The notes beneath the pieces are model-generated. The model made no database searches. It worked only from the letters and a program-made list of their open reading frames with translations, and was not told the origin of the DNA. DNA of 64,000 nt, taken from the NCBI GenBank assembly GCA_013178005.1, contig JABLXL010000004.1, forward strand, positions 62,001-126,000, written 5' to 3'. The position numbers and the translations under genes are program-made. Positions 1-64,000 of the stretch are shown piece after piece (positions within the stretch are counted from its first letter, which is position 1; each line of letters begins with the position of its first letter). Source of the DNA: Actinomycetota bacterium (GTDB taxonomy: Bacteria > Actinomycetota > Geothermincolia > Geothermincolales > RBG-13-55-18).

Positions 1-606
1 GTTCACGTCCGGGGGTATGCCCAGGAGGGAGGGCACGTCGGGCGCGTCGCCGGGATCGAAGCGTCGCTGTTCCCTCCAGGCAGTCACCATGCAGCTCTCC
101 TCGATCTCCCGGGGCACGGGGGAGGTCTCGGGAAGGCCGCGGCGAAGCGCCGCCTCCCATCCCGAGGCGTCCAGCACCACGCGGGCCTCGATCTCCTCCC
201 CATCCTCGGTGCGCACCCCCGCCACGCGCTCGCTGTCGAGGAGGGGTCCGGAAACCCTCACCCCGCCCCTGAACTCCGCTCCAGCGCCCACGGCGTCCCT
301 CAGCAGGCGGCGTGCGAAGAAGCTCATGCGCACCTCAACGGTGGGGCTGGAGGTGGTCTCTATGTAGTGCCTCCCAGAGGGAGAGACGAGGCGCGAGGAA
401 AGGGGCGAGGGCATGGTCTCCTCGCCGCTGGGCATGGCGATGCCCAGGCGTCCGAAGACGGAGCGCTCCACCCCGTTCACCCAGGGGTGCCCGAGGGAGT
501 CGGCGTCGCTGCGGTCGAGGATAAGCACTCGGTGCCCCTCCGCGGCCGCCCTGGCGGCCGCCACGCAACCGGCGCAACCCGCCCCCACGATCAGGAAATC
601 GTACAT
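1..606 (-). CDS. FAD-dependent oxidoreductase, N-terminal part (cut by left edge)
   Basis: The reading frame opens at an ATG (606-604) after an AAAGGAGA ribosome binding site and stays open to the left edge, so about 202 residues are visible. Residues 4-30 form a Rossmann dinucleotide fold with the motif LIVGAGCAGC and an acidic residue ending the second strand (LILDR). This is typical of FAD-binding monooxygenases and geranylgeranyl reductase-like enzymes. The visible part also reads VLDASGW near residue 165, the second FAD contact of that superfamily. The substrate cannot be told from this fragment. Its 5' leader is triplicated (see the 45-bp repeat). Confidence 0.8.
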   Translation of the reverse strand, partial: MYDFLIVGAGCAGCVAAARAAAEGHRVLILDRSDADSLGHPWVNGVERSVFGRLGIAMPSGEETMPSPLSSRLVSPSGRHYIETTSSPTVEVRMSFFARRLLRDAVGAGAEFRGGVRVSGPLLDSERVAGVRTEDGEEIEARVVLDASGWEAALRRGLPETSPVPREIEESCMVTAWREQRRFDPGDAPDVPSLLGIPPDVN

Positions 607-739
607 GACATCTCCTTTCGCCTGCCGGTGTACGGGATGCCCGTCATCAATGACATCTCCTTTCGCCTGCCGGTGTACGGGATGCCCGTCATCAATGACA
701 TCTCCTTTCGCCTGCCGGTGTACGGGATGCCCGTCATCA
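606..739 (-). repeat. Three tandem 45-bp repeats in the leader of the oxidoreductase gene
   Basis: A 45-bp unit occurs at 606-650, 651-695 and 696-739, apparently without a mismatch. On the minus strand each unit contains a short hairpin (ACGGG / CCCGT around a 3-nt loop) followed by AAAGGAGATGTCA, the ribosome binding site of the oxidoreductase gene. The Shine-Dalgarno sequence is therefore present three times and only the last copy is followed by the gene's ATG. Each unit can also be read as a repeated 15-residue peptide, which I regard as incidental. Confidence 0.85.
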
Positions 740-881
740 CATGCCGGCCTGATGACGGCGTTAACCTGCTCCTGCGCGGCATAAGGCCGTGATCTCCGTA
801 TCCCGAACCCGCAGAAAACCTTCAGGGATCGCCACCGTGCGCCGCCTGGCTAAGTAAGGACACGGCAGTTTACGCCGCTTA
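740..881. other. Gene-free gap
   Basis: No coding frame or recognisable RNA. It should hold the promoter of the leftward oxidoreductase gene and the end of the rhamnose reductase gene. Confidence 0.5.
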
Positions 882-1742
882 TTAAAACCCCTCCGATTCG
901 AGCAGCCATCCTATATATTCCTTCAGGGGCTCGAGGTAATGGCGCGCGGGCGGGAACCCTTGCAGCCGCAAGTTGAGGTTATCCAGGGGAGAATAGGGAG
1001 GTCGCGGGCAGGGCAGCCCGAGGTCCGCGTAAACTATGGGCTCCACTAGGATATCCTTCCACCCCGCGATCTCCATGATCTGGCGCGCGAACTCGTGGCG
1101 CGAGCATATCCCGGTGTTGGTGGCGTGGTAGAGGCCGTACTTTCCCGAGAGGCAAACGTCGCGGATGATCCGCGCCAGGTCGCCGGTGTAGGTGGGAGTC
1201 CCCACTTCGTCGGTCACCACCCTTAGGGCGCCTTTCTCCCTGGCGTTGCGCAGGATGCTCTTCACGAAGTTGCGCTTCCCGCGTTTCCCGAATAGCCACT
1301 GGGTGCGGAAGACGAACCAGCGCGGCAGCACCGAGGCGGTGTAGCGCTCCGAAGCCAGCTTCGCCCGGCCGTAAACCCCCTGGGGGTTGGGCTCGTCGAA
1401 CTCGTTGTAGGCCGACCCCTTCCTGCCGTCGAAAACGTAGTCGGAGCTGACGAAGGCCAGGGGGCAACCCGCCTCCTGGCATGCCAGGGCGAGGTTCTGG
1501 TTGCCGGTGAAGTTCACGCGCAGCGATGGTTCGGGGTTGAGCTCCGCGCCGTCGGCGTCGAGATCAGCGGCCGTGTTGACCAGTAAGTCGGGCCGGAGAG
1601 AGGGTATTTTTTCCATCACCAGCGCGTGGTCGGTGATGTCCAGGTCGAGGTCAAAACCGAACACCTCCGCGCCGCTCTCTCGGAAGGCCTCCACGAGGTC
1701 CGAGCCAAGCTGTCCCTCCGCCCCGCATATCACCACGCGCAT
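882..1742 (-). CDS. rfbD: dTDP-4-dehydrorhamnose reductase-like protein (RmlD)
   Basis: This 286-residue protein of the extended short-chain dehydrogenase family has the usual RmlD length. The N-terminus shows the NAD(P)-binding motif GAEGQLG (residues 7-13). The catalytic part has VSSDYVFDG (about residue 100) and the YxxxK pair in YGRAKLASE (about 125), as in enzymes that reduce dTDP-4-keto-rhamnose to dTDP-L-rhamnose for surface polysaccharides. The ATG follows a good AAGGAGG. It stands alone without the other rml genes, so a related sugar-nucleotide reductase, or a regulatory subunit like MAT2B, remains possible. Confidence 0.85.
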   Translation of the reverse strand: MRVVICGAEGQLGSDLVEAFRESGAEVFGFDLDLDITDHALVMEKIPSLRPDLLVNTAADLDADGAELNPEPSLRVNFTGNQNLALACQEAGCPLAFVSSDYVFDGRKGSAYNEFDEPNPQGVYGRAKLASERYTASVLPRWFVFRTQWLFGKRGKRNFVKSILRNAREKGALRVVTDEVGTPTYTGDLARIIRDVCLSGKYGLYHATNTGICSRHEFARQIMEIAGWKDILVEPIVYADLGLPCPRPPYSPLDNLNLRLQGFPPARHYLEPLKEYIGWLLESEGF

Positions 1743-1855
1743 CCCATCCTCCTTGGAGCTTTGACGGTCAAGCCGACAGCTACAAACTTATCACGAAAAG
1801 CGACATATGGAGAAGTGCTGCGGGCAAGAGAAGCCAGCCGGGCGTGGGTCAAGGG
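1743..1855. other. Gene-free gap upstream of the rhamnose reductase
   Basis: No gene seen. It should contain the leftward promoter for the reductase and leads into the periodic repeat. Confidence 0.4.
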
Positions 1856-2060
1856 CCGTCCCCTATGCGTGTAAGGTAAGATTGCGAGCGCTACACCATG
1901 AACATGGATTTCGGGTCGTCCCCCTGTGTGTGGAAGGTTAGCAAAGGACCGGGTGGGAAGGCCGATGGCCTGCGAGCCGTCCCCCCATGCGTGGAAAGTA
2001 ATGAGCGTGCCTTCGTGCTGGCCGGTCCTGTCACGTACCGTCCCCCTATGCGTGGAAGGT
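1856..2060 (-). repeat. Four 22-23-bp repeats with 38-bp unique spacers (CRISPR-like periodicity)
   Basis: A 22-23-bp motif with core CGTCCCC..TGCGTG lies at 1856-1877, 1916-1938, 1977-1999 and 2038-2060. The intervening sequences 1878-1915, 1939-1976 and 2000-2037 are all exactly 38 bp and unrelated to each other. Repeats differ at one to three positions. The rightmost copy overlaps the last four codons and stop of the FHA gene. No cas gene is adjacent, the motif has no palindrome, and related motifs occur near 5408 and 39165. A dispersed repeat amplified with flanks is therefore as likely as a true small CRISPR. Confidence 0.7.
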
Positions 2061-2366
2061 GAGCTTGAGGGTGCCGAGGAAGACCTCGTCTCCATCCGTG
2101 AGCACCCTGGGCTCGAAGGCCTCCAGCCGCTCCCCGTTCACGTGGGTGTAATTGGTGCTGGAGAGGTCCATGATATAGTAGCGGTCTTCTCCCAGCCGGG
2201 TTATCTTCGCGTGCCTCCTTGACACCCCGGCCTCCACCCCGTCATAGGGCGTGAGGTCGATGTCCGGGAAGGTGTGAGTGGCGGGGTCAGTCCTCCCCAG
2301 GGTGTATTCGGCCTTTTCCTCAAGGTCGAACCTGTTCGCGCCGCCTTCCAACTCCAGAAAAGCCAT
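2046..2366 (-). CDS. FHA-domain protein
   Basis: A 106-residue protein consisting of little more than one forkhead-associated domain, a phosphothreonine-peptide binding fold. The conserved signature is present: GR at residues 24-25, SRRHA at about 49-53, and the TNYTHVNG segment at about 70-77. No kinase, secretion or other domain is attached, so it probably acts as a small adaptor. Its partner is not in the window. The last four codons coincide with the first unit of the 61-bp periodic repeat on its 3' side, which suggests the repeat originated from, or was inserted at, the gene end. Confidence 0.88.
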   Translation of the reverse strand: MAFLELEGGANRFDLEEKAEYTLGRTDPATHTFPDIDLTPYDGVEAGVSRRHAKITRLGEDRYYIMDLSSTNYTHVNGERLEAFEPRVLTDGDEVFLGTLKLTFHA

Positions 2367-2603
2367 ACTTTATTAATACCAGGATTGAGGCTCGCGGTAA
2401 AGGCAGAGCAAGCGCCATACCGCCCAGGCGAATATTCGAAGAACGGCCCCCTTCTTCATCTCGACCATTTTCGTTTTGTAAGGATGAATGCGTGCCCCCA
2501 AGCCTTTATCGACTCGGGAACGCCGACCGAAACGATAGGCATCGAGCAAGCTTCAGTTGTAACCCATTGCGGGAAAGATCAACATAGTGTTAAAACATAA
2601 ACG
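2367..2603. other. Gene-free gap
   Basis: No convincing gene on either strand. It separates the FHA gene from the terminator of the homocysteine operon. Confidence 0.5.
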
Positions 2604-2626
2604 AGCCCCGGCCGCTGACCGGGGCT
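2590..2626 (-). terminator. Intrinsic terminator of the homocysteine operon
   Basis: A perfect 8-bp stem AGCCCCGG (2604-2611) / CCGGGGCT (2619-2626) with a 7-nt loop is followed on the minus strand by a T-rich tract. It lies 45 bp downstream of the ferredoxin gene's stop. Confidence 0.75.
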
Positions 2627-2671
2627 TGCCTCGGTCTTGACTGTGCTCGATTCGGACAAGGCTCCTTCAGC

Positions 2672-3079
2672 TCAGTAATGGATCTCCATGGCGCGCGGCG
2701 GGCACACCTTCACGCAGAGCTCGCAGGCCACGCACTCCTCGTCGTCGAACAGCACCTCCATGGTCGAGCGGTCCGCTCGAAGGGCGTCCGTCGGGCATAC
2801 GGCCAGGCAGGCGCCGCAATGGGTGCACCTCTCATCGTTGCGGCGGATGTCCTGTGAGAGGGGCTGCACGGAGACCCCGCGGCTCTTAATGTAATCCATC
2901 CCGCGCTGGTAATCATCGTCTTCGCCCGTTATCTCCAGCACCAGCAGCCCTTCCTCGCGCGGGGTTATGGAGGCTTTGAGGATGTTGAAATCCAGGTTGT
3001 AGTCGCGCACCAGCTTGCTCACGATGGGCTTGTCCACCTGCTCGTGGGGGAAGTGCAGCACCACCTTATGACGTACCAT
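2672..3079 (-). CDS. NIL-domain ferredoxin (homocysteine synthesis partner)
   Basis: A 135-residue protein with an N-terminal NIL domain (about 1-75, also found in methionine ABC transporters) and a C-terminal two-cluster ferredoxin. The two CxxCxxCxxxCP motifs, CTHCGACLAVCP and CVACELCVKVCP, each bind a [4Fe-4S] cluster. Its ATG directly follows the stop of the DUF39 gene. In methanogens the equivalent NIL-Fdx protein (MA1822) works with the DUF39 protein (MA1821) to convert aspartate semialdehyde and sulfide into homocysteine. The same role is inferred here from this fused context. Confidence 0.9.
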   Translation of the reverse strand: MVRHKVVLHFPHEQVDKPIVSKLVRDYNLDFNILKASITPREEGLLVLEITGEDDDYQRGMDYIKSRGVSVQPLSQDIRRNDERCTHCGACLAVCPTDALRADRSTMEVLFDDEECVACELCVKVCPPRAMEIHY

Positions 3080-4255
3080 TTAGCCCACCTCCTCCTCGCG
3101 CGCGGAGCAGGGCAGGAGTTCCACCGGCTCGCTCAACAGGAAGCGTCCCTGTGCTATCCAGTCCTTGAGCTTTTCGGCGATCTCCCGCGCGCGGCTGTAG
3201 CTGGAGAGGGGGGCCGTGGGGACCACCTTTCCATCCAGGTTGATGCTCCCGCTCTTGAGCTCAGCGTAGGTCACCTCGCCCAGGAGCTTCCCCGTGCCCT
3301 GCGGGTAGTCGTGGGAGTAATCCACCACCGCCGCCACTAGTTCCTCGTCCCGCACCGCCGCTGCCCTGACGACCTCCTCGTCCAGCACGGGGATGGGGAT
3401 GCCGATCCCCACCGCCAGGCTGGCCCCGTATCCCAGGATTGAATAACCCGTAAGATAGCGGGGGCTCATTCCCTTGAGGTCGCCGATGACCGAGATGGTC
3501 CCCGCCGGCCGGGTGGGCGCCCCACTAGGGCCGCGCGGCACCTCGGTGTTGTGCTGGGTGCCATGCCAGGCGACGTAGCCGATCCCTCCGCCCAGGAAGA
3601 TGCGCGTCCCTATGCCTATGGTGCGGAACAGGGGGTCGTTGAGAAGGGGGGAAAGCTGGCCCGCGCTGCAGTAGTTGGCGTTTCCCAGGTTGGGCCTGAG
3701 CACCCCCATGTAGGTATAGATGACACGGTCTGAGAGATTCACCGCTACGTTGTAGTTCTGGTAGGCATTGCGCGGGTTGAAGAGCCACGCCTCCTTGACA
3801 TCGGCCAGGGTGAGGTCGCGCTCCCAGGCGCGGTTGGGGTAACAGTCGGTGCCGTAGGAGGTGGCCCGCAGGTGGACGGTCTTCCCCGCCACAAGGTCCT
3901 CGATCAGGTGCCCCCCGCCGTAGCGGAACTCCCCCGGGAACACCTCGTTCAGGGGGTCGTGCTCAGCCATCTCCGTGGCCCCTATGTATATGTCCACGGC
4001 CGCGATGCCGCAGAACACCGGGACCTCGTTGAGCCACGCGCGATGGATCTTCATGCGGGGCTGTGCGTGCCCCAGGTTTATGAACGCGCCCGATGAGCAC
4101 ATGGGGCCGAAGGTGCCGGTGGTGACCACGTCCACCTCCTGCGCCGCCCGCTCCGCGCCTTTCTCCTCGACGATGCCGATGACCTCTTCCGCGGTCACCA
4201 CCACCGCCTCTCCCCGTTTTATCCTCTCGTTTATCTCCGCAATGGTCTTGCCCAT
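3080..4255 (-). CDS. Homocysteine biosynthesis protein, DUF39/HcyBio family
   Basis: A 391-residue protein of the DUF39 (homocysteine biosynthesis) family, full length. The family incorporates sulfide into aspartate semialdehyde to make homocysteine without O-acyl-homoserine. Two cysteines match those considered essential in the family: C53 in the motif PMCSSGAF and C138 in TDCYPN. Glycine-rich segments such as FLGGGIGYVAW (about 220-230) are also family-typical. It is the first gene of a two-gene operon with the NIL ferredoxin and sits behind a T-box-like leader. The ATG has GGAGGAAGGAC upstream. Confidence 0.9.
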   Translation of the reverse strand: MGKTIAEINERIKRGEAVVVTAEEVIGIVEEKGAERAAQEVDVVTTGTFGPMCSSGAFINLGHAQPRMKIHRAWLNEVPVFCGIAAVDIYIGATEMAEHDPLNEVFPGEFRYGGGHLIEDLVAGKTVHLRATSYGTDCYPNRAWERDLTLADVKEAWLFNPRNAYQNYNVAVNLSDRVIYTYMGVLRPNLGNANYCSAGQLSPLLNDPLFRTIGIGTRIFLGGGIGYVAWHGTQHNTEVPRGPSGAPTRPAGTISVIGDLKGMSPRYLTGYSILGYGASLAVGIGIPIPVLDEEVVRAAAVRDEELVAAVVDYSHDYPQGTGKLLGEVTYAELKSGSINLDGKVVPTAPLSSYSRAREIAEKLKDWIAQGRFLLSEPVELLPCSAREEEVG

Positions 4256-4537
4256 GTCCTTCCTCCGTACCGATGCTTGGTTTGATTACATTTCACCGGG
4301 GAAGGCCGGGCATGACCCATACGACGGCCACCACCGTCCTTTCTCCTCTACCCAAATCCCTGATCTCGTATCTCATCGGTCCGTCCTGTTTCAGTCCCGT
4401 CGCTCCCGTTCCTCTTAACCTCCGGGATGGCTCTCGGTGTCTGTGCCCACCTTTCACTTATCTCCCGGCTTCTTCTCCCTTGAGGCCTCTGTGTTTTCCG
4501 CCCCGTGGAGAGGCTTACACGCCCTTCGGTGGCGATG
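4256..4537 (-). other. Long untranslated stretch between the T-box terminator and the DUF39 gene
   Basis: About 280 bp with no conserved gene. A 27-codon ATG frame exists on the minus strand near 4390-4305, with no sign that it is used. The stretch must be part of the leader if the T-box controls the DUF39 operon. Confidence 0.4.
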
Positions 4538-4790
4538 AAAAGGCCGCCGGCGAGGATGCACGGCGGCCTGATGGCCGTTTGTCCCGCACCGGGTACGGCG
4601 CCGCTGCGCGATACCCTCGCCTGTGGTTACGGAGGCATCCGTCCACGCCTACTCGCTCACGCTTTCAGCGGGAAGCTCCGGGGCCATCTTCGGCCCGCTT
4701 CGCGCACCGGTTCTCAACTTCGGCCCGGCTCTCTGTAGCGCCACCCGCGGGCTTACTCCTCCCCTTCATCGCCTTTAGCGGTGGATTTGT
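4538..4790 (-). promoter_or_regulatory. T-box-like riboswitch leader of the homocysteine operon
   Basis: Read on the minus strand, the segment has the ordered landmarks of T-box Stem I. These are GATGAAGGGGAGGAGTA (AGTA at 4757-4754), the AG bulge CAGAGAGCCGGG (4735-4724) and the distal loop GTTGAGAACCGG (4718-4707). On the returning strand comes CCGGAGC followed by GCTGAA (4669-4664). A Stem III-like hairpin GGGTA/TACCC (4616-4591) follows, then a strong terminator (GGCCGCCG/CGGCGGCC, ending in TTTT at 4541-4538). The triplet after GAA is AGC (Ser), a tentative specifier only; no AUG is visible there. The canonical T-box block with UGGN and ACC is not clearly recognisable, so the element may be divergent or decayed. 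Confidence 0.62.
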
Positions 4791-5047
4791 TGTTTTCAAT
4801 GACGCTTATTAAATGCATGATGAATGATACCCCCGAGTCACATCGCTGTCAATCGATGCGCGCCGCGTCCTGCCAAATTATTTCAGTCGGGAAATCGGCC
4901 GTCGGAGTGGTTGAGCATCCGGCAAGGGGATGGCCGATCGGATCCATAGTAACGCTTAAACTTGGATACGCACGCCCAAAGGATAAGGTCCGTGCGAAGT
5001 GGCTACGAAATGATGGCCACTCTGCCCCTCTCGAACCCAAGCGGCCA
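4791..5047. other. Gene-free gap
   Basis: No convincing gene. Presumed to hold the promoter of the leftward T-box transcript. Confidence 0.4.
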
Positions 5048-5287
5048 TCAGAAATATACCACGCAGGGCGATGGACGCTTGTCCGTAGCAATCACCAGGT
5101 GTGTTTGCCGGAGGGGCTGGCCCATTGTCTTTGTCCCAGGCATGGGCTTGGGAGTTTCCTTTTCGCTCGAGATGTGATAGTCAAAGGCCGCGGATATGAT
5201 GATCGCAAGGCAGATCATGAGGGAGATCAGCGATATGACCCCGATAATCATCGCCTGTCTCTTGCAAGTTAGCTGGCTCATCGTCAT
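5048..5287 (-). CDS. Small single-span membrane protein, unknown
   Basis: A 79-residue frame that I start at the ATG at 5287 because AGGAGG lies 5-6 bases upstream; a longer frame has no such site. After a short polar start (MTMSQLTCKR) a hydrophobic segment of about 23 residues (about 11-33) forms one transmembrane helix. A polar, lysine- and proline-rich tail follows. No family is recognised. Support is the ribosome binding site and the amphipathic layout; it could be spurious. Confidence 0.45.
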   Translation of the reverse strand: MTMSQLTCKRQAMIIGVISLISLMICLAIIISAAFDYHISSEKETPKPMPGTKTMGQPLRQTHLVIATDKRPSPCVVYF

Positions 5288-5394
5288 CTTGCCTCCTGCC
5301 GAATCAACCGCTCTCAACAGACATAACGCCCGTGAACGCGGAGCATCTACACCTTATCCTGTGGCGTTTTGATGGGAGGGCGAGGAAAGCAGCA

Positions 5395-5432
5395 AACCGC
5401 ATTAAAGGCTTGAGGCAAGGGTCGTCCCCTTA
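5395..5432. repeat. Copy of the dispersed CAGGCAT/GGGGAC palindromic repeat
   Basis: Contains GAGGCAAGGG, then TCGTCCCCTTATGCCTGGG, an imperfect inverted repeat. The same building block recurs at 36546, 36937 and 39146, and its right half resembles the repeats at 1856-2060. Confidence 0.5.
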
Positions 5433-5535
5433 TGCCTGGGCACGGGGTATGGTCAGTCACTTCAGGCATTGACACCGCGCGCCGCGGGTAACGATAATAG
5501 CGGGAGCCGTGCCACGGGGCGTCGGAAAGGTCACC

Positions 5536-6363
5536 ATGATCGCCTTGCTATCCGAGAAAGACCGCGACGAAGCGCTCGCCTTCCTGGACCGGGATCACGA
5601 GCTTAACGTCATCATGATCTGCGATATCACGCGCTTCGGCCTGGACGACCGCGGCCATCCCTTGCAGGGCCGCTACTTCGGGGTGCGGCGGAGGGGGGAG
5701 CTTGGGGGCGTGGGTGTCCTGTACAATCTCGGCTCCCTTTTCGTGTACGCGCCGGACGAAGAGCTGGCGCCGGAGCTGCTGAGCCACCTGGCCTCCCTGG
5801 AACCCGCGCCCCGCTACGTCGTCGCCCGCGCCGACTGGTCGAACGCGCTGCTGGACCAGCTGGCGGAGCGGGGGTTGGCGCCGTCGGGAGCGGAGGCGCA
5901 GGAGTACATGGTGCTGGAGCCCTCGGCTTTCCGGCCGCGCTTCAAGGAAGCGGCGCGCTACGCGGAGCCTGGTGACTCCGACGACCTGAGGCGTTTGCAC
6001 CTGGCCTTCCAGCTGGAATACTTCGGGGCCCCGGACGAAGCGGAGGATGCGCTGGGGGAGATGGTCGAAGACCGCATGGCCGGCGACGGCATCGCGGTCG
6101 TCGAGTCGGACGGCGTGGTGGTCGCCAAGGCCGAGGTCATGGCGCGGACGGGCCGGGCCGCCCTCATCGGCGGCGTCTACACGGAGCCCGCGCATCGCGG
6201 ACGCGGTCTCGCCACCGCCTGCATGTCCCTACTGTGCGCGGGGATCCTGAAGCGAGGCGAGAGGGCCTGCCTGAACGTCGCCCTGGACAACGCGCCCGCC
6301 CTCCGCGTTTACCGCGGCCTTGGATTCGAGAAGCTCTGCGACTACCGCATGGCCCACTTCTGA
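5536..6363 (+). CDS. GNAT-family N-acetyltransferase
   Basis: A 275-residue protein. I start it at the ATG at 5536, which follows GGAAAGG at a good distance; an in-frame upstream ATG at 5509 lacks a binding site. The C-terminal 100 residues form a GNAT domain with the acetyl-CoA loop motif in GGVYTEPAHRGRGLATACM. The end ALRVYRGLGFEKL is typical of motif B. The N-terminal 150 residues look like a degenerate second GNAT fold, as in DUF4081-type acetyltransferases. The substrate is unknown and no neighbour suggests one. Confidence 0.82.
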   Translation: MIALLSEKDRDEALAFLDRDHELNVIMICDITRFGLDDRGHPLQGRYFGVRRRGELGGVGVLYNLGSLFVYAPDEELAPELLSHLASLEPAPRYVVARADWSNALLDQLAERGLAPSGAEAQEYMVLEPSAFRPRFKEAARYAEPGDSDDLRRLHLAFQLEYFGAPDEAEDALGEMVEDRMAGDGIAVVESDGVVVAKAEVMARTGRAALIGGVYTEPAHRGRGLATACMSLLCAGILKRGERACLNVALDNAPALRVYRGLGFEKLCDYRMAHF

Positions 6364-6516
6364 GGGAAACGTTCCGTGGCCCTATTTCCGAGCCTGTGGC
6401 GTGGAGGGCATGCGCGCCAGCATGGCCCCTTCTGGGGCAAATGTCCCGCGATGGCCGAGGGAGGCCGATCCACCTCCGGCGCGTTCGCGTTTTCCCAGGA
6501 TCGTTATCCCCGGGGG

Positions 6517-6620
6517 CAATAAGAACAAGACCTGATCCAATTAACAGACGGGCGCGACCGGCGAGAAACTGGAGGAACTCGGCCCGGGAGGCAACAAAAA
6601 CAAGACCTGATCCCATTAAC
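6517..6620. repeat. Pair of 29-bp direct repeats
   Basis: Near-identical copies at 6517-6545 and 6592-6620 share AACAAGACCTGATCC.ATTAAC. The second runs into the stop codon of the universal stress gene. On the minus strand they read GGATCAGGTCTTGTT, resembling the GGGTCGTATCTT ends of the 46-kb palindromes, so they may belong to the same kind of REP-like element. Confidence 0.6.
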
Positions 6621-7071
6621 GGCGGACGATGAGGACGGGACAGGGGGCGTGGTGCACGACGCGGTTGCTCACCGAGCCGAGGAGAAAACCGCCCAGCACC
6701 CCGCGGCCGTGGCTTCCCATGACGATCATGTCGTACCCGCCCTCCTCGGCCTCCTGGAGGATCTCCGCCGCGGTGTTGCCGAAACGCACCTTGGGCAGAA
6801 CGTCCAGCCCGGCCGAGCGCAAGGGCTCGGCGCTCTCCCCCAGCATCTCCTCGGCGCGCTTGTCCAGCTCCTCCCGCAGCTCCTCGGGCGGGGGCATGAT
6901 AACCTCGGGAGCGATGAGCCCGTCGGACCAGAAGGCGGAATAAACCGGCTCCTCGATCACCGAAAGGAGGGTTATCTTGCAGCCCGATCCCTCGAAGAGC
7001 CTGGTGGCGAAGTCGATCGCTTTCTTCGCCGTGTCCGATCCGTCAGTGGGGAGCAAGACCTTTTCCACCAT
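6616..7071 (-). CDS. Universal stress protein (UspA family)
   Basis: A 151-residue single-domain UspA protein. The start at 7071 is chosen because GGAGGGCGATAGG precedes it and because family members begin with a short strand like KVLLPTDGSD (residues 3-12). The ATP-binding signature GxxGx9GS is present as GSHGRGVLGGFLLGS near residues 122-136, so this is the nucleotide-binding subtype. Such proteins are induced under stress, but no regulator is adjacent. It is transcribed alone. Confidence 0.92.
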   Translation of the reverse strand: MVEKVLLPTDGSDTAKKAIDFATRLFEGSGCKITLLSVIEEPVYSAFWSDGLIAPEVIMPPPEELREELDKRAEEMLGESAEPLRSAGLDVLPKVRFGNTAAEILQEAEEGGYDMIVMGSHGRGVLGGFLLGSVSNRVVHHAPCPVLIVRR

Positions 7072-7488
7072 CCTATCGCCCTCCTGTCCTTTAGGGTTGG
7101 CCGGCCGTTTCGCGGAGTCCACGCTTTGCGCTCTCGGGTGGCGTTTGGTTCGAATGCCGGGATTGCAAAGCCCGGTCCATCTTCCCTGGTCAGCCGAGCC
7201 AATGGCGCCGAACGTGCTGCTGCATATACGCCAAGGCGTTCCGCCGCCGTCATGTGGTTGTCTGCACCACGTGCCTGTGGAGCCGAACTGCTGCGCTCAC
7301 GCACCCGTTCCGCGCGACATACCGTATTCACGATAATAATACGACACGCCGCGCGTTGTTGCCCAACCAAGGAACATTCAATAAAGAAGAGTCATCTTCT
7401 ACCAAGAATACTCACGCTACAACGATACGGCACGCCTTCCGACAATTTCCCCGGTTTCGTGACCTGGTGGAATTCCATATAATACCAC
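7072..7488. other. Gene-free region of about 400 bp
   Basis: No convincing gene on either strand. It should carry the divergent promoters for the universal stress gene (left) and the RRM gene (right, identified at 7489). Confidence 0.5.
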
Positions 7489-7516
7489 TTGGCAAAGCTG
7501 AGAAACCTGCTATAAT
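7489..7516 (+). promoter_or_regulatory. Sigma-70-type promoter of the RRM gene
   Basis: TTGGCA (7489-7494), a 16-bp gap, then a perfect TATAAT (7511-7516), 85 bp before the start codon. Confidence 0.75.
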
Positions 7517-7553
7517 TGGCTTGTCGAGAGTCTCTAGGTTGATGTTGGTACAT

Positions 7554-7584
7554 CCCCGAGGAGCGGTTCTCGGGGATTTATTTT
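7554..7584 (+). promoter_or_regulatory. Terminator-like hairpin in the RRM 5' leader
   Basis: A perfect 7-bp stem CCCCGAG (7554-7560) / CTCGGGG (7569-7575) with an 8-nt loop, followed by ATTTATTTT. It lies between the promoter and the ribosome binding site, so it could act as an attenuator or as a temperature- or protein-sensitive stem-loop. Confidence 0.55.
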
Positions 7585-7601
7585 ATGAAGGAGGTGGAAG
7601 A

Positions 7602-7874
7602 GTGAAGATATACGTGGGCAACCTCAGCTACTCCACGACGGAGGACGGCATCCGCTCGGCTTTCAGCCAGTTCGGAACGGTGGATTCCGTGGACGTGATC
7701 GTGGACCGCAACACCGGAAGGTCGCGCGGTTTCGGTTTCGTCGAGATGAGCGATGAGGCGGAGGCCAAGGCGGCCATCAACGGCCTGAACGGCAAGGACC
7801 TGGACGGGCGAAGCCTCAACGTGAACGAGGCCAAGCCGAGGACGGAGCAGCCCAAGCGCAGCTACCGTTTCTAG
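7602..7874 (+). CDS. RRM-domain RNA-binding protein
   Basis: A 90-residue protein comprising one RNA recognition motif. It starts at a GTG (7602) after AAGGAGGTGGAAGA. RNP2 is IYVGNL (residues 3-8) and RNP1 is RGFGFVEM (about 42-49), both intact with their aromatic residues. Small proteins of this type in cyanobacteria and other bacteria are often cold-induced and autoregulated through the 5' leader. The hairpin leader found here would fit that, by inference. A basic tail (PKRSYRF) replaces the glycine-rich tail of cyanobacterial Rbp proteins. Confidence 0.93.
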   Translation: MKIYVGNLSYSTTEDGIRSAFSQFGTVDSVDVIVDRNTGRSRGFGFVEMSDEAEAKAAINGLNGKDLDGRSLNVNEAKPRTEQPKRSYRF

Positions 7875-7968
7875 GATTCCTCGGGATTCAAAGGGCCGGC
7901 AACGGGCCGCGTCGGATACGGTTCCCGGAAAACGGACATGAGCCCTACCTTAGCGGTTAAGGCCACTA

Positions 7969-7999
7969 GGGGCGCCCCGCGAACGCGGGAGCCCCTTTT
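7969..7999 (+). terminator. Intrinsic terminator after the RRM gene
   Basis: GGGGC..CCCGCG / CGCGGG.GCCCC hairpin with a 3-nt loop followed by TTTT. Confidence 0.8.
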
Positions 8000-8246
8000 A
8001 TCATCGGACGCTGCCGCTGGGATTATTTCTAAATCACCCATTGCTCACCGGGGGCGAATAGCCTGAAGCCAACACCGACGGCGCCGCCCGCTCCCTTTCC
8101 CGCCCGTTCCCTGATCTTCCGGACCTCCGCGTGCCCTGACCGGTTGCACGAGCTTTCTCTGGTTATAGGATCGGGACAAGTGGAATAAAATGCCATTAAC
8201 ACGCGCTGTCCCGCCCGCCGTCACTAGCTTTCTCAGGGAAGAGCCG

Positions 8247-10139
8247 TCAACGCCTGCCCCTTTTCGCGCGCAGGGTCCCAACGACCGACATTGCTCCCAA
8301 GGTCAGGCCGAGCGCCAGCAGGGCCGTGCCGCTTCCCGCCCCACAGGCGGATGATACGGTGAAAGCCTCGGGGAGTCGCGCTTCCAGCCCGTCCGGAATG
8401 GTCAGCACCACGTCGTATACCCCCGGTTCCGCTCCGAACAGGGTGACCGTGCAGGTTGCTTTGTCGTGTGACTCCACGTTTACACCGTAAGCGTTGAGCA
8501 CCGCCGTTCCCTTCTCCAGCCTCACCGACGCCACGGGCAGAAAACCGTTTCCCGATATCCCGTCGATGGCAAGAAAAAGATCGAGCTGTGAACCGACCGC
8601 CGGCGTGACGGATTCAATTGTCAGCGCTCCAAGGCCATGGAATACCACGGGATCCGAAGTGCCCCCAGGCGTAGTCACGGTCACCGCCACCTCGCCCTCG
8701 ACGTTTTCGGGCGCCTTGAGGGTTATGGATCCATCCGACCATGATTCATAATCCTCGATCATGGTTTCCCCGAAAGAGACGTAGGACTCGCCCCGCTCCT
8801 CGCCGAAACCACTGCCGGTTATGGTCAGCAGCGTGTTCCAGGGAGCGGGGGACGGAGAAATAGACGAGATGAAGGGCTTGGGGGGCACGGGGTTGCCGCC
8901 GCTCTCGGTCTTCAGCATGAGGGGGGAACCGTCGGCGTGCCTTCCCGCCGCCCAGGCGGTATCGGCATCTATTGCGCAAACGTCCATCAGGCAGGCACCG
9001 TCCTCTTCGTATTGCGTGACCCAGGTGTTGCCCCCATCGGTGGTCTTGAAGATGATGCCTTTATCGGCCGGGTGGTAAGGGAGGTCGAGGTCTCCCACAA
9101 CCCAGGCGGTTTGCTCGTCCGCCGCGGATATACCCGCGGGTATCGTGTTCAACCTTTCCTGCACCTGCCAAGTGGCGCCGCCATCCGAGGTCCTAACGAT
9201 AACGCCCGTGCCGTTCCCCAGCGAGGTCATCGTCTCCACTCCCACCGCCCATGCGTTGTCCGCGTCGAAGGCACAGATGTCGAAGATATACAGATTCCCC
9301 AGGTCGTAATGATGCCAGGAAACGCCGTTGTCGGTGGTCTTGGATAGCTGGGGGGACAAGCTGTACGTAGATACCCATACCGATCCGTCATCCGCCACGT
9401 CGATACCCGATACTCCGTCGGGGTACTCAATGAACGAGTAGGCGGTGCAGGAGATCATGTTCATATCGTATTTCGACCACGTAATGCCCCCGTCGGTGGT
9501 CCAGTATACAGTCCAATATATGATCAGAGTTGGGGCAAAGATATAACCGATATTCCACATGGAAAACCAGGCCGTATCGGCGTCGACGGCGCAGAGCTTT
9601 TGGGGGTTGGACGCGGCGTGCGTCGAATGCGACGTGAACCAACCCACGGGGCTCCAGGTGTTGCCGGCGTCCGTGGTCCTGTAAAGCCCTCCCCACTTGA
9701 ATGCCCAGGCGGTGTTTTCGTCCACGACGCTTACCATGGGCGTGCTTCCGCCATACATGTAATCTCCCAGGTCCTGGCAACTCCACGTCGCTCCGCCATC
9801 GCCCGTCATGAGGATATTCATGGGTGTGTCTGGATAAGTGAAGGGTTCCTTTATTCCCGCCCAGGCGACATCTTCGCCTGCCGCGGAGATGGAGGTGATC
9901 GTTCCTTGTTGAAGGGGCACAACCTGTTCCCGCCATCCCGGGATAAGGCCGGCCACGGCGCCGGCGGCGCCAAAGCCCGGCTGCAATAAAAAGAGGAGAG
10001 CTATAAGCGGAGATATCACGCGCAGGATTTTCCTTGATGACGGTGGGTGGGAATTGAATAATAAGAAGAGAAGAGCTTTAAGCGGAAACATCACGCCGGA
10101 GGTAACGGAAGCGATATTGCCTCTCGATCTTGATATCAT
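8247..10139 (-). CDS. Secreted beta-propeller (YCF48/BNR-like) and IPT/TIG protein
   Basis: About 630 residues. A start at 10139 is preferred because AAGGGGAAG lies upstream; the open frame extends to 10235. A hydrophobic export segment lies near the N-terminus. It is followed by at least six repeats containing DADTAW-type signatures and TTDGGxTW turns, the hallmark of YCF48/sialidase-like propeller blades. An IPT/TIG Ig-like domain follows (starting at PFISSISPSPAP), then a second Ig-like part. The C-terminus is a hydrophobic helix with an arginine-rich end, so the protein is probably anchored to the outside of the membrane. Function unknown, perhaps adhesion. Confidence 0.85.
   Translation of the reverse strand: MISRSRGNIASVTSGVMFPLKALLFLLFNSHPPSSRKILRVISPLIALLFLLQPGFGAAGAVAGLIPGWREQVVPLQQGTITSISAAGEDVAWAGIKEPFTYPDTPMNILMTGDGGATWSCQDLGDYMYGGSTPMVSVVDENTAWAFKWGGLYRTTDAGNTWSPVGWFTSHSTHAASNPQKLCAVDADTAWFSMWNIGYIFAPTLIIYWTVYWTTDGGITWSKYDMNMISCTAYSFIEYPDGVSGIDVADDGSVWVSTYSLSPQLSKTTDNGVSWHHYDLGNLYIFDICAFDADNAWAVGVETMTSLGNGTGVIVRTSDGGATWQVQERLNTIPAGISAADEQTAWVVGDLDLPYHPADKGIIFKTTDGGNTWVTQYEEDGACLMDVCAIDADTAWAAGRHADGSPLMLKTESGGNPVPPKPFISSISPSPAPWNTLLTITGSGFGEERGESYVSFGETMIEDYESWSDGSITLKAPENVEGEVAVTVTTPGGTSDPVVFHGLGALTIESVTPAVGSQLDLFLAIDGISGNGFLPVASVRLEKGTAVLNAYGVNVESHDKATCTVTLFGAEPGVYDVVLTIPDGLEARLPEAFTVSSACGAGSGTALLALGLTLGAMSVVGTLRAKRGRR
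9985..10094 (-). repeat. Internal duplication in the signal-peptide region
   Basis: About 36 bp at 9985-10020 recur with small changes at 10057-10094. The protein therefore has two similar hydrophobic stretches (PLKALLFLLF and PLIALLFLLQ) in series. Only one is needed for export, so the true start may lie between them. Confidence 0.6.
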
Positions 10140-10324
10140 GATTCTTCCCCTTGTCCCGTTCAGGATAACGTCAGCCAAGCCGATGGGACATCCGAGCCCT
10201 TCACCCGAGGCGCTGTTGCCGTCAACAGACCCCATATGCTTATGTTACGTGTAGGTAACCTAAGTTATTATATTCCGTGGCGGTAACCACCGCAACGCGC
10301 CGGACCTCTTCCGACCCGCAACGC

Positions 10325-10672
10325 GCCCACCGTAAAGACATGGCATCTTGCCGAAAAGCGCACACCGAAAAGACATGGCATCTTATCAAGACTCTTTCGA
10401 TCCGGGATGCGCACACCGAAAAGACATGGCATCTTACCGAAAAGCGCACCCCGTAAAGACATGGCATTTCACCAAGACTCTTTCGATCCGGGATGCGCAC
10501 ACTGAAAAGACATGGCATCTTACCGAAAAGCGCACCCCGTAAAGACATGGCATTTCACCAAGACTCTTTCGATCCGGGATGCGCCCACTGAAACGATACA
10601 GCATCTTACCAGAATCTTTTCGATCCGAAAGCGCCCACTGAAACGACGAGGCGTCTTACCGTGCGCGATGCT
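10325..10672. repeat. Degenerate tandem array of an 86-bp unit
   Basis: Eight occurrences of a core related to AAAGACATGGCATCTTACC are arranged in a higher-order period of about 86 bp. Two consecutive units beginning near 10453 are almost identical. The last two copies are degenerate. The array starts after the beta-propeller gene's upstream region and ends inside the -35 region of the next gene. Frames running through it repeat the same peptide and are not genes. Confidence 0.8.
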
Positions 10673-10700
10673 TGGTGCCATACAAAATCAATGCTATAAT
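10672..10700 (+). promoter_or_regulatory. Promoter of the cysteine-rich membrane protein gene
   Basis: TTGGTG (10672-10677), a 17-bp gap, TATAAT (10695-10700), directly at the edge of the tandem array. Confidence 0.7.
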
Positions 10701-10740
10701 ACGATTGTTAATCGACAGGGAGTCGGAAAAGGAGGTAAGG

Positions 10741-11304
10741 ATGAGCTGCGGTACCGAGCACGAGGGGATGAATTCCGGCTGCTCCAACGTTGCCTGCTGC
10801 GAGGCGACCGCCGGTCCGCGTCCCAACCCGCTTATCATGGCGCTTCGTTTCGCCGCTTTCGCGGCGGGCGTCATGGTGGCCTTGCTGGGCATGATCAAGG
10901 AGAGGAAGTTCAAGCACCTCGCGGTATGGCTGGGGGGTTGGGCCCTTTTCCTCACCTGGCCGCGTTACCTGATTTGTTCCCGCTGCGAGGGGTACGGTAA
11001 CATGTGCTATTCCTATTACATAGGCAAGTACACCTCCATGGTTTTCCCGAAGGTGGAGGGCAAGGAGCCCGGGAACCTGGGACTTGCGCAGGAGATAGCC
11101 TCGTTGAGCACCATTTTCTGGGCGCCGGCGATCGCGCTGCGCGGCAACCGCAAGCTCTTGGCGCAATACCTCGCCATTATGAACGTGGTGCTCCTGGGCC
11201 AGTTCTTCCACGCCTGCCGCTACTGCGCCGCGAACTCCACCCAGGAGTGGAAGAACGTATGCCCCGCCCATAGGACCTGGAAGAAGATCCTCAAGATCTC
11301 CTGA
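10741..11304 (+). CDS. Cysteine-rich membrane protein, unknown
   Basis: A 187-residue protein starting at an ATG preceded by AAAGGAGGTAAGG. The N-terminus is cysteine-rich and soluble (MSCGTEHEG..CSNVACCEA). Two hydrophobic segments follow at about 30-45 and 58-75, then a loop with CSRCEGYGNMC. Another hydrophobic stretch near 140-155 leads to a C-terminus with HACRYCAANS and a further cysteine in NVCPAHRTW. At least eleven cysteines, several in CxxC spacing, suggest metal or iron-sulfur binding, or disulfides at the membrane surface. I do not recognise the family. Confidence 0.75.
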   Translation: MSCGTEHEGMNSGCSNVACCEATAGPRPNPLIMALRFAAFAAGVMVALLGMIKERKFKHLAVWLGGWALFLTWPRYLICSRCEGYGNMCYSYYIGKYTSMVFPKVEGKEPGNLGLAQEIASLSTIFWAPAIALRGNRKLLAQYLAIMNVVLLGQFFHACRYCAANSTQEWKNVCPAHRTWKKILKIS

Positions 11305-11399
11305 GCGGCTTGCTATCTTAAAAGCCAGCCTCATGTCCGGTTCTGTGTCCGCGCGCGGGCCTTCTACCGGGAGGCCGTCGGGCACGGGGAGGTAATGGG

Positions 11400-12764
11400 T
11401 TGAAAGGCAAGGGGTTTGCGGCAGTCGGGGTCATCGCGGCGATCGTTCTTGCCCTGCTGTTAATGTGCCCCGTCACGTGGGCGGGCGAGGGAGAAGCCGG
11501 CGGCGCCTCCGGCTCGCCGCAGGATAGGGATATATACACCGTGCGCACGGTGGACGGCGTGGACCTTAAGATATGGAGGTACCGACCCGACCCTGGGAGC
11601 CCCCTGCGGGAGGGAGCCCAGCCGGTGATCCTCATGCCCGGCATGGCCTGCAACTTCAACTTCTTCAACGTGCACACACCCGAGGGGGCGACGTACAGCA
11701 CCGACCTCCCCGAAGAACCGGCGCCCTGGGCTGTGGGTGACGAGTACCTGCGGGAAGACCCCATGCGTTATTACAGCCTGGCCTACTATCTCTGGAGCCG
11801 GGGTTACGACGTATGGCTGGCGAACTACCGCGGCCAGGGCAGGGACGCTTTCAGGAGCGGCGGAGCGAGTGGGTACGCCATCGACGAGTTGGGCATCTAC
11901 GACATGCCGGCCATCATCACCAGGGTGAGAGAGGTAACCGGACGCAAGCCGGTATGGGTCGGTCACAGCATGGGCGGGGTCATGTCCTACATCTACCTGC
12001 AGGGCGCGAGGTTCGAGAACATGGCCGACCCGAACTCCAGGGTCATCTCCGACCCCGCCCTGGTGTGCGAGCGCAACGACGGGGACGGCCCTCAGGCGCT
12101 CAAGGGCTTGATCTCCCTGGACGGCCCGGCTTACCCCACCGGCAACCTGACCTGCCTGTTGAGGTTGACCTTGTGGACCGTTCTTTACGTCCCCTTCTAC
12201 CTGGACCTGAGGCCCATCACCGCCAACCTGGGGGGAGCGGTGGCCTCGCCGGTCCTCGGCCTGGAAAACCTGCTGCGCGCGGTTTGGCGCCTCTTGGGCT
12301 GCCCGGACCTTCTGTTTCCCGTCAACCTGATGCTGTCGATATATCCCGAAAACCTCAACGCCGACATATCATCCTTTTTCTTCCAGTATGCGGCGGACGG
12401 CTTCAGCTCGCGGGCAGTGGTGCAGTTCCTGGACGCGTGCGTGAACCACAAGATGAGGGAGGACTACCGCAACGGGTTCTTCAACTTCTGGCGCTGGAGC
12501 CCTCCCTGGCCCCGGCCAGGCGACGGTTACTACTACTACTCGGACAACCTTAAGAAGATTAGCCTGCCCACCCTGGTGCTCGTGGACGCCACGCGGGACA
12601 TAACCAACCCCGAGGAAGTGGAGATGGTCCACGCCCTCAAGACCAGAGACCCCAGGGACCGCTGCTATGTGATCCCGGGCACCGCCCATGCCGATATCGT
12701 CCTGGGACTTAACGCGCCCACCGAGCTCTTCCCCAGGATCGGGGAATGGTTGGAATCGCTGTGA
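11400..12764 (+). CDS. Secreted alpha/beta hydrolase, lipase-like
   Basis: A 454-residue protein starting at a TTG after GGGGAGG; the ATG just upstream is out of frame. Residues 1-28 are a signal peptide (hydrophobic core VIAAIVLALLLM). The fold resembles acid lipases: a region with YDVWLANYRGQGRD (about 137-150), then the nucleophile elbow GHSMGG (about 184-189). The acid is probably D in LVDATRDITNP (about 397) and the histidine in GTAHAD (about 427). Hydrolysis of esters or lipids outside the cell is inferred. It stands alone. Confidence 0.87.
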   Translation: MKGKGFAAVGVIAAIVLALLLMCPVTWAGEGEAGGASGSPQDRDIYTVRTVDGVDLKIWRYRPDPGSPLREGAQPVILMPGMACNFNFFNVHTPEGATYSTDLPEEPAPWAVGDEYLREDPMRYYSLAYYLWSRGYDVWLANYRGQGRDAFRSGGASGYAIDELGIYDMPAIITRVREVTGRKPVWVGHSMGGVMSYIYLQGARFENMADPNSRVISDPALVCERNDGDGPQALKGLISLDGPAYPTGNLTCLLRLTLWTVLYVPFYLDLRPITANLGGAVASPVLGLENLLRAVWRLLGCPDLLFPVNLMLSIYPENLNADISSFFFQYAADGFSSRAVVQFLDACVNHKMREDYRNGFFNFWRWSPPWPRPGDGYYYYSDNLKKISLPTLVLVDATRDITNPEEVEMVHALKTRDPRDRCYVIPGTAHADIVLGLNAPTELFPRIGEWLESL

Positions 12765-12973
12765 TCGGGTGGTTGCATTCTCTTCCAAGAGATGGCCGAG
12801 GAGCTTCGCCCCCTCGATGGCCCTGCCGTCTGGGGAATAAAAAGGAAGCGGTATCAACGCATCCCCGGCAGCCTGGACGCGCCGGGGGGTAGGGACGCCA
12901 GGGGGAGCCGGCGCGAGCGTGCGGCGGAGGTAGGGCGAGGGTTTCTCTCGCTTGCGATGAAAGGAGGTTGCCC

Positions 12974-13816
12974 GTGGGCCTTTTCGAGAGGATGGACGTC
13001 TGGGCACGTCTCGGCAGGTTGATGAATTCCCCTTTCGGGGTCAGGTTCCTGAGCGCCCTGCGTGGCTTGGTGGAGAAGGCCGCCAGGCCGGTGGCCGCCG
13101 GCAAGAGCGATGAGCGGCCGGCCTTCACCCCCTTCGCCAAGGACCTGCGCGAGGCCCGGGTGAGCCTGGTCACCACCACGGGAATCCACCTGGACGACCA
13201 GGAGCCCTTCGACACCGCGGCCGCCCTGGGGGATTCCACCTTCCGCGCCATCCCCCGAGACGTGGACGTGTCGTGCCTGCGCATCGCCCATACCCACTAC
13301 CCCCACGAGCGGGCGCTGCGGGACATCAACGTCATCTTCCCCGTCGAGAGGCTGCGGGAGCTCGAGCGGGAGGGGGCCATCGGCTCGGTGGGGGCGTACC
13401 ATTACTCCTTCGGTTTCGACCTGCACGTAAAGGAGCTCGTCGACCCCGACCACGGCACGGCGCACGAGCTGGCGCGCCGCCTGCGGGATGACCGCGTGGA
13501 CGTGGTCCTCTTCACCCCGGGCTGACCCATGTGCAACCGGGCCGTGAGCCTGATCGCCAGGGTGGTGGAGTCGTACGGCATGTGCACGGTGGCCCTCTCC
13601 CTGAACCGCGAGATCTCGGAGAAGATCGGCGCCCCGCGCACCCTCTACCTGCGCTACCCCTACGGCGCACCACTGGGGGAGCCGGGGGACGTCAACCAGC
13701 AACGGGCCATCCTCAAGGACATGTTCCAGGCCTTGAAGACGATAAAGGAGCCGGGGACCATCATCGACCTCCCCTACCGCTGGCGCCGCGAGCGCTTCGG
13801 AGAGGTGAGGTTTTAG
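12974..13816 (+). CDS. Selenoprotein of the GrdB/PrdB reductase family (UGA read as Sec)
   Basis: The frame is interrupted only by a TGA at 13523-13525 and continues in phase to 13816, giving 280 residues with selenocysteine at 184. A GTG start at 12974 follows AAAGGAGG. The part before the UGA carries family signatures: LVTTTGIHLDDQEPFD, RIAHTHYPHERALRDINVIFP and the GAIGSVGAYHYSF segment. At the UGA the protein reads LFTPG-U-PMCNRAV, an UxxC motif in the position where homologues carry CxxC or, in GrdB and PrdB, UxxC. The part after it (LIARVVESYGM, ALSLNREISEK) completes the domain. The substrate is unknown; the family uses thiol/selenol chemistry as in glycine or D-proline reduction. Confidence 0.82.
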
Positions 13817-13879
13817 GGAGCGTCTCCGCCGCGAAAACGCGTGCCAAGCGCTCTGGTCCCGCCGGCGCCCGGCGGGTGG

Positions 13880-14020
13880 GAAGCGGATTCTCGCTTCCCG
13901 GGCCTCAAGGCAGCCTCTCCACACGGAAGGAGGTGCGCCAGGGCGAGGCGCCGTGGCGCATGTACACCACGCCGCTGCCGCGCAGGCCCAGGCTGCGCGC
14001 CTCGCGGTAGGCGTAGAAAA
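13880..14020 (-). pseudogene. Copy A of the 3' end of the beta-solenoid gene, with its hairpin
   Basis: About 140 bp closely match the end of the gene at 28349-29194, in the same orientation. Read on the minus strand it still encodes YAYREARSLGLRGSG, VVYMRHGA and RTSFRVERLP followed by TGA. The downstream hairpin (GGGAAGCG / CGCTTCCC) is shared too. There is no upstream part of the gene. It lies just left of the AbiE pair. Confidence 0.85.
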
Positions 14021-14076
14021 AGAACCGCCGGGTAGGGCAGCACCACACTAATGCTCATCTCATGGCAAAACATCCC

Positions 14077-14105
14077 TTGCAATTAAGTTTCTTATAACTT
14101 ATCAT
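14077..14105 (+). promoter_or_regulatory. Candidate promoter of the AbiE operon
   Basis: TTGCAA (14077-14082), a 17-bp gap, TATCAT (14100-14105). The start codon comes 14 bp later and no Shine-Dalgarno is seen, so the mRNA may be almost leaderless. ACTTA and TAAGT flank the -10 as a loose inverted repeat that could be an antitoxin operator. Confidence 0.45.
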
Positions 14106-14119
14106 TATCGTTAAGTATT

Positions 14120-14782
14120 ATGGAACAGACATTGGCAGAGCGGCTGGCGTCAGACCTCAGGATAGACGTCACCCAGGTGGTAAGAGAGTTCTGGGAGATC
14201 CTTTTCCTGAAGGACCTCCTGGAATCACCACACGGCAAAAACCTGGTGTTCAAGGGCGGAACGGCCTTGAGGTTGGCTTACGACTCCCCGCGTTTTTCCG
14301 AGGATCTGGATTTCGCCTTGTTGAAGGACTCGTTGAAAGGGAAGGTGGAGGGCCTGGCGAAAGCCATGGCGGAAAAGTACGCGGAAGCATCGTTAACCGA
14401 TGTGGCCGAGAAGCGGTGGACCTATCTCTGGGAGATCAAGGTAAGCGAGGGATACCTGGCCCGTCCCTTCCGTATAAAAATCGAGATCTCGAAACGCGCG
14501 GCAAAGGATTACGATTACCGGTTACGGTTGCTTGCCTCTCCCACCACTCCCCTGCAGGTGCTGGGCAATGTGGCCACGCTCGAGCAATTGTACAAGGATA
14601 AATTGGACTGCATAAAAGGGCGCGCCGCGCCCAAGGACGTATTTGATCTCTGGTACATATGTCAGAAGCTCAGGCTGCCATATCGGCCGCCGGAAACGAC
14701 CATATCCAAGAAGGAACTGCGAAGGGAATTGGGAAAATACCTGCCTTTGGCCTACAAGCCCGTCGTCGAGGAGCTGCTATGA
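14120..14782 (+). CDS. AbiEii-family nucleotidyltransferase (toxin)
   Basis: A 220-residue protein of the AbiEii/AbiGii nucleotidyltransferase family. The signature VFKGGTALRLAYD (about 49-61) and the catalytic pair in SEDLDFAL (about 66-73) are intact. Further conserved residues lie in KDVFDLWYI near 176. Such proteins are toxins of type IV or related toxin-antitoxin phage-exclusion modules that transfer nucleotides, for example to tRNA acceptor ends in the MenT relatives. It precedes the antitoxin, the reverse of the classic abiEi-abiEii order, and overlaps it by 4 bp. Confidence 0.88.
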   Translation: MEQTLAERLASDLRIDVTQVVREFWEILFLKDLLESPHGKNLVFKGGTALRLAYDSPRFSEDLDFALLKDSLKGKVEGLAKAMAEKYAEASLTDVAEKRWTYLWEIKVSEGYLARPFRIKIEISKRAAKDYDYRLRLLASPTTPLQVLGNVATLEQLYKDKLDCIKGRAAPKDVFDLWYICQKLRLPYRPPETTISKKELRRELGKYLPLAYKPVVEELL

Positions 14783-15351
14783 GGGACATCGAGCTGCAAA
14801 GGGCCCTACGGGAGACGGGCAAAAGTTTCTTCACCATCGCCGATCTGGAGAAAGTCACCGGCCTGGGGAGGGAGAGCCTCCATGTATACCTCAACCGGCT
14901 GTGGAAAAGAGGGGCCATAGAGAGAGCGGCCAGGGGCGTTTACGTGCTTCCAGGATCAGGCATCAGCATCGAGAGGGTAGCAGGACAACTGTATTTTCCC
15001 TGCTACCTTTCCTTCGAATCAGCGCTATCGCGTTCAGGTGTCTTGAACCTTGTGCCCTACGCCCTCACCTTCGCCACCACCAGGAAGACGAGGTCCGTGG
15101 AGTTGCTCGGTCGCTTGGTGGAATACCGGAGAATAAAAGAGGAGTTATTCTTCGGATTCGATTTGGAAGATGGGTACTACATCGCAAAGCAAGAGAAAGC
15201 ATTCCTCGACCTCGTTTATCTTGCGGCCTTTGGAAAGGCTTCCCTTCCCCTGCAGGAGCTGGATGTGAGCAAGCTGTCACTGCCTGTCCTCATGGAATTC
15301 TCGCGAAGGTATCCCGCAAGGGTAGTGAATAAGCTGGAGGGCTTGCTTTAG
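14779..15351 (+). CDS. AbiEi-family antitoxin / transcriptional regulator
   Basis: A 190-residue protein; the ATG at 14779 overlaps the toxin's TGA, so translation is coupled. The N-terminal 60 residues form a winged helix (FTIADLEKVTGLGRESLHVYLNRLWKRGAIERAARGVYVL), as in AbiEi antitoxins that repress their own operon. The C-terminal part (YYIAKQEKAFLDLVYLAAF) matches the AbiEi C-terminal domain. Longer in-frame starts inside the toxin gene have no ribosome binding site. Confidence 0.85.
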   Translation: MRDIELQRALRETGKSFFTIADLEKVTGLGRESLHVYLNRLWKRGAIERAARGVYVLPGSGISIERVAGQLYFPCYLSFESALSRSGVLNLVPYALTFATTRKTRSVELLGRLVEYRRIKEELFFGFDLEDGYYIAKQEKAFLDLVYLAAFGKASLPLQELDVSKLSLPVLMEFSRRYPARVVNKLEGLL

Positions 15352-15727
15352 AGTTACGGTGAAAAACCCGTTATTTCATCAAGGCAACCTTACATTCAAT
15401 ATGCCCATCCACACAAACCAAATCTGGTGACGAAGACACACTAATTGTTAACTCAAGGCAATCTCTCCACCCGGAAGGAGGTGCGCCAGAGCGGGGCGCC
15501 GTGGCGCATGTACACCACACCGCTGCCGCGCAGGCCCAGGCGGTGCGGCAGCGGCTGATGTAATTGATTGGGTATAACGTACATAGTAGCGTATTATGTA
15601 TAGATATGCACTCCACTAATTCCATCAATATTTTGTCACTGCCTTATGCTATAAGACATGTCAAAGGGTCTATTTGCCTGTGCCATAGGGCCGATAGAAA
15701 GATGGTGTTTCTTGTATTACAAAGAAA
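15352..15727. other. Gap between the AbiE pair and cas3
   Basis: Holds the second copy of the beta-solenoid gene end (15450-15555), then an AT-rich stretch of about 170 bp that should contain the cas promoter. No clear -35/-10 pair was found. Confidence 0.5.
15450..15555 (-). pseudogene. Copy B of the 3' end of the beta-solenoid gene
   Basis: About 95 bp with roughly 90-95% identity to 28345-28437, same orientation. It encodes LGLRGSGVVYMRHGAPLW and RTSFRVERLP then TGA. It is shorter than copy A at both ends and lacks the hairpin. It separates the AbiE pair from the cas genes. Confidence 0.85.
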
Positions 15728-17944
15728 ATGAAAAAGAAAGCGCTAAATTCCATCAACATCAACGAGATATATGCACATACGCCAGTGGGTAATAAGTGGC
15801 ACCTTCTCTATGATCACTTGTTTGGCGTTGCCAAGGCTGCCAAGGAAATGGCAAGTTCCTTTGGCAAGGGATCCCAGGCTTTCTGGTTAGGAATTATGCA
15901 TGATATAGGTAAAATAAGCCCAGCATTTCAAGGATATTTAAGGAAAATCTTTAATGGAGAAGCTTCAAGCTGTGAACCGCATGCCATATGGGGCGCTGCC
16001 TACATGTATTTATTACTTGCTGGAAATATGAATTTAAGCGACGGTTGGGAACAGTATTGCCTTCCAATCATGGGTCATCATGCTGGATTGCCTGACATAG
16101 GAATCGGTGCACTAAGAATCGAAAGCTTCATTAAGGAAAATAAAGATGCAATTAAGTTGATGGGTGGATATTTAAAAGGTTTATTGGTGGACAACAAGGC
16201 AATTGCAGATGAGGTGCCGAAAGTTGAAATCGAGACGAACCCTCCTTACGTCAGAGAACACACGACAAGGATGCTTTATTCGGTCTTGGTAGACGCAGAT
16301 TATCTTGATACTGATTCGCATTTTAACAGAGACAAGCAATGCCTAAGAAAATCTTGGCCGGAACTTGATTCTTTGAGCGGCATATTTACTCGACAATATC
16401 GCGCCTATATCAATCAGTTAAAAAGCAGCTCTTGCGATGATGTTATCAGAATCAGGGATAACGTTTATACACAATGCATAGAGAAAGCTGAAGATGCCCC
16501 AGGTATATTCACGTTGACTGCTCCAACAGGAAGCGGGAAAACTCTAGGCTACTTGGCGTTTGCGCTTAACCATGCGGTCAAGCATAAAAAGTCCAGAATC
16601 ATCGTCGTGCTTCCCTATACAAGCATTATTGATCAGACAGCGAGAACCATAAGAAGAATTCTGGGAAGTAATGCGGTTCTCGAACATCACAGCTCTTTCG
16701 ACGTGTCGATAATCGATGATGGAGCTTTGGTCGATAAATATATGTTGGCCAGCGAGAACTGGGATGCTCCTATTATAGTAACGACAACCGTCCAATTTTT
16801 TGAAAGCCTCTTTTCGAACAAGCCCAGCAAGGTGAGGAAAATCCACAATATTGCTAACTCCGTGGTGGTGTTAGACGAGGTTCAAGCTCTACCACCTGAG
16901 ATGCTCGGACCTACATTAGATATGGTCCGTTCGCTAGCAAATCATTACGGGGTAAGCTTCCTCCTGTCGACTGCTACACAACCCGCATTTGAGATGATCG
17001 ATGGGCAAAGTGTTTTCACATCACTTAGTGGACGGGAAATAATTCCTGATTACAATACGTTATTTAAAAAAATGAGAAGGGTGATTTATGAGATTTACCC
17101 TGGGAATATTACTTGGGATGAATTGTTGCGTTCCATACATGGGTTAGACCAAGTAATGGTCGTTTTCAATACCAGGGCACATGCCACTAAGCTCTTTAGC
17201 ATGTTAGAGCAAGATGATGGAACTTTCCATCTCTCTTCAATGCTTTGTGCTAAGCATCGTAAAGCGATTCTTGAAACGGTTAAGCAGCGACTTGAAGACG
17301 GATTACGGGTTCGCCTGATAACTACGCAGGTGGTCGAGGCGGGTGTCGACCTCGATTTTCCTGAGGTATGGAGGGCAATAGGGCCACTAGATCGTATTGT
17401 TCAGGCTGCTGGACGTTGTAATCGGAATGGAAGATTAGCTTGCGGTAAGGTAATCATATTCGAACCCGAGGAAGCAGGCACTCCAGGCGGTCCATATAAG
17501 ATAGGGGTCGAAAAGAGTAAGATGATTCTAAAGCAGCATGATGCGGAAGATTTACATAATCCGGAGATATACAGAGAATATTTTTCCCGCTTGTACCAGT
17601 CCGTCAATCTTGATGTTGAACACGTTCAATTGTACAGAAGAGATATAAATTATCCAGAAGTTGCTAAGAAGTATAAGCTTATAAGAGAGAATACTGCTAT
17701 GGTGGTTGTCCCCTATAGAGATAGCGCTGAAAGGCTACAGCAGTTTCAAGCTTTCCCCTCGCGCGAAACATGGTATGGTCTACAACCTTTTGTTGTGAAT
17801 GTTAGGGAAAAAGACATCCTAAGCTATTCTGCGAAAGGGTATGCGCGCATGATAACGGGGAATTTATACGAGTGGTTTGGCCCATATGACGAGAACCTTG
17901 GATTGACGGATTTATACTTCGATCCGGCCGATCTAGTCATATGA
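15728..17944 (+). CDS. cas3: Type I-C CRISPR-associated helicase-nuclease Cas3
   Basis: A 738-residue fusion of an HD nuclease and a superfamily 2 helicase, complete. HD-domain residues are H25/H30 in WHLLYDH, the HD pair in MHDIGK (58-59) and GHHAG (116-120). The helicase shows Walker A APTGSGKT (265-272), the DEAD-type box DEVQ (383-386), motif III STAT, and motif VI in QAAGRCNRNGR. It degrades DNA recruited by the type I-C Cascade complex. No strong Shine-Dalgarno precedes the ATG. Base composition is clearly lower in GC than the flanks, a sign of transfer. Confidence 0.96.
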   Translation: MKKKALNSININEIYAHTPVGNKWHLLYDHLFGVAKAAKEMASSFGKGSQAFWLGIMHDIGKISPAFQGYLRKIFNGEASSCEPHAIWGAAYMYLLLAGNMNLSDGWEQYCLPIMGHHAGLPDIGIGALRIESFIKENKDAIKLMGGYLKGLLVDNKAIADEVPKVEIETNPPYVREHTTRMLYSVLVDADYLDTDSHFNRDKQCLRKSWPELDSLSGIFTRQYRAYINQLKSSSCDDVIRIRDNVYTQCIEKAEDAPGIFTLTAPTGSGKTLGYLAFALNHAVKHKKSRIIVVLPYTSIIDQTARTIRRILGSNAVLEHHSSFDVSIIDDGALVDKYMLASENWDAPIIVTTTVQFFESLFSNKPSKVRKIHNIANSVVVLDEVQALPPEMLGPTLDMVRSLANHYGVSFLLSTATQPAFEMIDGQSVFTSLSGREIIPDYNTLFKKMRRVIYEIYPGNITWDELLRSIHGLDQVMVVFNTRAHATKLFSMLEQDDGTFHLSSMLCAKHRKAILETVKQRLEDGLRVRLITTQVVEAGVDLDFPEVWRAIGPLDRIVQAAGRCNRNGRLACGKVIIFEPEEAGTPGGPYKIGVEKSKMILKQHDAEDLHNPEIYREYFSRLYQSVNLDVEHVQLYRRDINYPEVAKKYKLIRENTAMVVVPYRDSAERLQQFQAFPSRETWYGLQPFVVNVREKDILSYSAKGYARMITGNLYEWFGPYDENLGLTDLYFDPADLVI

Positions 17945-17971
17945 TACTTTTAATGGATAGAGGTGAGGGAA

Positions 17972-18682
17972 ATGCAATCACAACAGGGCAAAGTTGGGGT
18001 TGAGGTATTTGGTGAATACGCATGTTTCTCGAGGCCGGAGTTCAAAGTCGAGAGGATCAGCTATCCTGTGATCACCCCTTCTGCCGCTAGAGGTGTCTTG
18101 GAAGCGATATTCTGGAAGCCTGAGTTTCGATATGAAATCAGAAGAATTGGGATCATCAGACTTGGCAAGCAAATTTCTTTAATGCGCAACGAGATCGATA
18201 GGCGTCAGGCAAACACACCGATTCTTGTCGAAGCATGTAGGCAACAGCGAACATCTCTCATCCTTAAAGATGTGGCGTATTTAATTGAAGCAGAAATAAA
18301 TGTTAAAATTGATGTTTCGGGGTCACTAGCCAAGTATATTGAACAATTCAATAGACGAGTTGAAAGAGGTCAATATCACCATACTCCATATTTAGGCAAT
18401 CGTGAATTCCCTGCTTTTTTTTCAGCCCCTATCAACAAACCAATTTCGTTAAATTGTGATATTGGCAATATGCTCTTCGACATAGCTTATATAGAAGACG
18501 AAAGCATGGAAGAGATAGAGTTTATCAAACACGAGAGATACGGTTCTCGTAAAGTGAAGGGCTACACGAAAGCCTTATTCTTCAATGCATGCATAAGAGA
18601 TGGCTGGTTGGATGTACCGCAAGATAAGTACGAGGAAGTCTACATGCTGGAAAGGAGGGATGATGATGCTCGCGGCGCTTAG
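17972..18682 (+). CDS. cas5c: Cas5c, crRNA-processing subunit of type I-C
   Basis: A 236-residue RAMP protein; the start at 17972 follows GAGGTGAGGG. The N-terminus VEVFGEYACFSRPEFKVERISYPVITPSAARG is typical of Cas5d/Cas5c. In type I-C there is no cas6, and Cas5c itself cleaves the precursor crRNA at the repeat hairpin and stays on the 5' handle. The short array palindrome provides such a hairpin. The stop lies inside the start region of cas8c, so the two are translationally coupled. Confidence 0.94.
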   Translation: MQSQQGKVGVEVFGEYACFSRPEFKVERISYPVITPSAARGVLEAIFWKPEFRYEIRRIGIIRLGKQISLMRNEIDRRQANTPILVEACRQQRTSLILKDVAYLIEAEINVKIDVSGSLAKYIEQFNRRVERGQYHHTPYLGNREFPAFFSAPINKPISLNCDIGNMLFDIAYIEDESMEEIEFIKHERYGSRKVKGYTKALFFNACIRDGWLDVPQDKYEEVYMLERRDDDARGA

Positions 18683-20474
18683 GCAGCTTGCCGATCGCCT
18701 GGAAACGGAAGGCATCCTTCTCCCACCTAACTATAAACTTCGCCAACCAGTTTGGCATTTCAATTTTACCGAGGGAGATATCTCATTCCTTGATCGAAGT
18801 GGTCCGTACAAGAAAGGAGATTATTCAGCGGGAATCAAAGAGATATGCGCGCCTGATTGCCAAAGATCCGGCAAGGATCCCCAGCCGTTCCTGTTGGTCG
18901 ACCAAGCGAGGTATGTTTTCGGCATTGCAGATAGAGGCAAAGAGGAAGACTCGAAAAGGCGCCATCAGGATTACTTGGATCTTTTAAAGAGGGCAGTTGA
19001 AAAAACAGGAGACCCTTCTTTCGAAGCGATTTATCATTTCCTTACCTCGTTAGTATCGAACATCCCTGGTATATTGGAAAAAATAAAACCAGAAGAAATC
19101 GTTGCTTTCAAAATTGGCGAAAATAATCCATGCTTGAACCCAGCAATAATCGAATTCTGGAATTCTCATCTTGAAGAGGACGCTTCTGCAAGGACAGCTG
19201 TTTGCCTTGTATGCGGAAACGAACAGCCGATCCTTAGGAAATTGCCAAGAGAAATAGTTGTTTTAGGCCAAAAATGTGTGATTAGTTCCTTTAATGACAG
19301 TGCTTATCTTTCATATGGAAAACAACAAACAGAGAACGCTCCAATGTGCTTCACTTGCGCGAATAAGATAATCAGTTCCCTGGATTATTTAACAAAGAGT
19401 CCGAAAGCCGAGATTCACAGACGCATAATAATGAATAACCCCAAACGGCCGATCCATAATCAGCTTGCTGTCTTTTGGCTAAAAGAAAGGCAAGAAATTA
19501 ACTCTATCAACAGCAGTGGTAGAAATATTTCAATAGAGGAACTTCTTGGAGTGGCGTTAACAAGTGAACCTACATCAGAGCCTCCGGCCAGTCTTTCACA
19601 GTTGGAATCACTTCTTGAGATTCCTTGGACTGGAAGCACAACGCCTCTCGGATTGCCGGAAAACCGATTTTATCTCGCCCTTCTTTCTGCGAATAAAGCA
19701 AGATTGGTATTGCGCACATGGATTGATGCCTCTCTTGGCGAGATCAAAGAAAACCTGGGTAGATATATTAAGAGTTTGAAGATTGTGGACCCCTATGGCG
19801 GGAGAGTTAAGGCATTTTCGATTCCGGAATTAATAGAAGCGCTCGATGTTGAAGATCCTAGTATAGTTGGGAAGCTGATCAGGACTGCTTTCATGGGATT
19901 GCCCCCGCCCTTTTCACTGCTAAGCGAGGCTCTTAGAAGCATTCACAATCCTTCAGTGTTCAATTCCATTAAACAAAAGGATATTTTCAGGCTACATGCG
20001 GTCATGGCTTCCTTAAAGCATTCGTTATTATACAGAAAAGGTGAGGAGGAGATGAAACTTATGGAAACACTCGATCCTGAGAGAAATCGAATCGCCTATT
20101 TGTGCGGTAGATTGTTAGCCATTCTCGAGGAGGCGCAAAGGCGTGCATCGGGGACCAAACTCAATCGCACTCTGGTTGACAGTTTTTATGCATCAGCCTC
20201 TTCTTCGCCATCATCTTACTTGGGGTTGCTTCTTAACCGATCACATACCTCACACCTGTCAAAGATTCGAAAAGACGGCAAAGATTACACTGGGCTCACA
20301 AAACTCTTGGAAGATGTGCTTTCCCGCATAGACAATGAAGGCGGTTTCCCTGCCAGGCTTGATCCTAGAGAACAAGCTGAATTCGCGCTGGGTTTTTATC
20401 ACCAAAGGGCGGATTTCCGTGCAAAGAGAAGCACAATTGGAGATGTGGAAAGCAATTCGAAAGAGATTGCTTGA
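18666..20474 (+). CDS. cas8c: Cas8c, large subunit of type I-C Cascade
   Basis: About 602 residues (Csd1 family). Three consecutive ATGs occur at 18660-18668; the third is best spaced from AAAGGAGGG. The N-terminal third contains the Csd1 motif region FLLVDQARYVFG. A central zinc-finger-like pair CLVC and CFTC (about 178 and 228) follows, then a helical C-terminal part. Cas8c recognises the PAM (TTC in characterised type I-C systems) and positions target DNA; in some type I-C loci an internal start gives a separate Cas11c. Whether that occurs here is not decided. Confidence 0.93.
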   Translation: MLAALRQLADRLETEGILLPPNYKLRQPVWHFNFTEGDISFLDRSGPYKKGDYSAGIKEICAPDCQRSGKDPQPFLLVDQARYVFGIADRGKEEDSKRRHQDYLDLLKRAVEKTGDPSFEAIYHFLTSLVSNIPGILEKIKPEEIVAFKIGENNPCLNPAIIEFWNSHLEEDASARTAVCLVCGNEQPILRKLPREIVVLGQKCVISSFNDSAYLSYGKQQTENAPMCFTCANKIISSLDYLTKSPKAEIHRRIIMNNPKRPIHNQLAVFWLKERQEINSINSSGRNISIEELLGVALTSEPTSEPPASLSQLESLLEIPWTGSTTPLGLPENRFYLALLSANKARLVLRTWIDASLGEIKENLGRYIKSLKIVDPYGGRVKAFSIPELIEALDVEDPSIVGKLIRTAFMGLPPPFSLLSEALRSIHNPSVFNSIKQKDIFRLHAVMASLKHSLLYRKGEEEMKLMETLDPERNRIAYLCGRLLAILEEAQRRASGTKLNRTLVDSFYASASSSPSSYLGLLLNRSHTSHLSKIRKDGKDYTGLTKLLEDVLSRIDNEGGFPARLDPREQAEFALGFYHQRADFRAKRSTIGDVESNSKEIA

Positions 20475-20498
20475 GGAAAGACATGGAGGTGAAGGGTG

Positions 20499-21662
20499 AT
20501 GGTAAATTTGGACATCATTGCTGATGTGAATCGCCGCCACGAAATCGTCTATATCTTTGACGTGGCGGATGGAAATCCGAACGGCGATCCTGACGCCGAG
20601 AATCTTCCCAGGTTCGACCCGGAAACAATGCAGGGAATCACGACGGATGTCATGTTGAAGCGAAAAATACGGGATTATGTGAATGTGATGTTCGATAAAC
20701 CCATTTTTATACAAAGTCAGGCGGCACTTAACTCATTAATCAGGGAGGCATTCCTAGAGGAAGGATATGAGCCTTGCGAGATAGAGCTCTCCGAGGAGGA
20801 ACTTGAGGAGGAAACGCTTATCGAATGGCTGCTATCCAAAGAAAACCTAGGTTACTCTATTGAAGAAGGAAAACTTGTTTATTCCGGGGATCGATCCCGA
20901 AAGAGCGACCTTTTCAAAGAGCTTTGCGATGGCTTGGAGCAAGAGCAGGAAGCAATGAAAACCAAGCTAGATAATATTGCGAAGCGAGTTGCTGAAGCCT
21001 TAAAGAATAAGAGCAAAAAAAAGATATCAGACGAAATGAGGGATAAAGCTCGCAATCGACTTTGTGAGAAATATTACGACATCCGCATGTTCGGGGCGGT
21101 GCTTTCCACCGGACTTAACGCAGGTCAGGTTCGTGGTCCAGTCCAATTCACATTTGCCAGGTCCATCGATCCCATCTATCCCGTTGATGTCTCAATCACG
21201 AGAAAAGCACGTACTACGCTTGCTCGTAAGGCTCGTGAAGGAGAGACTGAGATGGCAAGAAAGCCTATTGTCCCCTATGGGCTATATAGGGCGCATGGAT
21301 TCTTCAACCCATTTCTTGCAAAAACGACAGGCGTTACCTCAGGAGATCTCCAACTTCTATACGAGGCGCTTCAGAATATGTTCGAGCTTGACCGGTCTGC
21401 TGCACGAGGCAACATGGCTGTAAAGGGTATCGCCGTCTTCTCTCATGAAAATGAGAAGGGTAACGCGTCTGCCGATCGTCTATTCAGACTCGTTCGAATT
21501 AGCAGGAAGGAGGGCGTTTCAGTCCCACGCTCAATTGAAGATTATTACATAGCGGCACCTGAAGGAGGTTCCCTGGAAGCATATTCTTTTTCTGGAGTTG
21601 AACTTACATGGATTGTAAAGCCTGATAACTTCAGGATGCTTGACCCGGATAGCATGCGATGA
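20499..21662 (+). CDS. cas7c: Cas7c, crRNA backbone subunit of type I-C Cascade
   Basis: A 387-residue Csd2/Csh2-type Cas7, starting at an ATG after GGAGGTGAAGGG. The signature FDVADGNPNGDPDAENLPR at residues 17-35 is typical of the family. The palm segment RMFGAVLSTGLNAGQVRGPVQ near 200 is also family-typical. It is somewhat longer than most Cas7c proteins because of an acidic insertion at about 85-160. Multiple copies wrap the crRNA. It shares a 4-bp overlap with cas4. Confidence 0.95.
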   Translation: MVNLDIIADVNRRHEIVYIFDVADGNPNGDPDAENLPRFDPETMQGITTDVMLKRKIRDYVNVMFDKPIFIQSQAALNSLIREAFLEEGYEPCEIELSEEELEEETLIEWLLSKENLGYSIEEGKLVYSGDRSRKSDLFKELCDGLEQEQEAMKTKLDNIAKRVAEALKNKSKKKISDEMRDKARNRLCEKYYDIRMFGAVLSTGLNAGQVRGPVQFTFARSIDPIYPVDVSITRKARTTLARKAREGETEMARKPIVPYGLYRAHGFFNPFLAKTTGVTSGDLQLLYEALQNMFELDRSAARGNMAVKGIAVFSHENEKGNASADRLFRLVRISRKEGVSVPRSIEDYYIAAPEGGSLEAYSFSGVELTWIVKPDNFRMLDPDSMR

Positions 21663-22384
21663 CCTACTACCAATGGGATAAGGACGAATATATTTCAATA
21701 AGCGCGATTCAGCACTTTGTTTTCTGCGAGCGCCAGGTCGCCTTGATACATACGGAGAGGGTTTGGGAAGAAAACATCTTCACCGTCGAGGGTCAGCACA
21801 TCCACTCTATTGCAGATGTGCAAAGTACGGAAAAGCGAGGCAATGTCCGAATCGCCAGAGGTCTCTTTCTAAGGTCATCTCGCCTTGGCATATTCGGTAA
21901 GGCTGATGTTGTGGAATTCCACCGACAATTTGATTGCATTAATAGATCGGGAAAGTTTGACGGGGGCGCCTCCATCAAGGAAGATGACGGCTTGTGGTAT
22001 CCCTATCCAGTTGAGTACAAGAGAGGTGAGCGGAGACGAGTGAAAGCAAACATAATCCAGTTATGTGCACAGGCACTTTGTCTGGAAGAAATGTTTCAAA
22101 CAACTGTATTATACGGGGCAATATATTACGGAAAATCAGCAAGGAGGCAGGAAATCGAATTTGATGCGAAACTGAGAGAGTCAACCGAAGCATTTATATG
22201 GCATTGTAGAGAACTCCTGATGAGCGGCGTCACACCATTAGTGAATTATAGCGATAAGTGTAACACTTGCTCGCTTATTGACATTTGCATGCCGAAGGTC
22301 ACTGGGTCGAAACAGGACGTGGAAGAATATATCTCCCGGATAGTGTTCCATGAGGCAGTGGGCAGAAATGAAGAAGCTACTTAA
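21659..22384 (+). CDS. cas4: Cas4, spacer-processing nuclease
   Basis: A 241-residue RecB-family nuclease. The [4Fe-4S] cluster ligands are one cysteine in FCERQVALIH (about 23) and three near the C-terminus (CNTCSLIDIC). The nuclease core shows GKADVVEF and PVEYKRG. Together with Cas1 and Cas2 it trims prespacers and ensures that spacers come from PAM-flanked DNA. Overlaps both cas7c and cas1. Confidence 0.95.
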   Translation: MTYYQWDKDEYISISAIQHFVFCERQVALIHTERVWEENIFTVEGQHIHSIADVQSTEKRGNVRIARGLFLRSSRLGIFGKADVVEFHRQFDCINRSGKFDGGASIKEDDGLWYPYPVEYKRGERRRVKANIIQLCAQALCLEEMFQTTVLYGAIYYGKSARRQEIEFDAKLRESTEAFIWHCRELLMSGVTPLVNYSDKCNTCSLIDICMPKVTGSKQDVEEYISRIVFHEAVGRNEEAT

Positions 22385-23399
22385 CACGCTATACGTGACA
22401 AGCCCTGGGGCGTATATCTCTCGTGAAGGGGAAACAGTACTGGTAACCGTGAACAATGAGAAGAAACTACGGGTACCGATTCATACTCTGGATGGAATCG
22501 TATGTTTCGGGCAGGTTGCGTGTAGCCCGCCGCTAATGCATTTGTGCGGAGAGCGTAATGTAGCAATTTCTTTCTTGAACGAGTATGGAAAGTTTTTAGC
22601 AAGAGTTCAAGGCCCGGTTTCGGGAAATGTGCTTTTAAGGAGAGAGCAATATAGACGTGCTGATGATCCCGAATTCTCTGTAAAGATTTCACGATTTATC
22701 GTTATAGCAAAGATAGCAAATTGCAGAGCGGTTCTACTCCGGGCGCAGCGTGACCACAGGGAAAAATTAAATATAGGAGAAATCGAAGGCGCTGTGGCTC
22801 GCCTCTCGCGAATCGCTAACAAGTTGAGGGGTGATCTTTCTCTTGACGCTATAAGAGGTTACGAAGGTGAGGCAGCACGTGTATATTTTGGAGTATTTGA
22901 CCAACTTATCGTATCCAATAAGGAGAAATTTTTCTTTAGAGAGAGGAGCCGGCGGCCACCAATGGACAATATGAATGCTCTTCTCTCATTCCTTTACTCG
23001 ATCTTGATGCACGATGTGTCATCAGCTTTGGAGGGAGTTGGTTTGGATCCTGCTGTTGGGTATCTTCATCGCGATCGTCCTGGAAGACCTGGCTTAGCCT
23101 TAGATATTATGGAAGAGTTGAGGCCAGTAATTGCCGAGCGCCTCGCTCTATCTTTAGTAAATAGGCGTCAAGTGGATGGAAACGGTTTTACAGTTACCGA
23201 AACTGGTGCCGTACTTATGAGCGACAAGACGCGAAAAGATGTCCTCGTTGCTTATCAGAAGAAAAAGCAGGAGGAAATAATACACCCCTTTATCAAAGAA
23301 AGAATATCTATTGGCCTTATACCCCATATACAGGCGATGCTGCTATCTCGATTCTTGAGAGGAGATATAGAAGGATATCCGCCGTTCTTGTGGAGATGA
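22368..23399 (+). CDS. cas1: Cas1 integrase
   Basis: A 343-residue type I-C Cas1. The start at 22368 overlaps the end of cas4 by 17 bp. The N-terminal beta domain begins LLNTLYVTSPGAYISREG. The catalytic helical domain has NALLSFLYSILMHDVSSAL, GYLHRDRPGRPGLALDIMEE and the downstream region containing the metal-binding His and Asp/Glu residues. Integrates new spacers at the leader end of the array. Confidence 0.96.
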   Translation: MKKLLNTLYVTSPGAYISREGETVLVTVNNEKKLRVPIHTLDGIVCFGQVACSPPLMHLCGERNVAISFLNEYGKFLARVQGPVSGNVLLRREQYRRADDPEFSVKISRFIVIAKIANCRAVLLRAQRDHREKLNIGEIEGAVARLSRIANKLRGDLSLDAIRGYEGEAARVYFGVFDQLIVSNKEKFFFRERSRRPPMDNMNALLSFLYSILMHDVSSALEGVGLDPAVGYLHRDRPGRPGLALDIMEELRPVIAERLALSLVNRRQVDGNGFTVTETGAVLMSDKTRKDVLVAYQKKKQEEIIHPFIKERISIGLIPHIQAMLLSRFLRGDIEGYPPFLWR

Positions 23400-23405
23400 T
23401 TTGGC

Positions 23406-23696
23406 ATGCTTGTATTGGTGACGTATGATGTGAACACAGAAGACCCAGAAGGGCGAAAGAGACTAAGGCGCGTGGCAAAGAAATGCGAAAATATGGGACA
23501 AAGAGTTCAGAAATCAGTATTTGAATGTCTTGTCGATATGGCACAGTGGACTGAATTTCGCCAACGCCTAATAGACGAGATAGATATCGAGGAAGATAGT
23601 CTCCGCTTCTATTTCTTAGGTAATAACTGGAGACGGCGCGTTGAGCATGTTGGAGCGAAACCATCCTATGATCCAGAGGGTCCTTTGGTTGTATAG
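23406..23696 (+). CDS. cas2: Cas2 integration subunit
   Basis: A 96-residue ferredoxin-fold protein, six bases after cas1. The N-terminus MLVLVTYDVN carries the conserved aspartate; RVQKSVFEC is a further family signature. It forms the dimeric centre of the Cas1-Cas2 integrase. Confidence 0.95.
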   Translation: MLVLVTYDVNTEDPEGRKRLRRVAKKCENMGQRVQKSVFECLVDMAQWTEFRQRLIDEIDIEEDSLRFYFLGNNWRRRVEHVGAKPSYDPEGPLVV

Positions 23697-23883
23697 TTTT
23701 ATCTTTCGCGAACTAGTAGCTAACATAAATTCCCTACGGTGTTCGCGATTAAGGATATTATTCATTATAAGTAGAAGTTTAAGCATGAACCTTGACAAGT
23801 CTTATAGCGAAGTGCTCAGATGTATAATGGTTCGCGCATTTTCCCTTGAGACTCAAGCTTTCATCAGTGATTTCTATTATGCA
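23697..23883 (+). promoter_or_regulatory. CRISPR leader
   Basis: About 187 bp of AT-rich non-coding DNA between cas2 and the first repeat. It contains TCGCGAAC (23706-23713) and its inverse GTTCGCGA (23741-23748), a possible integration-host or architectural site. It also has a TATAAT about 60 bp before the array, without a well spaced -35 box. Position next to cas2 and the 5' end of the repeats marks this as the new-spacer end. Confidence 0.75.
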
Positions 23884-26800
23884 GTCGCCTCCCACGCGGG
23901 AGGCGTGGATTGAAACTCTGTCCTCCCTCGTGTTTTTAAATCTTTGGTATGTCGCCTCCCACGCGGGAGGCGTGGATTGAAACGAGTTGAGCCCCTGGCA
24001 ACAGTTTGTCCTCGGGTGTCGCCTCCCACGCGGGAGGCGTGGATTGAAACAATCTCGGCATTTCTTCTTCCCCCTCTCCTCCGTCGCCTCCCACGCGGGA
24101 GGCGTGGATTGAAACCGTCTACTCGGTCGCCATGGACAATGGCGCGGCGTCGCCTCCCACGCGGGAGGCGTGGATTGAAACCGCTACTCCAAGTCGCCCT
24201 GCTTGGACGTGCGGGTCGCCTCCCACGCGGGAGGCGTGGATTGAAACTCCCAGCGATCCTCGAGGACGGCGAAACGGAAGGAGTCGCCTCCCACGCGGGA
24301 GGCGTGGATTGAAACCTCTATGAGAGGTTATTACCGGGGCTGAAGTCGGTCGCCTCCCACGCGGGAGGCGTGGATTGAAACTGGAGCGCCGGTCGGAAAC
24401 CCTCGCACGACCGGGGTCGCCTCCCACGCGGGAGGCGTGGATTGAAACCCCCACCACGAGGTGTCCGAGAACGGCCAGATAGGGTCGCCTCCCACGCGGG
24501 AGGCGTGGATTGAAACCTCAGAAGGTTTGAGTAAAAAAAAGGCCCCCCGAGGGTCGCCTCCCACGCGGGAGGCGTGGATTGAAACGTTATATTGCGCCCC
24601 TATCAGCTCCGCCTTCTCGTCGCCTCCCACGCGGGAGGCGTGGATTGAAACGTGTTCTACCAGGGCACGTTCACTATCAACTCGGTCGCCTCCCACGCGG
24701 GAGGCGTGGATTGAAACCTGCCAGGTCTGTGCTGATGAACAATACGAATGTCGCCTCCCACGCGGGAGGCGTGGATTGAAACCGAGAGAATGGTGCGTGA
24801 CCAGCGAAAACGCGAGGGTCGCCTCCCACGCGGGAGGCGTGGATTGAAACAGGTAACCGTCGGAATCGATGTAAGCGACCTCGCGTCGCCTCCCACGCGG
24901 GAGGCGTGGATTGAAACCCAGTATGCCGGTACGTTTGACCTGTTCGCCTCGTCGCCTCCCACGCGGGAGGCGTGGATTGAAACAGGGCGTGACAAGCGTT
25001 AGCAAACTGCTATAATCGTCGCCTCCCACGCGGGAGGCGTGGATTGAAACCTCGTGCGTCGGTGAGGTCCGCGCCGCTGAGGTCGTCGCCTCCCACGCGG
25101 GAGGCGTGGATTGAAACGTCTGCGCTCTTCTAATCGGCGCATGCCTCGTCCGCGTCGCCTCCCACGCGGGAGGCGTGGATTGAAACCCTTCGCGCCGGTG
25201 AGGCATGCGCCGCTGAGGCAGTCGCCTCCCACGCGGGAGGCGTGGATTGAAACCTATCCCGAGGTGTGGGCGGCCTACGGCCCGGCGCGTCGCCTCCCAC
25301 GCGGGAGGCGTGGATTGAAACCTCAGCAGAGGCTTAAACACCCGGGCGTTGAAGGTCGCCTCCCACGCGGGAGGCGTGGATTGAAACTTCTTTGAGGGAA
25401 TTCTGCCGATTAAAACGATCGTCGCCTCCCACGCGGGAGGCGTGGATTGAAACTTGCCGAGGTCGAAGACCTGAACGCCACCATCGAGTCGCCTCCCACG
25501 CGGGAGGCGTGGATTGAAACCACAGGAATATCCGATGCTGTCGGAGAGTTATAAGAGTCGCCTCCCACGCGGGAGGCGTGGATTGAAACCACAACGCCGA
25601 CCTCATCTGCGCGAAACTCGACGGTCGCCTCCCACGCGGGAGGCGTGGATTGAAACGATCCCTCACCCCCCTCCGCTCGTCGGTGACAGAGTCGCCTCCC
25701 ACGCGGGAGGCGTGGATTGAAACATTCTCTGCGGCACACCAACGCCAGCCTGCTCTGTCGCCTCCCACGCGGGAGGCGTGGATTGAAACGGAAATTTGAT
25801 CTCGAACATGGCATGGTTGCCCACGTCGCCTCCCACGCGGGAGGCGTGGATTGAAACCTTCTACGGGGCTTGAAGGGGGAGAAACGAAAACGTCGCCTCC
25901 CACGCGGGAGGCGTGGATTGAAACCCTCGACTTCGATCATCACGGCTTGATCACGCGTCGCCTCCCACGCGGGAGGCGTGGATTGAAACGTGCAACTCAT
26001 GCAGTTCGGCGTGGAGGAGATCGCGTCGCCTCCCACGCGGGAGGCGTGGATTGAAACCGCAGGAGCATCGTTTATCCAAAGACCGCATCGGTCGCCTCCC
26101 ACGCGGGAGGCGTGGATTGAAACTGACTGGCAATTATATGCAAGGGCTGAGGCAAAGTCGCCTCCCACGCGGGAGGCGTGGATTGAAACCCGAACTAAAA
26201 TTTACAAAAACATCTTCGACGAGTCGCCTCCCACGCGGGAGGCGTGGATTGAAACCAGTGACCGATAAGCTCCTCCGCAACGCGCCGCGTCGCCTCCCAC
26301 GCGGGAGGCGTGGATTGAAACTTAATAGCGAGGCCTTCAACGCCCTGGTGAAAACCGTCGCCTCCCACGCGGGAGGCGTGGATTGAAACACTTACGGCGG
26401 CAAACGTTACCAGAGGGGGGATAGTCGCCTCCCACGCGGGAGGCGTGGATTGAAACGAAATTACGCAGAGATAGCGGTCCTCGTCTTGCGGGTCGCCTCC
26501 CACGCGGGAGGCGTGGATTGAAACCCTCACATACCAAGGTCTGGGCCTCGTCGATCACCAGTCGCCTCCCACGCGGGAGGCGTGGATTGAAACGACTTCA
26601 CTGTTTCCGACAACACCACCCTGGTTCCCGTCGCCTCCCACGCGGGAGGCGTGGATTGAAACTCGTTAGCCTTACTCCATATAGCCGCGAGGAGTACGTC
26701 GCCTCCCACGCGGGAGGCGTGGATTGAAACCGCTACGGCCTGGAGGATGTCCGCTCCACCGTCTGTCGCCTCCCACGCGGGAGGCGTGGATTGAAACCAA

Positions 26801-28271
26801 CCACCGCATCGTGAAACGACTGGCTTCCGACGTCGCCTCCCACGCGGGAGGCGTGGATTGAAACCCGTATCTCCTGGTCCAGGTCAACCGCATTGGAGTC
26901 GCCTCCCACGCGGGAGGCGTGGATTGAAACACTTATCCTTATTTCTGTTTCATGGAAATCAAGTCGCCTCCCACGCGGGAGGCGTGGATTGAAACCAGAA
27001 ACATTTGATGTACGTCCGGTTGTACGGGAGTCGCCTCCCACGCGGGAGGCGTGGATTGAAACCCTGAAAGAGCTCGACTTGTCCTTAAAAGAAGCGTCGC
27101 CTCCCACGCGGGAGGCGTGGATTGAAACCGGTGCTGCCCCAGATCCTCAGTCTCGCCCAGCCCGTCGCCTCCCACGCGGGAGGCGTGGATTGAAACTCTC
27201 CCACATGGTCAGTTACCACTCCGCCGCTATGGTCGCCTCCCACGCGGGAGGCGTGGATTGAAACAAATCCACCGAGTCGTTATACATGATCAGCGTGGGC
27301 GTCGCCTCCCACGCGGGAGGCGTGGATTGAAACGCCCTCAAGTGGGGTGACTGGGATGTCCGGGGCAGTCGCCTCCCACGCGGGAGGCGTGGATTGAAAC
27401 ATTAAAGCATCTGACCAATTATTTAATACCTCGAAAGTCGCCTCCCACGCGGGAGGCGTGGATTGAAACCATAATCTCTTGATATATTTTGGTTACACAA
27501 TCGTCGCCTCCCACGCGGGAGGCGTGGATTGAAACATTCCATCCCTGTAGGTTTGCTTCCACTCCTTCCGTCGCCTCCCACGCGGGAGGCGTGGATTGAA
27601 ACATTTCCCAACCCAACACGAACACACATTGGGGGGGTCGCCTCCCACGCGGGAGGCGTGGATTGAAACAAATAACTATTATCGCTCTAAGCGAGAATCT
27701 TTAGTCGCCTCCCACGCGGGAGGCGTGGATTGAAACTCCTTTCTCTTGGGCGGGATTACTCCCGCTCCTGTCGCCTCCCACGCGGGAGGCGTGGATTGAA
27801 ACGCGCCAGCCCGAGCAATGTAGAGGGTGGGGGCGTGTCGCCTCCCACGCGGGAGGCGTGGATTGAAACTTGCGTGCGCCTCACAGTACTCCGAGCCCGG
27901 GCGGGTCGCCTCCCACGCGGGAGGCGTGGATTGAAACCAGTGACCGATAAGCTCCTCCGCAACGCGCCGCGTCGCCTCCCACGCGGGAGGCGTGGATTGA
28001 AACAGCATCTGGGTGCGATTTTCATTGAGCTGCGACCGTCGCCTCCCACGCGGGAGGCGTGGATTGAAACAGCATCTGGGTGCGATTTTCATTGAGCTGC
28101 GACCGTCGCCTCCCACGCGGGAGGCGTGGATTGAAACCAAGCCCTGCCGCTTGGATTGACCCCAAGAAAACGTCGCCTCCCACGCGGGAGGCGTGGATTG
28201 AAACAGGGCAACAATCAACGAGATTGGACTGTACGCCTGTCGCCTCCCACGCGGGAGGCGTGGATTGAAAC
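23884..28271 (+). CRISPR. Type I-C CRISPR array, 66 repeats and 65 spacers
   Basis: I counted 66 repeats of 33 bp, the first at 23884 and the last at 28239-28271, with spacers of 32-36 bp. All repeats look identical, including the last. The repeat begins GTCGCCTCCC, contains a perfect 8-bp palindrome (CGCCTCCC / GGGAGGCG around ACGC) and ends in ATTGAAAC. This gives the usual ATTGAAAC-type crRNA 5' tag. One spacer occurs twice far apart (26256-26288 and 27938-27970) and one twice in a row (28004-28037 and 28071-28104). Most spacers are GC-rich; several between 27400 and 27710 are AT-rich. Confidence 0.99.
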
Positions 28272-28317
28272 CCATGAACGAGAGCCGGTTACAAGTTGTA
28301 CGAATCTTCGCCCCGCC

Positions 28318-28345
28318 ACGTGGGGAGCGAATTCTCGCTCCCCAG
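28318..28345 (-). terminator. Hairpin after the beta-solenoid gene
   Basis: GGGGAGCGA / TCGCTCCCC with a 4-nt loop, just downstream of the stop. The same hairpin follows copy A near 13879. It lacks a T-tract. Confidence 0.55.
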
Positions 28346-28348
28346 GCC

Positions 28349-29194
28349 TCAAGGCAACTTCTCAACCCGGAAGGAGGTGCGCCAGGGCGGGGCGCCGTGG
28401 CGCATGTACACCACCCCGCTGCCGCGCAGGCCCAGGCTGCGCGCCTCGCGGTAGACGTAGATCACCGCCTCCCGGGCCCTGGCCCCGAGCTCCGCCCCCG
28501 CGTAATGCACGTGCATTTCCAGGTTATGGGAGTCCAGGCCCGCCAGCCGGCCCACCTTGCGTGCCTCCACCCTGCAGCGCTTCGACTTGAGCATGAGCCA
28601 GTCGCCGGCCTCGCGCGCCTTCAGGCGCAGCTCCTCGCCCTCCTCGCCCAGGCACTTGCCCGCCGTGCCCGCCTCGAGGACGCAGCGGACGGCGCGACGC
28701 AGGCAGTAGTCGCCCACCTCCTCGGCCTTGATATGCAGGTGCCTGGCCTTCAGGCCTGCGAAGTTGCCGATGCGTCCGGCGCGCAACAGGATGGGGCATT
28801 CCGGCGCGCCCTCCGCCTGCATGCCCACGTAGTCCAGGCCGTCGGGTATGAGCATCTCCCCGCCGCCCAGGCGCGCGTGGGCCTCCATGGCCAGGCTGGA
28901 AAGATATCCCACCGCCTCGCGTTGCCACTGCATGCGCAGACGCAGGTAATCCTCGGAGGCCTCGCGCATGAGGCGCTGGGCCAGCTCCACCAGCTCGCGG
29001 TCGTCGCGGCATGGCAAAGCCCTGCGCACCCTTGCCTTGCTCAGCTTGTCCCGCGAGCGCAGGTTCAGGAAGAAATCGTGCAGGGTGAACTCCAGGAACC
29101 GCCGGCGGCGAGCCTCCTCCTCGTGGCGGCTCGCCTCGAGGATCTCCTCCAGGGACTCGGAGTCTCCCTCGAAGACGGGCTTGGGGAACCTCAT
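28349..29194 (-). CDS. Beta-solenoid protein with seven 18-residue repeats, third gene of a MoxR-VWA operon
   Basis: A 281-residue protein; the ATG at 29194 follows GGGAGG. Residues 1-115 are charged and helical. From 134 to 259 there are seven consecutive 18-residue units without a gap. They follow the pattern x-hydrophobic-x-hydrophobic-x-A-x-x-A/V-G-x-x-L, for example HLHIKAEEVGDYCLRRAV and ELRLKAREAGDWLMLKSK. Such a period fits a left- or right-handed beta-helix. The last 22 residues form a distinct tail (VVYMRHGA...SFRVEKLP) that is also present in copies A and B. I know no family for it. Position after AAA+ and VWA genes suggests it is their substrate or partner. Confidence 0.8.
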   Translation of the reverse strand: MRFPKPVFEGDSESLEEILEASRHEEEARRRRFLEFTLHDFFLNLRSRDKLSKARVRRALPCRDDRELVELAQRLMREASEDYLRLRMQWQREAVGYLSSLAMEAHARLGGGEMLIPDGLDYVGMQAEGAPECPILLRAGRIGNFAGLKARHLHIKAEEVGDYCLRRAVRCVLEAGTAGKCLGEEGEELRLKAREAGDWLMLKSKRCRVEARKVGRLAGLDSHNLEMHVHYAGAELGARAREAVIYVYREARSLGLRGSGVVYMRHGAPPWRTSFRVEKLP

Positions 29195-29346
29195 GCCTTG
29201 ACGACCTCCCGTCGCTCGCTTACGGGACGGCGCGCCGCCCCGCGGTGCGGCCGCGCGATCACGCCACCCGCCACCTCCCGCCCCCCGGGAGAAAAACTCC
29301 CGCTGGAAATCATCGCCTCCCGGTACAAGGGCGACACTCCCGTCCC

Positions 29347-30936
29347 CTAGGCGTAGAGCTCCTGCGCCTTGCCGGCCACGATGCGCACCAGGTCCTCTCC
29401 CCGCGAGACGGGGAAGATGTCGTACCCCGCCTGGCGCAGTATCTCCGCCTTCTCGCTGTAGGCCTGGTCGATGAGGAACACCGAGCCGGAGTTCTCCGGG
29501 TGCGACTGCAGGGCTTCCCCCAGGTGGTGGGCGGCCTCCACCACGTTGGTTATCTCCGCGTCGGAGATGAGGCAGAAGTGCTTGGGGCGGTGGGTCTCCA
29601 GTCCCGCCAGGTGCCGGAACTCCTGCACCGGGAAGACGGTGCCCCCGCCGTAGTAGGTCACCAGGCCCTCCTCCACCCGGCGCACGTCCCAGACCGGCTC
29701 CACAATAAGCGAGCGCTGCTGGTCGGAATAGACCACCAGCCCCACCTTGGCCCCCAGGTTGCCCGCGCTGCGGGCCATCACGAACCCCGCCAGCACCGCG
29801 TTGGCCACCTCCGAGGTGGGGTTGGTCATGGATCCCGAGGCGTCGAGGATGATGATCACGTCCGGGGGGGTCTTGCGCCGCGTCACCACCTCCATGGGCG
29901 TTTTCTCCCACTGCTTGGTGGTGAGGGTGGGGATTGCCTTGCCGCAGGTGTAAAGGGTGTAGGGGAGGTCCAGGCGGTCGAAGGGGTCGGCCATGCCCCA
30001 GGCCAGGGGGGCATGGGGCACTTCCTCGCCCGCCTCGCTCCTCACGGGGCGGAAGCGCACCTCGTAGCGGCGGGAGAGGTCCCGGTAGTACCACACCAGG
30101 GCCTGGGTCTCGGTGCCCGCCCCGATGCCCCCCACCAGCTCCTTGAAGTCCTGCATCCCCATCTCCATGGCCAGAGACCGCAGGGCCTCCTCGGGGGAGC
30201 GGGAACGCATCTCGTCGATGCCGTGGTCCATGAGGCGGCTGTCGTCCATCTCCTGGGGGTCGTCGTAGTATCTATGCAGGCATCCCACCAGGAAGCGCAC
30301 CTTCTCCTCCCAGGCGGAGGCGGCGAAGGGGCGGTCCAGCAGGCGGGAGGCCAGACGGCGGGCGTCCTCGCGCATCTCGCGCGGCACCCTGCCGATAAGG
30401 GCGTTCTCGCATTCCCAGAGCTCCTCGAAGCAGCAGAGGAGGAACCTCCACATCTTGCTCTGCTTCCACCCCTTGGCCTTGTCCAGGGCGTGGTAGAGGG
30501 AGATCATCTGCTCGCGCATGCCGTGGCGCGCGGCGTAGGTGACGTCCACCATGTCGCAGAAGAGGCGCTGGATGGAGAGGGCCTCCTGGTAGGTGACGGC
30601 GCGCCCCCGGTCCTTGACCTCCTCCAGGGCCAGCTTGGCGGAGGCGGTAAGGCGCAGGGAGGTGCGCATATCGAAGGGGGCCAGGGCGTAATGCAGGAGT
30701 TGGTAAACCACCACCGCTTCCAGGTTCTGGATGCCGAGCTTCTCCATCACCTCGGGGACGTTGATATAGACGCGGTTCTCGGAAGGCTCCCAGATGCCGA
30801 ACTCCCCGTTGAGCCTTGCGGCATGGGGATGTCCCGCGGGGTTGAGCACGAACTCCGGCTCCATGATGCGGGGGTAGCCGCAGAAGGCCCGCGCCCTCTC
30901 CAGCACCTCGTCGAGATCGACTCCCTGGATGCGCAA
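29347..30936 (-). CDS. VWA-domain protein paired with a MoxR ATPase (DUF2201/CoxE-like)
   Basis: A 529-residue protein starting at a TTG after GAGGTGAGG. The C-terminal 180 residues are a von Willebrand factor A domain with an intact MIDAS motif DASGS at 365-369 and a further threonine/aspartate region (LISDAEIT). The N-terminal half resembles the DUF2201 domain of metallopeptidase-like VWA proteins (LLHYALAPFD near 82). In known pairs (RavA-ViaA, CbbQ-CbbO, NorQ-NorD, CoxD-CoxE) the VWA protein adapts the ATPase to a client to be remodelled or metallated. Eight bases separate it from the ATPase gene. Confidence 0.88.
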   Translation of the reverse strand: MRIQGVDLDEVLERARAFCGYPRIMEPEFVLNPAGHPHAARLNGEFGIWEPSENRVYINVPEVMEKLGIQNLEAVVVYQLLHYALAPFDMRTSLRLTASAKLALEEVKDRGRAVTYQEALSIQRLFCDMVDVTYAARHGMREQMISLYHALDKAKGWKQSKMWRFLLCCFEELWECENALIGRVPREMREDARRLASRLLDRPFAASAWEEKVRFLVGCLHRYYDDPQEMDDSRLMDHGIDEMRSRSPEEALRSLAMEMGMQDFKELVGGIGAGTETQALVWYYRDLSRRYEVRFRPVRSEAGEEVPHAPLAWGMADPFDRLDLPYTLYTCGKAIPTLTTKQWEKTPMEVVTRRKTPPDVIIILDASGSMTNPTSEVANAVLAGFVMARSAGNLGAKVGLVVYSDQQRSLIVEPVWDVRRVEEGLVTYYGGGTVFPVQEFRHLAGLETHRPKHFCLISDAEITNVVEAAHHLGEALQSHPENSGSVFLIDQAYSEKAEILRQAGYDIFPVSRGEDLVRIVAGKAQELYA

Positions 30937-30943
30937 GGCGACC

Positions 30944-32452
30944 TCACCTCGCCGTTTCCCGCACGATCTCGCGGTGCACCTGGCGCAGCATGGTGGCGAT
31001 GGGGTACTTGGCGGGGGAGTCGTAGCTCTTCAGGGACTCCAGGGCCTCCAGCACTAGCTCGGGGTTGACGGGCTGGTTCTTCACCGCCTGCTCGTAGAGC
31101 TGCAGCACCCCGTCCAGGGTCTTGATCATGCGCCGGCTTTTCAGGTAGTGGTTGCGCGAGGTTGCGAAGAGGTCCTTGACCAGGGCGATGCGGTCGTTCA
31201 TGAACTCCGGGCGCTCCGCCCAGGCGCGGTCGGTGGGGATGAGCTTGAACCACAACACGTAGGGCACCACCGCCTCCACCTCCTCCAGGCCCGCGCGGTC
31301 GCGGCCCCGGAACCAGGCCAGGGCCTTGGCGTAGCGCTCGATGGTTTTCCCCGCGCGCACGCTGACCTCGTTCTCCGTCTTGTAGCAGATGTTCTCGGTG
31401 TTGTGGTAATGGCAGCCGCCGAGGTGGCCTCCCCCCGCCATCCCCCCGTCGTCCACCTGGGCGCAGAGGATGGGGGGCTTGACGAACCACGCGAACCCCT
31501 TGTTCTTGCGCTCGATGTCCGGGGAGGCTAGGGCGCAGCCGTTGAGCTCGGAGATGAAGTTGTAGAGGATATAGAGGGCCTCGGGCTCCACCTCCACCTC
31601 GGATATCTGCCGCCGGATGGTCTCGAAGTCGGAGGAAGTGAGCTCCACCCCGATCTCCTTGCGCAGGTGGGCTACGTAGGCTTCCTCGTCCCCGGTGAGC
31701 TTGCGGTCTTCCCCGCCCTGGGCCATCTCTAAAAAGTAGGGGTTCAGGGTGGGGGCGAACACTCCCACGTCGATGCGGTCCAGAAACGGCGGGGTGAGGT
31801 CGGACGAGGCTACGTCGCGGAAGTTGGCGGTGAGGAAGGTCGCCCCCTCGGCGGCGTAGATCTTGGAATCCCCGTAAACGGAGAAACCGCGGTCCATCAT
31901 CTCCAAAAGGTTGTTGGTGCGCCCGGGGGTGAGGCGGTTCACCTCGTCCACCATGCGGAAGGGAGAGAGCATGAACTTGCGGGGAATGATGTCCTCCTCG
32001 CCGTCCCGCATGAGCTTGCCCAGGTGGGGGCGGCCGATCATCTTCTCCTCGGTGAGCTCGTGGTGGCCGTGGATGGTGGCCTCGTGGATGGCCTCCATGA
32101 CCTTGAAGTCGGAGCGCCCGTCCCCGAAGGTCTCCTCCAGGAGGGTGCCGTGGACGAAGGCGCCGACGAACTCCGCCGAGGTGGTCTTGCCCGAGCCGGG
32201 CGACCCGTAGAGGATCATGGTGCCGTTGCGCAGCACCGCGGTGAGGAGGGCCAGGAGCAGGGGGGAGTTGTAGCTCTCCTCCGCGAGCACGATGGTCTCG
32301 GTCTCGTTGAGGTTGAGCGGGATCTCCTTCTGCTCGCGGAAGCGGATGTCGTGGTTCAAGTTGATGTAGAGCCCGCTGTCCTCGATGGTCTCGTATATCC
32401 GCCGTAGTTTGTCGTTGAGTTCAGGCATCCCGCCCCCATCCTTTCTACGCAT
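30944..32452 (-). CDS. MoxR-type AAA+ ATPase
   Basis: About 502 residues. Walker A is GSPGSGKT (83-90); downstream the MoxR-type elements FMLSPFRMVDEVNRLTPG (Walker B) and GATFLTANFRD (sensor 1) are present. A long C-terminal extension of about 200 residues makes it larger than classical MoxR proteins. Two starts are possible: 32452 (AAGGA four bases upstream) and 32428 (MPELNDKL, AAAGGA ten bases upstream). First gene of the operon with the VWA and beta-solenoid genes. Inferred role: ATP-driven remodelling of a client. Confidence 0.9.
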   Translation of the reverse strand: MRRKDGGGMPELNDKLRRIYETIEDSGLYINLNHDIRFREQKEIPLNLNETETIVLAEESYNSPLLLALLTAVLRNGTMILYGSPGSGKTTSAEFVGAFVHGTLLEETFGDGRSDFKVMEAIHEATIHGHHELTEEKMIGRPHLGKLMRDGEEDIIPRKFMLSPFRMVDEVNRLTPGRTNNLLEMMDRGFSVYGDSKIYAAEGATFLTANFRDVASSDLTPPFLDRIDVGVFAPTLNPYFLEMAQGGEDRKLTGDEEAYVAHLRKEIGVELTSSDFETIRRQISEVEVEPEALYILYNFISELNGCALASPDIERKNKGFAWFVKPPILCAQVDDGGMAGGGHLGGCHYHNTENICYKTENEVSVRAGKTIERYAKALAWFRGRDRAGLEEVEAVVPYVLWFKLIPTDRAWAERPEFMNDRIALVKDLFATSRNHYLKSRRMIKTLDGVLQLYEQAVKNQPVNPELVLEALESLKSYDSPAKYPIATMLRQVHREIVRETAR

Positions 32453-32716
32453 TTTTTCCTTCAGCGCCCGGCGCCATCGATTGGTCGGGGCGCCTGGCGT
32501 CTTACGTCCTGTGCGATAGCCGGCGTCGCTGTTTTATCGCGCCGTTAGGCGTCTTGTGCCCTTGGCGAAAGCCGGCACCTCGCGTCCTCCGCGGCGTCCG
32601 GTGCCGTGCGTCCTTCGCGGCGACCGGCGAATGCTATAATTGATTCTACCTTATCCCGGCGCGGATAAGGCTAACGTCCGTCAATGGCGCAGGCTTCGGG
32701 GCAAAAGGAGGTATCC
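32453..32716. other. Intergenic region with degenerate GCGTC...CCGGCG repeats
   Basis: Four imperfect copies of a motif like GCGTCCT.CGCGGCG.CCGG lie between about 32490 and 32632, followed by a TATAAT (32635-32640) that probably serves the small gene to the right. Confidence 0.5.
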
Positions 32717-32902
32717 GTGGACAGCGGCAAGCTCAAGAAGATCGTCCAGCAGCTCGCGGTCATGCACGCGGTGGAATCGCTCATCGCCTACCGGGCGGCA
32801 AAGAAACGCGGGAAGAACCCCAAACTCTACATGGCCCTGACGGCCGTCTTCGGGGTCTTCGTGCTGGTGCCCCTCCTGCGCAAACCGAAGCTGGGGAAAT
32901 AA
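32717..32902 (+). CDS. Small membrane protein, unknown
   Basis: A 61-residue protein. The GTG start at 32717 follows AAGGAGGTATCC, a near-perfect Shine-Dalgarno, and is preferred to an upstream ATG without one. It has a basic amphipathic first half, one hydrophobic segment (MALTAVFGVFVLVPLL, about 39-54), and a basic end. No family recognised. A promoter-like TATAAT lies about 75 bp upstream. Confidence 0.65.
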   Translation: MDSGKLKKIVQQLAVMHAVESLIAYRAAKKRGKNPKLYMALTAVFGVFVLVPLLRKPKLGK

Positions 32903-33175
32903 AGCGGCAAATCGATGGCTGCCTCGTAAACAAGCCCAGTCTCGAGCCCGCGTGAGCCCAAGCCGGGAAGATAAGCCATTGCAGGCGCCCATCGTCTTGT
33001 CCCGCGTTAAGTGTGGCGGCGGCAGGGATGGAGTTGAAGTAGAAGGCTGCGTAACGCCAATAGCGCATAGCGTGGGGCGTTCGGCGGGGATGAAGCTGAT
33101 GCTGAACGCAGTCTAACTCGTCCCCCGCCAGGCCTGGATCGGTCGAACTGCCGCCGATCGCTGCGGGGGAGAGGC
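32903..33175. other. Gene-free gap
   Basis: No gene seen; convergent end region of the small membrane protein and the epimerase. Confidence 0.4.
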
Positions 33176-34135
33176 CTATGCCCTGGGTTTTATGCCGTGG
33201 GTTTCCAGCATGAGGCGCACCACGTCGCGCGAGTGCATGCGCGGACCCAGGCCCAGCGCATCCCGCGTGAGCTCGTCCGAGGCCGTCCAGCGGTAGCGGA
33301 TGAAGTCCAGCATGCCCGAGGGCCCCTCGATGAGCGGGGCGTGGAGTTTCCACAGCAGGTCTATGACGGGGAAGGCGATCTTCGCCGGTATGGGGATCAC
33401 GGGTTTCCCCGCCATGCGCGCTATCTCCTCGGAGTTGATGACCCCCTCGCCCACGGCGTGGAAATAGCCCACCGCCTCCTTCTCCACCACGCGCAGGAAG
33501 ACCTCCGCCACGTCGTCCTCGTGCACGAACTGCATGTCGGGCTTGACGCCGTCCACGGCCGGGAAGAAGGGCAGCCTGACGATGAAGCGCGAGAGGTAGT
33601 TGTCCACGTTGGGGCCGTAAACGATGCATGGACGGATGACGGCCACCTTGATGTGGGGGTTTTCCTCCTTGAAGATGCGCACCACCATCTCGTTTTCGTA
33701 CTTGTCGGCGGCGTAGGTGTAGTTCCGCTGCAGGCGCGGGTGGTCCTTTTCCGTGAGCCACTCCGGGTTGTCGGGATGGGCGCCGAAGGCGGAGGTTGAG
33801 GAGGCAATCACCAGATGCCTGGCTACGCAGGCGGCCGCCGCCTTGAGCACGTTGCGCGTGCCGTTTACGTCGATGTCGTGCATGAGGGCGTCGTCTCGCA
33901 GGGGGTTGACGATGAAGGCCAGGTGCACCACCACTTCGACGTTGTTCAAGGTGAAGAGGTTGACGATGGAGGGGTCCCTCACGTCGAGGCGGTGGAACTC
34001 CATCTTGGGGGTGGAATAGCGCGGGGGGTTGAGGTCCACCCCGATGATCTTCGACGCCTTTTCGCTTTCGTCCAGGAAGCGCAATAGGCGCGTCCCGATA
34101 TAACCCGAGCATCCAGTAACCGCGACCACAGACAT
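33176..34135 (-). CDS. NAD-dependent epimerase/dehydratase
   Basis: A 319-residue extended SDR protein. The ATG at 34135 follows GGAGGGAGGATCGAG and places the cofactor loop TGCSGYIG at residues 7-14. The active site shows IASSTSAFG (serine region, about 110) and YAADK in NYTYAADKYENE (about 140), the YxxxK catalytic pair. The C-terminal half resembles nucleoside-diphosphate-sugar epimerases found beside acyltransferases. The substrate is not predictable. It is transcribed alone, away from the TetR gene. Confidence 0.87.
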   Translation of the reverse strand: MSVVAVTGCSGYIGTRLLRFLDESEKASKIIGVDLNPPRYSTPKMEFHRLDVRDPSIVNLFTLNNVEVVVHLAFIVNPLRDDALMHDIDVNGTRNVLKAAAACVARHLVIASSTSAFGAHPDNPEWLTEKDHPRLQRNYTYAADKYENEMVVRIFKEENPHIKVAVIRPCIVYGPNVDNYLSRFIVRLPFFPAVDGVKPDMQFVHEDDVAEVFLRVVEKEAVGYFHAVGEGVINSEEIARMAGKPVIPIPAKIAFPVIDLLWKLHAPLIEGPSGMLDFIRYRWTASDELTRDALGLGPRMHSRDVVRLMLETHGIKPRA

Positions 34136-34338
34136 CTCGATCCTCCCTCCTCGTAGAAGCAGTTTAATAAAAGGTAGCCCATCAGCCACATACATTACAA
34201 GCGATAGAGAATCTATTTAGGGCTTGGAATTGGCGGTGGACGAGACCTTCGCCGCAGCCGCGCCGTCAAACCTTCCCCCGGCCCAAGGAGTGAAAACCAA
34301 CACATGGAGTTGACCCCGGGGTAACGGCTATGATATAA

Positions 34339-34358
34339 GTTAGTTAATATTAACTAAC
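34339..34358 (+). promoter_or_regulatory. Perfect 20-bp palindromic operator for the TetR regulator
   Basis: GTTAGTTAAT / ATTAACTAAC, a perfect inverted repeat 30 bp upstream of the tetR-family start codon and directly after the sequence TATGATATAA, which resembles a -10 box. Binding there would block transcription of the downstream pair. Confidence 0.8.
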
Positions 34359-34388
34359 CATTAGCCTGAGGGGGGACCTTCGCAAGAC

Positions 34389-35048
34389 ATGGCGGGAAAG
34401 AATGACCGCATGAGCGGTCCCGAGCGCAAGAAGCAGATCGTGCAGGCGACCCTAGCGATCATGGCGGAGCAAGGATTGGCGGGAACGACCACCAGGCGCA
34501 TCGCGGAGAAAGTCGGGGTTTCCGAGCCCGCCCTCTACAAGTACTTCCCCGGGAAGAAGGAATTGATCCTCGAGGCGCTGGACGCCGTGGGGGAGCTGTT
34601 CTACGAGACCTTGTCCCAGGCGGCGGGGGAAAGCGGGGAGGTCACGGAGCGCATCTACCGCATGAGCGACGCCTACTACGAGTTCGTGGTCACCCATCCC
34701 GACGAGTCCATGCTTCTCTTCGAGGCGGTCACGGGGGCGCGCGACCCCGATATCAGGGCCGCCCTGGGGGACAAGATGGTGAGTTTCACCACCATCCTTT
34801 CCCTTATGTTCGAGGAGGGCAAGAAGAACGGGGTGGTGAGAAAGGACCTGGACACCACCGTGGCGTCATGGCAGATCCTCTCCCTGGGGCTCACCCTGGC
34901 CTTCGCTTCTCTCATGGGGCTCAACGAGGTGCTGACCAGGGAAAAGGCCCTCCTTGCGGTGCGAGAGGTACTGGAAAATATTGTAAGCAACGCCTCCTCT
35001 GGCGGCGGAGAAAACAGCGGAATAAGAGGAAAGGAGAACGAGAAATGA
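34389..35048 (+). CDS. TetR-family transcriptional repressor
   Basis: A 219-residue regulator with an N-terminal helix-turn-helix at about residues 14-60 (IVQATLAIMAEQGLAGTTTRRIAEKVGVSEPALYKYFPGKKELI), the usual TetR signature. The C-terminal part is an all-helical ligand domain. A 20-bp palindrome in its own promoter region is the likely autoregulatory operator. It overlaps the flavoenzyme gene by 4 bp, so both are probably controlled together. Confidence 0.93.
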   Translation: MAGKNDRMSGPERKKQIVQATLAIMAEQGLAGTTTRRIAEKVGVSEPALYKYFPGKKELILEALDAVGELFYETLSQAAGESGEVTERIYRMSDAYYEFVVTHPDESMLLFEAVTGARDPDIRAALGDKMVSFTTILSLMFEEGKKNGVVRKDLDTTVASWQILSLGLTLAFASLMGLNEVLTREKALLAVREVLENIVSNASSGGGENSGIRGKENEK

Positions 35049-36532
35049 AAGCTCTGGTCATGGGCGGAGGCATGGCGGGCCTGGCGACCGCCATCAACCT
35101 GCTCGACCTGGGGATCGAGGTCGAGCTGGTGGAAGCCGACGAGATCTTCGGCGGACGTGCCAGTTCCTGGTTGGACGAAGACGGGGACATGATCGACAAC
35201 GCGCTGCACGTCTTCTTCCCCTACTACGCGAACCTGCTCAACTTCTTCAACAAGATGGGCATCGAGAAGAACATACTCTGGAAGCAGACGGAATTCTATT
35301 ACATGCAGGAGGATGGAAAGGACGCGGTGCTGAGGTTCGCCAACCTGCCCGCGCCCTTCCACGCCGCGGTGGCCTTCGGCACCCTGCTCAAGTCCTACAC
35401 CGGCGTTCCCAAGTGGAAGCTCCTCTTCACCGCCGGGGCCATGGGCGGGGCGGTGATGTACTCCGACCGCAAGCTGGAGAAACTTGACGAGGTCTCCTTC
35501 GGGCAGTGGCTGTGCCGCCGCGGGCCCAAGGACGCCCTGCTCCCCCTGGAGCCCGGCATCAACGGCCTCACCTTCACCCCTTCGTGGATGATCTCCGCCA
35601 AGGTGATGATCAACTGGTTCCGCAAGGTGGCGGCCGATCCGGACAGCGCGCGCGTGGGCTTCGCCAACGGCGGGCTGGGCGAGATCTGGGTGGACACCTG
35701 CCTCGACTACATCCACTCCAAGGGAGGGACCACCGCCCTCAAGAGCGCGGTGACCTCCATCAACATGGACGGGACCAAGGTCAAGAGCGTCACCGTCAAC
35801 GGCGAGGAGAAGACCGCGGACCTCTACGTCTCCACCATGAGCCCGTACTCGCTGCGGCGGGTGCTGCCCAAGGAGGCTTTCCACTACGAGTACTTCCGCG
35901 ACCTGTGGTTCTTCCACTACGCGCCCTCGCTTTCCCTGCAGGTGTGGTTCGACCGCAAGCTCACCGACGTTGATGTGACCTTCTTCTCCAATAACTGCAT
36001 CTTCAACACCTACGCGGACCTCTCCAACGTGCTGCCGGACATCTTCAAGGGCGGGTCCATGTTCGAGATGGTGCTCTCGCCGGCGGACAACATCGAGGGG
36101 CTCCCGGACGAGGTGATCTTCGATATCGCCATCAACCAGATCCGCGCCCTGTTCCCCGCTGCCCAGGAGGCGGAGGTGCGCAAGTACAGGGTGGTGCGCG
36201 AGCGGCAGGGCGTTTACCGCGCCTATCCCGGCATGGAGAAGCACCGCCCCTACCAGCGTTCCCCCATCGACAACCTCTACCTGGCGGGGGATTACACCAA
36301 GACCCACGTCTCCTCGGGAGGCATGGAGGCGGCCATCTGGACCGCCAACCACTGCGCGGAGCTCATCGCCCTGGACAAGCTGGGCAAGACGCACTCCCTC
36401 AACGTGGAGTGGAAGCCCAAGAAGGGGCTCACGCCCTTCCTGAAGCCCGCCACCCAGGTCGGCGCGGCGCTGGGAGGCCTCGCCCTGGCCAGGGGCGCGC
36501 TCAAGCTACTCAAAGCGTCGCGCGGGGCATAA
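35045..36532 (+). CDS. FAD-dependent amine oxidase / phytoene desaturase-like enzyme
   Basis: A 495-residue flavoprotein. The N-terminus KALVMGGGMAGLATAINLLDLGIEVELVEAD is the FAD ADP-binding fold, with the glutamate at its end and the GGRASSW segment typical of phytoene desaturases and amine oxidases. The C-terminal FAD motif is NLYLAGDYTKTHVSSGGMEAAIWTANHCAE. No other carotenoid gene is present, so carotenoid chemistry is not established. It is translated with the TetR gene (ATGA overlap). Confidence 0.88.
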   Translation: MKALVMGGGMAGLATAINLLDLGIEVELVEADEIFGGRASSWLDEDGDMIDNALHVFFPYYANLLNFFNKMGIEKNILWKQTEFYYMQEDGKDAVLRFANLPAPFHAAVAFGTLLKSYTGVPKWKLLFTAGAMGGAVMYSDRKLEKLDEVSFGQWLCRRGPKDALLPLEPGINGLTFTPSWMISAKVMINWFRKVAADPDSARVGFANGGLGEIWVDTCLDYIHSKGGTTALKSAVTSINMDGTKVKSVTVNGEEKTADLYVSTMSPYSLRRVLPKEAFHYEYFRDLWFFHYAPSLSLQVWFDRKLTDVDVTFFSNNCIFNTYADLSNVLPDIFKGGSMFEMVLSPADNIEGLPDEVIFDIAINQIRALFPAAQEAEVRKYRVVRERQGVYRAYPGMEKHRPYQRSPIDNLYLAGDYTKTHVSSGGMEAAIWTANHCAELIALDKLGKTHSLNVEWKPKKGLTPFLKPATQVGAALGGLALARGALKLLKASRGA

Positions 36533-37096
36533 GGGGACGGACGGCCAGGCAAGGGGCGCGAACTTGTTGCCCCTTGCCTGAGGCGATCATATAAATCGCC
36601 GCTTCCCCTGGAAGCGGCATGCCGGCGGAACACCGGGGCCGCCATGGCGAATGGGAGGTCTCGCGAGCGCGGAGCGCGCACGTGAGAGCATGGTCAGCAG
36701 GGAGCGAAAGACAGCGGCGGCTCCGGTTCCGCGGGCCACTTCAGGCAAGGCACAGGGAACGGCACTTGCCCGATACTTGAGGCGATCGTAAGTTCGCCGT
36801 TGCTTGGATTCTCGAGAGCCAGGAAACACGGGCGCCGGCGAGGACGTAAGCGCTGGCGTGTGGATTTGATGGAAGGATCCGGTTCCCTTCCCCCTTCAAG
36901 CCGGAACGCCGAAGGCGCGGCAGCCCGCCGCGCCTTCAGGCATGTGGGGGCGCCCTTGCCCCATGCCTGAGGGTGGCTTGCCATAAGCTGCCGGCCATCA
37001 CCCGAGAAAGCTGCCCTTCCTCCATGACCAGGGATGGCTTGAATGAGCGTGGAGATGACGCTTCAGGTAGTCGCCATGGTCCCAAGCCCGGGAGGC
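36533..37096. other. Gene-free region with palindromic repeats
   Basis: Contains a perfect 12-bp stem CAGGCAAGGGGC (36546-36557) / GCCCCTTGCCTG (36569-36580), which can terminate the flavoenzyme transcript. A second inverted pair CAGGCATG (36937-36944) / CATGCCTG (36962-36969) lies to the right. Both belong to the dispersed palindrome family also seen at 5395 and 39146. No gene seen. Confidence 0.65.
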
Positions 37097-37498
37097 TTAC
37101 CCGGCGTCGTAAACGTAAAAAGTGCCGAGGGCCTTGGCGACGATCTCGTCGCCGTTGCGCACCTCGGATTCGAGGACGGCGATGCGGCGGCGGCGATCCA
37201 CCACCTCGCTATCGCATATCAACTTGCCCTCTTTCACGGATCTGAGGTAAGTGATCTTTATCTCCACCGTGGCGCAGAGCTCCTTTTCCTCCATGACGGA
37301 ATAGAGGGCGGCCCCCATGCCGAAATCCACCATGGAATAAACGACGCCGCCGTGAAGGACCCCGTGAGGGTTTATCAACTCCCGGCGGGCTTCAAGCTCG
37401 CAGCGGCTGCGCCCGCCACCGTAGGCGGTAAAGACTATCCCCAGCAGATCCCCGAAGGGGTTGAAGCCCTCGGGTGGCTCGAAGAACTCCTTGGGCAT
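37097..37498 (-). CDS. PaaI-type hotdog thioesterase
   Basis: A 133-residue single hotdog-fold protein. The ATG at 37498 follows AGAGGGGAT. The family signature INPHGVLHGGVVYSMVDFGMGAAL (about 46-69) carries the catalytic HGG motif and the acidic residue of the helix. The C-terminal strands end in KALGTFYVYDAG. Members hydrolyse acyl-CoA thioesters; the acyl group is unknown. Confidence 0.9.
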   Translation of the reverse strand: MPKEFFEPPEGFNPFGDLLGIVFTAYGGGRSRCELEARRELINPHGVLHGGVVYSMVDFGMGAALYSVMEEKELCATVEIKITYLRSVKEGKLICDSEVVDRRRRIAVLESEVRNGDEIVAKALGTFYVYDAG

Positions 37499-37952
37499 AT
37501 CCCCTCTCTTCGCTGTCTCCGTCTCCGCGACGTAATTATCGCACAAACCTTCCCCGTGGACATGGTGAAAAGGGTTCGGTTTATCGCCGGACGGCAGTCG
37601 GTGCCGACGAGCAGGGATGGGCGCCCCTTGGGGCAAAGGCCGGAACGCGCATCGGGCCTCATCCTGTCATCCAGCCAGACCGTCATCAGGCGAGGATTCG
37701 CGCGTTTCCATAAACGATATGGGCTATTAGGGAACGTCAGCCCGCCCTGAAAGGATCGTGTGGTCGCCACTGGGCGTTCGATGTTTTGCTTTTTATTGAC
37801 CGGTCGCTTCAACATGGTGGCCTCTGAGAGAATCAACCATTTGACCATGCGTCGCAGCCCTTTGGATGGATGGGATTCCTGCAACTTTACGTCATCCTGC
37901 GATCAGGACAAGGAGCGGTCCTCCGCGCTCTCATGGATGAGAGGAGAGGCCA
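37499..37952. other. Gene-free region
   Basis: No convincing gene or RNA element; divergent promoters are expected here. Confidence 0.45.
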
Positions 37953-39002
37953 TTGCGCATCACCGGTTCAAACGTCTCCATGCAGGCCGGGTATTCCTTT
38001 TCCAGGGTGGAGGAAACCAGGGAGAGCCTGCGTTTCCGGGTAGGACCCCAAATCGGAGCCGGGCAGCGGGCTGCCCGTCCGGCCATCGAGCCAGAGGCTG
38101 GGGCCGGAGGGGTGGAACGCGCGCAAGGCGAGGAAAGGGCGTATGGAGTCGAGGGCAAGGGCAGGCCTGACCTGGCGAGGTTGAAAAGCCTGGTGGAAAA
38201 GCTCATCGAGATGGTGACGGGCAAGCGCGTCAGGATCCGCACCGCGGAGCTTTGCCCCGGCGACTCAGAGACGGGGGAAGGCGCCGAGGCGAGCGGGAAC
38301 CGGGATACGGCGCGGGCGGGGAACGGAGCGCGGGCTGGGTGGAGCCTGGAATATGAATATGCCAGGTACGAGGCGGAAAGCGAGACCTCGACTTTCAGGG
38401 CAACGGGGTCGGTGAGAACGGCCGATGGCAGGGAGATAAACTTCCTGCTCGATCTGTCCATGCATAGGGAATACGAGAGCTACGAGAGCGTGCGGCTGCG
38501 CGCCGGCGACGCCGCGGTATCCGATCCCCTGGTGATAAACTTCGACGGCACTTCCGCGCGCCTGTCCGGGCTGAGGTTCGAGTTCGACCTCGACGGGGAC
38601 GGCGCTCCCGAGGAGGTGCCGATGCTGGAATCGGGCAGTGGGTTCCTGGTCCTGGACCTCAACGGGAATGGAGCGGTGGACGACGGCGCCGAGATGTTCG
38701 GGCCGGTTTCCGGCGACGGGTTCGCCGAACTGGCTTCCTATGACCTGGATGGCAACAACTGGATAGACGAGGGAGACCCCGTCTTCTCGGGGTTGCGCGT
38801 GTGGGTAAGGAATCCAGGCGAGGATTCCTTGCTTTCGCTCGCGGATACAGGCGTTGGCGCCATATACCTCGGAAGGACGGCGACTCCCTTTTCCCTTACG
38901 GATTCCGGCAACCAGTTGCTGGGAGCGGTCAGGACGACCGGCTTGTACCTGCGCGAGGACGGAACGGCGGGGGCCGTGCAGCAGCTCGACCTGTCGATAT
39001 AG
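37953..39002 (+). CDS. Calcium-loop (EF-hand/dockerin-like) protein, unknown
   Basis: A 349-residue protein starting at a TTG after GAGGAGAGG. It has no signal peptide. Residues 1-120 are low-complexity and charged. The second half has a beta-rich region and then three aspartate-rich loops, DLDGDGAPEEV, DLNGNGAVDDGAE and DLDGNNWIDEGD, that match calcium-binding EF-hand-like loops. The closing part (GLRVWVRN...IYLGR) resembles proteins of unknown function that combine such loops with an N-terminal flagellar/surface-like stretch. The role is unknown. Confidence 0.78.
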   Translation: MRITGSNVSMQAGYSFSRVEETRESLRFRVGPQIGAGQRAARPAIEPEAGAGGVERAQGEERAYGVEGKGRPDLARLKSLVEKLIEMVTGKRVRIRTAELCPGDSETGEGAEASGNRDTARAGNGARAGWSLEYEYARYEAESETSTFRATGSVRTADGREINFLLDLSMHREYESYESVRLRAGDAAVSDPLVINFDGTSARLSGLRFEFDLDGDGAPEEVPMLESGSGFLVLDLNGNGAVDDGAEMFGPVSGDGFAELASYDLDGNNWIDEGDPVFSGLRVWVRNPGEDSLLSLADTGVGAIYLGRTATPFSLTDSGNQLLGAVRTTGLYLREDGTAGAVQQLDLSI

Positions 39003-39378
39003 GGCTGAAGCGGCCTCAGGTATGGGGAAACGGCCATCCCTTTGCGCCCCGCGCGGGGCGGGCTTACCCGCAAGGCCCGTCTCGTACGTGGGCGGCCCGC
39101 CCGGATCATCCCGTGCCGGTCCTGCGCAACGGGCCAAAGCGGCCTCAGGCATGGGGCGAGGACCGTCCCCATATGCCTGGGGGGAACAAGATAACCGGGC
39201 GGCATGGAGGCCGCCCGGTTCCCCCCAAACCCCCCTACGCTTGCTGCCGTGCTCCTTTAATCCTCCGATACCTCACATGCGCGAGGGCCACCTTGCCCGG
39301 CGCGCCAATACCCGCCAACCCGACCTTCACCCCCGTACTCAACGCCCCAGGCATGGGGTAAAAGCCGTTCGCCCGCGC
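39003..39378. other. Gene-free region with palindromes
   Basis: Contains CAGGCATGGGG (39146-39156) / CCCCATATGCCTG (39167-39179), a dispersed palindrome copy. It also has a perfect 11-bp stem AACCGGGCGGC (39193-39203) / GCCGCCCGGTT (39210-39220), which may be a bidirectional terminator although it lacks a T-tract. Confidence 0.6.
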
Positions 39379-40968
39379 CTAATACGCTCCGTTGGAGGAG
39401 AGTATGGCCGAGAAGGTCCTCAGGATGATCTTGAAATCCTGCCACAGGGACCAGGTCTCGATATAGTAAAGGTCGAGCTTCACCATCTCGTCGAAGGGCA
39501 GGTCGCTGCGCCCGCTCACCTGCCACAGGCCGGTGATGCCGGGTTTCACGTTCAGGCGCTGCTTCTGCCAGTTCTTGTACTGCTTTACTTCCTTGGGTAT
39601 GGGCGGCCTTGGCCCCACCAGGCTCATGTGCCCCGCCAGCACGTTGAAGATCTGCGGGAGCTCGTCGATGGAGAACTTGCGGATCCACTTCCCGACCCTC
39701 GTCACCCTGGGGTCGTCGGTTATCTTGAAGAGGGGTCCCTCCGCCTGGTTCAAGTCGGCCAGCTCGTCCTGCAGCTCCTCGGCGTTTTCCACCATGGAGC
39801 GGAATTTCAGGCAATTGAAGTGTTTCTCGTTTTTCCCCACCCGCTCCTGGCGGAAGAACACGGGGCCCGGGGAATCCAGCTTTATCGCGATGGCGGTTAT
39901 CAGCAGCACCGGCCAGGCTATGAGCAGGGCGGCAAAGCCGAGCACGTAATCCTCCACGCTCTTCAACACCTTCCGGTAGCCCCGCAGCTTCTTCTCCCTC
40001 AACTTGATTAGTGGTATGCCGCCGATCTCGTTGACGGTTATCTCGTCGGTTATCACCTCGAAGAGCCGGGGCACGATGGAGCACTCCACCCCCGCCTTGT
40101 TGCACTTGGAGGCCAGGTCCAGCAGTTGCTCGGAACTCGTGCTCGAGAAGGCGATGATCACCTTCTCCACCTCGAACTCGGTAATGATGTCCTGCATCTC
40201 CTTTATGCCGCCCAGCACCCGCATTTCCTTAAGCTCGGGCTCTTCAAACCGGGTGAAGAGGGGATCGTCGTCCACGAATCCCACCGGGCGCAGCCCGAAG
40301 CAATCGTGGCGCACCAGTTTACGCGCCACCTGCTTGCCCACCTTGCCCGCGCCTATGATGAGAGTGTTGCGCATGACCACGTCGCTTATCCCCGCAAGGG
40401 AGAGGGAGGCTTGCAGGATGACGCGACCGGCGAAGAGGAAAAGGATGGCGAGCGCCCAGAAGACGATCAGGTATCCCCGGGTCGAGACGGAGGAGTCGAG
40501 GATGAACGCCATTGCCAGGAGGAAGATCAGGTAGGCGTTTACCGCCCCCACGATCTTGGGAATGCGGTCCAGGATGCGCACACGTGTCCGTGGATCGTAC
40601 ATGCCGCAGACCTTCAGGGCGAGAAATAGCGCGGGGGAAGTGACCATGAGGGCAGAGATTATGCTCCCGTAGGATACTATGTTCTCGGGAGGGAAAACGC
40701 GCACGAAAAAGGCGTTCTCGAAGCGCAACCAGTAGGCGAGCGTGGCCGCAGCGAAAACGGCCAGGACATCCACGAGAAGGCGCGCCGTAATGCGCGCGGC
40801 CACCTCCGCGCGCTTCGGCACGGGACGCTCCAGCAGGCCATGGTCTGTCCCGGCCAGCAAGGCGATAAGCTCTTCGTCCCGGAGCTCCAGCTCGGGGAAG
40901 GCGGCGCTGCTCGCTGGCAGAGCGGCTCTCGTCTCAGACAACCCGCTTTCGATCAATTGCTTCTCCAT
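39379..40968 (-). CDS. Polyprenyl-phosphate sugar-1-phosphate transferase (WbaP/CpsE-like)
   Basis: A 529-residue membrane protein. The N-terminal half has four to five transmembrane helices, then a CoA-binding-like Rossmann segment (LIIGAGKVGKQVARKLV, about 203-219). A further helix (about 340-360) leads into the bacterial sugar transferase domain. That domain shows FFRQERVGKNEKHFNCLKFRSM, KWIRKFSIDELPQIFNVL and MSLVGPRPPIPKE with the catalytic DE pair. It starts exopolysaccharide synthesis by moving a sugar phosphate onto undecaprenyl phosphate. The ATG follows AGGGGGAGC and overlaps the glycosyltransferase gene by 35 bp. Confidence 0.92.
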   Translation of the reverse strand: MEKQLIESGLSETRAALPASSAAFPELELRDEELIALLAGTDHGLLERPVPKRAEVAARITARLLVDVLAVFAAATLAYWLRFENAFFVRVFPPENIVSYGSIISALMVTSPALFLALKVCGMYDPRTRVRILDRIPKIVGAVNAYLIFLLAMAFILDSSVSTRGYLIVFWALAILFLFAGRVILQASLSLAGISDVVMRNTLIIGAGKVGKQVARKLVRHDCFGLRPVGFVDDDPLFTRFEEPELKEMRVLGGIKEMQDIITEFEVEKVIIAFSSTSSEQLLDLASKCNKAGVECSIVPRLFEVITDEITVNEIGGIPLIKLREKKLRGYRKVLKSVEDYVLGFAALLIAWPVLLITAIAIKLDSPGPVFFRQERVGKNEKHFNCLKFRSMVENAEELQDELADLNQAEGPLFKITDDPRVTRVGKWIRKFSIDELPQIFNVLAGHMSLVGPRPPIPKEVKQYKNWQKQRLNVKPGITGLWQVSGRSDLPFDEMVKLDLYYIETWSLWQDFKIILRTFSAILSSNGAY

Positions 40969-42142
40969 GCTCCCCCTCCAGTTTTGTCTCCGGCGCCGGT
41001 ATGTTTACCAGGCGCCCCTTTTTTGCCGGCGTCGCATGAATATCGCAAAAGCGCTTCCACGCTTGATCCACGTATTCAATCAGCTTCCGCTTGAAGACCT
41101 CCACGTCGAACTCCATGGCCCTGGCGCGCGCCCTCATGGGATTAAAACGTCCGGGATCGAAGTCCCTTACGCACCTGGCGAGGGATTCGGCATCCTGCCG
41201 GTCGAAGAAAGTTCCCGTCTCTCCCTCCACCACCGTCTCGGTGGCGCCGCCTCCCCGGTACGCGATGACCGGCCTCCCCGCGGCCATGGCCTCCAGGGGG
41301 ACGATCCCGAAGTCCTCCTCCTGGGGGAAGACCAGGGCGAGGCAGCGGGAATACAGCTCCGCGAGCTCGGCGTCGCTCACCCTTCCGAGGAACTCCACGT
41401 TGGGCCTCGCCGCCGCGCGCAGTTCCTCCAACTCCGAACCGGTGCCCGCGATCTTCAAGGGAAGCCCGAGGCGGTTGAAGGCCTCCACCGCGATGTCGGC
41501 GCGCTTGTAGGGGATGAGCCTCCCCACCAGGAGGAAGTAGTCGTCCACGCGCTCCGAGACCCTGAGCCAGCCTGTATCCACGGGAGGGTAGATGACGTCC
41601 GCCTCGCGGCGGTAATATTTCTCGATGCGCCGGGCGACGTGCTCGCTGATGGCCACGAAGCGGTCCACGCGATCGGCGGCGCAGCGGTCCCAAACCCGTA
41701 GGTAGCTGGTCATATAGGGCATGAACGCCTTCACCAGGGGGTTGAGCAAGCCGTAACGGGGATTCTCGAGATAATGGTGATATCCGCTCCAGTAATAACG
41801 GACCGGCGTATAGCAGTAGCAGATGTGCAGCGTCTCCGGACGGGTTATCACTCCCTTCGCTTCCGCATGGCAGGAGGAGATCACCACGTCGAAGGAGGAG
41901 AGGTCGAAACGCTCGAAGGCCACCGTCCTCAAGAAGGGGAATGCCTGGTGCCTGGTCTTGGCGCCGGGAACCCTCTGCAGGAAAGAGGTCCTTATCTCCT
42001 TGTCGTTCAGCTGGGGGAAATGCTCGGGGCAATAGACGGAGGTGAAAACGGGCGCTTCTGGGAACGCCTGGCACATGGCCACCAGCACGCGCTCAGCGCC
42101 CGCGAAATTCGTGAGCCAGTCGTGCACCAGCGCCAGCCTCAT
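40934..42142 (-). CDS. GT4-family glycosyltransferase
   Basis: A 402-residue GT-B glycosyltransferase. It starts RLALVHDWLTNFAGAERVL and carries the GT4 signature EEDFGIVPLEAMAAGRPVIAYRGGGATETV with the EX7E motif near 290-300. The nucleotide-sugar site is YFLLVGRLIPYKRADI. Being directly upstream and overlapping the priming sugar transferase, it probably adds the second or a later sugar of the repeat unit, by inference. An in-frame GTG five codons upstream is an alternative start. Confidence 0.9.
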   Translation of the reverse strand: MRLALVHDWLTNFAGAERVLVAMCQAFPEAPVFTSVYCPEHFPQLNDKEIRTSFLQRVPGAKTRHQAFPFLRTVAFERFDLSSFDVVISSCHAEAKGVITRPETLHICYCYTPVRYYWSGYHHYLENPRYGLLNPLVKAFMPYMTSYLRVWDRCAADRVDRFVAISEHVARRIEKYYRREADVIYPPVDTGWLRVSERVDDYFLLVGRLIPYKRADIAVEAFNRLGLPLKIAGTGSELEELRAAARPNVEFLGRVSDAELAELYSRCLALVFPQEEDFGIVPLEAMAAGRPVIAYRGGGATETVVEGETGTFFDRQDAESLARCVRDFDPGRFNPMRARARAMEFDVEVFKRKLIEYVDQAWKRFCDIHATPAKKGRLVNIPAPETKLEGEHGEAIDRKRVV

Positions 42143-42850
42143 CGCGTCCCCGTCCACTCGTCGTTTCTCATCTCGTCGTTTGCGTTACCTGGAAGGATCC
42201 AGCAACTCGTCCTATCCACTCGAGGACCAGGAAGCGGGGTTGCCTAGCTCTACCTGGGTGGTGAAGCGGGACCCAAAACATCTGCCGGGAAGTTCAGGTA
42301 GGTCGGGAATCAAGCCCTTTAGGGAAAATCCACAAGCTGATCAATCTACCCGAGTGTGTCTCGACCTTTGCGTCCGGTTTTTGCGTTCACGCACCCCCAA
42401 TTCGCACCCGCTCTCGTCTGCCTCGCTTCTCTACAGGGATATTCATGCGACTCTGCCCCCGTCGTTCATCCCTGTGATCAAAATATATACCTAACCGGGG
42501 TCACATTCAAGTTACCGTGCGGTAATGTCACAGAATCACAATCGCTTTGTAACATGTGCGTAACAGAAAAGCGGTATCGGAGCTTGACATGGGCAAAAGG
42601 ACCAATCAACCGTACGCTCTGGCGCGGTCAGCGTGAGCCGATTTTTCGACATGGCATGGCAAGGGAAGAAGCGCCGAACAACCATGCCTCGTGTCGACCT
42701 CAGACATTCACCTTTTATAAAGTTGGACTTCCGAGAGGAAAACAGAAGGGTTTCGGTCATGCCGCGCGTCGGTCTTGGCGGTCTCGTGCTCGTCCTGGTT
42801 GATTCCCTGTGGACAGGCAGGATCGCTTGCGCGCGCGCCGCGACCCGGAC
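42143..42850. other. Gene-free region of about 700 bp
   Basis: No gene on either strand has support. The stretch 42440-42620 is relatively AT-rich and may hold the leftward promoter of the glycosyltransferase pair. I see no repeat or RNA. Confidence 0.5.
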
Positions 42851-43858
42851 TCAGCTGCCCCGCGCTTCTCCCGGGCTGTGATCCCCCGCCCTGGCAACGG
42901 CGTTCCAGTGCCAGGGGTACCTGGAAAATAACGGCATGCGGCCCAGGGCTTCGTCTAGGGGTATCACGGCCCTTTCCAACGGGAAGAGGCGCACCGGGTG
43001 ATTCACCATCTGCGAGAGCTCCGTGCTCAGGAAGAATAAGGCCGCGGAGAGGTACCCCGCCGGCTGCAGCTCGACGTCCACGAAGCCGGCTTTGAGCAGC
43101 AGGGTCTCGAGTTGCCGCGCCGAAAAACCCTCCGTTAGCTTATCAGCCTCCGAGACCATCTCCTCCCCGCCCACGGGCCCTCCCTTGACGCGGCGTATCG
43201 CCTTGAGCAGAAGCTTCCCCAGGGGATAGATGGTGCGGTTCTGCCAGTCGTTGGGTTCCGTGCCCAGGACGAGGATGCCCCCGGGACGGAGCACGCGCCG
43301 CATCTCTCGTAGCGCGGCCAGGGGATCGGGCAGGTGGTGGAGGGAGGCCACGGCGAGCACTCCGTCACAACAACCGGAGGCCAGGGGGAGGTGTTCGGCG
43401 TCCGCCAGGAGGTGCGCGGAGACGTCGCCGTAGCCCGCGGATCGATGGAGCTCGCGGGCTTGCGCGAGCTGGCCGGGCGCGATATCCGTTTCCACCAGGC
43501 TGAAGCCTTCCCGCAACAGCTCCAGGCCGTCGTGCCCGAGGCCGCACCCCGTTTCCAGGATCAGGGAACCGGTCGGGAGGGCGCGGAAGTTGGAAAGGAA
43601 GGAGTCATGGTAATGGCGGTAAAAGGGACTGCCACACCAGGTGGCGTGCATCTCCAGGTAATAATCCACCTTCTCGGTATAATGCTCCCGCTCCGAGAGT
43701 TTGAGCGCGGACGAATCGGGCGGGATGAGGTCCGGAAGGCCTCGTGTTTCTCCGTATGTGGTCCCACAGTCCCGGCATATGCGGTACGCGCCCTCGCTGT
43801 TCAGCTCTCCCCTACATACGGGGCAGCGCAGGATATCCTCGAACGTCCCGCTTATCAC
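42851..43858 (-). CDS. SAM-dependent methyltransferase with zinc-ribbon N-terminus
   Basis: A 335-residue protein. The GTG at 43858 overlaps the upstream stop (GTGA). The N-terminus has a treble-clef/zinc ribbon of the Trm112 type (LRCPVCRGEL...RICRDCG). The class I methyltransferase core follows: motif I LETGCGLGHDG (about 102-112), motif II ETD, and LAVASLHHLPDPLAALREMRRVLRPGG. The substrate is likely a small lipid or sugar, as it is coupled to an acyltransferase gene. Confidence 0.87.
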   Translation of the reverse strand: MISGTFEDILRCPVCRGELNSEGAYRICRDCGTTYGETRGLPDLIPPDSSALKLSEREHYTEKVDYYLEMHATWCGSPFYRHYHDSFLSNFRALPTGSLILETGCGLGHDGLELLREGFSLVETDIAPGQLAQARELHRSAGYGDVSAHLLADAEHLPLASGCCDGVLAVASLHHLPDPLAALREMRRVLRPGGILVLGTEPNDWQNRTIYPLGKLLLKAIRRVKGGPVGGEEMVSEADKLTEGFSARQLETLLLKAGFVDVELQPAGYLSAALFFLSTELSQMVNHPVRLFPLERAVIPLDEALGRMPLFSRYPWHWNAVARAGDHSPGEARGS

Positions 43859-44835
43859 GTCTCCCCGCCCCTTTCGGCGGCCTTTTCCGCCGTGATCCTC
43901 TCCGCTTCCTCCCACCAGTGGTGGATGCCGAACAGGCTCATCCACTGTCCAGGGTCCTCGCGTATCATTCTCTCTCCCGCCCGCGCCGCCTCCCGCATGA
44001 CGGCGGAGATATCGGTCTCCCTGTCCCCCGAGACCTCGTACCGTAACGGGGGATAGATGAGGAGCCTGCGCTCCAGGGGCCCCGGTCCGCGCAGGATGGC
44101 GAAGGGCACGATGGGGGCCCCGGTCTCCAGGGCGAACCTGGCGATACCGTCCGCGAGGGCGGCTGGACGGCCGAAGAAGTCCACCGCCCGGGGTCCGTCC
44201 ACGTCCAGGGCTATGGCCACGCGTTTCCCCTTGCCGAGGTGGCGAAGCACCTTTTCCGACGTGTCCCTACCCGCCCAGAAGACCGGGCTCTCGCGGTCAC
44301 AACCGAGTATCTGCCCGAAAACGGCCATTTCCGCCACGTAGCGGTGGACGGGTGTGCTGTTGGGGTGGAACATGACCGGGGTGAACGGTTTACCTATGCG
44401 GTTGAAGATCACCGGGGAGATGTCGTAGGAGCCGGTGTGCACGAAGAGCAGCAGCACTCCTTTCCCCCCCGACTCGGCTTCCTCGAGGTGCTCCAAGCCT
44501 TCCACCCGCAGTTCCGCCATCATGCGTTCGCCGTGTTTCCATAACAGCGCCATGTCCAGGATGGGCTTGATGGCGGATGCGAATACCCCCCGGCAGATGC
44601 GCTCGAGTTCCCCTCGGTCGAGATCCTCGCCCAGGATCTCCCCGGCCTTGACCACGAGCCTTTTTCCGACCCCCGGAAGCATGCGGAACGCGGCCGCTCC
44701 AAGGAGGTCGTAGAGGGAATCGAGGGTCGCCGGAGGGATGAAGCGCGCGAGGAACCTGGTGAGATAGACCATGGAGAGCAACGAGTAGTCGAGGCCGGCG
44801 AGGAACGCCTTCTTCGTCCCACCCTTTTCTTTCAC
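43855..44835 (-). CDS. HtrB/PatA-type lysophospholipid acyltransferase
   Basis: A 326-residue LpxL/HtrB-family acyltransferase starting at a GTG. The catalytic HX4D motif is HTGSYD (about 134-139). A hydrophobic N-terminal segment (YSLLSMVYLTRFLARFIPP) places it at the inner face of the membrane. In actinobacteria members acylate mannosides or other glycolipids. With the neighbouring methyltransferase it probably modifies a surface glycolipid, which is an inference. Confidence 0.87.
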   Translation of the reverse strand: MKEKGGTKKAFLAGLDYSLLSMVYLTRFLARFIPPATLDSLYDLLGAAAFRMLPGVGKRLVVKAGEILGEDLDRGELERICRGVFASAIKPILDMALLWKHGERMMAELRVEGLEHLEEAESGGKGVLLLFVHTGSYDISPVIFNRIGKPFTPVMFHPNSTPVHRYVAEMAVFGQILGCDRESPVFWAGRDTSEKVLRHLGKGKRVAIALDVDGPRAVDFFGRPAALADGIARFALETGAPIVPFAILRGPGPLERRLLIYPPLRYEVSGDRETDISAVMREAARAGERMIREDPGQWMSLFGIHHWWEEAERITAEKAAERGGET

Positions 44836-44975
44836 CGCTTGGAGACCCCCTTTCCCGTGACCGGTCCGAGAACGCCATGCATGACCTGGATTCTGTTCAC
44901 ATCTTTTCGACGCTTAGAGGTTCCCTTTCCTGTGACCTGGCCTTGTGCCGCCTTCGACCATTCATCCGTGCCGCG

Positions 44976-45668
44976 TCAGTAGGAGGGTAGAAGGCCCTGG
45001 ATTATGGATGTCGCCTCGTTCACCAGGGAGTTGGCCTCGTCCACCAGGGCGAGCTCGCCTGTGGCTATCGCCTGGAGGTAGAGGTCGCATGCCTTGATGT
45101 ACATGTCGAATACCTGCAAGGCCTGTTGCCTGAGTGGCTCTATCTCCGGGGGGAGGGGCATGGTAGCCACCTGGTTGCGGTAGTAAACCAGGCTCGACTT
45201 GGTGTTGGAGATCTCGTTGGCCATCTGCATGCCGGAGACGATATCCTGCCCCATGGTCTGGATGTTGCGCTGCAGCGTCTGCATGTCCTCGAAGGTCCCG
45301 GCGGGCACGGCCGATTCGATGGCCTCGTAACCGGAAGATTCCTCCAGCTCCTTTTCCCGCGCCGCCGCCTCCTCTTTTTCTTTCCGGATCTGTTCCTCGT
45401 GCTCGGGGCTGTACTTGTCGATGTATTCTATGCGGTAATTTCCTGCCTCGGAAGGGTCCACCCACGCCGTCTGGGTATTGTCCTCCCAGACGTAATTGTC
45501 GATGGGGTCGCGCACGATGGTGCCGTAGCGCACCTGCACCTTGCTCGGGTTGTTGACTAGGACGACGATGATCACCGCGACGGCGACCGCCAGCACGGCG
45601 CCGCAGGAGAACAGCGCGATCCTGCTTCCGCGTCCCAGCCCCAGGTACCAGTCCCTGATTCTTCGCAT
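44976..45668 (-). CDS. Single-span membrane protein with coiled-coil ectodomain, unknown
   Basis: A 230-residue protein; the ATG at 45668 follows AAGGGAAGGAAAGGC. A basic N-terminus (MRRIRDWYLG) is followed by one transmembrane helix (about 17-40). A charged coiled-coil segment comes next (EHEEQIRKEKEEAAAREKELEE, about 90-112) and a helical C-terminus. The helical tail with alternating QALQVFDMYIKACDLYLQAI suggests a helical bundle outside the membrane. No family recognised. Confidence 0.75.
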   Translation of the reverse strand: MRRIRDWYLGLGRGSRIALFSCGAVLAVAVAVIIVVLVNNPSKVQVRYGTIVRDPIDNYVWEDNTQTAWVDPSEAGNYRIEYIDKYSPEHEEQIRKEKEEAAAREKELEESSGYEAIESAVPAGTFEDMQTLQRNIQTMGQDIVSGMQMANEISNTKSSLVYYRNQVATMPLPPEIEPLRQQALQVFDMYIKACDLYLQAIATGELALVDEANSLVNEATSIIQGLLPSY

Positions 45669-46185
45669 GCCTTTCCTTCCCTTCGCTTCTATCCTACCAG
45701 GTCCAGGCAATTCTCCCTGCACGAAAGCCCGGCGTTGGTTGGCGTTCGGGCTTTACCTCCACGCCGTCCGTCCCTTGGGACGAGCTCGACACATGCGTCA
45801 GGGCTTGTCTTGGTGAAGACTTCAAAACACGCCGTATACGCCGTATCCCTCCGCATCTGTCCCCATCGTCTCGAAATGCGGTTCGATCATGCACCTGATT
45901 ATCCGCCAAGGCTTCGCCAGTGATGGATCCAGCCTCCAAGCCGCCTGCCTTCCCTTTCGGGACCCTCATGCCGCGCCATCCCGTGGAATGCGGCGATCAA
46001 GCGAGCTTCCTCCGCCGGATCGCGCCGTGCCACCAGCCCGGATCCTATCACCATTCGACTCCCGGACCTTACGCCCGGTTCCCCTTTCCCGGTGCTAGCG
46101 CCTATATTAGCACGAAGGGAGCCGAAGTAGGCCAAGGTGTCATAGGCCGAGGGGTCAAGGCTGGCCATCGGCATAACGTGGCGTG
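45669..46185. other. Gene-free region
   Basis: No gene or RNA with support before the palindromic array. Confidence 0.5.
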
Positions 46186-47038
46186 GGGTCGTATCTTTAC
46201 TTTTTCATTCCGCCGCGGCGCAAGACAAACACCCAACGTCATCCCGGAACAAAAAAGTCAAGATACGACCCGGTCGCACGAATGTAGGGTCGTATCTTTA
46301 CTTTTTCATTCCGCCGGGGCGGAAGACAAACACCCAACGTCTCCCCGGAACAAAAAGTCAAGATACGACCCGGGTTCATACCCAGACGCGGGGTCGTATC
46401 TTTACTTTTTCATTCCGCTGGGGCGCAGGACAAACACCCAACGTCTTCCCGGAACAAAAAAGTCAAGATACGACCCGGGTTCACATCCGCACGCAGGGTC
46501 GTATCTTTCCTTTTTCATTCCGCCGGGGCGCAGGACAAACACCCAACCTCATCCCGGAACAAAAAAGTCAAGATACGACCCGGGTTCATACCCGAGCGCA
46601 GGGTCATGTCTTTACTTTTTCATTCCGCCGCGGCGCAGGACAAACACCCAACCTCTTCCCGGAATAAAAAAGTCAAGACACGACCCGGGTTCATACTCAA
46701 ACTGACGCAGGGTCGTATCTTTCCTTTTTCATTCCGCTGGGGCGCAGGACAAACACCCAACGTCTTCCCGGAACAAAAAAGTCAAGATACGACCCGGGTT
46801 CACATCCGCACGCAGGGTCGTATCTTTCCTTTTTCATTCCGCCGGGGCGCAGGACAAACACCCAACCTCATCCGGAACAAAAAAGTCAAGATACGACCCG
46901 GTCGCAGACCCGACCCGGCTTCACCCCCACAGGTGGGGTCGTATCTTTACTTTTTCATTCCGCCGCGGCGCAAGACAAACACCCAACGTCATCCCGGAAC
47001 AAAAAAGTCAAGATACGACCCCTGTCAAGACACGACCC
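46186..47038. repeat. Array of eight 85-86-bp palindromic elements
   Basis: Copies at 46186-46271, 46287-46371, 46391-46476, 46496-46581, 46601-46686, 46710-46795, 46815-46899 and 46936-47021. Each begins GGGTCGTATCTTTAC or similar and ends GTCAAGATACGACCC, so its two ends form a long imperfect stem; the middle (ATTCCG...CGGAAC) pairs too. Spacers are 14-36 bp and partly similar (GGGTTCA...). A partial ninth end lies at 47023-47038. The arrangement resembles REP/BIME clusters or a MITE amplified in tandem. No transposase lies in the window. Confidence 0.9.
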
Positions 47039-47107
47039 AGATCCGAGAAGGCCCTACTCGCGCTTGGCCGCGTCGATAACGTGCCTTTAGTGGTCGGCGT
47101 GGAAACC

Positions 47108-47922
47108 TCAAGGGCAACCCATGTTCGCAGAGCCGCCGTCCCTGCCCGCGCAGTCGAAGTACATGGCGCGCTCCACGATCACCGGTACGCCGTTGGTGGA
47201 ATAAATGGTCACCGAAGCGTCGCCCGGGGCGGCGACCTCGTTGAGGAATATGGTGGTCCGCGAGCCCGGGTTTAGCTGGTAGGCGCGGGGCGATGACATG
47301 CCGGTGTTGCCCATGACGGCCAGGCGGATGTCGGCGCTCTCGTACGCGCTGGTATTCTGGATCAGGATCCAGGTCTCGAAGCCCGGACCGGTGTATCCCT
47401 CCGCGAGGTCCCATCGTTCAGCGGGCGCGGCCGCGCCCCCGGTGCAGTGCCCGCCGTCCCACACTCCCCGGTAGTTGAAGTACATGGCTCTCTCGGCCAC
47501 CAGGCCGTCTCCCCCGCAGCTCACCTTTATTGCCACCTCGCGGTCGGGAGCCTCGCGGTTCACGTGCACCGAGACACGCGTGTGTGCCCGCACCACGTAG
47601 TTGGCCTGTATCTGGCTTCCATCGGTGAAACGGTAGTTGACGGTGGCGGTGCGGTCGGCGTCGGAGGGGTTGAAGAGGAGGAGCCACTCGTCGAATCCCG
47701 CGCCGGTGTAACCCTCGGCGAAGAAGAGGGTGTTGGAGGGTTCGGGAGAGCCCAAGGCGCAGTGTCCTCCCCGGCGGCCGTCGTAGTCGAAGTACATGGC
47801 GCGTTCCGCCACCGCGCCGTACGAGGTCTCGACCTTCGCCGAGACGTTTTTCCCCGGCGCCAGTTCGTTCACGTGCACTGTGAGCCTCGACGCTGGGAGC
47901 AACCAGTAATCGATGGACTTTA
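47108..47922 (-). pseudogene. 5'-truncated remnant of a repeated surface-domain protein
   Basis: The frame (about 264 residues) consists of three related beta-rich units. Each ends in ERAMYF(D/N) and two are followed by GGHC, then FAEGYTGAGFDEWLLLFNPS or similar. The domain type recurs in actinobacterial secreted proteins (DUF5719-like). The first unit begins in mid-domain (LLPASRLTVHVNELAPG), there is no signal peptide or ribosome binding site, and an in-frame stop lies a few codons upstream. It is therefore probably the surviving 3' part of a longer gene. The palindromic array begins 70 bp beyond its stop. Confidence 0.68.
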
Positions 47923-48100
47923 CTCAAACTGACGACCTTGACCCCAGGCATACCCAATAAACCGACCTTGACAGAGCAAGAGAGACGGATCGTCGATAAC
48001 ATGTTGCAAGGGGTTGGGCCATGGTGTCGGACATGCTGCATTGCCGCAATAAGAGGCTTCCGGATGCTGCATCGTTTCGGCAGACGTTTTCTGGCGTGGT

Positions 48101-48129
48101 TTGACGGTTGCAGGTAAGCAACTTACAAT
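48101..48129 (+). promoter_or_regulatory. Promoter and palindromic operator of the MarR gene
   Basis: TTGACG (48101-48106), a 17-bp gap, TACAAT (48124-48129). The palindrome GTAAG-CAA-CTTAC (48114-48126) overlaps the -10 box. The start codon is only 9 bp after the -10, so the mRNA should be leaderless. Confidence 0.72.
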
Positions 48130-48138
48130 ATTTGAGAT

Positions 48139-48645
48139 ATGAAAAACATGAAAAACGCAAGCGCTTCGGAGGGCGGCCAGGGGGGCGTCGAGATCTTCGA
48201 GAACCTGGTGAAGGCGGTCTTTGTCTTCATCCATGAATACTACAGGGACTTCAACGCCGTGCTGCAGAAATACGAGATCAACTACTCGCAGTACGCCGCC
48301 ATTCTCTCCGTTTACATGTACGGCAGCCTGAGCGAAGGCGACCTGGCGAGGATGCTGTTCGTGAACCCCTCCACCGTCAGCCGCATGGTCTATGCTCTGG
48401 AGCAGAAGGGCTGGCTGGAAAGCACACGCGACAAGTCGGACCGGCGCAAAGTCCTGGTCAGGTTGTCTCCCGCCGGCAAGCGCAAGATCGCGGGCATGTT
48501 GCGCCAGCCCGCCGAGGTGCTGGCCGGGCTCGCCGACAGCCTCGACAAGGAGAAGCGGGATTTCGTCTACGGCGTGATCGAGCAGATCAACCAGGCACTT
48601 CTGTACCTCACGGAGAGAGGAAAGGCCCCGGCCAAGCCCACGTAG
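48139..48645 (+). CDS. MarR-family transcriptional regulator
   Basis: A 168-residue winged-helix regulator. The recognition region SLSEGDLARMLFVNPSTVSRMVYALEQKGWLESTRDKSDRRKVLVRLSPAGK (about 64-115) is the MarR signature with the DRR wing. No Shine-Dalgarno precedes the ATG, consistent with a leaderless transcript. The palindrome in its promoter is the probable autoregulatory site. The next gene in the same direction is an MMPL exporter 720 bp away, which may be its target. Confidence 0.92.
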   Translation: MKNMKNASASEGGQGGVEIFENLVKAVFVFIHEYYRDFNAVLQKYEINYSQYAAILSVYMYGSLSEGDLARMLFVNPSTVSRMVYALEQKGWLESTRDKSDRRKVLVRLSPAGKRKIAGMLRQPAEVLAGLADSLDKEKRDFVYGVIEQINQALLYLTERGKAPAKPT

Positions 48646-49366
48646 CGCCTCGCCTCCGCGTTTCCGCCGTCACTTGATTCCTCTCATTAGTGCGAGAGCT
48701 TCCCAATGACGATCATCGCGCCCGAAACCAAGCGTTATGCGAGGCTCGACGATGTTAGGGCGGGAGACCGCAAGAGGGCGATCTTCCATCTGGAATAATA
48801 TGGAGTACATGCTTCATGTCTTGATTCTTCTGCCCGAGGAGCGGGCAAGGGGTCGAAGATGACCTATGTTGGCGCGCAAAGCGAGTTGGCGATTAGCTCA
48901 TGGTAAACCACGGGACATCGCATTAACGGATTGCACGCGTTATGTAGCGAAGTTCCTGGGAGTTTATATGAGAGGGATGCCGCGACGGTTGACGCCCTGG
49001 ACCACGCGGCTTAATATCTTTGAAGAACAGAAAGATTGTACAATGCAAACTTATAGTAGCGCAAATTAATGCCGTTGGCAGAGGGCGTGAAGAGAGGCGT
49101 TTGAGGCGGGCGCTTGCAGCGATCGCGCCGCCGCTCGCGTTCCATGCCGCGGCGCGGAAAGAGCAATAGCCGGCCCAGGAGGTGGGGGCCCGGAAAGGGG
49201 AGAAGCAGGTCGGCGAGGGTCGCCGGCGGTTTGCAATGCGCGTTGAGTGACTCGGATGGGCCTGGCGCCGATGAAGGCGTGAAGCGTTGAATGTCCGGTG
49301 ATTCCGAAGGGCGGAGACCCGGAGGCATAAGGAAACGAAAGCGAGATCGCCGGGAGGCTGAAGGGG
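48646..49366. other. Gene-free region of about 720 bp
   Basis: No gene with support. AT-rich around 48680-49070, which may hold the promoter of the exporter. I see no second copy of the MarR palindrome. Confidence 0.45.
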
Positions 49367-51976
49367 ATGAAGAAGGAGCGCGGAGCGAAAAGGTTTTTCT
49401 CGCGCCTGGCGAGGCCGGCCGCGAGGTATCCCTGGGCGATGCTGGGCATCATCGCCGTTATCAGCGTCGCGGCGGTGGTGGGGGCGCTGCGGGTGGAACT
49501 GGAGTTCAGCCAGAGGTCCCTCCTGCCCAAGGGCTACCCCTCGGTGGAGACAATCTCCCAGGTGGAGGACACTTTCGGGGGCATCCAGTACGCCAAGGTG
49601 CTGCTCACCGGCGAGGACCTCTCCTCGGCGAGAATCGTGCTTTCCATATACGAATACGAAAGGGACTTGATCGCGAGCGAGGATCCCGCCCTGGGCGGGG
49701 ATTACGTCCGTCGCGTGGACACCTATATAAGCAACCTGGCGCGCAACCCCCAGGCGCAAGCCCTGCTCGAACTCTACTCGGGCGTGGTCTCCAGCGAGAC
49801 CAGAGAAGACCTCGCCACAGCCGCGGCCGATTTCCTGGCCTCTCCCGGGGCCGCTTACCTGCGCGATAATCCCCAGGCGAAGCCGCTCTTCGACCTCCTG
49901 GAAAGGGCGGCCGGCGCGCCTTCGCAGGCGCTTAAAGGTACCCTGGAGTCCGCCCTGGGCGCAGCGGTGGAAGAAGCTGTAAAACAATATCTCGCTTCCC
50001 CCGGCGGCGACTTCGTCCTCGGCAAGAACGTGACCAAGGAGATGGACGCCGCGCTCATCGACATCCAGGTGAGGCCGGACCTGCCGCAACCGCAGGCGCT
50101 GGCATACGCCGAACGGCTCAAGGGGTTCACGGACGATTTCTTCGCGGCATCGGGGTTGACTCCGGAGATGAGCGGGGAAACCCTTATCATAGGCGACATA
50201 CAGGACATGTCCATGCGGGACGCGGTCATCCTGGGCGCTGCCGCGCTGGCATTTATCGTGCTGGTGCTCTTCCTGACCTTCCGCAAGGCGTTGGACGTGG
50301 TGCTGACCCTGGCGGTGGTGCTGCTCTCGACCCTGTGGGTCTTCGGGCTCATGGGATTCGCCGGCGTCCGATTCACCATCATGGGCATCGCCATCATACC
50401 CCTCCTACTCGGCATCGACATCGCCTATTCCATACATATCCTCACGCGTTACTACGAGGAGCGGGACAAGGGGGCGGGGGCGGCGGAATGCGCCGTGGGG
50501 TCGGTCAGCACCGTTGGGGTGGCCGTTTTCCTGGCGGCGGCCACCACCATGTTCGGGTTTCTCTCCTTTTCTATCTCCGACCTTCCTCCCATCGTGGATT
50601 TCGGGTGGCTATGCCTGGCGGGCGTGTTCTTCGGGTTCGCTCTTTCCGTCACCCTCCTCCCCGCGGCCCTGGTGATCAGGGACCGGCGCCGCAAGCCCGT
50701 CGAGCGCAGGAGGGTTGAGTCGCACCGCCTCATGGACTGGCTCGACCGGGGGCTGGCGCGCCTTTCCCTACTGGCCGAAAGGCATCGCAAGGTGGTCTGG
50801 GCGGGAACGCTGGTGCTGGTGGCGGGATGCATGGCCCTGGCCTCAGGCCTGTCCACCTCCGCCGATATAAGGACCTTCGTGCCCCAGGATCTGCCGGCCT
50901 ATGAGGTGTTCGGGCGTATCGAGGGATTCTTCGGGGGACAGGACAAGGCGGTGGCGCTGGTGGAGGGCGAGGACCTGCTCTCCCCGGAAGGCCTGCGGCT
51001 CATGGATCAGTTCGGCGAGAAGGTGCTCACCGATCCACGCAACCTCACCCCTTCGGGAGAGGAGCGCTATTTCAAGACCGGGCGCATGACCAGCCTCCCC
51101 GGGCTTTTCAAGGCCGTTTACGGCGCCCTGCCCTCATCGGAGAGGGAGGCGGAGGAAGGGCTGCGCGCCATAGGGGAGGAATACGGCTTCGACACCGCGG
51201 CCCTGATCACCGGCGACGGCACGAGCTCGCTGGTGGTCTTCGACGTGCTCTTCGTGGACGAGGAGGGGGAGAAGGAGATGGCGGCGATACTGTCCGACGC
51301 CGCCGCGTCCATCTCGGGGATGGAACAGGGATTGTCCGTCAGGGTGACGGGGATGCCACTCATCGTCGCCGACACCATGGACAAGCTTTTTTCCACCCAG
51401 CTCGAGACGGGAGGGTTGGCCCTCGTTCTCTGCGCCCTGCTGGTGATGGCCATCTTCCAGTCCTTCTCATACGGGCTGGCCGCCACATCGGTGGTTTTTC
51501 TCGCCATCGTCCTCGAGCTGGGGATCCTGCGCCTCATGGGATGGCCGCTGGATATCATGACGGTGATGATCGCCTCCATGGTCATCGGCGCGGGGATCGA
51601 TTTCGGCATCCATGTGGCGCACCGCTTCCAGGAGGAGACGGAAGATAACGGGCTGGCACCGGAGGAGGCCATCAACTCCACCGTGCGCAACGTGGGCAAC
51701 GCCCTCATCTCCGCCGCCGTGACCACGTGCGGGGCTTTCCTCATCCTGTCCATTTCCAGCCTCTCGACCCTGCGCAGGTTCGGGGTCATCACCGCCATAG
51801 CCCTGGCCAGCGCGTGCTTCGCCGCCCTCGTCCTGGAGCCCACCTTCCTGGCGTCCATCGCCCTGCGCAAGCACAGGAACAGAAAGAATGACGAGAAGAA
51901 GGGCATGGCCGGGGAGGGCGTCCAGGCTACAAGGCGCGGGGAAAGCCTGCGCCGGTTGGGAGAGAAGAGATCCTAG
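49367..51976 (+). CDS. MMPL/RND-family exporter
   Basis: An 869-residue membrane transporter with the RND two-fold layout. Each half has a first transmembrane helix (about 25-45 and 470-490), a large outer loop, and five more helices. Conserved charged residues lie in GIDIAYSIHILTRYYEERDKG (first half) and GAGIDFGIHVAHRFQEE (second half), the MMPL proton-relay region. The family exports lipids, hopanoids or drugs. The ATG has GAAGGGG upstream. A MarR gene upstream may regulate it. Confidence 0.92.
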   Translation: MKKERGAKRFFSRLARPAARYPWAMLGIIAVISVAAVVGALRVELEFSQRSLLPKGYPSVETISQVEDTFGGIQYAKVLLTGEDLSSARIVLSIYEYERDLIASEDPALGGDYVRRVDTYISNLARNPQAQALLELYSGVVSSETREDLATAAADFLASPGAAYLRDNPQAKPLFDLLERAAGAPSQALKGTLESALGAAVEEAVKQYLASPGGDFVLGKNVTKEMDAALIDIQVRPDLPQPQALAYAERLKGFTDDFFAASGLTPEMSGETLIIGDIQDMSMRDAVILGAAALAFIVLVLFLTFRKALDVVLTLAVVLLSTLWVFGLMGFAGVRFTIMGIAIIPLLLGIDIAYSIHILTRYYEERDKGAGAAECAVGSVSTVGVAVFLAAATTMFGFLSFSISDLPPIVDFGWLCLAGVFFGFALSVTLLPAALVIRDRRRKPVERRRVESHRLMDWLDRGLARLSLLAERHRKVVWAGTLVLVAGCMALASGLSTSADIRTFVPQDLPAYEVFGRIEGFFGGQDKAVALVEGEDLLSPEGLRLMDQFGEKVLTDPRNLTPSGEERYFKTGRMTSLPGLFKAVYGALPSSEREAEEGLRAIGEEYGFDTAALITGDGTSSLVVFDVLFVDEEGEKEMAAILSDAAASISGMEQGLSVRVTGMPLIVADTMDKLFSTQLETGGLALVLCALLVMAIFQSFSYGLAATSVVFLAIVLELGILRLMGWPLDIMTVMIASMVIGAGIDFGIHVAHRFQEETEDNGLAPEEAINSTVRNVGNALISAAVTTCGAFLILSISSLSTLRRFGVITAIALASACFAALVLEPTFLASIALRKHRNRKNDEKKGMAGEGVQATRRGESLRRLGEKRS

Positions 51977-52292
51977 CCGGAAAGGCCCTTTCGCGGGAAA
52001 AGCCTGCATCCATTTTATGCCTTGGGTTGAACAGGAAAACGGGGAGCTCTTGCGAGGGAGATCCAGTGGTTTAGAAAACCCGTCCCGGGAAGGGGACCGG
52101 ACTTTGAAGACCGTCGAGTCGATGCTGCCAGGAAGGCCGAGACTCGAATACCGGCAACTTGACGATATCAATAGAAAGACAGCTATCCCGAAGCAAGAAG
52201 AGGCTCCTCGGAAATCCGTTCCCGCGGTAGACCGGATCTTGGGTGGCGGGAACTTACCCGATTTCAAAGTGATTGCCTGCGACGCGGGGCCC
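51977..52292. other. Gene-free gap between convergent genes
   Basis: No gene or clear terminator seen. Confidence 0.4.
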
Positions 52293-52958
52293 TTAGCGCG
52301 GTTCGTTTTCTCCGCGCTCCTTCCTATGCATCCATTCCAGAAATATGCTGTTGGGCAGGAGAAGCAGGTAAACGTACGGCGATGCCGTCGCGCTTACCGC
52401 TGCCACGGCGACGGAGATGAGGAAGATGGCGGCTACGTTGGCATACACGAGAAGAAGATGCTTGCGCAAGGCGGGGTCGAAATCTTCGTCCAGCAGACGG
52501 TTGCCTTTGGATATATATGTCCATAGCAGGAGGAGGCCTAAGCCGGCAAAGGCCATGTTCAAGTTGTAGAATATCATCGCTGTCTTGCTGCTTGTGTACT
52601 CGCTCATGAGGTCCGTGGAAAAGGGCAGCACTACGATGAAAAGAAGAAAGGCGAGGTTGAGCCACAGGAGACCGGGGCTGGATCGTTTCACGTAATTGAA
52701 CATGAGGTGGTGGGTCACCCAGAAATAACCGATGATGAGGAAGCTTATCAGAAATCCCAGGAAATCCGGCCAGAGCTCCCGTAATTTCGCGCCCAGGTCT
52801 CCCAAGTCGCTTACCTTGGGCACTTCGAGGGTCAGGATCAACAGGGTAATGGCGACGGCCATAACGGCGTCGCTGAATCCGTTCAAGCGTTCCAGCTGAA
52901 AGAAACCGCTTTCCTCCTCCACGCCTCTTTTCTCTTTGCCCTCTTTGCGCTCGCTCAT
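52293..52958 (-). CDS. TMEM175-family (DUF1211) potassium channel-like protein
   Basis: A 221-residue protein with six hydrophobic segments. The first helix carries the family signature RLNGFSDAVMAVAITLLIL (RxxxFSD at about 24-30), which forms the ion pore in bacterial TMEM175 proteins. A charged N-terminus (about 20 residues) precedes it. I start at 52958; a GTG one codon upstream is possible. Inferred role: potassium leak conductance. Confidence 0.9.
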   Translation of the reverse strand: MSERKEGKEKRGVEEESGFFQLERLNGFSDAVMAVAITLLILTLEVPKVSDLGDLGAKLRELWPDFLGFLISFLIIGYFWVTHHLMFNYVKRSSPGLLWLNLAFLLFIVVLPFSTDLMSEYTSSKTAMIFYNLNMAFAGLGLLLLWTYISKGNRLLDEDFDPALRKHLLLVYANVAAIFLISVAVAAVSATASPYVYLLLLPNSIFLEWMHRKERGENEPR

Positions 52959-53161
52959 CACCCGTTGTCTCCCTCTCCTCCATCCCTATAGTGGTTGTTG
53001 TTCCCCACAGCTTATACTTCTATGTCGATCCGCGTTGACCTTGCCGGTCCGCCATGGGGTTGAGTATCGAAATGGAATGCGGAAAAAGGGAGCCGGACGC
53101 CCCTTCGATCACGGATGCGGGCAAGGGTGCCGCATGGAGGTCCGTCGTCGGTCGGAAATCG

Positions 53162-53695
53162 TCACCCCGATCCCCCTTCTTCCTGGAAGTATTCCGCCTC
53201 CCGGAAGCGCATGAGGCGCGCGAGGAGCAGATATGGGAAACTCTGGATGAAGGTGTTGTAGGCGCGCACCGAGCCGTTGTAGTACTTGCGCGCCGCCGCC
53301 AGGTGGTTTTCCACTGTTACCGTTTCCTGGAAGAGACGCCCGAAGGCGGCATCGGCCTTGAGATCGGGATAGCTTTCCTTGAGCGCGAACACCTCGGCTA
53401 AGGCCGATGCGAGCTCCGTCTCGCGAGCCCCCTTCTCCTTCACGCCGGTGGCGGATTGGGCTTCCGCCCGCAGGCGGGCGGCTCGCTCCAACACCTGGAG
53501 CTCTTGCGTGGCATATCCCTCCGTTGTGGCGACGAGGAGGGGGACGAGCTCATGGCGCAGCTTGAGCTGCACGTCTATGTCCTTCCACGCGCGCCGCACC
53601 CGGTTGCGCAATTGCACCATGCGATTGAAGACGATGACGGTTGTCACGAGGACGAGCGACGCGCCCGCGACGAGTAAATACGCCCAGGTATCCAT
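53162..53695 (-). CDS. LemA-family protein
   Basis: A 177-residue protein with one N-terminal transmembrane helix (about 4-24). A helical LemA domain follows: VQLRNRVRRAWKDIDVQLKLRHELVPLLVATTEGY, then FGRLFQETVTVENHLAAARKYYNGSVRAYNTFIQSFP and the typical end with FREAEYFQ. The role of the family is unclear (envelope-associated). A TATAAT lies only a few bases upstream of the ATG, with no Shine-Dalgarno, so it may be read from a leaderless mRNA. Confidence 0.92.
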   Translation of the reverse strand: MDTWAYLLVAGASLVLVTTVIVFNRMVQLRNRVRRAWKDIDVQLKLRHELVPLLVATTEGYATQELQVLERAARLRAEAQSATGVKEKGARETELASALAEVFALKESYPDLKADAAFGRLFQETVTVENHLAAARKYYNGSVRAYNTFIQSFPYLLLARLMRFREAEYFQEEGGSG

Positions 53696-53704
53696 GGGAA
53701 GCAT

Positions 53705-54045
53705 TATATCAATATGTCAGCTCGGGCGATGATGCGAACGTAAATGGCGGAATTGGAAGCGGCCCCCCAGCGCGACGTGTCGCCAAACCGGCGTCAAGGG
53801 CTCAACGCCGATCGCCGGTCTTTCTCGCCTGGCGCCATGGCTTTCCCGCGAACATGATCCCCCTTAAGGCATACGTCGGCTCGCGCTATCTCCGAGCCGG
53901 TGTCAAGGGCTCCACGCAAGCCCCCACCCCTCCACCGAACGCCGTTTCCTCCCATGCACAGGATCCCCGCCCAAACACTTACGCCGCCGGACCGTCGCCG
54001 TCCTGATTTATAATGACTTAGGCTTGTTGCTTTGAAGGAGGAGGA
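53705..54045. other. Intergenic region with probable rightward promoter
   Basis: TATAAT at 54009-54014 and GGAGGAGGA before the next ATG fit the promoter and ribosome binding site of the nuclease operon. No gene seen. Confidence 0.45.
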
Positions 54046-55173
54046 ATGCCGGGATTAAGGATTCTGCATACCGCGGACGTGCATCTGGGGGCCGCCTTCC
54101 GGTTTCTGGGGACGCGCGGCCGCGAGCAGCGCGAGCATCTGAAGGCGACCTTTTCGCGCGTGGTGGACCTCGCCCTCACCGCGCACGTGGACATGCTGGT
54201 CATCGCCGGAGACCTCTTCGATGACTCCTTCCCGCCCCCCGCGCTGGTGGGCGAGGTTGAGTTCCAGCTCGGACGCCTGGATTCCGAGGGCATCTGGACC
54301 TTTATCGTGCCGGGCACCCACGACCGGCCACGGCCCGGCGGAGTATATAGCGAGGGGGTTTTCTCATCCCTTCCGCACGTGCACGTGTTCCTCGAGCCGG
54401 AGATAACCTCGGTGAGGCTGGAGTCACTTGACACGCGGGTCTACGGCTGCGCGGTGATCCGGGAAGGTCACGATGTCCTGGCCGGTTTCCACGCGCAGGG
54501 CGGGGAACGTTGGAAGGTAGGGGTCCTGCACGCCTCCTTCTTGATCCCGGGAAAGGTGGAGAGGGACGAGATGCTGGTATCGGCCCAGGGCGTCGCTTCC
54601 TCCGGCCTGCATTACCTCGCGCTGGGACACTGGCATGCCCGGGGAGATTATTCCCAGGGGGAGACCGCCGCCTTCTACAGCGGTCCGCCGGAGGCCCTGG
54701 AAATGGGCGGGGGAGAAGTCGGGTCCGTACTCATGGTGGAACTGGAGGAAGGCGCGCCGCCACGGGTGAAACCCATAGCCGTCGGTAAGCGCCGTCTGGT
54801 GCGCATGGAGATAGGAGGAGCGGAGGTGGGGGATCCGGCGGGACTCTACTCCCACCTGCGCCGCCTCGCCGACCTCGACCTCGCGCTGGAGGTGAGGATC
54901 AAGGACGCCTGGGGAGATGAGTGGTCCGGATGCGACTGGGAGGCCATGGAGGAGGAGCTGGCCCCGCTGTTCTTCCACCTCGCCCTGGTATCGGTTCCCG
55001 GGGAGGCACCCGCGCTCGACCTGGATGCCTACCCCGAGACCACGGTGATGGGACGCTTCATGCGCATAGCCGCTGAGGAGATCGCTTCCAGGGAAGGCGA
55101 GGATCTGGAGGTCGCGGAAGAGGCTCTGCGGCTGGGACTGGACGCCTTAAGGAGGAGGTCGCGCGGGATATGA
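54046..55173 (+). CDS. SbcD/YhaO-like metallophosphoesterase (DNA repair exonuclease)
   Basis: A 375-residue protein of the Mre11/SbcD superfamily. All metal-binding motifs are visible: TADVHLG (DxH, about 7-13), GDLFDD (about 56-61), GTHDRP in place of GNHD (about 89-94) and LGHWHARG (about 198-205). The cap region at the C-terminus is short, as in YhaO of Bacillus. Its partner, an SbcC-like ATPase, follows directly. Probable role: ATP-dependent processing of DNA ends. Confidence 0.9.
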   Translation: MPGLRILHTADVHLGAAFRFLGTRGREQREHLKATFSRVVDLALTAHVDMLVIAGDLFDDSFPPPALVGEVEFQLGRLDSEGIWTFIVPGTHDRPRPGGVYSEGVFSSLPHVHVFLEPEITSVRLESLDTRVYGCAVIREGHDVLAGFHAQGGERWKVGVLHASFLIPGKVERDEMLVSAQGVASSGLHYLALGHWHARGDYSQGETAAFYSGPPEALEMGGGEVGSVLMVELEEGAPPRVKPIAVGKRRLVRMEIGGAEVGDPAGLYSHLRRLADLDLALEVRIKDAWGDEWSGCDWEAMEEELAPLFFHLALVSVPGEAPALDLDAYPETTVMGRFMRIAAEEIASREGEDLEVAEEALRLGLDALRRRSRGI

Positions 55174-55252
55174 AGATGACCTCTTACCGATGGCCGGAGA
55201 GACGATCGGCCGCGCGGAGAGCCAAGGGACCCAAGGGGAGGTCGCTCGGGAC

Positions 55253-57343
55253 ATGAAGATCACCTGCATGACCCTGCGCAATTTCCGCCGTTTCCGCGAA
55301 GGGCGCCTGGAGCTGGGCGAGGGCATAAACGTGGTCAAGGGGCCGAACGAGTCCGGGAAATCCACCTTGATGCAGGCCATGATGGCGGCGCTTTTCTGGA
55401 AGGCCGACGCCGTGCGCAAGGAGGTAAGGGAGAGCGTCACCTGGGGGGAGAGCGGCGGATTCGTGCTGGAGCTCGAGGGCGAGGCGGGGGGCAGGGATTT
55501 CAGGCTGGTCAAGGACTTCGCGGCAAAGAAGGCCCACCTGGTGTGGGGAGACCTCGATACCCACGACCACGCCCGCATCGAGGAGGCGGTGCGCGAATGG
55601 CTGGGTTTGGGCTCCGAGGCGGCTTACCGTTCCACCGCGGGCATAAGGCAGGACGAAGTCGCGGCCATTGCGGCGGGCAGGAACGAGCTCGGGCGCAGCC
55701 TGCATGCCGCCATGAGCGGTTCCGACGGCGGCGTGCCGGCGCTGGAGGCGGTCAAGGACCTCGAACGCGAGCTGGCGGAGCTTCTGCGGGGCACGCGGGG
55801 GACGGCCAAGAACCCCGGGCCGCTGGCGCGGGCGGAAGAGGAAATCGGGGAGAAAGAGGCGAGAAAAGAGGAGTTGTCCAGGGCGGCGCGGGAGAGGCGC
55901 GACGCGCGTCGCCGCCTTGAGGAGATAACCGCTGAGAGCGAGCGGGTGCGGGACAGGCTCGAGACCCTGGCGGGCCTTATAGCGGATTCGGAGGAAAGGG
56001 CGGATATCGAGGAGGACATAGAGGATTTCCACCGCCGCTACCGGCAATTGGAATCCGCCGCTGCCCTGATCGCCGAAGACGCGCGCCTGCGCGAGGAGGA
56101 GGAGAAGTTCGCCGGACTGAAAAGCGTGTTGGAGCACAAGCGTGGCGAGCTTGAGGAGCTGGAGCTGAAGCGCGCGGGGATCGCCGAGGGCGTGGCGGTG
56201 CTGGGGAGGCGCCTGGAGGAGGCGCGCCGCGCTCGTTACCGACGGTGGGCGCCCTATCTCCTCGTCGCCGGGATTACCCTCATCCTCGTGGGGCTCGCCG
56301 GCGTCACCCTCTCCCCGTATATGCTGCTGGCATCGGCGGCGGGCGCCGGGCTGGCGATCGCCGCCCTCTTTCCGGGCGGGTACCTCTCCTTCCTCAGGCG
56401 GGGAGGGGAGCTGGATGCCATCCAGGCGCAGATGGAGGAGCTCCAGGCGCGCGGCGTCGAGGTGGAACGAGGTATCGAAAAGATAACCGCGGCGGCGGGT
56501 TGTGGAACCGCCCGCCGGTTCATGGAGATGAAGGTCGCCTACCTGGAGTTGCTGTCGCGTCGCAAGGAGATCGCGGACAAGCTGGAGGTGCTGGTGCCCG
56601 AAGGCGAGATGTCGGCGGTGGAAAAGGAGGCGCGGCGCCTGGCCTCCGAGGTTAGCCTGCGCGAGAGGCGCTTGAAGGAGCTGCGCGGGCGCACGGTGGA
56701 GGGCGCCGGGCTCCAGGAGGCCGTAAGGGAGAGGGATTCCCTGCGCGCGAGGCTCGACGCCCTCAACGAGGAACGCATACGCCTGGAGGTCATTCTGGGG
56801 GAGGAGGGGACCGAAGAGGAGCTGTTGCGTCTGGAAGAAGAGCTGGCGTACCTGCGCGAGCGTGGTTCGCGACTGGCGCGGCGCGCCGCGGCGCTTGAGT
56901 TGGCCCTGTCGTGGTTGGAAAAAGCTGCCAGGGACGTCCTGTCCTCGGTGGCGCGAAGGCTGGAAGATATGACCGGATCGTACATAAGCCGCATAACCGA
57001 TGGGCGTTACGAGCGGGTGAGGATGGACGAGGGCGGCCTCGGGATATCGGTGTGGTCGGAGGAGAAGGGGGATATGGTTCCGCCGGAGGCCTTGAGCCGC
57101 GGCACCGTGGACCAGGTTTACCTAGCGACCCGGCTTTCCCTGGTGGAGATCATCTGCGGTGATCGGCGCCCTCCCCTGCTTCTGGACGACCCCTTCGTGA
57201 CCTTCGATCCCCGCCGGCTGGATAGGGCCATGCGGGTGATGAGGGACTTCTCGCGGGGCAGGCAAACGGTGATCTTCACCTGCGGTGACCATTACGATGC
57301 TTACGCCGACCGCATCGTGGAACTTGGCCAGGCGGTATCCTAA
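55253..57343 (+). CDS. YhaN/SbcC-like ABC-type ATPase with a transmembrane hairpin
   Basis: About 696 residues; the ATG at 55253 follows GGGGAGG. The N-terminal ATPase half has the Walker A motif GPNESGKST (about 30-38) and the C-terminal half the Walker B LLLDDPFVTFD with signature LSRGTVDQVYLATRLSL. Long coiled-coil arms lie between them. In the middle (about 330-385) two hydrophobic helices (YLLVAGITLILVGLAG and MLLASAAGAGLAIAAL) replace the zinc hook of Rad50/SbcC, as in YhaN. The complex with the preceding nuclease may therefore sit at the membrane. Confidence 0.9.
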   Translation: MKITCMTLRNFRRFREGRLELGEGINVVKGPNESGKSTLMQAMMAALFWKADAVRKEVRESVTWGESGGFVLELEGEAGGRDFRLVKDFAAKKAHLVWGDLDTHDHARIEEAVREWLGLGSEAAYRSTAGIRQDEVAAIAAGRNELGRSLHAAMSGSDGGVPALEAVKDLERELAELLRGTRGTAKNPGPLARAEEEIGEKEARKEELSRAARERRDARRRLEEITAESERVRDRLETLAGLIADSEERADIEEDIEDFHRRYRQLESAAALIAEDARLREEEEKFAGLKSVLEHKRGELEELELKRAGIAEGVAVLGRRLEEARRARYRRWAPYLLVAGITLILVGLAGVTLSPYMLLASAAGAGLAIAALFPGGYLSFLRRGGELDAIQAQMEELQARGVEVERGIEKITAAAGCGTARRFMEMKVAYLELLSRRKEIADKLEVLVPEGEMSAVEKEARRLASEVSLRERRLKELRGRTVEGAGLQEAVRERDSLRARLDALNEERIRLEVILGEEGTEEELLRLEEELAYLRERGSRLARRAAALELALSWLEKAARDVLSSVARRLEDMTGSYISRITDGRYERVRMDEGGLGISVWSEEKGDMVPPEALSRGTVDQVYLATRLSLVEIICGDRRPPLLLDDPFVTFDPRRLDRAMRVMRDFSRGRQTVIFTCGDHYDAYADRIVELGQAVS

Positions 57344-57386
57344 AGAGGTCTTGGAAAGAGCAGGCTTGGAGGGGGCTGCTTGAGGG

Positions 57387-57908
57387 ATGAGCCTTCGGGA
57401 GCGGTTTGAGGATTATCGCGGACGCATAAGGTTCGCCGATCTCGACCTGGCCTCCCGCACCATGGCCATGTTGTGGCTGGATATCTTCCGGGAGCGCGTT
57501 ATACGCAATTGCTTTCCTCGCGTGGCCTCCCGCAGCCTGGTGGACGATGTGTCGGCGGTCATCAACTCGACCTTCCTGGAGGGCTACATACTGGCGCGCG
57601 CGGCGCAGGGAGAGGGGCCGGATCAGGTGCTTTTCACTGATCCCGAGAGGCCTCAGTCGGTGGAGCGGGGAGTGGAGAGGCTGCGGCTCATGTACGAGGA
57701 GGAGGTGGTGGGCGCGGCGCCTTTCGCGGACGAACCCATGGGGGTGGAGTCGCTTGCCGAGTCGCTGGTACGCGAGGCGGCCTACGGGCCGGAGATGATC
57801 CGCCTGGAGGAGAGGGAGTTGGTGAAGGTGTACCTCATTTACGCCTTGTGGGCCGGGTACAAGCTGGCCTGTTTCGAAAGGAGGCTCTGCGGCGGCGGGC
57901 GCGCCTGA
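57387..57908 (+). CDS. Unknown protein in the YhaO/YhaN operon
   Basis: A 173-residue acidic, largely helical protein with no signal peptide or membrane helix; GGAGGGGGC precedes the ATG. No motif points to a family. It is 43 bp after the SbcC-like gene and in the same direction, so it is probably co-transcribed. A role linked to the nuclease-ATPase pair is only inferred from position. Confidence 0.72.
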   Translation: MSLRERFEDYRGRIRFADLDLASRTMAMLWLDIFRERVIRNCFPRVASRSLVDDVSAVINSTFLEGYILARAAQGEGPDQVLFTDPERPQSVERGVERLRLMYEEEVVGAAPFADEPMGVESLAESLVREAAYGPEMIRLEERELVKVYLIYALWAGYKLACFERRLCGGGRA

Positions 57909-58098
57909 ACTGGGAAAGCGTCTACCCCGACACGTGCGAAAAACGGCTCGGGCGTTTCCTGGACAGTCTGCGCCGGCACGCGGGTGGCGCATTTCGGAGG
58001 CGCCATGGGCATCGGAACGGTCGTGGAAGCGGGTGAAGCCCGGCGGACAGCACGGACGCCCGGAAGCGCGTGTAGCGGGCAGGAGAGGAGGTAAGAAG

Positions 58099-58668
58099 TT
58101 GAAGACGAGGAGAAACCCCTCGACCCTCTTTCTTCCCAAGCCGGTGGCGCTGATCAGCTCAGCGCATGCCGGAAGGGTCAACGTAATGACGGCCGCCTGG
58201 GTGAACGTGGTATGCATGGAGCCGCCCCAGGTGGCGGTGGCGGTGAGGGAGAGCAGGCTGACCCACGAGATCATCCAGGCGAGCGGCGAATTCGTGGTCA
58301 ACGTGCCCTCCCATGACCTGTGGCGCGCGGTGGATATGTGCGGGATGGTGTCGGGGAGGGATCAGGACAAGTTCGCGCTCGCCGGCTTGACGCGAGAGCG
58401 CGCCGCCGAGGTGGCGGCACCGATGGTGGCGGAATGCCCGCTTAACATCGAATGCCGCGTGTCCGCCTCCCTCCCCCTCGGATCGCACACCCTTTTCGTG
58501 GGCATGGTGCTCGCGGTGCACCTGGAGGAGGACTGCATGGGGGAGAAGGGATCGATAAAGGTGGAGAGCTTCCGGCCCTACGTGTTGAACCACCGCGAGT
58601 ACTGGTCCATGGGCAGGCGCCTGGGGTCCTTCGGGGAGACGGCCGCCGAGCTCGAGGTTATACCATAG
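58099..58668 (+). CDS. Flavin reductase-like FMN-binding protein
   Basis: A 189-residue protein of the flavin reductase-like family (split beta-barrel). A TTG start at 58099 follows GGAGAGGAGG, whereas the longer frame has no site. The core reads FLPKPVALISSAHAGRVNVMTAAWVNVVCMEPPQVAVAVRESRLTHEII, as in FMN-binding reductases, then FVVNVP. The present 3' end (ELEVIP, stop) is not original: a second copy of its last 130 bp lies just downstream with a longer end. Confidence 0.87.
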   Translation: MKTRRNPSTLFLPKPVALISSAHAGRVNVMTAAWVNVVCMEPPQVAVAVRESRLTHEIIQASGEFVVNVPSHDLWRAVDMCGMVSGRDQDKFALAGLTRERAAEVAAPMVAECPLNIECRVSASLPLGSHTLFVGMVLAVHLEEDCMGEKGSIKVESFRPYVLNHREYWSMGRRLGSFGETAAELEVIP

Positions 58669-58833
58669 GGGGAAGTAAGAGCGCCGTCCGTGGCGCGCCT
58701 CAAGGAGGACTGCATGGGGAGAAGGGATCGATAAAGGTGGAGAGCTTCCGGCCCTACGTGTTGAACCACCGCGAGTACTGGTCCATGGGCAGGCGCCTGG
58801 GGTCCTTCGGGGAGACGGCCGCCGAGCTCGAGG
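58527..58833 (+). repeat. Tandem duplication of the flavin reductase gene's 3' end
   Basis: 58527-58657 is repeated at 58704-58833, identical except for one G lost from a run of G near 58717. The intervening 46 bp are unrelated. The second copy continues in frame with the gene's phase ([20 protein letters not shown], stop), which looks like the original C-terminus overlapping the next start codon. Confidence 0.9.
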
Positions 58834-58879
58834 CCATACGGCGCCATTGCAGGCTCGGGGTGGAGGAGGGCGGTCAGGG

Positions 58880-59491
58880 ATGTTGAGCCGCCTGCGCTTC
58901 GCGCTCTCCCACCCCGATATCATGTATTACCAGCGCGTTCTGCGCCGAAAGGGGGTGGAATGCGGCCCTTACGTGTGGATCTCGGCGCGTCCGGACGTGG
59001 CCCTGGCGGGAGAATCCACCTGCGTTATCGGGGACGGCACCTTCATCCCCACCCCGGTGCAGATAAGGGGCAACGATCGTGGGCGCATAATCATCGGGAA
59101 GAACTGTTCCCTGGACACGCTGGCGAGGCTCTTCGCCGCCAACGACGCCACCCTGCTGCTGGAGGACGGCGTGGCCATCGGGCCCTACAACATCATCAAC
59201 GCCTTCGACGACTGCATCATCCGTAAAAACAGCATGCTCGGCCCTTACGTGAACATAAATTGCGCGGATCATGGCATGGCCTTGGGGGAGCCCATGCGCT
59301 TCCAGCAGGGCAGCTACGGCCCGGTGGTCATCGAGGAAGACTGCTGGATAGGCTCCCATTCCGTGATCCTCAAGGGGGTGACGGTGGGAGCCGGCGCGGT
59401 GGTCGCGGCGGGGGCGGTGGTGACGCGCGACGTGCCCTCGCTCTCCATCGTCGGCGGCGTGCCCGCCAGGGTCATCGGTCACCGCGGGTGA
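58880..59491 (+). CDS. Hexapeptide-repeat (LbH) acyltransferase
   Basis: A 203-residue protein built on a left-handed beta-helix, with I-x-x-G type hexapeptide turns throughout ([26 protein letters not shown]). The end has [42 protein letters not shown], the classic signature of acetyl-/acyltransferases of the maltose/virginiamycin type. The active-site histidine is probably in [10 protein letters not shown] (about 130). The ATG at 58880 is the first after the ribosome binding site and overlaps the original flavin reductase stop. Confidence 0.92.
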
Positions 59492-59633
59492 AGCGCCGAT
59501 CGAGGAGCGATCCCGTCTCCGGAGGCGTAATTTACCAAAATATACCTCATACCCTGTTCGACTGCCCGCGTGAAATCGGAATACGGCGGAAGAGGCCTAG
59601 AGCTCTGTGCCGTGTCCCCCGCCGGCACCGCTC

Positions 59634-61115
59634 TCAAAGGTCCTTGGGACGCATGTCCAGGACGCGGTAAGCCTTCAGGGCTACGGTGGGGTCGTAGATC
59701 TCCTCCATGGCCACGAATTCCACCTTGGCGCGCATCTCCACCGCGGTGATGAGCTTGGTCACCACGTCGTTTTCGATCTTGGCCTTGTCGAAACCCTCCA
59801 TGGGAGCGATCTTCACCACCAGCTCGTCCGGGGAATAGGGGTCCGAGAGGTCCCGCTTGGTGAAGATGATCTGGTACTCCTTCACCCCCGGGGTGTTGGC
59901 CACCTCGTCCCGCAGGATCTCCGGGTTGATGAGGGTGCCCTTGAGGTTCACCAGCTCAGAGGTGCGGGTGGCGTAGGTGCTTCCCACCGCGATGATGGAT
60001 CGCTCCACGTTGCGGCCGCAGTGGGGGCAGGTCTCATGGGTGAGCGCGCCCAGGTCCCCGATGACGTAGCGCAGCAGCACGGTGCCGCGGCGGTTGAGGT
60101 GGGTGATGGTGAGCAGTCCCCTTTCCCCGTCCGGCAGCCTCTTGCCCGTCTGTTCGTCCACCACCTCGAAGAAATACAGGTTGGGCGCGGGGTTATGGCA
60201 TCCGCTGAAATCGGTGCACTCCGGCATGGCGCCCTGCATCTCGGTGAACCCGTAGGAGTTGGAGACGAAGGGGTCCTCGGCGCCCATGTTCATGAGGCGC
60301 TGCCGCATGTCGTCGCGCATGCCCTTGGGGCAGGCCTCGCCGAGGGCCTGGATGTGCTTGGTGGCCGAGAAGTCCCGCCCCTGCTCTTCCGCCTTCATGA
60401 TCAGGCGGCGGATGAAGCTGGCGATGCCCAGCCACACCTCGGCTTTGCCCCTTTCGATGAGATCGATGGCGTAGTCCATGGAGCGGTGCACGGGGAACTC
60501 GGGATAGGTCATGCCCGTGCAGCCGAACATGTTGAGGCTGCCGAGGCCCATCATCCCGATGTCCCTGGCGCGGAAGAAGCCGATGTGGGGCACGGGGCCC
60601 AGGGGGAAGAGGTTGATCCCCCGCGCGTAGGGCGGGAACCCCCCGAGCTTGATCCCCCGGAAGAGCATCTGCCATATGCCGTGGGCGTCGTGGATGGTGT
60701 TCCAGAACGGGGTGGGGACCCCGGTGGTGGAGCCGGTGGTGTAAGTGACCTCGAAGATCCAGTCGTAAAGGGTGGGGTTGGAGGGCTTGAGCTTGAAGGC
60801 GTCGGGCTCCGCCATATAGTCCTTCTTGTAGGTGAGGGGGAGCTTCTCCAGGTCATCCAGGGTCTGGATGTCCCCCGGCTCTATTCCTTGCTCCGCGAAG
60901 AGGCGCTTGTAGTAGTCATGTCCGTCCCATACCCATTCCATCTGGCGCTTGAACAGCTCGTCCTGCATGGCGCGGATGCGGTCCTGGGGCCAGAAGGTGG
61001 GATCGTCGTCCTCGGCGTAAAGCGGTATGCTCTGGATGTAGCGCCGCGTGTTCTCCGGGGTTACCGCAGCTTTTTCATAGGTGCCGTCGTCCTTGGGAAT
61101 GTAGAGAACGCTCAT
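59634..61115 (-). CDS. Phenylacetate-CoA ligase-like AMP-forming enzyme
   Basis: A 493-residue acyl-adenylate-forming enzyme of the PaaK family. The AMP-binding loop is YTTGSTTGVPTPFW (about 145-158). The acceptor region SYGFTEMQGAMPEC (about 290-303) and RYVIGDLG (about 350) are also visible. A Cys-rich CPHCGRNVER (about 361-370) may bind zinc, as in several PaaK-like ligases. It activates an aryl or acyl acid as CoA thioester; the substrate is unknown and no degradation genes are adjacent. Confidence 0.9.
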   Translation of the reverse strand: MSVLYIPKDDGTYEKAAVTPENTRRYIQSIPLYAEDDDPTFWPQDRIRAMQDELFKRQMEWVWDGHDYYKRLFAEQGIEPGDIQTLDDLEKLPLTYKKDYMAEPDAFKLKPSNPTLYDWIFEVTYTTGSTTGVPTPFWNTIHDAHGIWQMLFRGIKLGGFPPYARGINLFPLGPVPHIGFFRARDIGMMGLGSLNMFGCTGMTYPEFPVHRSMDYAIDLIERGKAEVWLGIASFIRRLIMKAEEQGRDFSATKHIQALGEACPKGMRDDMRQRLMNMGAEDPFVSNSYGFTEMQGAMPECTDFSGCHNPAPNLYFFEVVDEQTGKRLPDGERGLLTITHLNRRGTVLLRYVIGDLGALTHETCPHCGRNVERSIIAVGSTYATRTSELVNLKGTLINPEILRDEVANTPGVKEYQIIFTKRDLSDPYSPDELVVKIAPMEGFDKAKIENDVVTKLITAVEMRAKVEFVAMEEIYDPTVALKAYRVLDMRPKDL

Positions 61116-61242
61116 GATAGCCTACCCCCTTGTCCTGTGGAAACTCCATCCCTGCTTGGCCGTCCATTGCGGACGGCGATTCAGCCTAGACGCAAAGATT
61201 CTAACCCCATCTGAGGGAGGCTGGCAATAACCTGACGAAGAG

Positions 61243-63612
61243 TCATTCTTTGGTTGGGGCCGCTGGCACGGTGAAGAAAAAGGTGGACCCCCGGCCCGGT
61301 TCGGATTCCACCCATACCCTGCCGCCCCATCCCTCGACGGCGCGCCTCACGGTGGAAAGCCCTATGCCCAGGCCCGTGGGACCCTCATCGCCGCGCAGGC
61401 GCACGAAGGGCTCGAAGATGATGTCCTGCTTCTCGGCGGGGATCCCCTTGCCGTTGTCGCTGATCGCCACCACCACCTCGTTTTCCCTGAGGGAAGCGGA
61501 CAGGCTGACGCGAGGCGGCCCCGAGGCGCCCGCGTGGCCGGCGGCGTTGTGAAGCAGGTTGTAGAGGACCTGTTGCAGCCTGGTGGCGTCCGCCCTTACC
61601 ACAGGCAGCGCCTCTCCGACCTCCAGCTCCACGCCTTTCTTCAAGAACGTGGGCTCAAGCCCGCGCAGCGCCATATCCAGCGCCTCCCGCAGGGGGATGT
61701 CCGTGACCACGCCCTCTGGGACGCCGGCGCGGGCGTATTCCAGCAGTGAGGTGGTGAATCGGTCCATCCTGTTGAGGGAGTTGATTATCTCCTCCAGCCA
61801 GGAGCGCCTTTCCCGGTCCAGGGAGTCGCCGCTGACCCTTTCCAGCATGCGCGCGTATCCGTAGGCCGTGGACAGCATGCCGCGCAGGTCGTGGGAGAGG
61901 GTGTGGGCGAAGGCCTCCAGCTCGCGGTTGGCGGCGCGCAATTTTTCCTCGACCTCCTTGCGCTCGCTGATGTCACGCACGATACCCACGGCGTGCCATC
62001 GGTCGTCCACGCGAAACGAGGAGAGCGAAAGTTCTATGTCGAAGGAGCTACCGTCCTTACGCCTGGCTTCCATCTCGTGTGTCTTTCCGAACATGCGTCC
62101 GGAGCCGGTTACCGCGAAGGCGGCGATATCGCCGCGATACGCCGCATGTCTTTCCGGCGGGATCATTATCCTGTGCAGGTCGCGACCCATTACCTCCTGC
62201 GCCGTGTATCCGAACATCCTCTCGGCGGCGGCGTTCCAGAAGGTTATCTCCCCCAGTTCGTTGATCATGATGATGGCGTCGTGGGCGGTGGCCGCGAGGG
62301 CGCGGAAACGTTCCTCGCTCTCCCGCAGGGCGTCCTCCATCTGCCGGCGCTCGGTGACGTCGTGGTAGTTAACCACTATGCCCCGCACAGCTGGATCGTC
62401 CAGAAGATTGCGGCCCATCGCCTCGATATGGCGCCATGACCCGTCCGCGTGCCGGTAGCGGTACTCCGCGTTGGCGGTGGCATGGGGCTCCACGATCTTC
62501 TCGGCGAATACGGCGGCGACGGCGGGGAGGTCCTCGGGATGAATGAAATCGAAGGCGCTCATGCCCTTCAGCTCCTCCGGGCTATAGCCCGTCATGCGCT
62601 CGAGGGAGGGACTCACGTAGAGCATGTTGCCTTGGGCGTCGAGCACGGTCACCGCGTCGTAGGAGTTCTCGATGAGCGAGCGGAACCAGCGCTCCGAGGC
62701 GCTCACCGCTTCCTCGGCCGCCCACTGCTCGGTCACGTCGCGGAATATGCCCACGGTGTGGGTGACGCGGTCGCCCTGGATGAAGGGGTTGATGTTCCCT
62801 TCCACGCGCAGGACCCCGCCGTCCTTGCGCACGAACCTGGCCTCCGCTCCCCTGATCCTCTCCCCCGTCGTCACCCTTTCGAGGATATCCAGGCAATGCT
62901 CCAGGTCATCGGGGTGGATGACGTCACGCAGGGTCAGGCTGGCAATCTCTTCCTCTCCATAGCCCAGGGCTTCCCTCCAGGCCGGGTTCACGTACTGGTA
63001 GCGGCCGTCGGGCGTGACGCTCTGGATGAGGTCCACGGCGCTTTCCACCAGCTCGCGGTAGCGCTCCTCGGAGGCGCGGAGCGCTTCCTCGAAGCGCCGC
63101 CTTTCCACCAGGTGCCCGACCCAATCGGCCACCGTTTCGAGCAGGGCTTTCTCCTCGGCGAGGAAGGGGCCATCGCCGGGGGCAGGGGGTTCTTCCCGGT
63201 AGGAGACCTCGAGCGAGCCCATCTCCTCGCCGCCGGCGCTGACGGCGGCGGAGATCCTCCATGGACCGCGCACAAAGCCGGTGGAGGCGAATCGTTCGTC
63301 TCCCAGCGTCAGCCTGGCGCCCGCCAGCTCCGGCCAGCGCATGGCGGCGGGGAGGGCCTCCATGGCTTCCCGGAGGATTTCCTCAAGGCCGAGTTCTCCC
63401 CGTCTCTCCAAGCGGGAGAGCGTATGTACGTAGTTCAATTCCTTCAGGCGCTCGTTGAGAGCCTCCTCAACCAGGCGGAGCCTCCTCTTGGTGGATGCTT
63501 CCTCGCCCCGCCCCCGGTCTTCCGGGGAGCGTGAAGGGGCGGGAGGTACGGAAGCCCTCCCCGTGCTCTCGTCGCCTTCGCTTTCCCTGTCGTAATTCGT
63601 TCGCATCGTCAT
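61243..63612 (-). CDS. Multi-PAS sensor histidine kinase
   Basis: About 789 residues, soluble. A GAF-like N-terminal part (about 50-180) is followed by three PAS domains, each beginning with ESEERF-, ASERW- or SEERY-like linkers (about 185-300, 310-430, 435-555). The HisKA phosphoacceptor is in FAHTLSHDLRGML. The HATPase domain has LHNAAGH (N box), ISDNGKGIP (G1) and GPTGLGIGLSTVRRAVEGWGGRV (G2). The start is uncertain: 63612 fits AGGAGATGG better than the ATG at 63624. No response regulator is adjacent (orphan kinase). Confidence 0.93.
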   Translation of the reverse strand: MTMRTNYDRESEGDESTGRASVPPAPSRSPEDRGRGEEASTKRRLRLVEEALNERLKELNYVHTLSRLERRGELGLEEILREAMEALPAAMRWPELAGARLTLGDERFASTGFVRGPWRISAAVSAGGEEMGSLEVSYREEPPAPGDGPFLAEEKALLETVADWVGHLVERRRFEEALRASEERYRELVESAVDLIQSVTPDGRYQYVNPAWREALGYGEEEIASLTLRDVIHPDDLEHCLDILERVTTGERIRGAEARFVRKDGGVLRVEGNINPFIQGDRVTHTVGIFRDVTEQWAAEEAVSASERWFRSLIENSYDAVTVLDAQGNMLYVSPSLERMTGYSPEELKGMSAFDFIHPEDLPAVAAVFAEKIVEPHATANAEYRYRHADGSWRHIEAMGRNLLDDPAVRGIVVNYHDVTERRQMEDALRESEERFRALAATAHDAIIMINELGEITFWNAAAERMFGYTAQEVMGRDLHRIMIPPERHAAYRGDIAAFAVTGSGRMFGKTHEMEARRKDGSSFDIELSLSSFRVDDRWHAVGIVRDISERKEVEEKLRAANRELEAFAHTLSHDLRGMLSTAYGYARMLERVSGDSLDRERRSWLEEIINSLNRMDRFTTSLLEYARAGVPEGVVTDIPLREALDMALRGLEPTFLKKGVELEVGEALPVVRADATRLQQVLYNLLHNAAGHAGASGPPRVSLSASLRENEVVVAISDNGKGIPAEKQDIIFEPFVRLRGDEGPTGLGIGLSTVRRAVEGWGGRVWVESEPGRGSTFFFTVPAAPTKE

Positions 63613-64000
63613 TTCGGCCACCATCTCCTGGGCTCTTTCCCGGCATGCAGGGACCGACCGTCCCCGGCTCCGTGTCCCAGGATATTAGTCGGACGCTTCC
63701 TGCTTCGTCTGAATACGGTGAGGGCGCGAACAATGAGCGAGATCATAAGCGGGGCGCAAAGGGCGTTCACTGTATCGGCAGAGCGGCATGCGGTCGGGCG
63801 TGAATATTCTCCCGGCCTTTTCCAAGAAGGCGTTTTCGAGCGGTCGAATGCGTTTAACTACGACTTTACCACGCACAGAGCGCATGTCGGTTAAAAAGCG
63901 AGCAGAGACGGGATCGCAAAGATATCGGGATAAAATATTTCAGGTTGGAAGGCTCATTTCGGTTGGAAGAGATCCGAGATGGGGCAGGCTCGGCGTTTGC
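63613..64000. other. Gene-free right edge
   Basis: No gene with support; a partial gene beginning at the edge cannot be excluded. Confidence 0.4.

Follow-up and report, generated by a model that had tools for sequence, protein, structure and literature searches.

Selenoproteins designated 'proline reductase PrdB' and carrying a UxxC motif (pfam07355) were already known in 2005, and marine metagenomes contain them in abundance (PMC1088965, PMC2398784). The Sargasso Sea sequences contained 42 genes of this type (PMC1088965), and the GOS sequences contained 235 PrdB members with selenocysteine (Sec) and 110 with cysteine, assigned to pfam07355 (PMC2398784). In the collection of papers searched, none pairs the term 'selenoprotein' with 'PrdB-like'. 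The gene described here, found in a 64,000-nucleotide stretch of DNA (the window), joins these known UxxC selenoproteins and is not a new kind. It shares with them the Pfam family, the UxxC motif, the occurrence of Sec forms alongside Cys homologues and a bacterial SECIS just past the UGA (the likeness to the GOS members being one of description), but differs in belonging to an Actinomycetota lineage of metagenome-assembled genomes (MAGs) and in adjoining hydrolase genes. The features of the gene are as follows.

12960-12967, + strand: ribosome-binding site AAAGGAGG, recognized from sequence, 6 nt before the GTG at 12974
12974-13816, + strand: PrdB-like UxxC selenoprotein gene, 280 amino acids plus TAG stop, assigned from the frame, profile matches and conservation
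13523-13525, + strand: in-frame UGA predicted to be read as selenocysteine, residue 184, TGA in all homologues of the class and in 44 of the 47 homologues checked
13532-13534, + strand: TGC, Cys187, second residue of the UxxC, invariant in alignment A4
13536-13554, + strand: bacterial SECIS-like hairpin, identified by comparison across homologues

The frame, the family, the conservation of Sec or Cys, the complete Sec machinery and the covarying hairpin are computational results, and from sequence we consider it nearly certain that 12974-13816 encodes a single-domain PrdB-like selenoprotein whose UGA would be decoded by SelB and tRNA-Sec under the direction of the hairpin at 13536-13554. Translation from the GTG start to the TAG stop bears out the proposal of the first-pass annotation that one frame is interrupted solely by the TGA at codon 184, in the context ...VDVVLFTPG-U-PMCNRAV.... 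Calling of open reading frames under the standard code yields two, 12968-13525 and 13529-13816, just as had been predicted of a gene caller. The present reading restores as one a gene that would be cut in two by automatic annotation. That both halves belong to one domain was likewise confirmed, the first half alone matching positions 17-147 of NCBIfam TIGR04483 (1.7e-26) and the second the consecutive stretch 151-236 (2.2e-15).

The whole frame has TIGR04483, the D-proline reductase PrdB equivalog, as its best NCBIfam match (1.1e-49; 169 bits, where the cut-off is 300), covering positions 17-236 of 238 with the motif at the matching place, and it exceeds the gathering cut-off of the GRDB superfamily PF07355 (36.5 bits against 22, 4.5e-9). 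The protein is also homologous to the C-terminal half of GrdB (TIGR01917, PF07355), including the UxxC region, but it has 280 amino acids against the 431 positions of that model, carries UxxC only rather than UxxCxxC, and scores 51.8 bits against a cut-off of 602. By these profile comparisons the protein is nearer PrdB than GrdB; the earlier GrdB/PrdB label is refined to PrdB-like, not GrdB.

Conservation of codon 184 was followed from the order to the phylum. Six full matches in five genomes of the order, the window included, have exactly one TGA each, at this codon, at identities down to 37%, and in the class all nine matches have TGA at the same codon. Across a set of homologues that includes MAGs of Actinomycetota, Methylomirabilota, Chloroflexi and Nitrospinota, reading codon by codon gave TGA in 44 of 47 and TGT in the remaining three, all from Anaerolineaceae/Chloroflexi MAGs. 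A scan of the phylum found matches in 77 of 396 genomes, and all but eight of the roughly ninety matches hold an in-frame TGA; six of the eight were read at the codon, and these have TGC. The family of UxxC selenoproteins is widespread in the phylum. (A scan of contigs with the single protein gave no match, a scan with the alignment did.) Residue 184 is accordingly Sec or Cys in all of the 47 homologues read codon by codon, and the UxxC motif proposed at the UGA is found as UPMC. One homologue in which the TGA is accompanied by a hairpin of bacterial type lies on a contig of a Methanothrix MAG (L057:4002-4880), a bin with an archaeal label, and is possibly a binning error.

A pseudogene or sequencing error, in which a Cys or other codon was mutated or misread as TGA, would also leave a frame split under standard gene calling, but the same TGA recurs in genomes that are independent of one another, at identities as low as about 35%, conservation is kept in both halves, and the hairpin downstream covaries, so that we judge this explanation very improbable.

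The genome of the window (3.6 Mb, 98 contigs, 97% complete) contains all four of the genes selA, selB, selC and selD that had been proposed as a check, clustered in the order selD-selA-selB-selC on a single contig, C49:

C49 28964-29887: selD, with one in-frame TGA of its own
C49 30939-32315: selA, 595 bits
C49 32383-34263: selB, 380 bits
C49 34581-34672: tRNA-Sec (selC), anticodon UCA, by tRNA call

A second match to the tRNA-Sec model was called as tRNA-Cys and was set aside. SelB is above its cut-off in 27 of the 31 genomes of the class. Below the cut-off, the SelB model also matches C19:50028-51422 of the window's genome (203 bits, with two in-frame TAG codons), and the similar matches in other genomes of the class, most of them uninterrupted frames about 404-443 amino acids long, may simply be EF-Tu.

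A conserved protein with an in-frame TGA could also arise if TGA encoded Trp, Gly or some other residue throughout the genome. Two neighboring genes in the window end in TGA, the adjacent hydrolase gene (12762-12764) and the AbiEii gene (14780-14782), which argues that the code is not reassigned; moreover, homologues have Cys at the codon, not Trp or Gly, and the genome has a tRNA-Sec. Reassignment is the remotest of the explanations considered, and decoding as selenocysteine remains the preferred reading.

The first-pass annotation had pointed to a hairpin of CGGGC (13538-13542) and GCCTG (13548-13552), beginning 12 nt past the UGA, as possibly part of a bacterial SECIS. The hairpin exists and, on comparison, proves to be the 5-bp core of a stem-loop that is conserved in the same register in 38 main-branch Sec homologues (35 distinct), where 92.5% of cells pair versus 15-61% in other registers. 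Among 27 representative sequences the figure is 92.6% versus at most 50% when the helix is slid, with 16 double changes and a covariation score reached by none of 500 shuffles. Compensatory changes include CAG/CTG to CAA/TTG in one Methylomirabilota and one actinobacterial member, and a Gly codon whose third base tracks the opposite Ser or Ala codon. Of the eight pairs, nine Cys homologues retain 4.8 on average, versus 7.3 for the Sec homologues (Mann-Whitney p = 7e-6, a value computed over related sequences that are not independent). The apical loop, CGTGA (13543-13547), contains an invariant GU (13544-13545) and lies 17 nt from the UGA, a distance that in bacterial SECIS elements is about 16-37 nt. 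Such elements commonly have a small apical loop that contains a guanosine (PMC1088965). The conserved stem-loop after the UGA fits a bacterial SECIS.

The hairpin of the window itself is short, having the 5-bp core and six of the eight family pairs, and its folding energy is no lower than that of synonymous-codon shuffles (z = 0.26, with a family mean of -0.89); a search of the window against Rfam at gathering thresholds gave no match. The evidence for a SECIS is consequently comparative. A six-member branch with UPDC is without the main register and apparently has a hairpin further downstream.

In an AlphaFold model of the protein (pLDDT 87), residue 184 falls between a strand (177-181) and a helix (185-199). 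A strand-helix junction is a usual place for a redox UxxC. Searches of solved structures by sequence, and of the PDB with Foldseek, found no significant relative. In the mechanism we propose, insertion of Sec by SelB at the UGA is the best-supported step. Sec184, placed by the model at the N-terminus of an alpha-helix just past a beta strand, may then act as a reactive selenolate; by analogy with known UxxC redox proteins and from the motif, Cys187 would close a selenenylsulfide with Sec184, and a thioredoxin-type reductant would reopen it.

Two genes upstream in the window belong to a neighborhood that recurs in part among relatives:

10741-11304, + strand: 187-amino-acid Cys-rich protein, probably membrane-located, the same gene being found in the clusters of genomes G017, G008 and G010
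11400-12764, + strand: alpha/beta-hydrolase (lipase-like), with TGA stop, a homologous gene being found in the G010 cluster

The Cys-rich protein has no Pfam or NCBIfam match. In relatives, the PrdB-like gene directly follows a gene for a metallo-beta-lactamase-fold protein, with a 4-nt overlap in G010 and G019 and a 13-nt gap in G008, and some relatives have the Cys-rich protein and alpha/beta hydrolases upstream. The window retains the Cys-rich protein and the hydrolase; the metallo-beta-lactamase-fold partner gene was not found in its genome. Directly downstream lies an AbiEii/AbiEi type IV toxin-antitoxin pair (14120-15351), followed by an ORF (15728-17944) that by eye resembles Cas3.

These neighbors bear on whether the selenoprotein is a true D-proline reductase PrdB subunit with a pyruvoyl partner of the PrdA type. 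Although TIGR04483 is the best NCBIfam match, the score is well under the curated cut-off, the neighbors are hydrolases with no recognizable prd genes, and the pyruvoyl subunit PF09338 had no match either in the 31 genomes of the class or in another 17 that carry homologues, in a search in which no positive control gave a signal, so that absence of the partner is probable, not proven. From the low score and the failure to find a partner we regard a true PrdB subunit as unlikely, and the stand-alone PrdB-like selenoprotein is probably not a D-proline reductase; glycine reduction is unlikely as well, since the pyruvoyl subunit was not found. As the family is apparently without the partner subunit needed by glycine and proline reductases, the 'proline reductase' label is doubtful and the substrate becomes a testable question. 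We see about an even chance that the stand-alone PrdB-like selenoproteins form a pyruvoyl-independent selenoenzyme family that does not reduce amino acids. Its ties in this lineage would then be with a protein of the metallo-beta-lactamase fold, an alpha/beta hydrolase and a Cys-rich protein of the membrane, and those in Methylomirabilota with the synthesis of arsenosugars; one branch of Actinomycetota would have a two-Sec UxxU active site.

In a Methylomirabilis MAG (L043:3809-10482) the homologue lies among genes for an ArsM-like protein, ArsS (TIGR04167, 435 bits) and a TIGR04283 arsenosugar glycosyltransferase, together with a mercuric-reductase-like FAD oxidoreductase. Its place in an arsenosugar cluster is a hint that the pathways served differ from one family member to another.

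Two PrdB-like homologues from two genera of the same family (L076:1405-2274 and L079:1333-2574, in genomes G152 and G122) have UPIU in place of UPxC, their two in-frame TGAs making a UxxU two-Sec variant. Their main-register hairpin is weakened, and a second hairpin, with the sequence GCGCT CGTGC AGCGC in L076, follows about 9 nt further on, which matches the distance to the second UGA.
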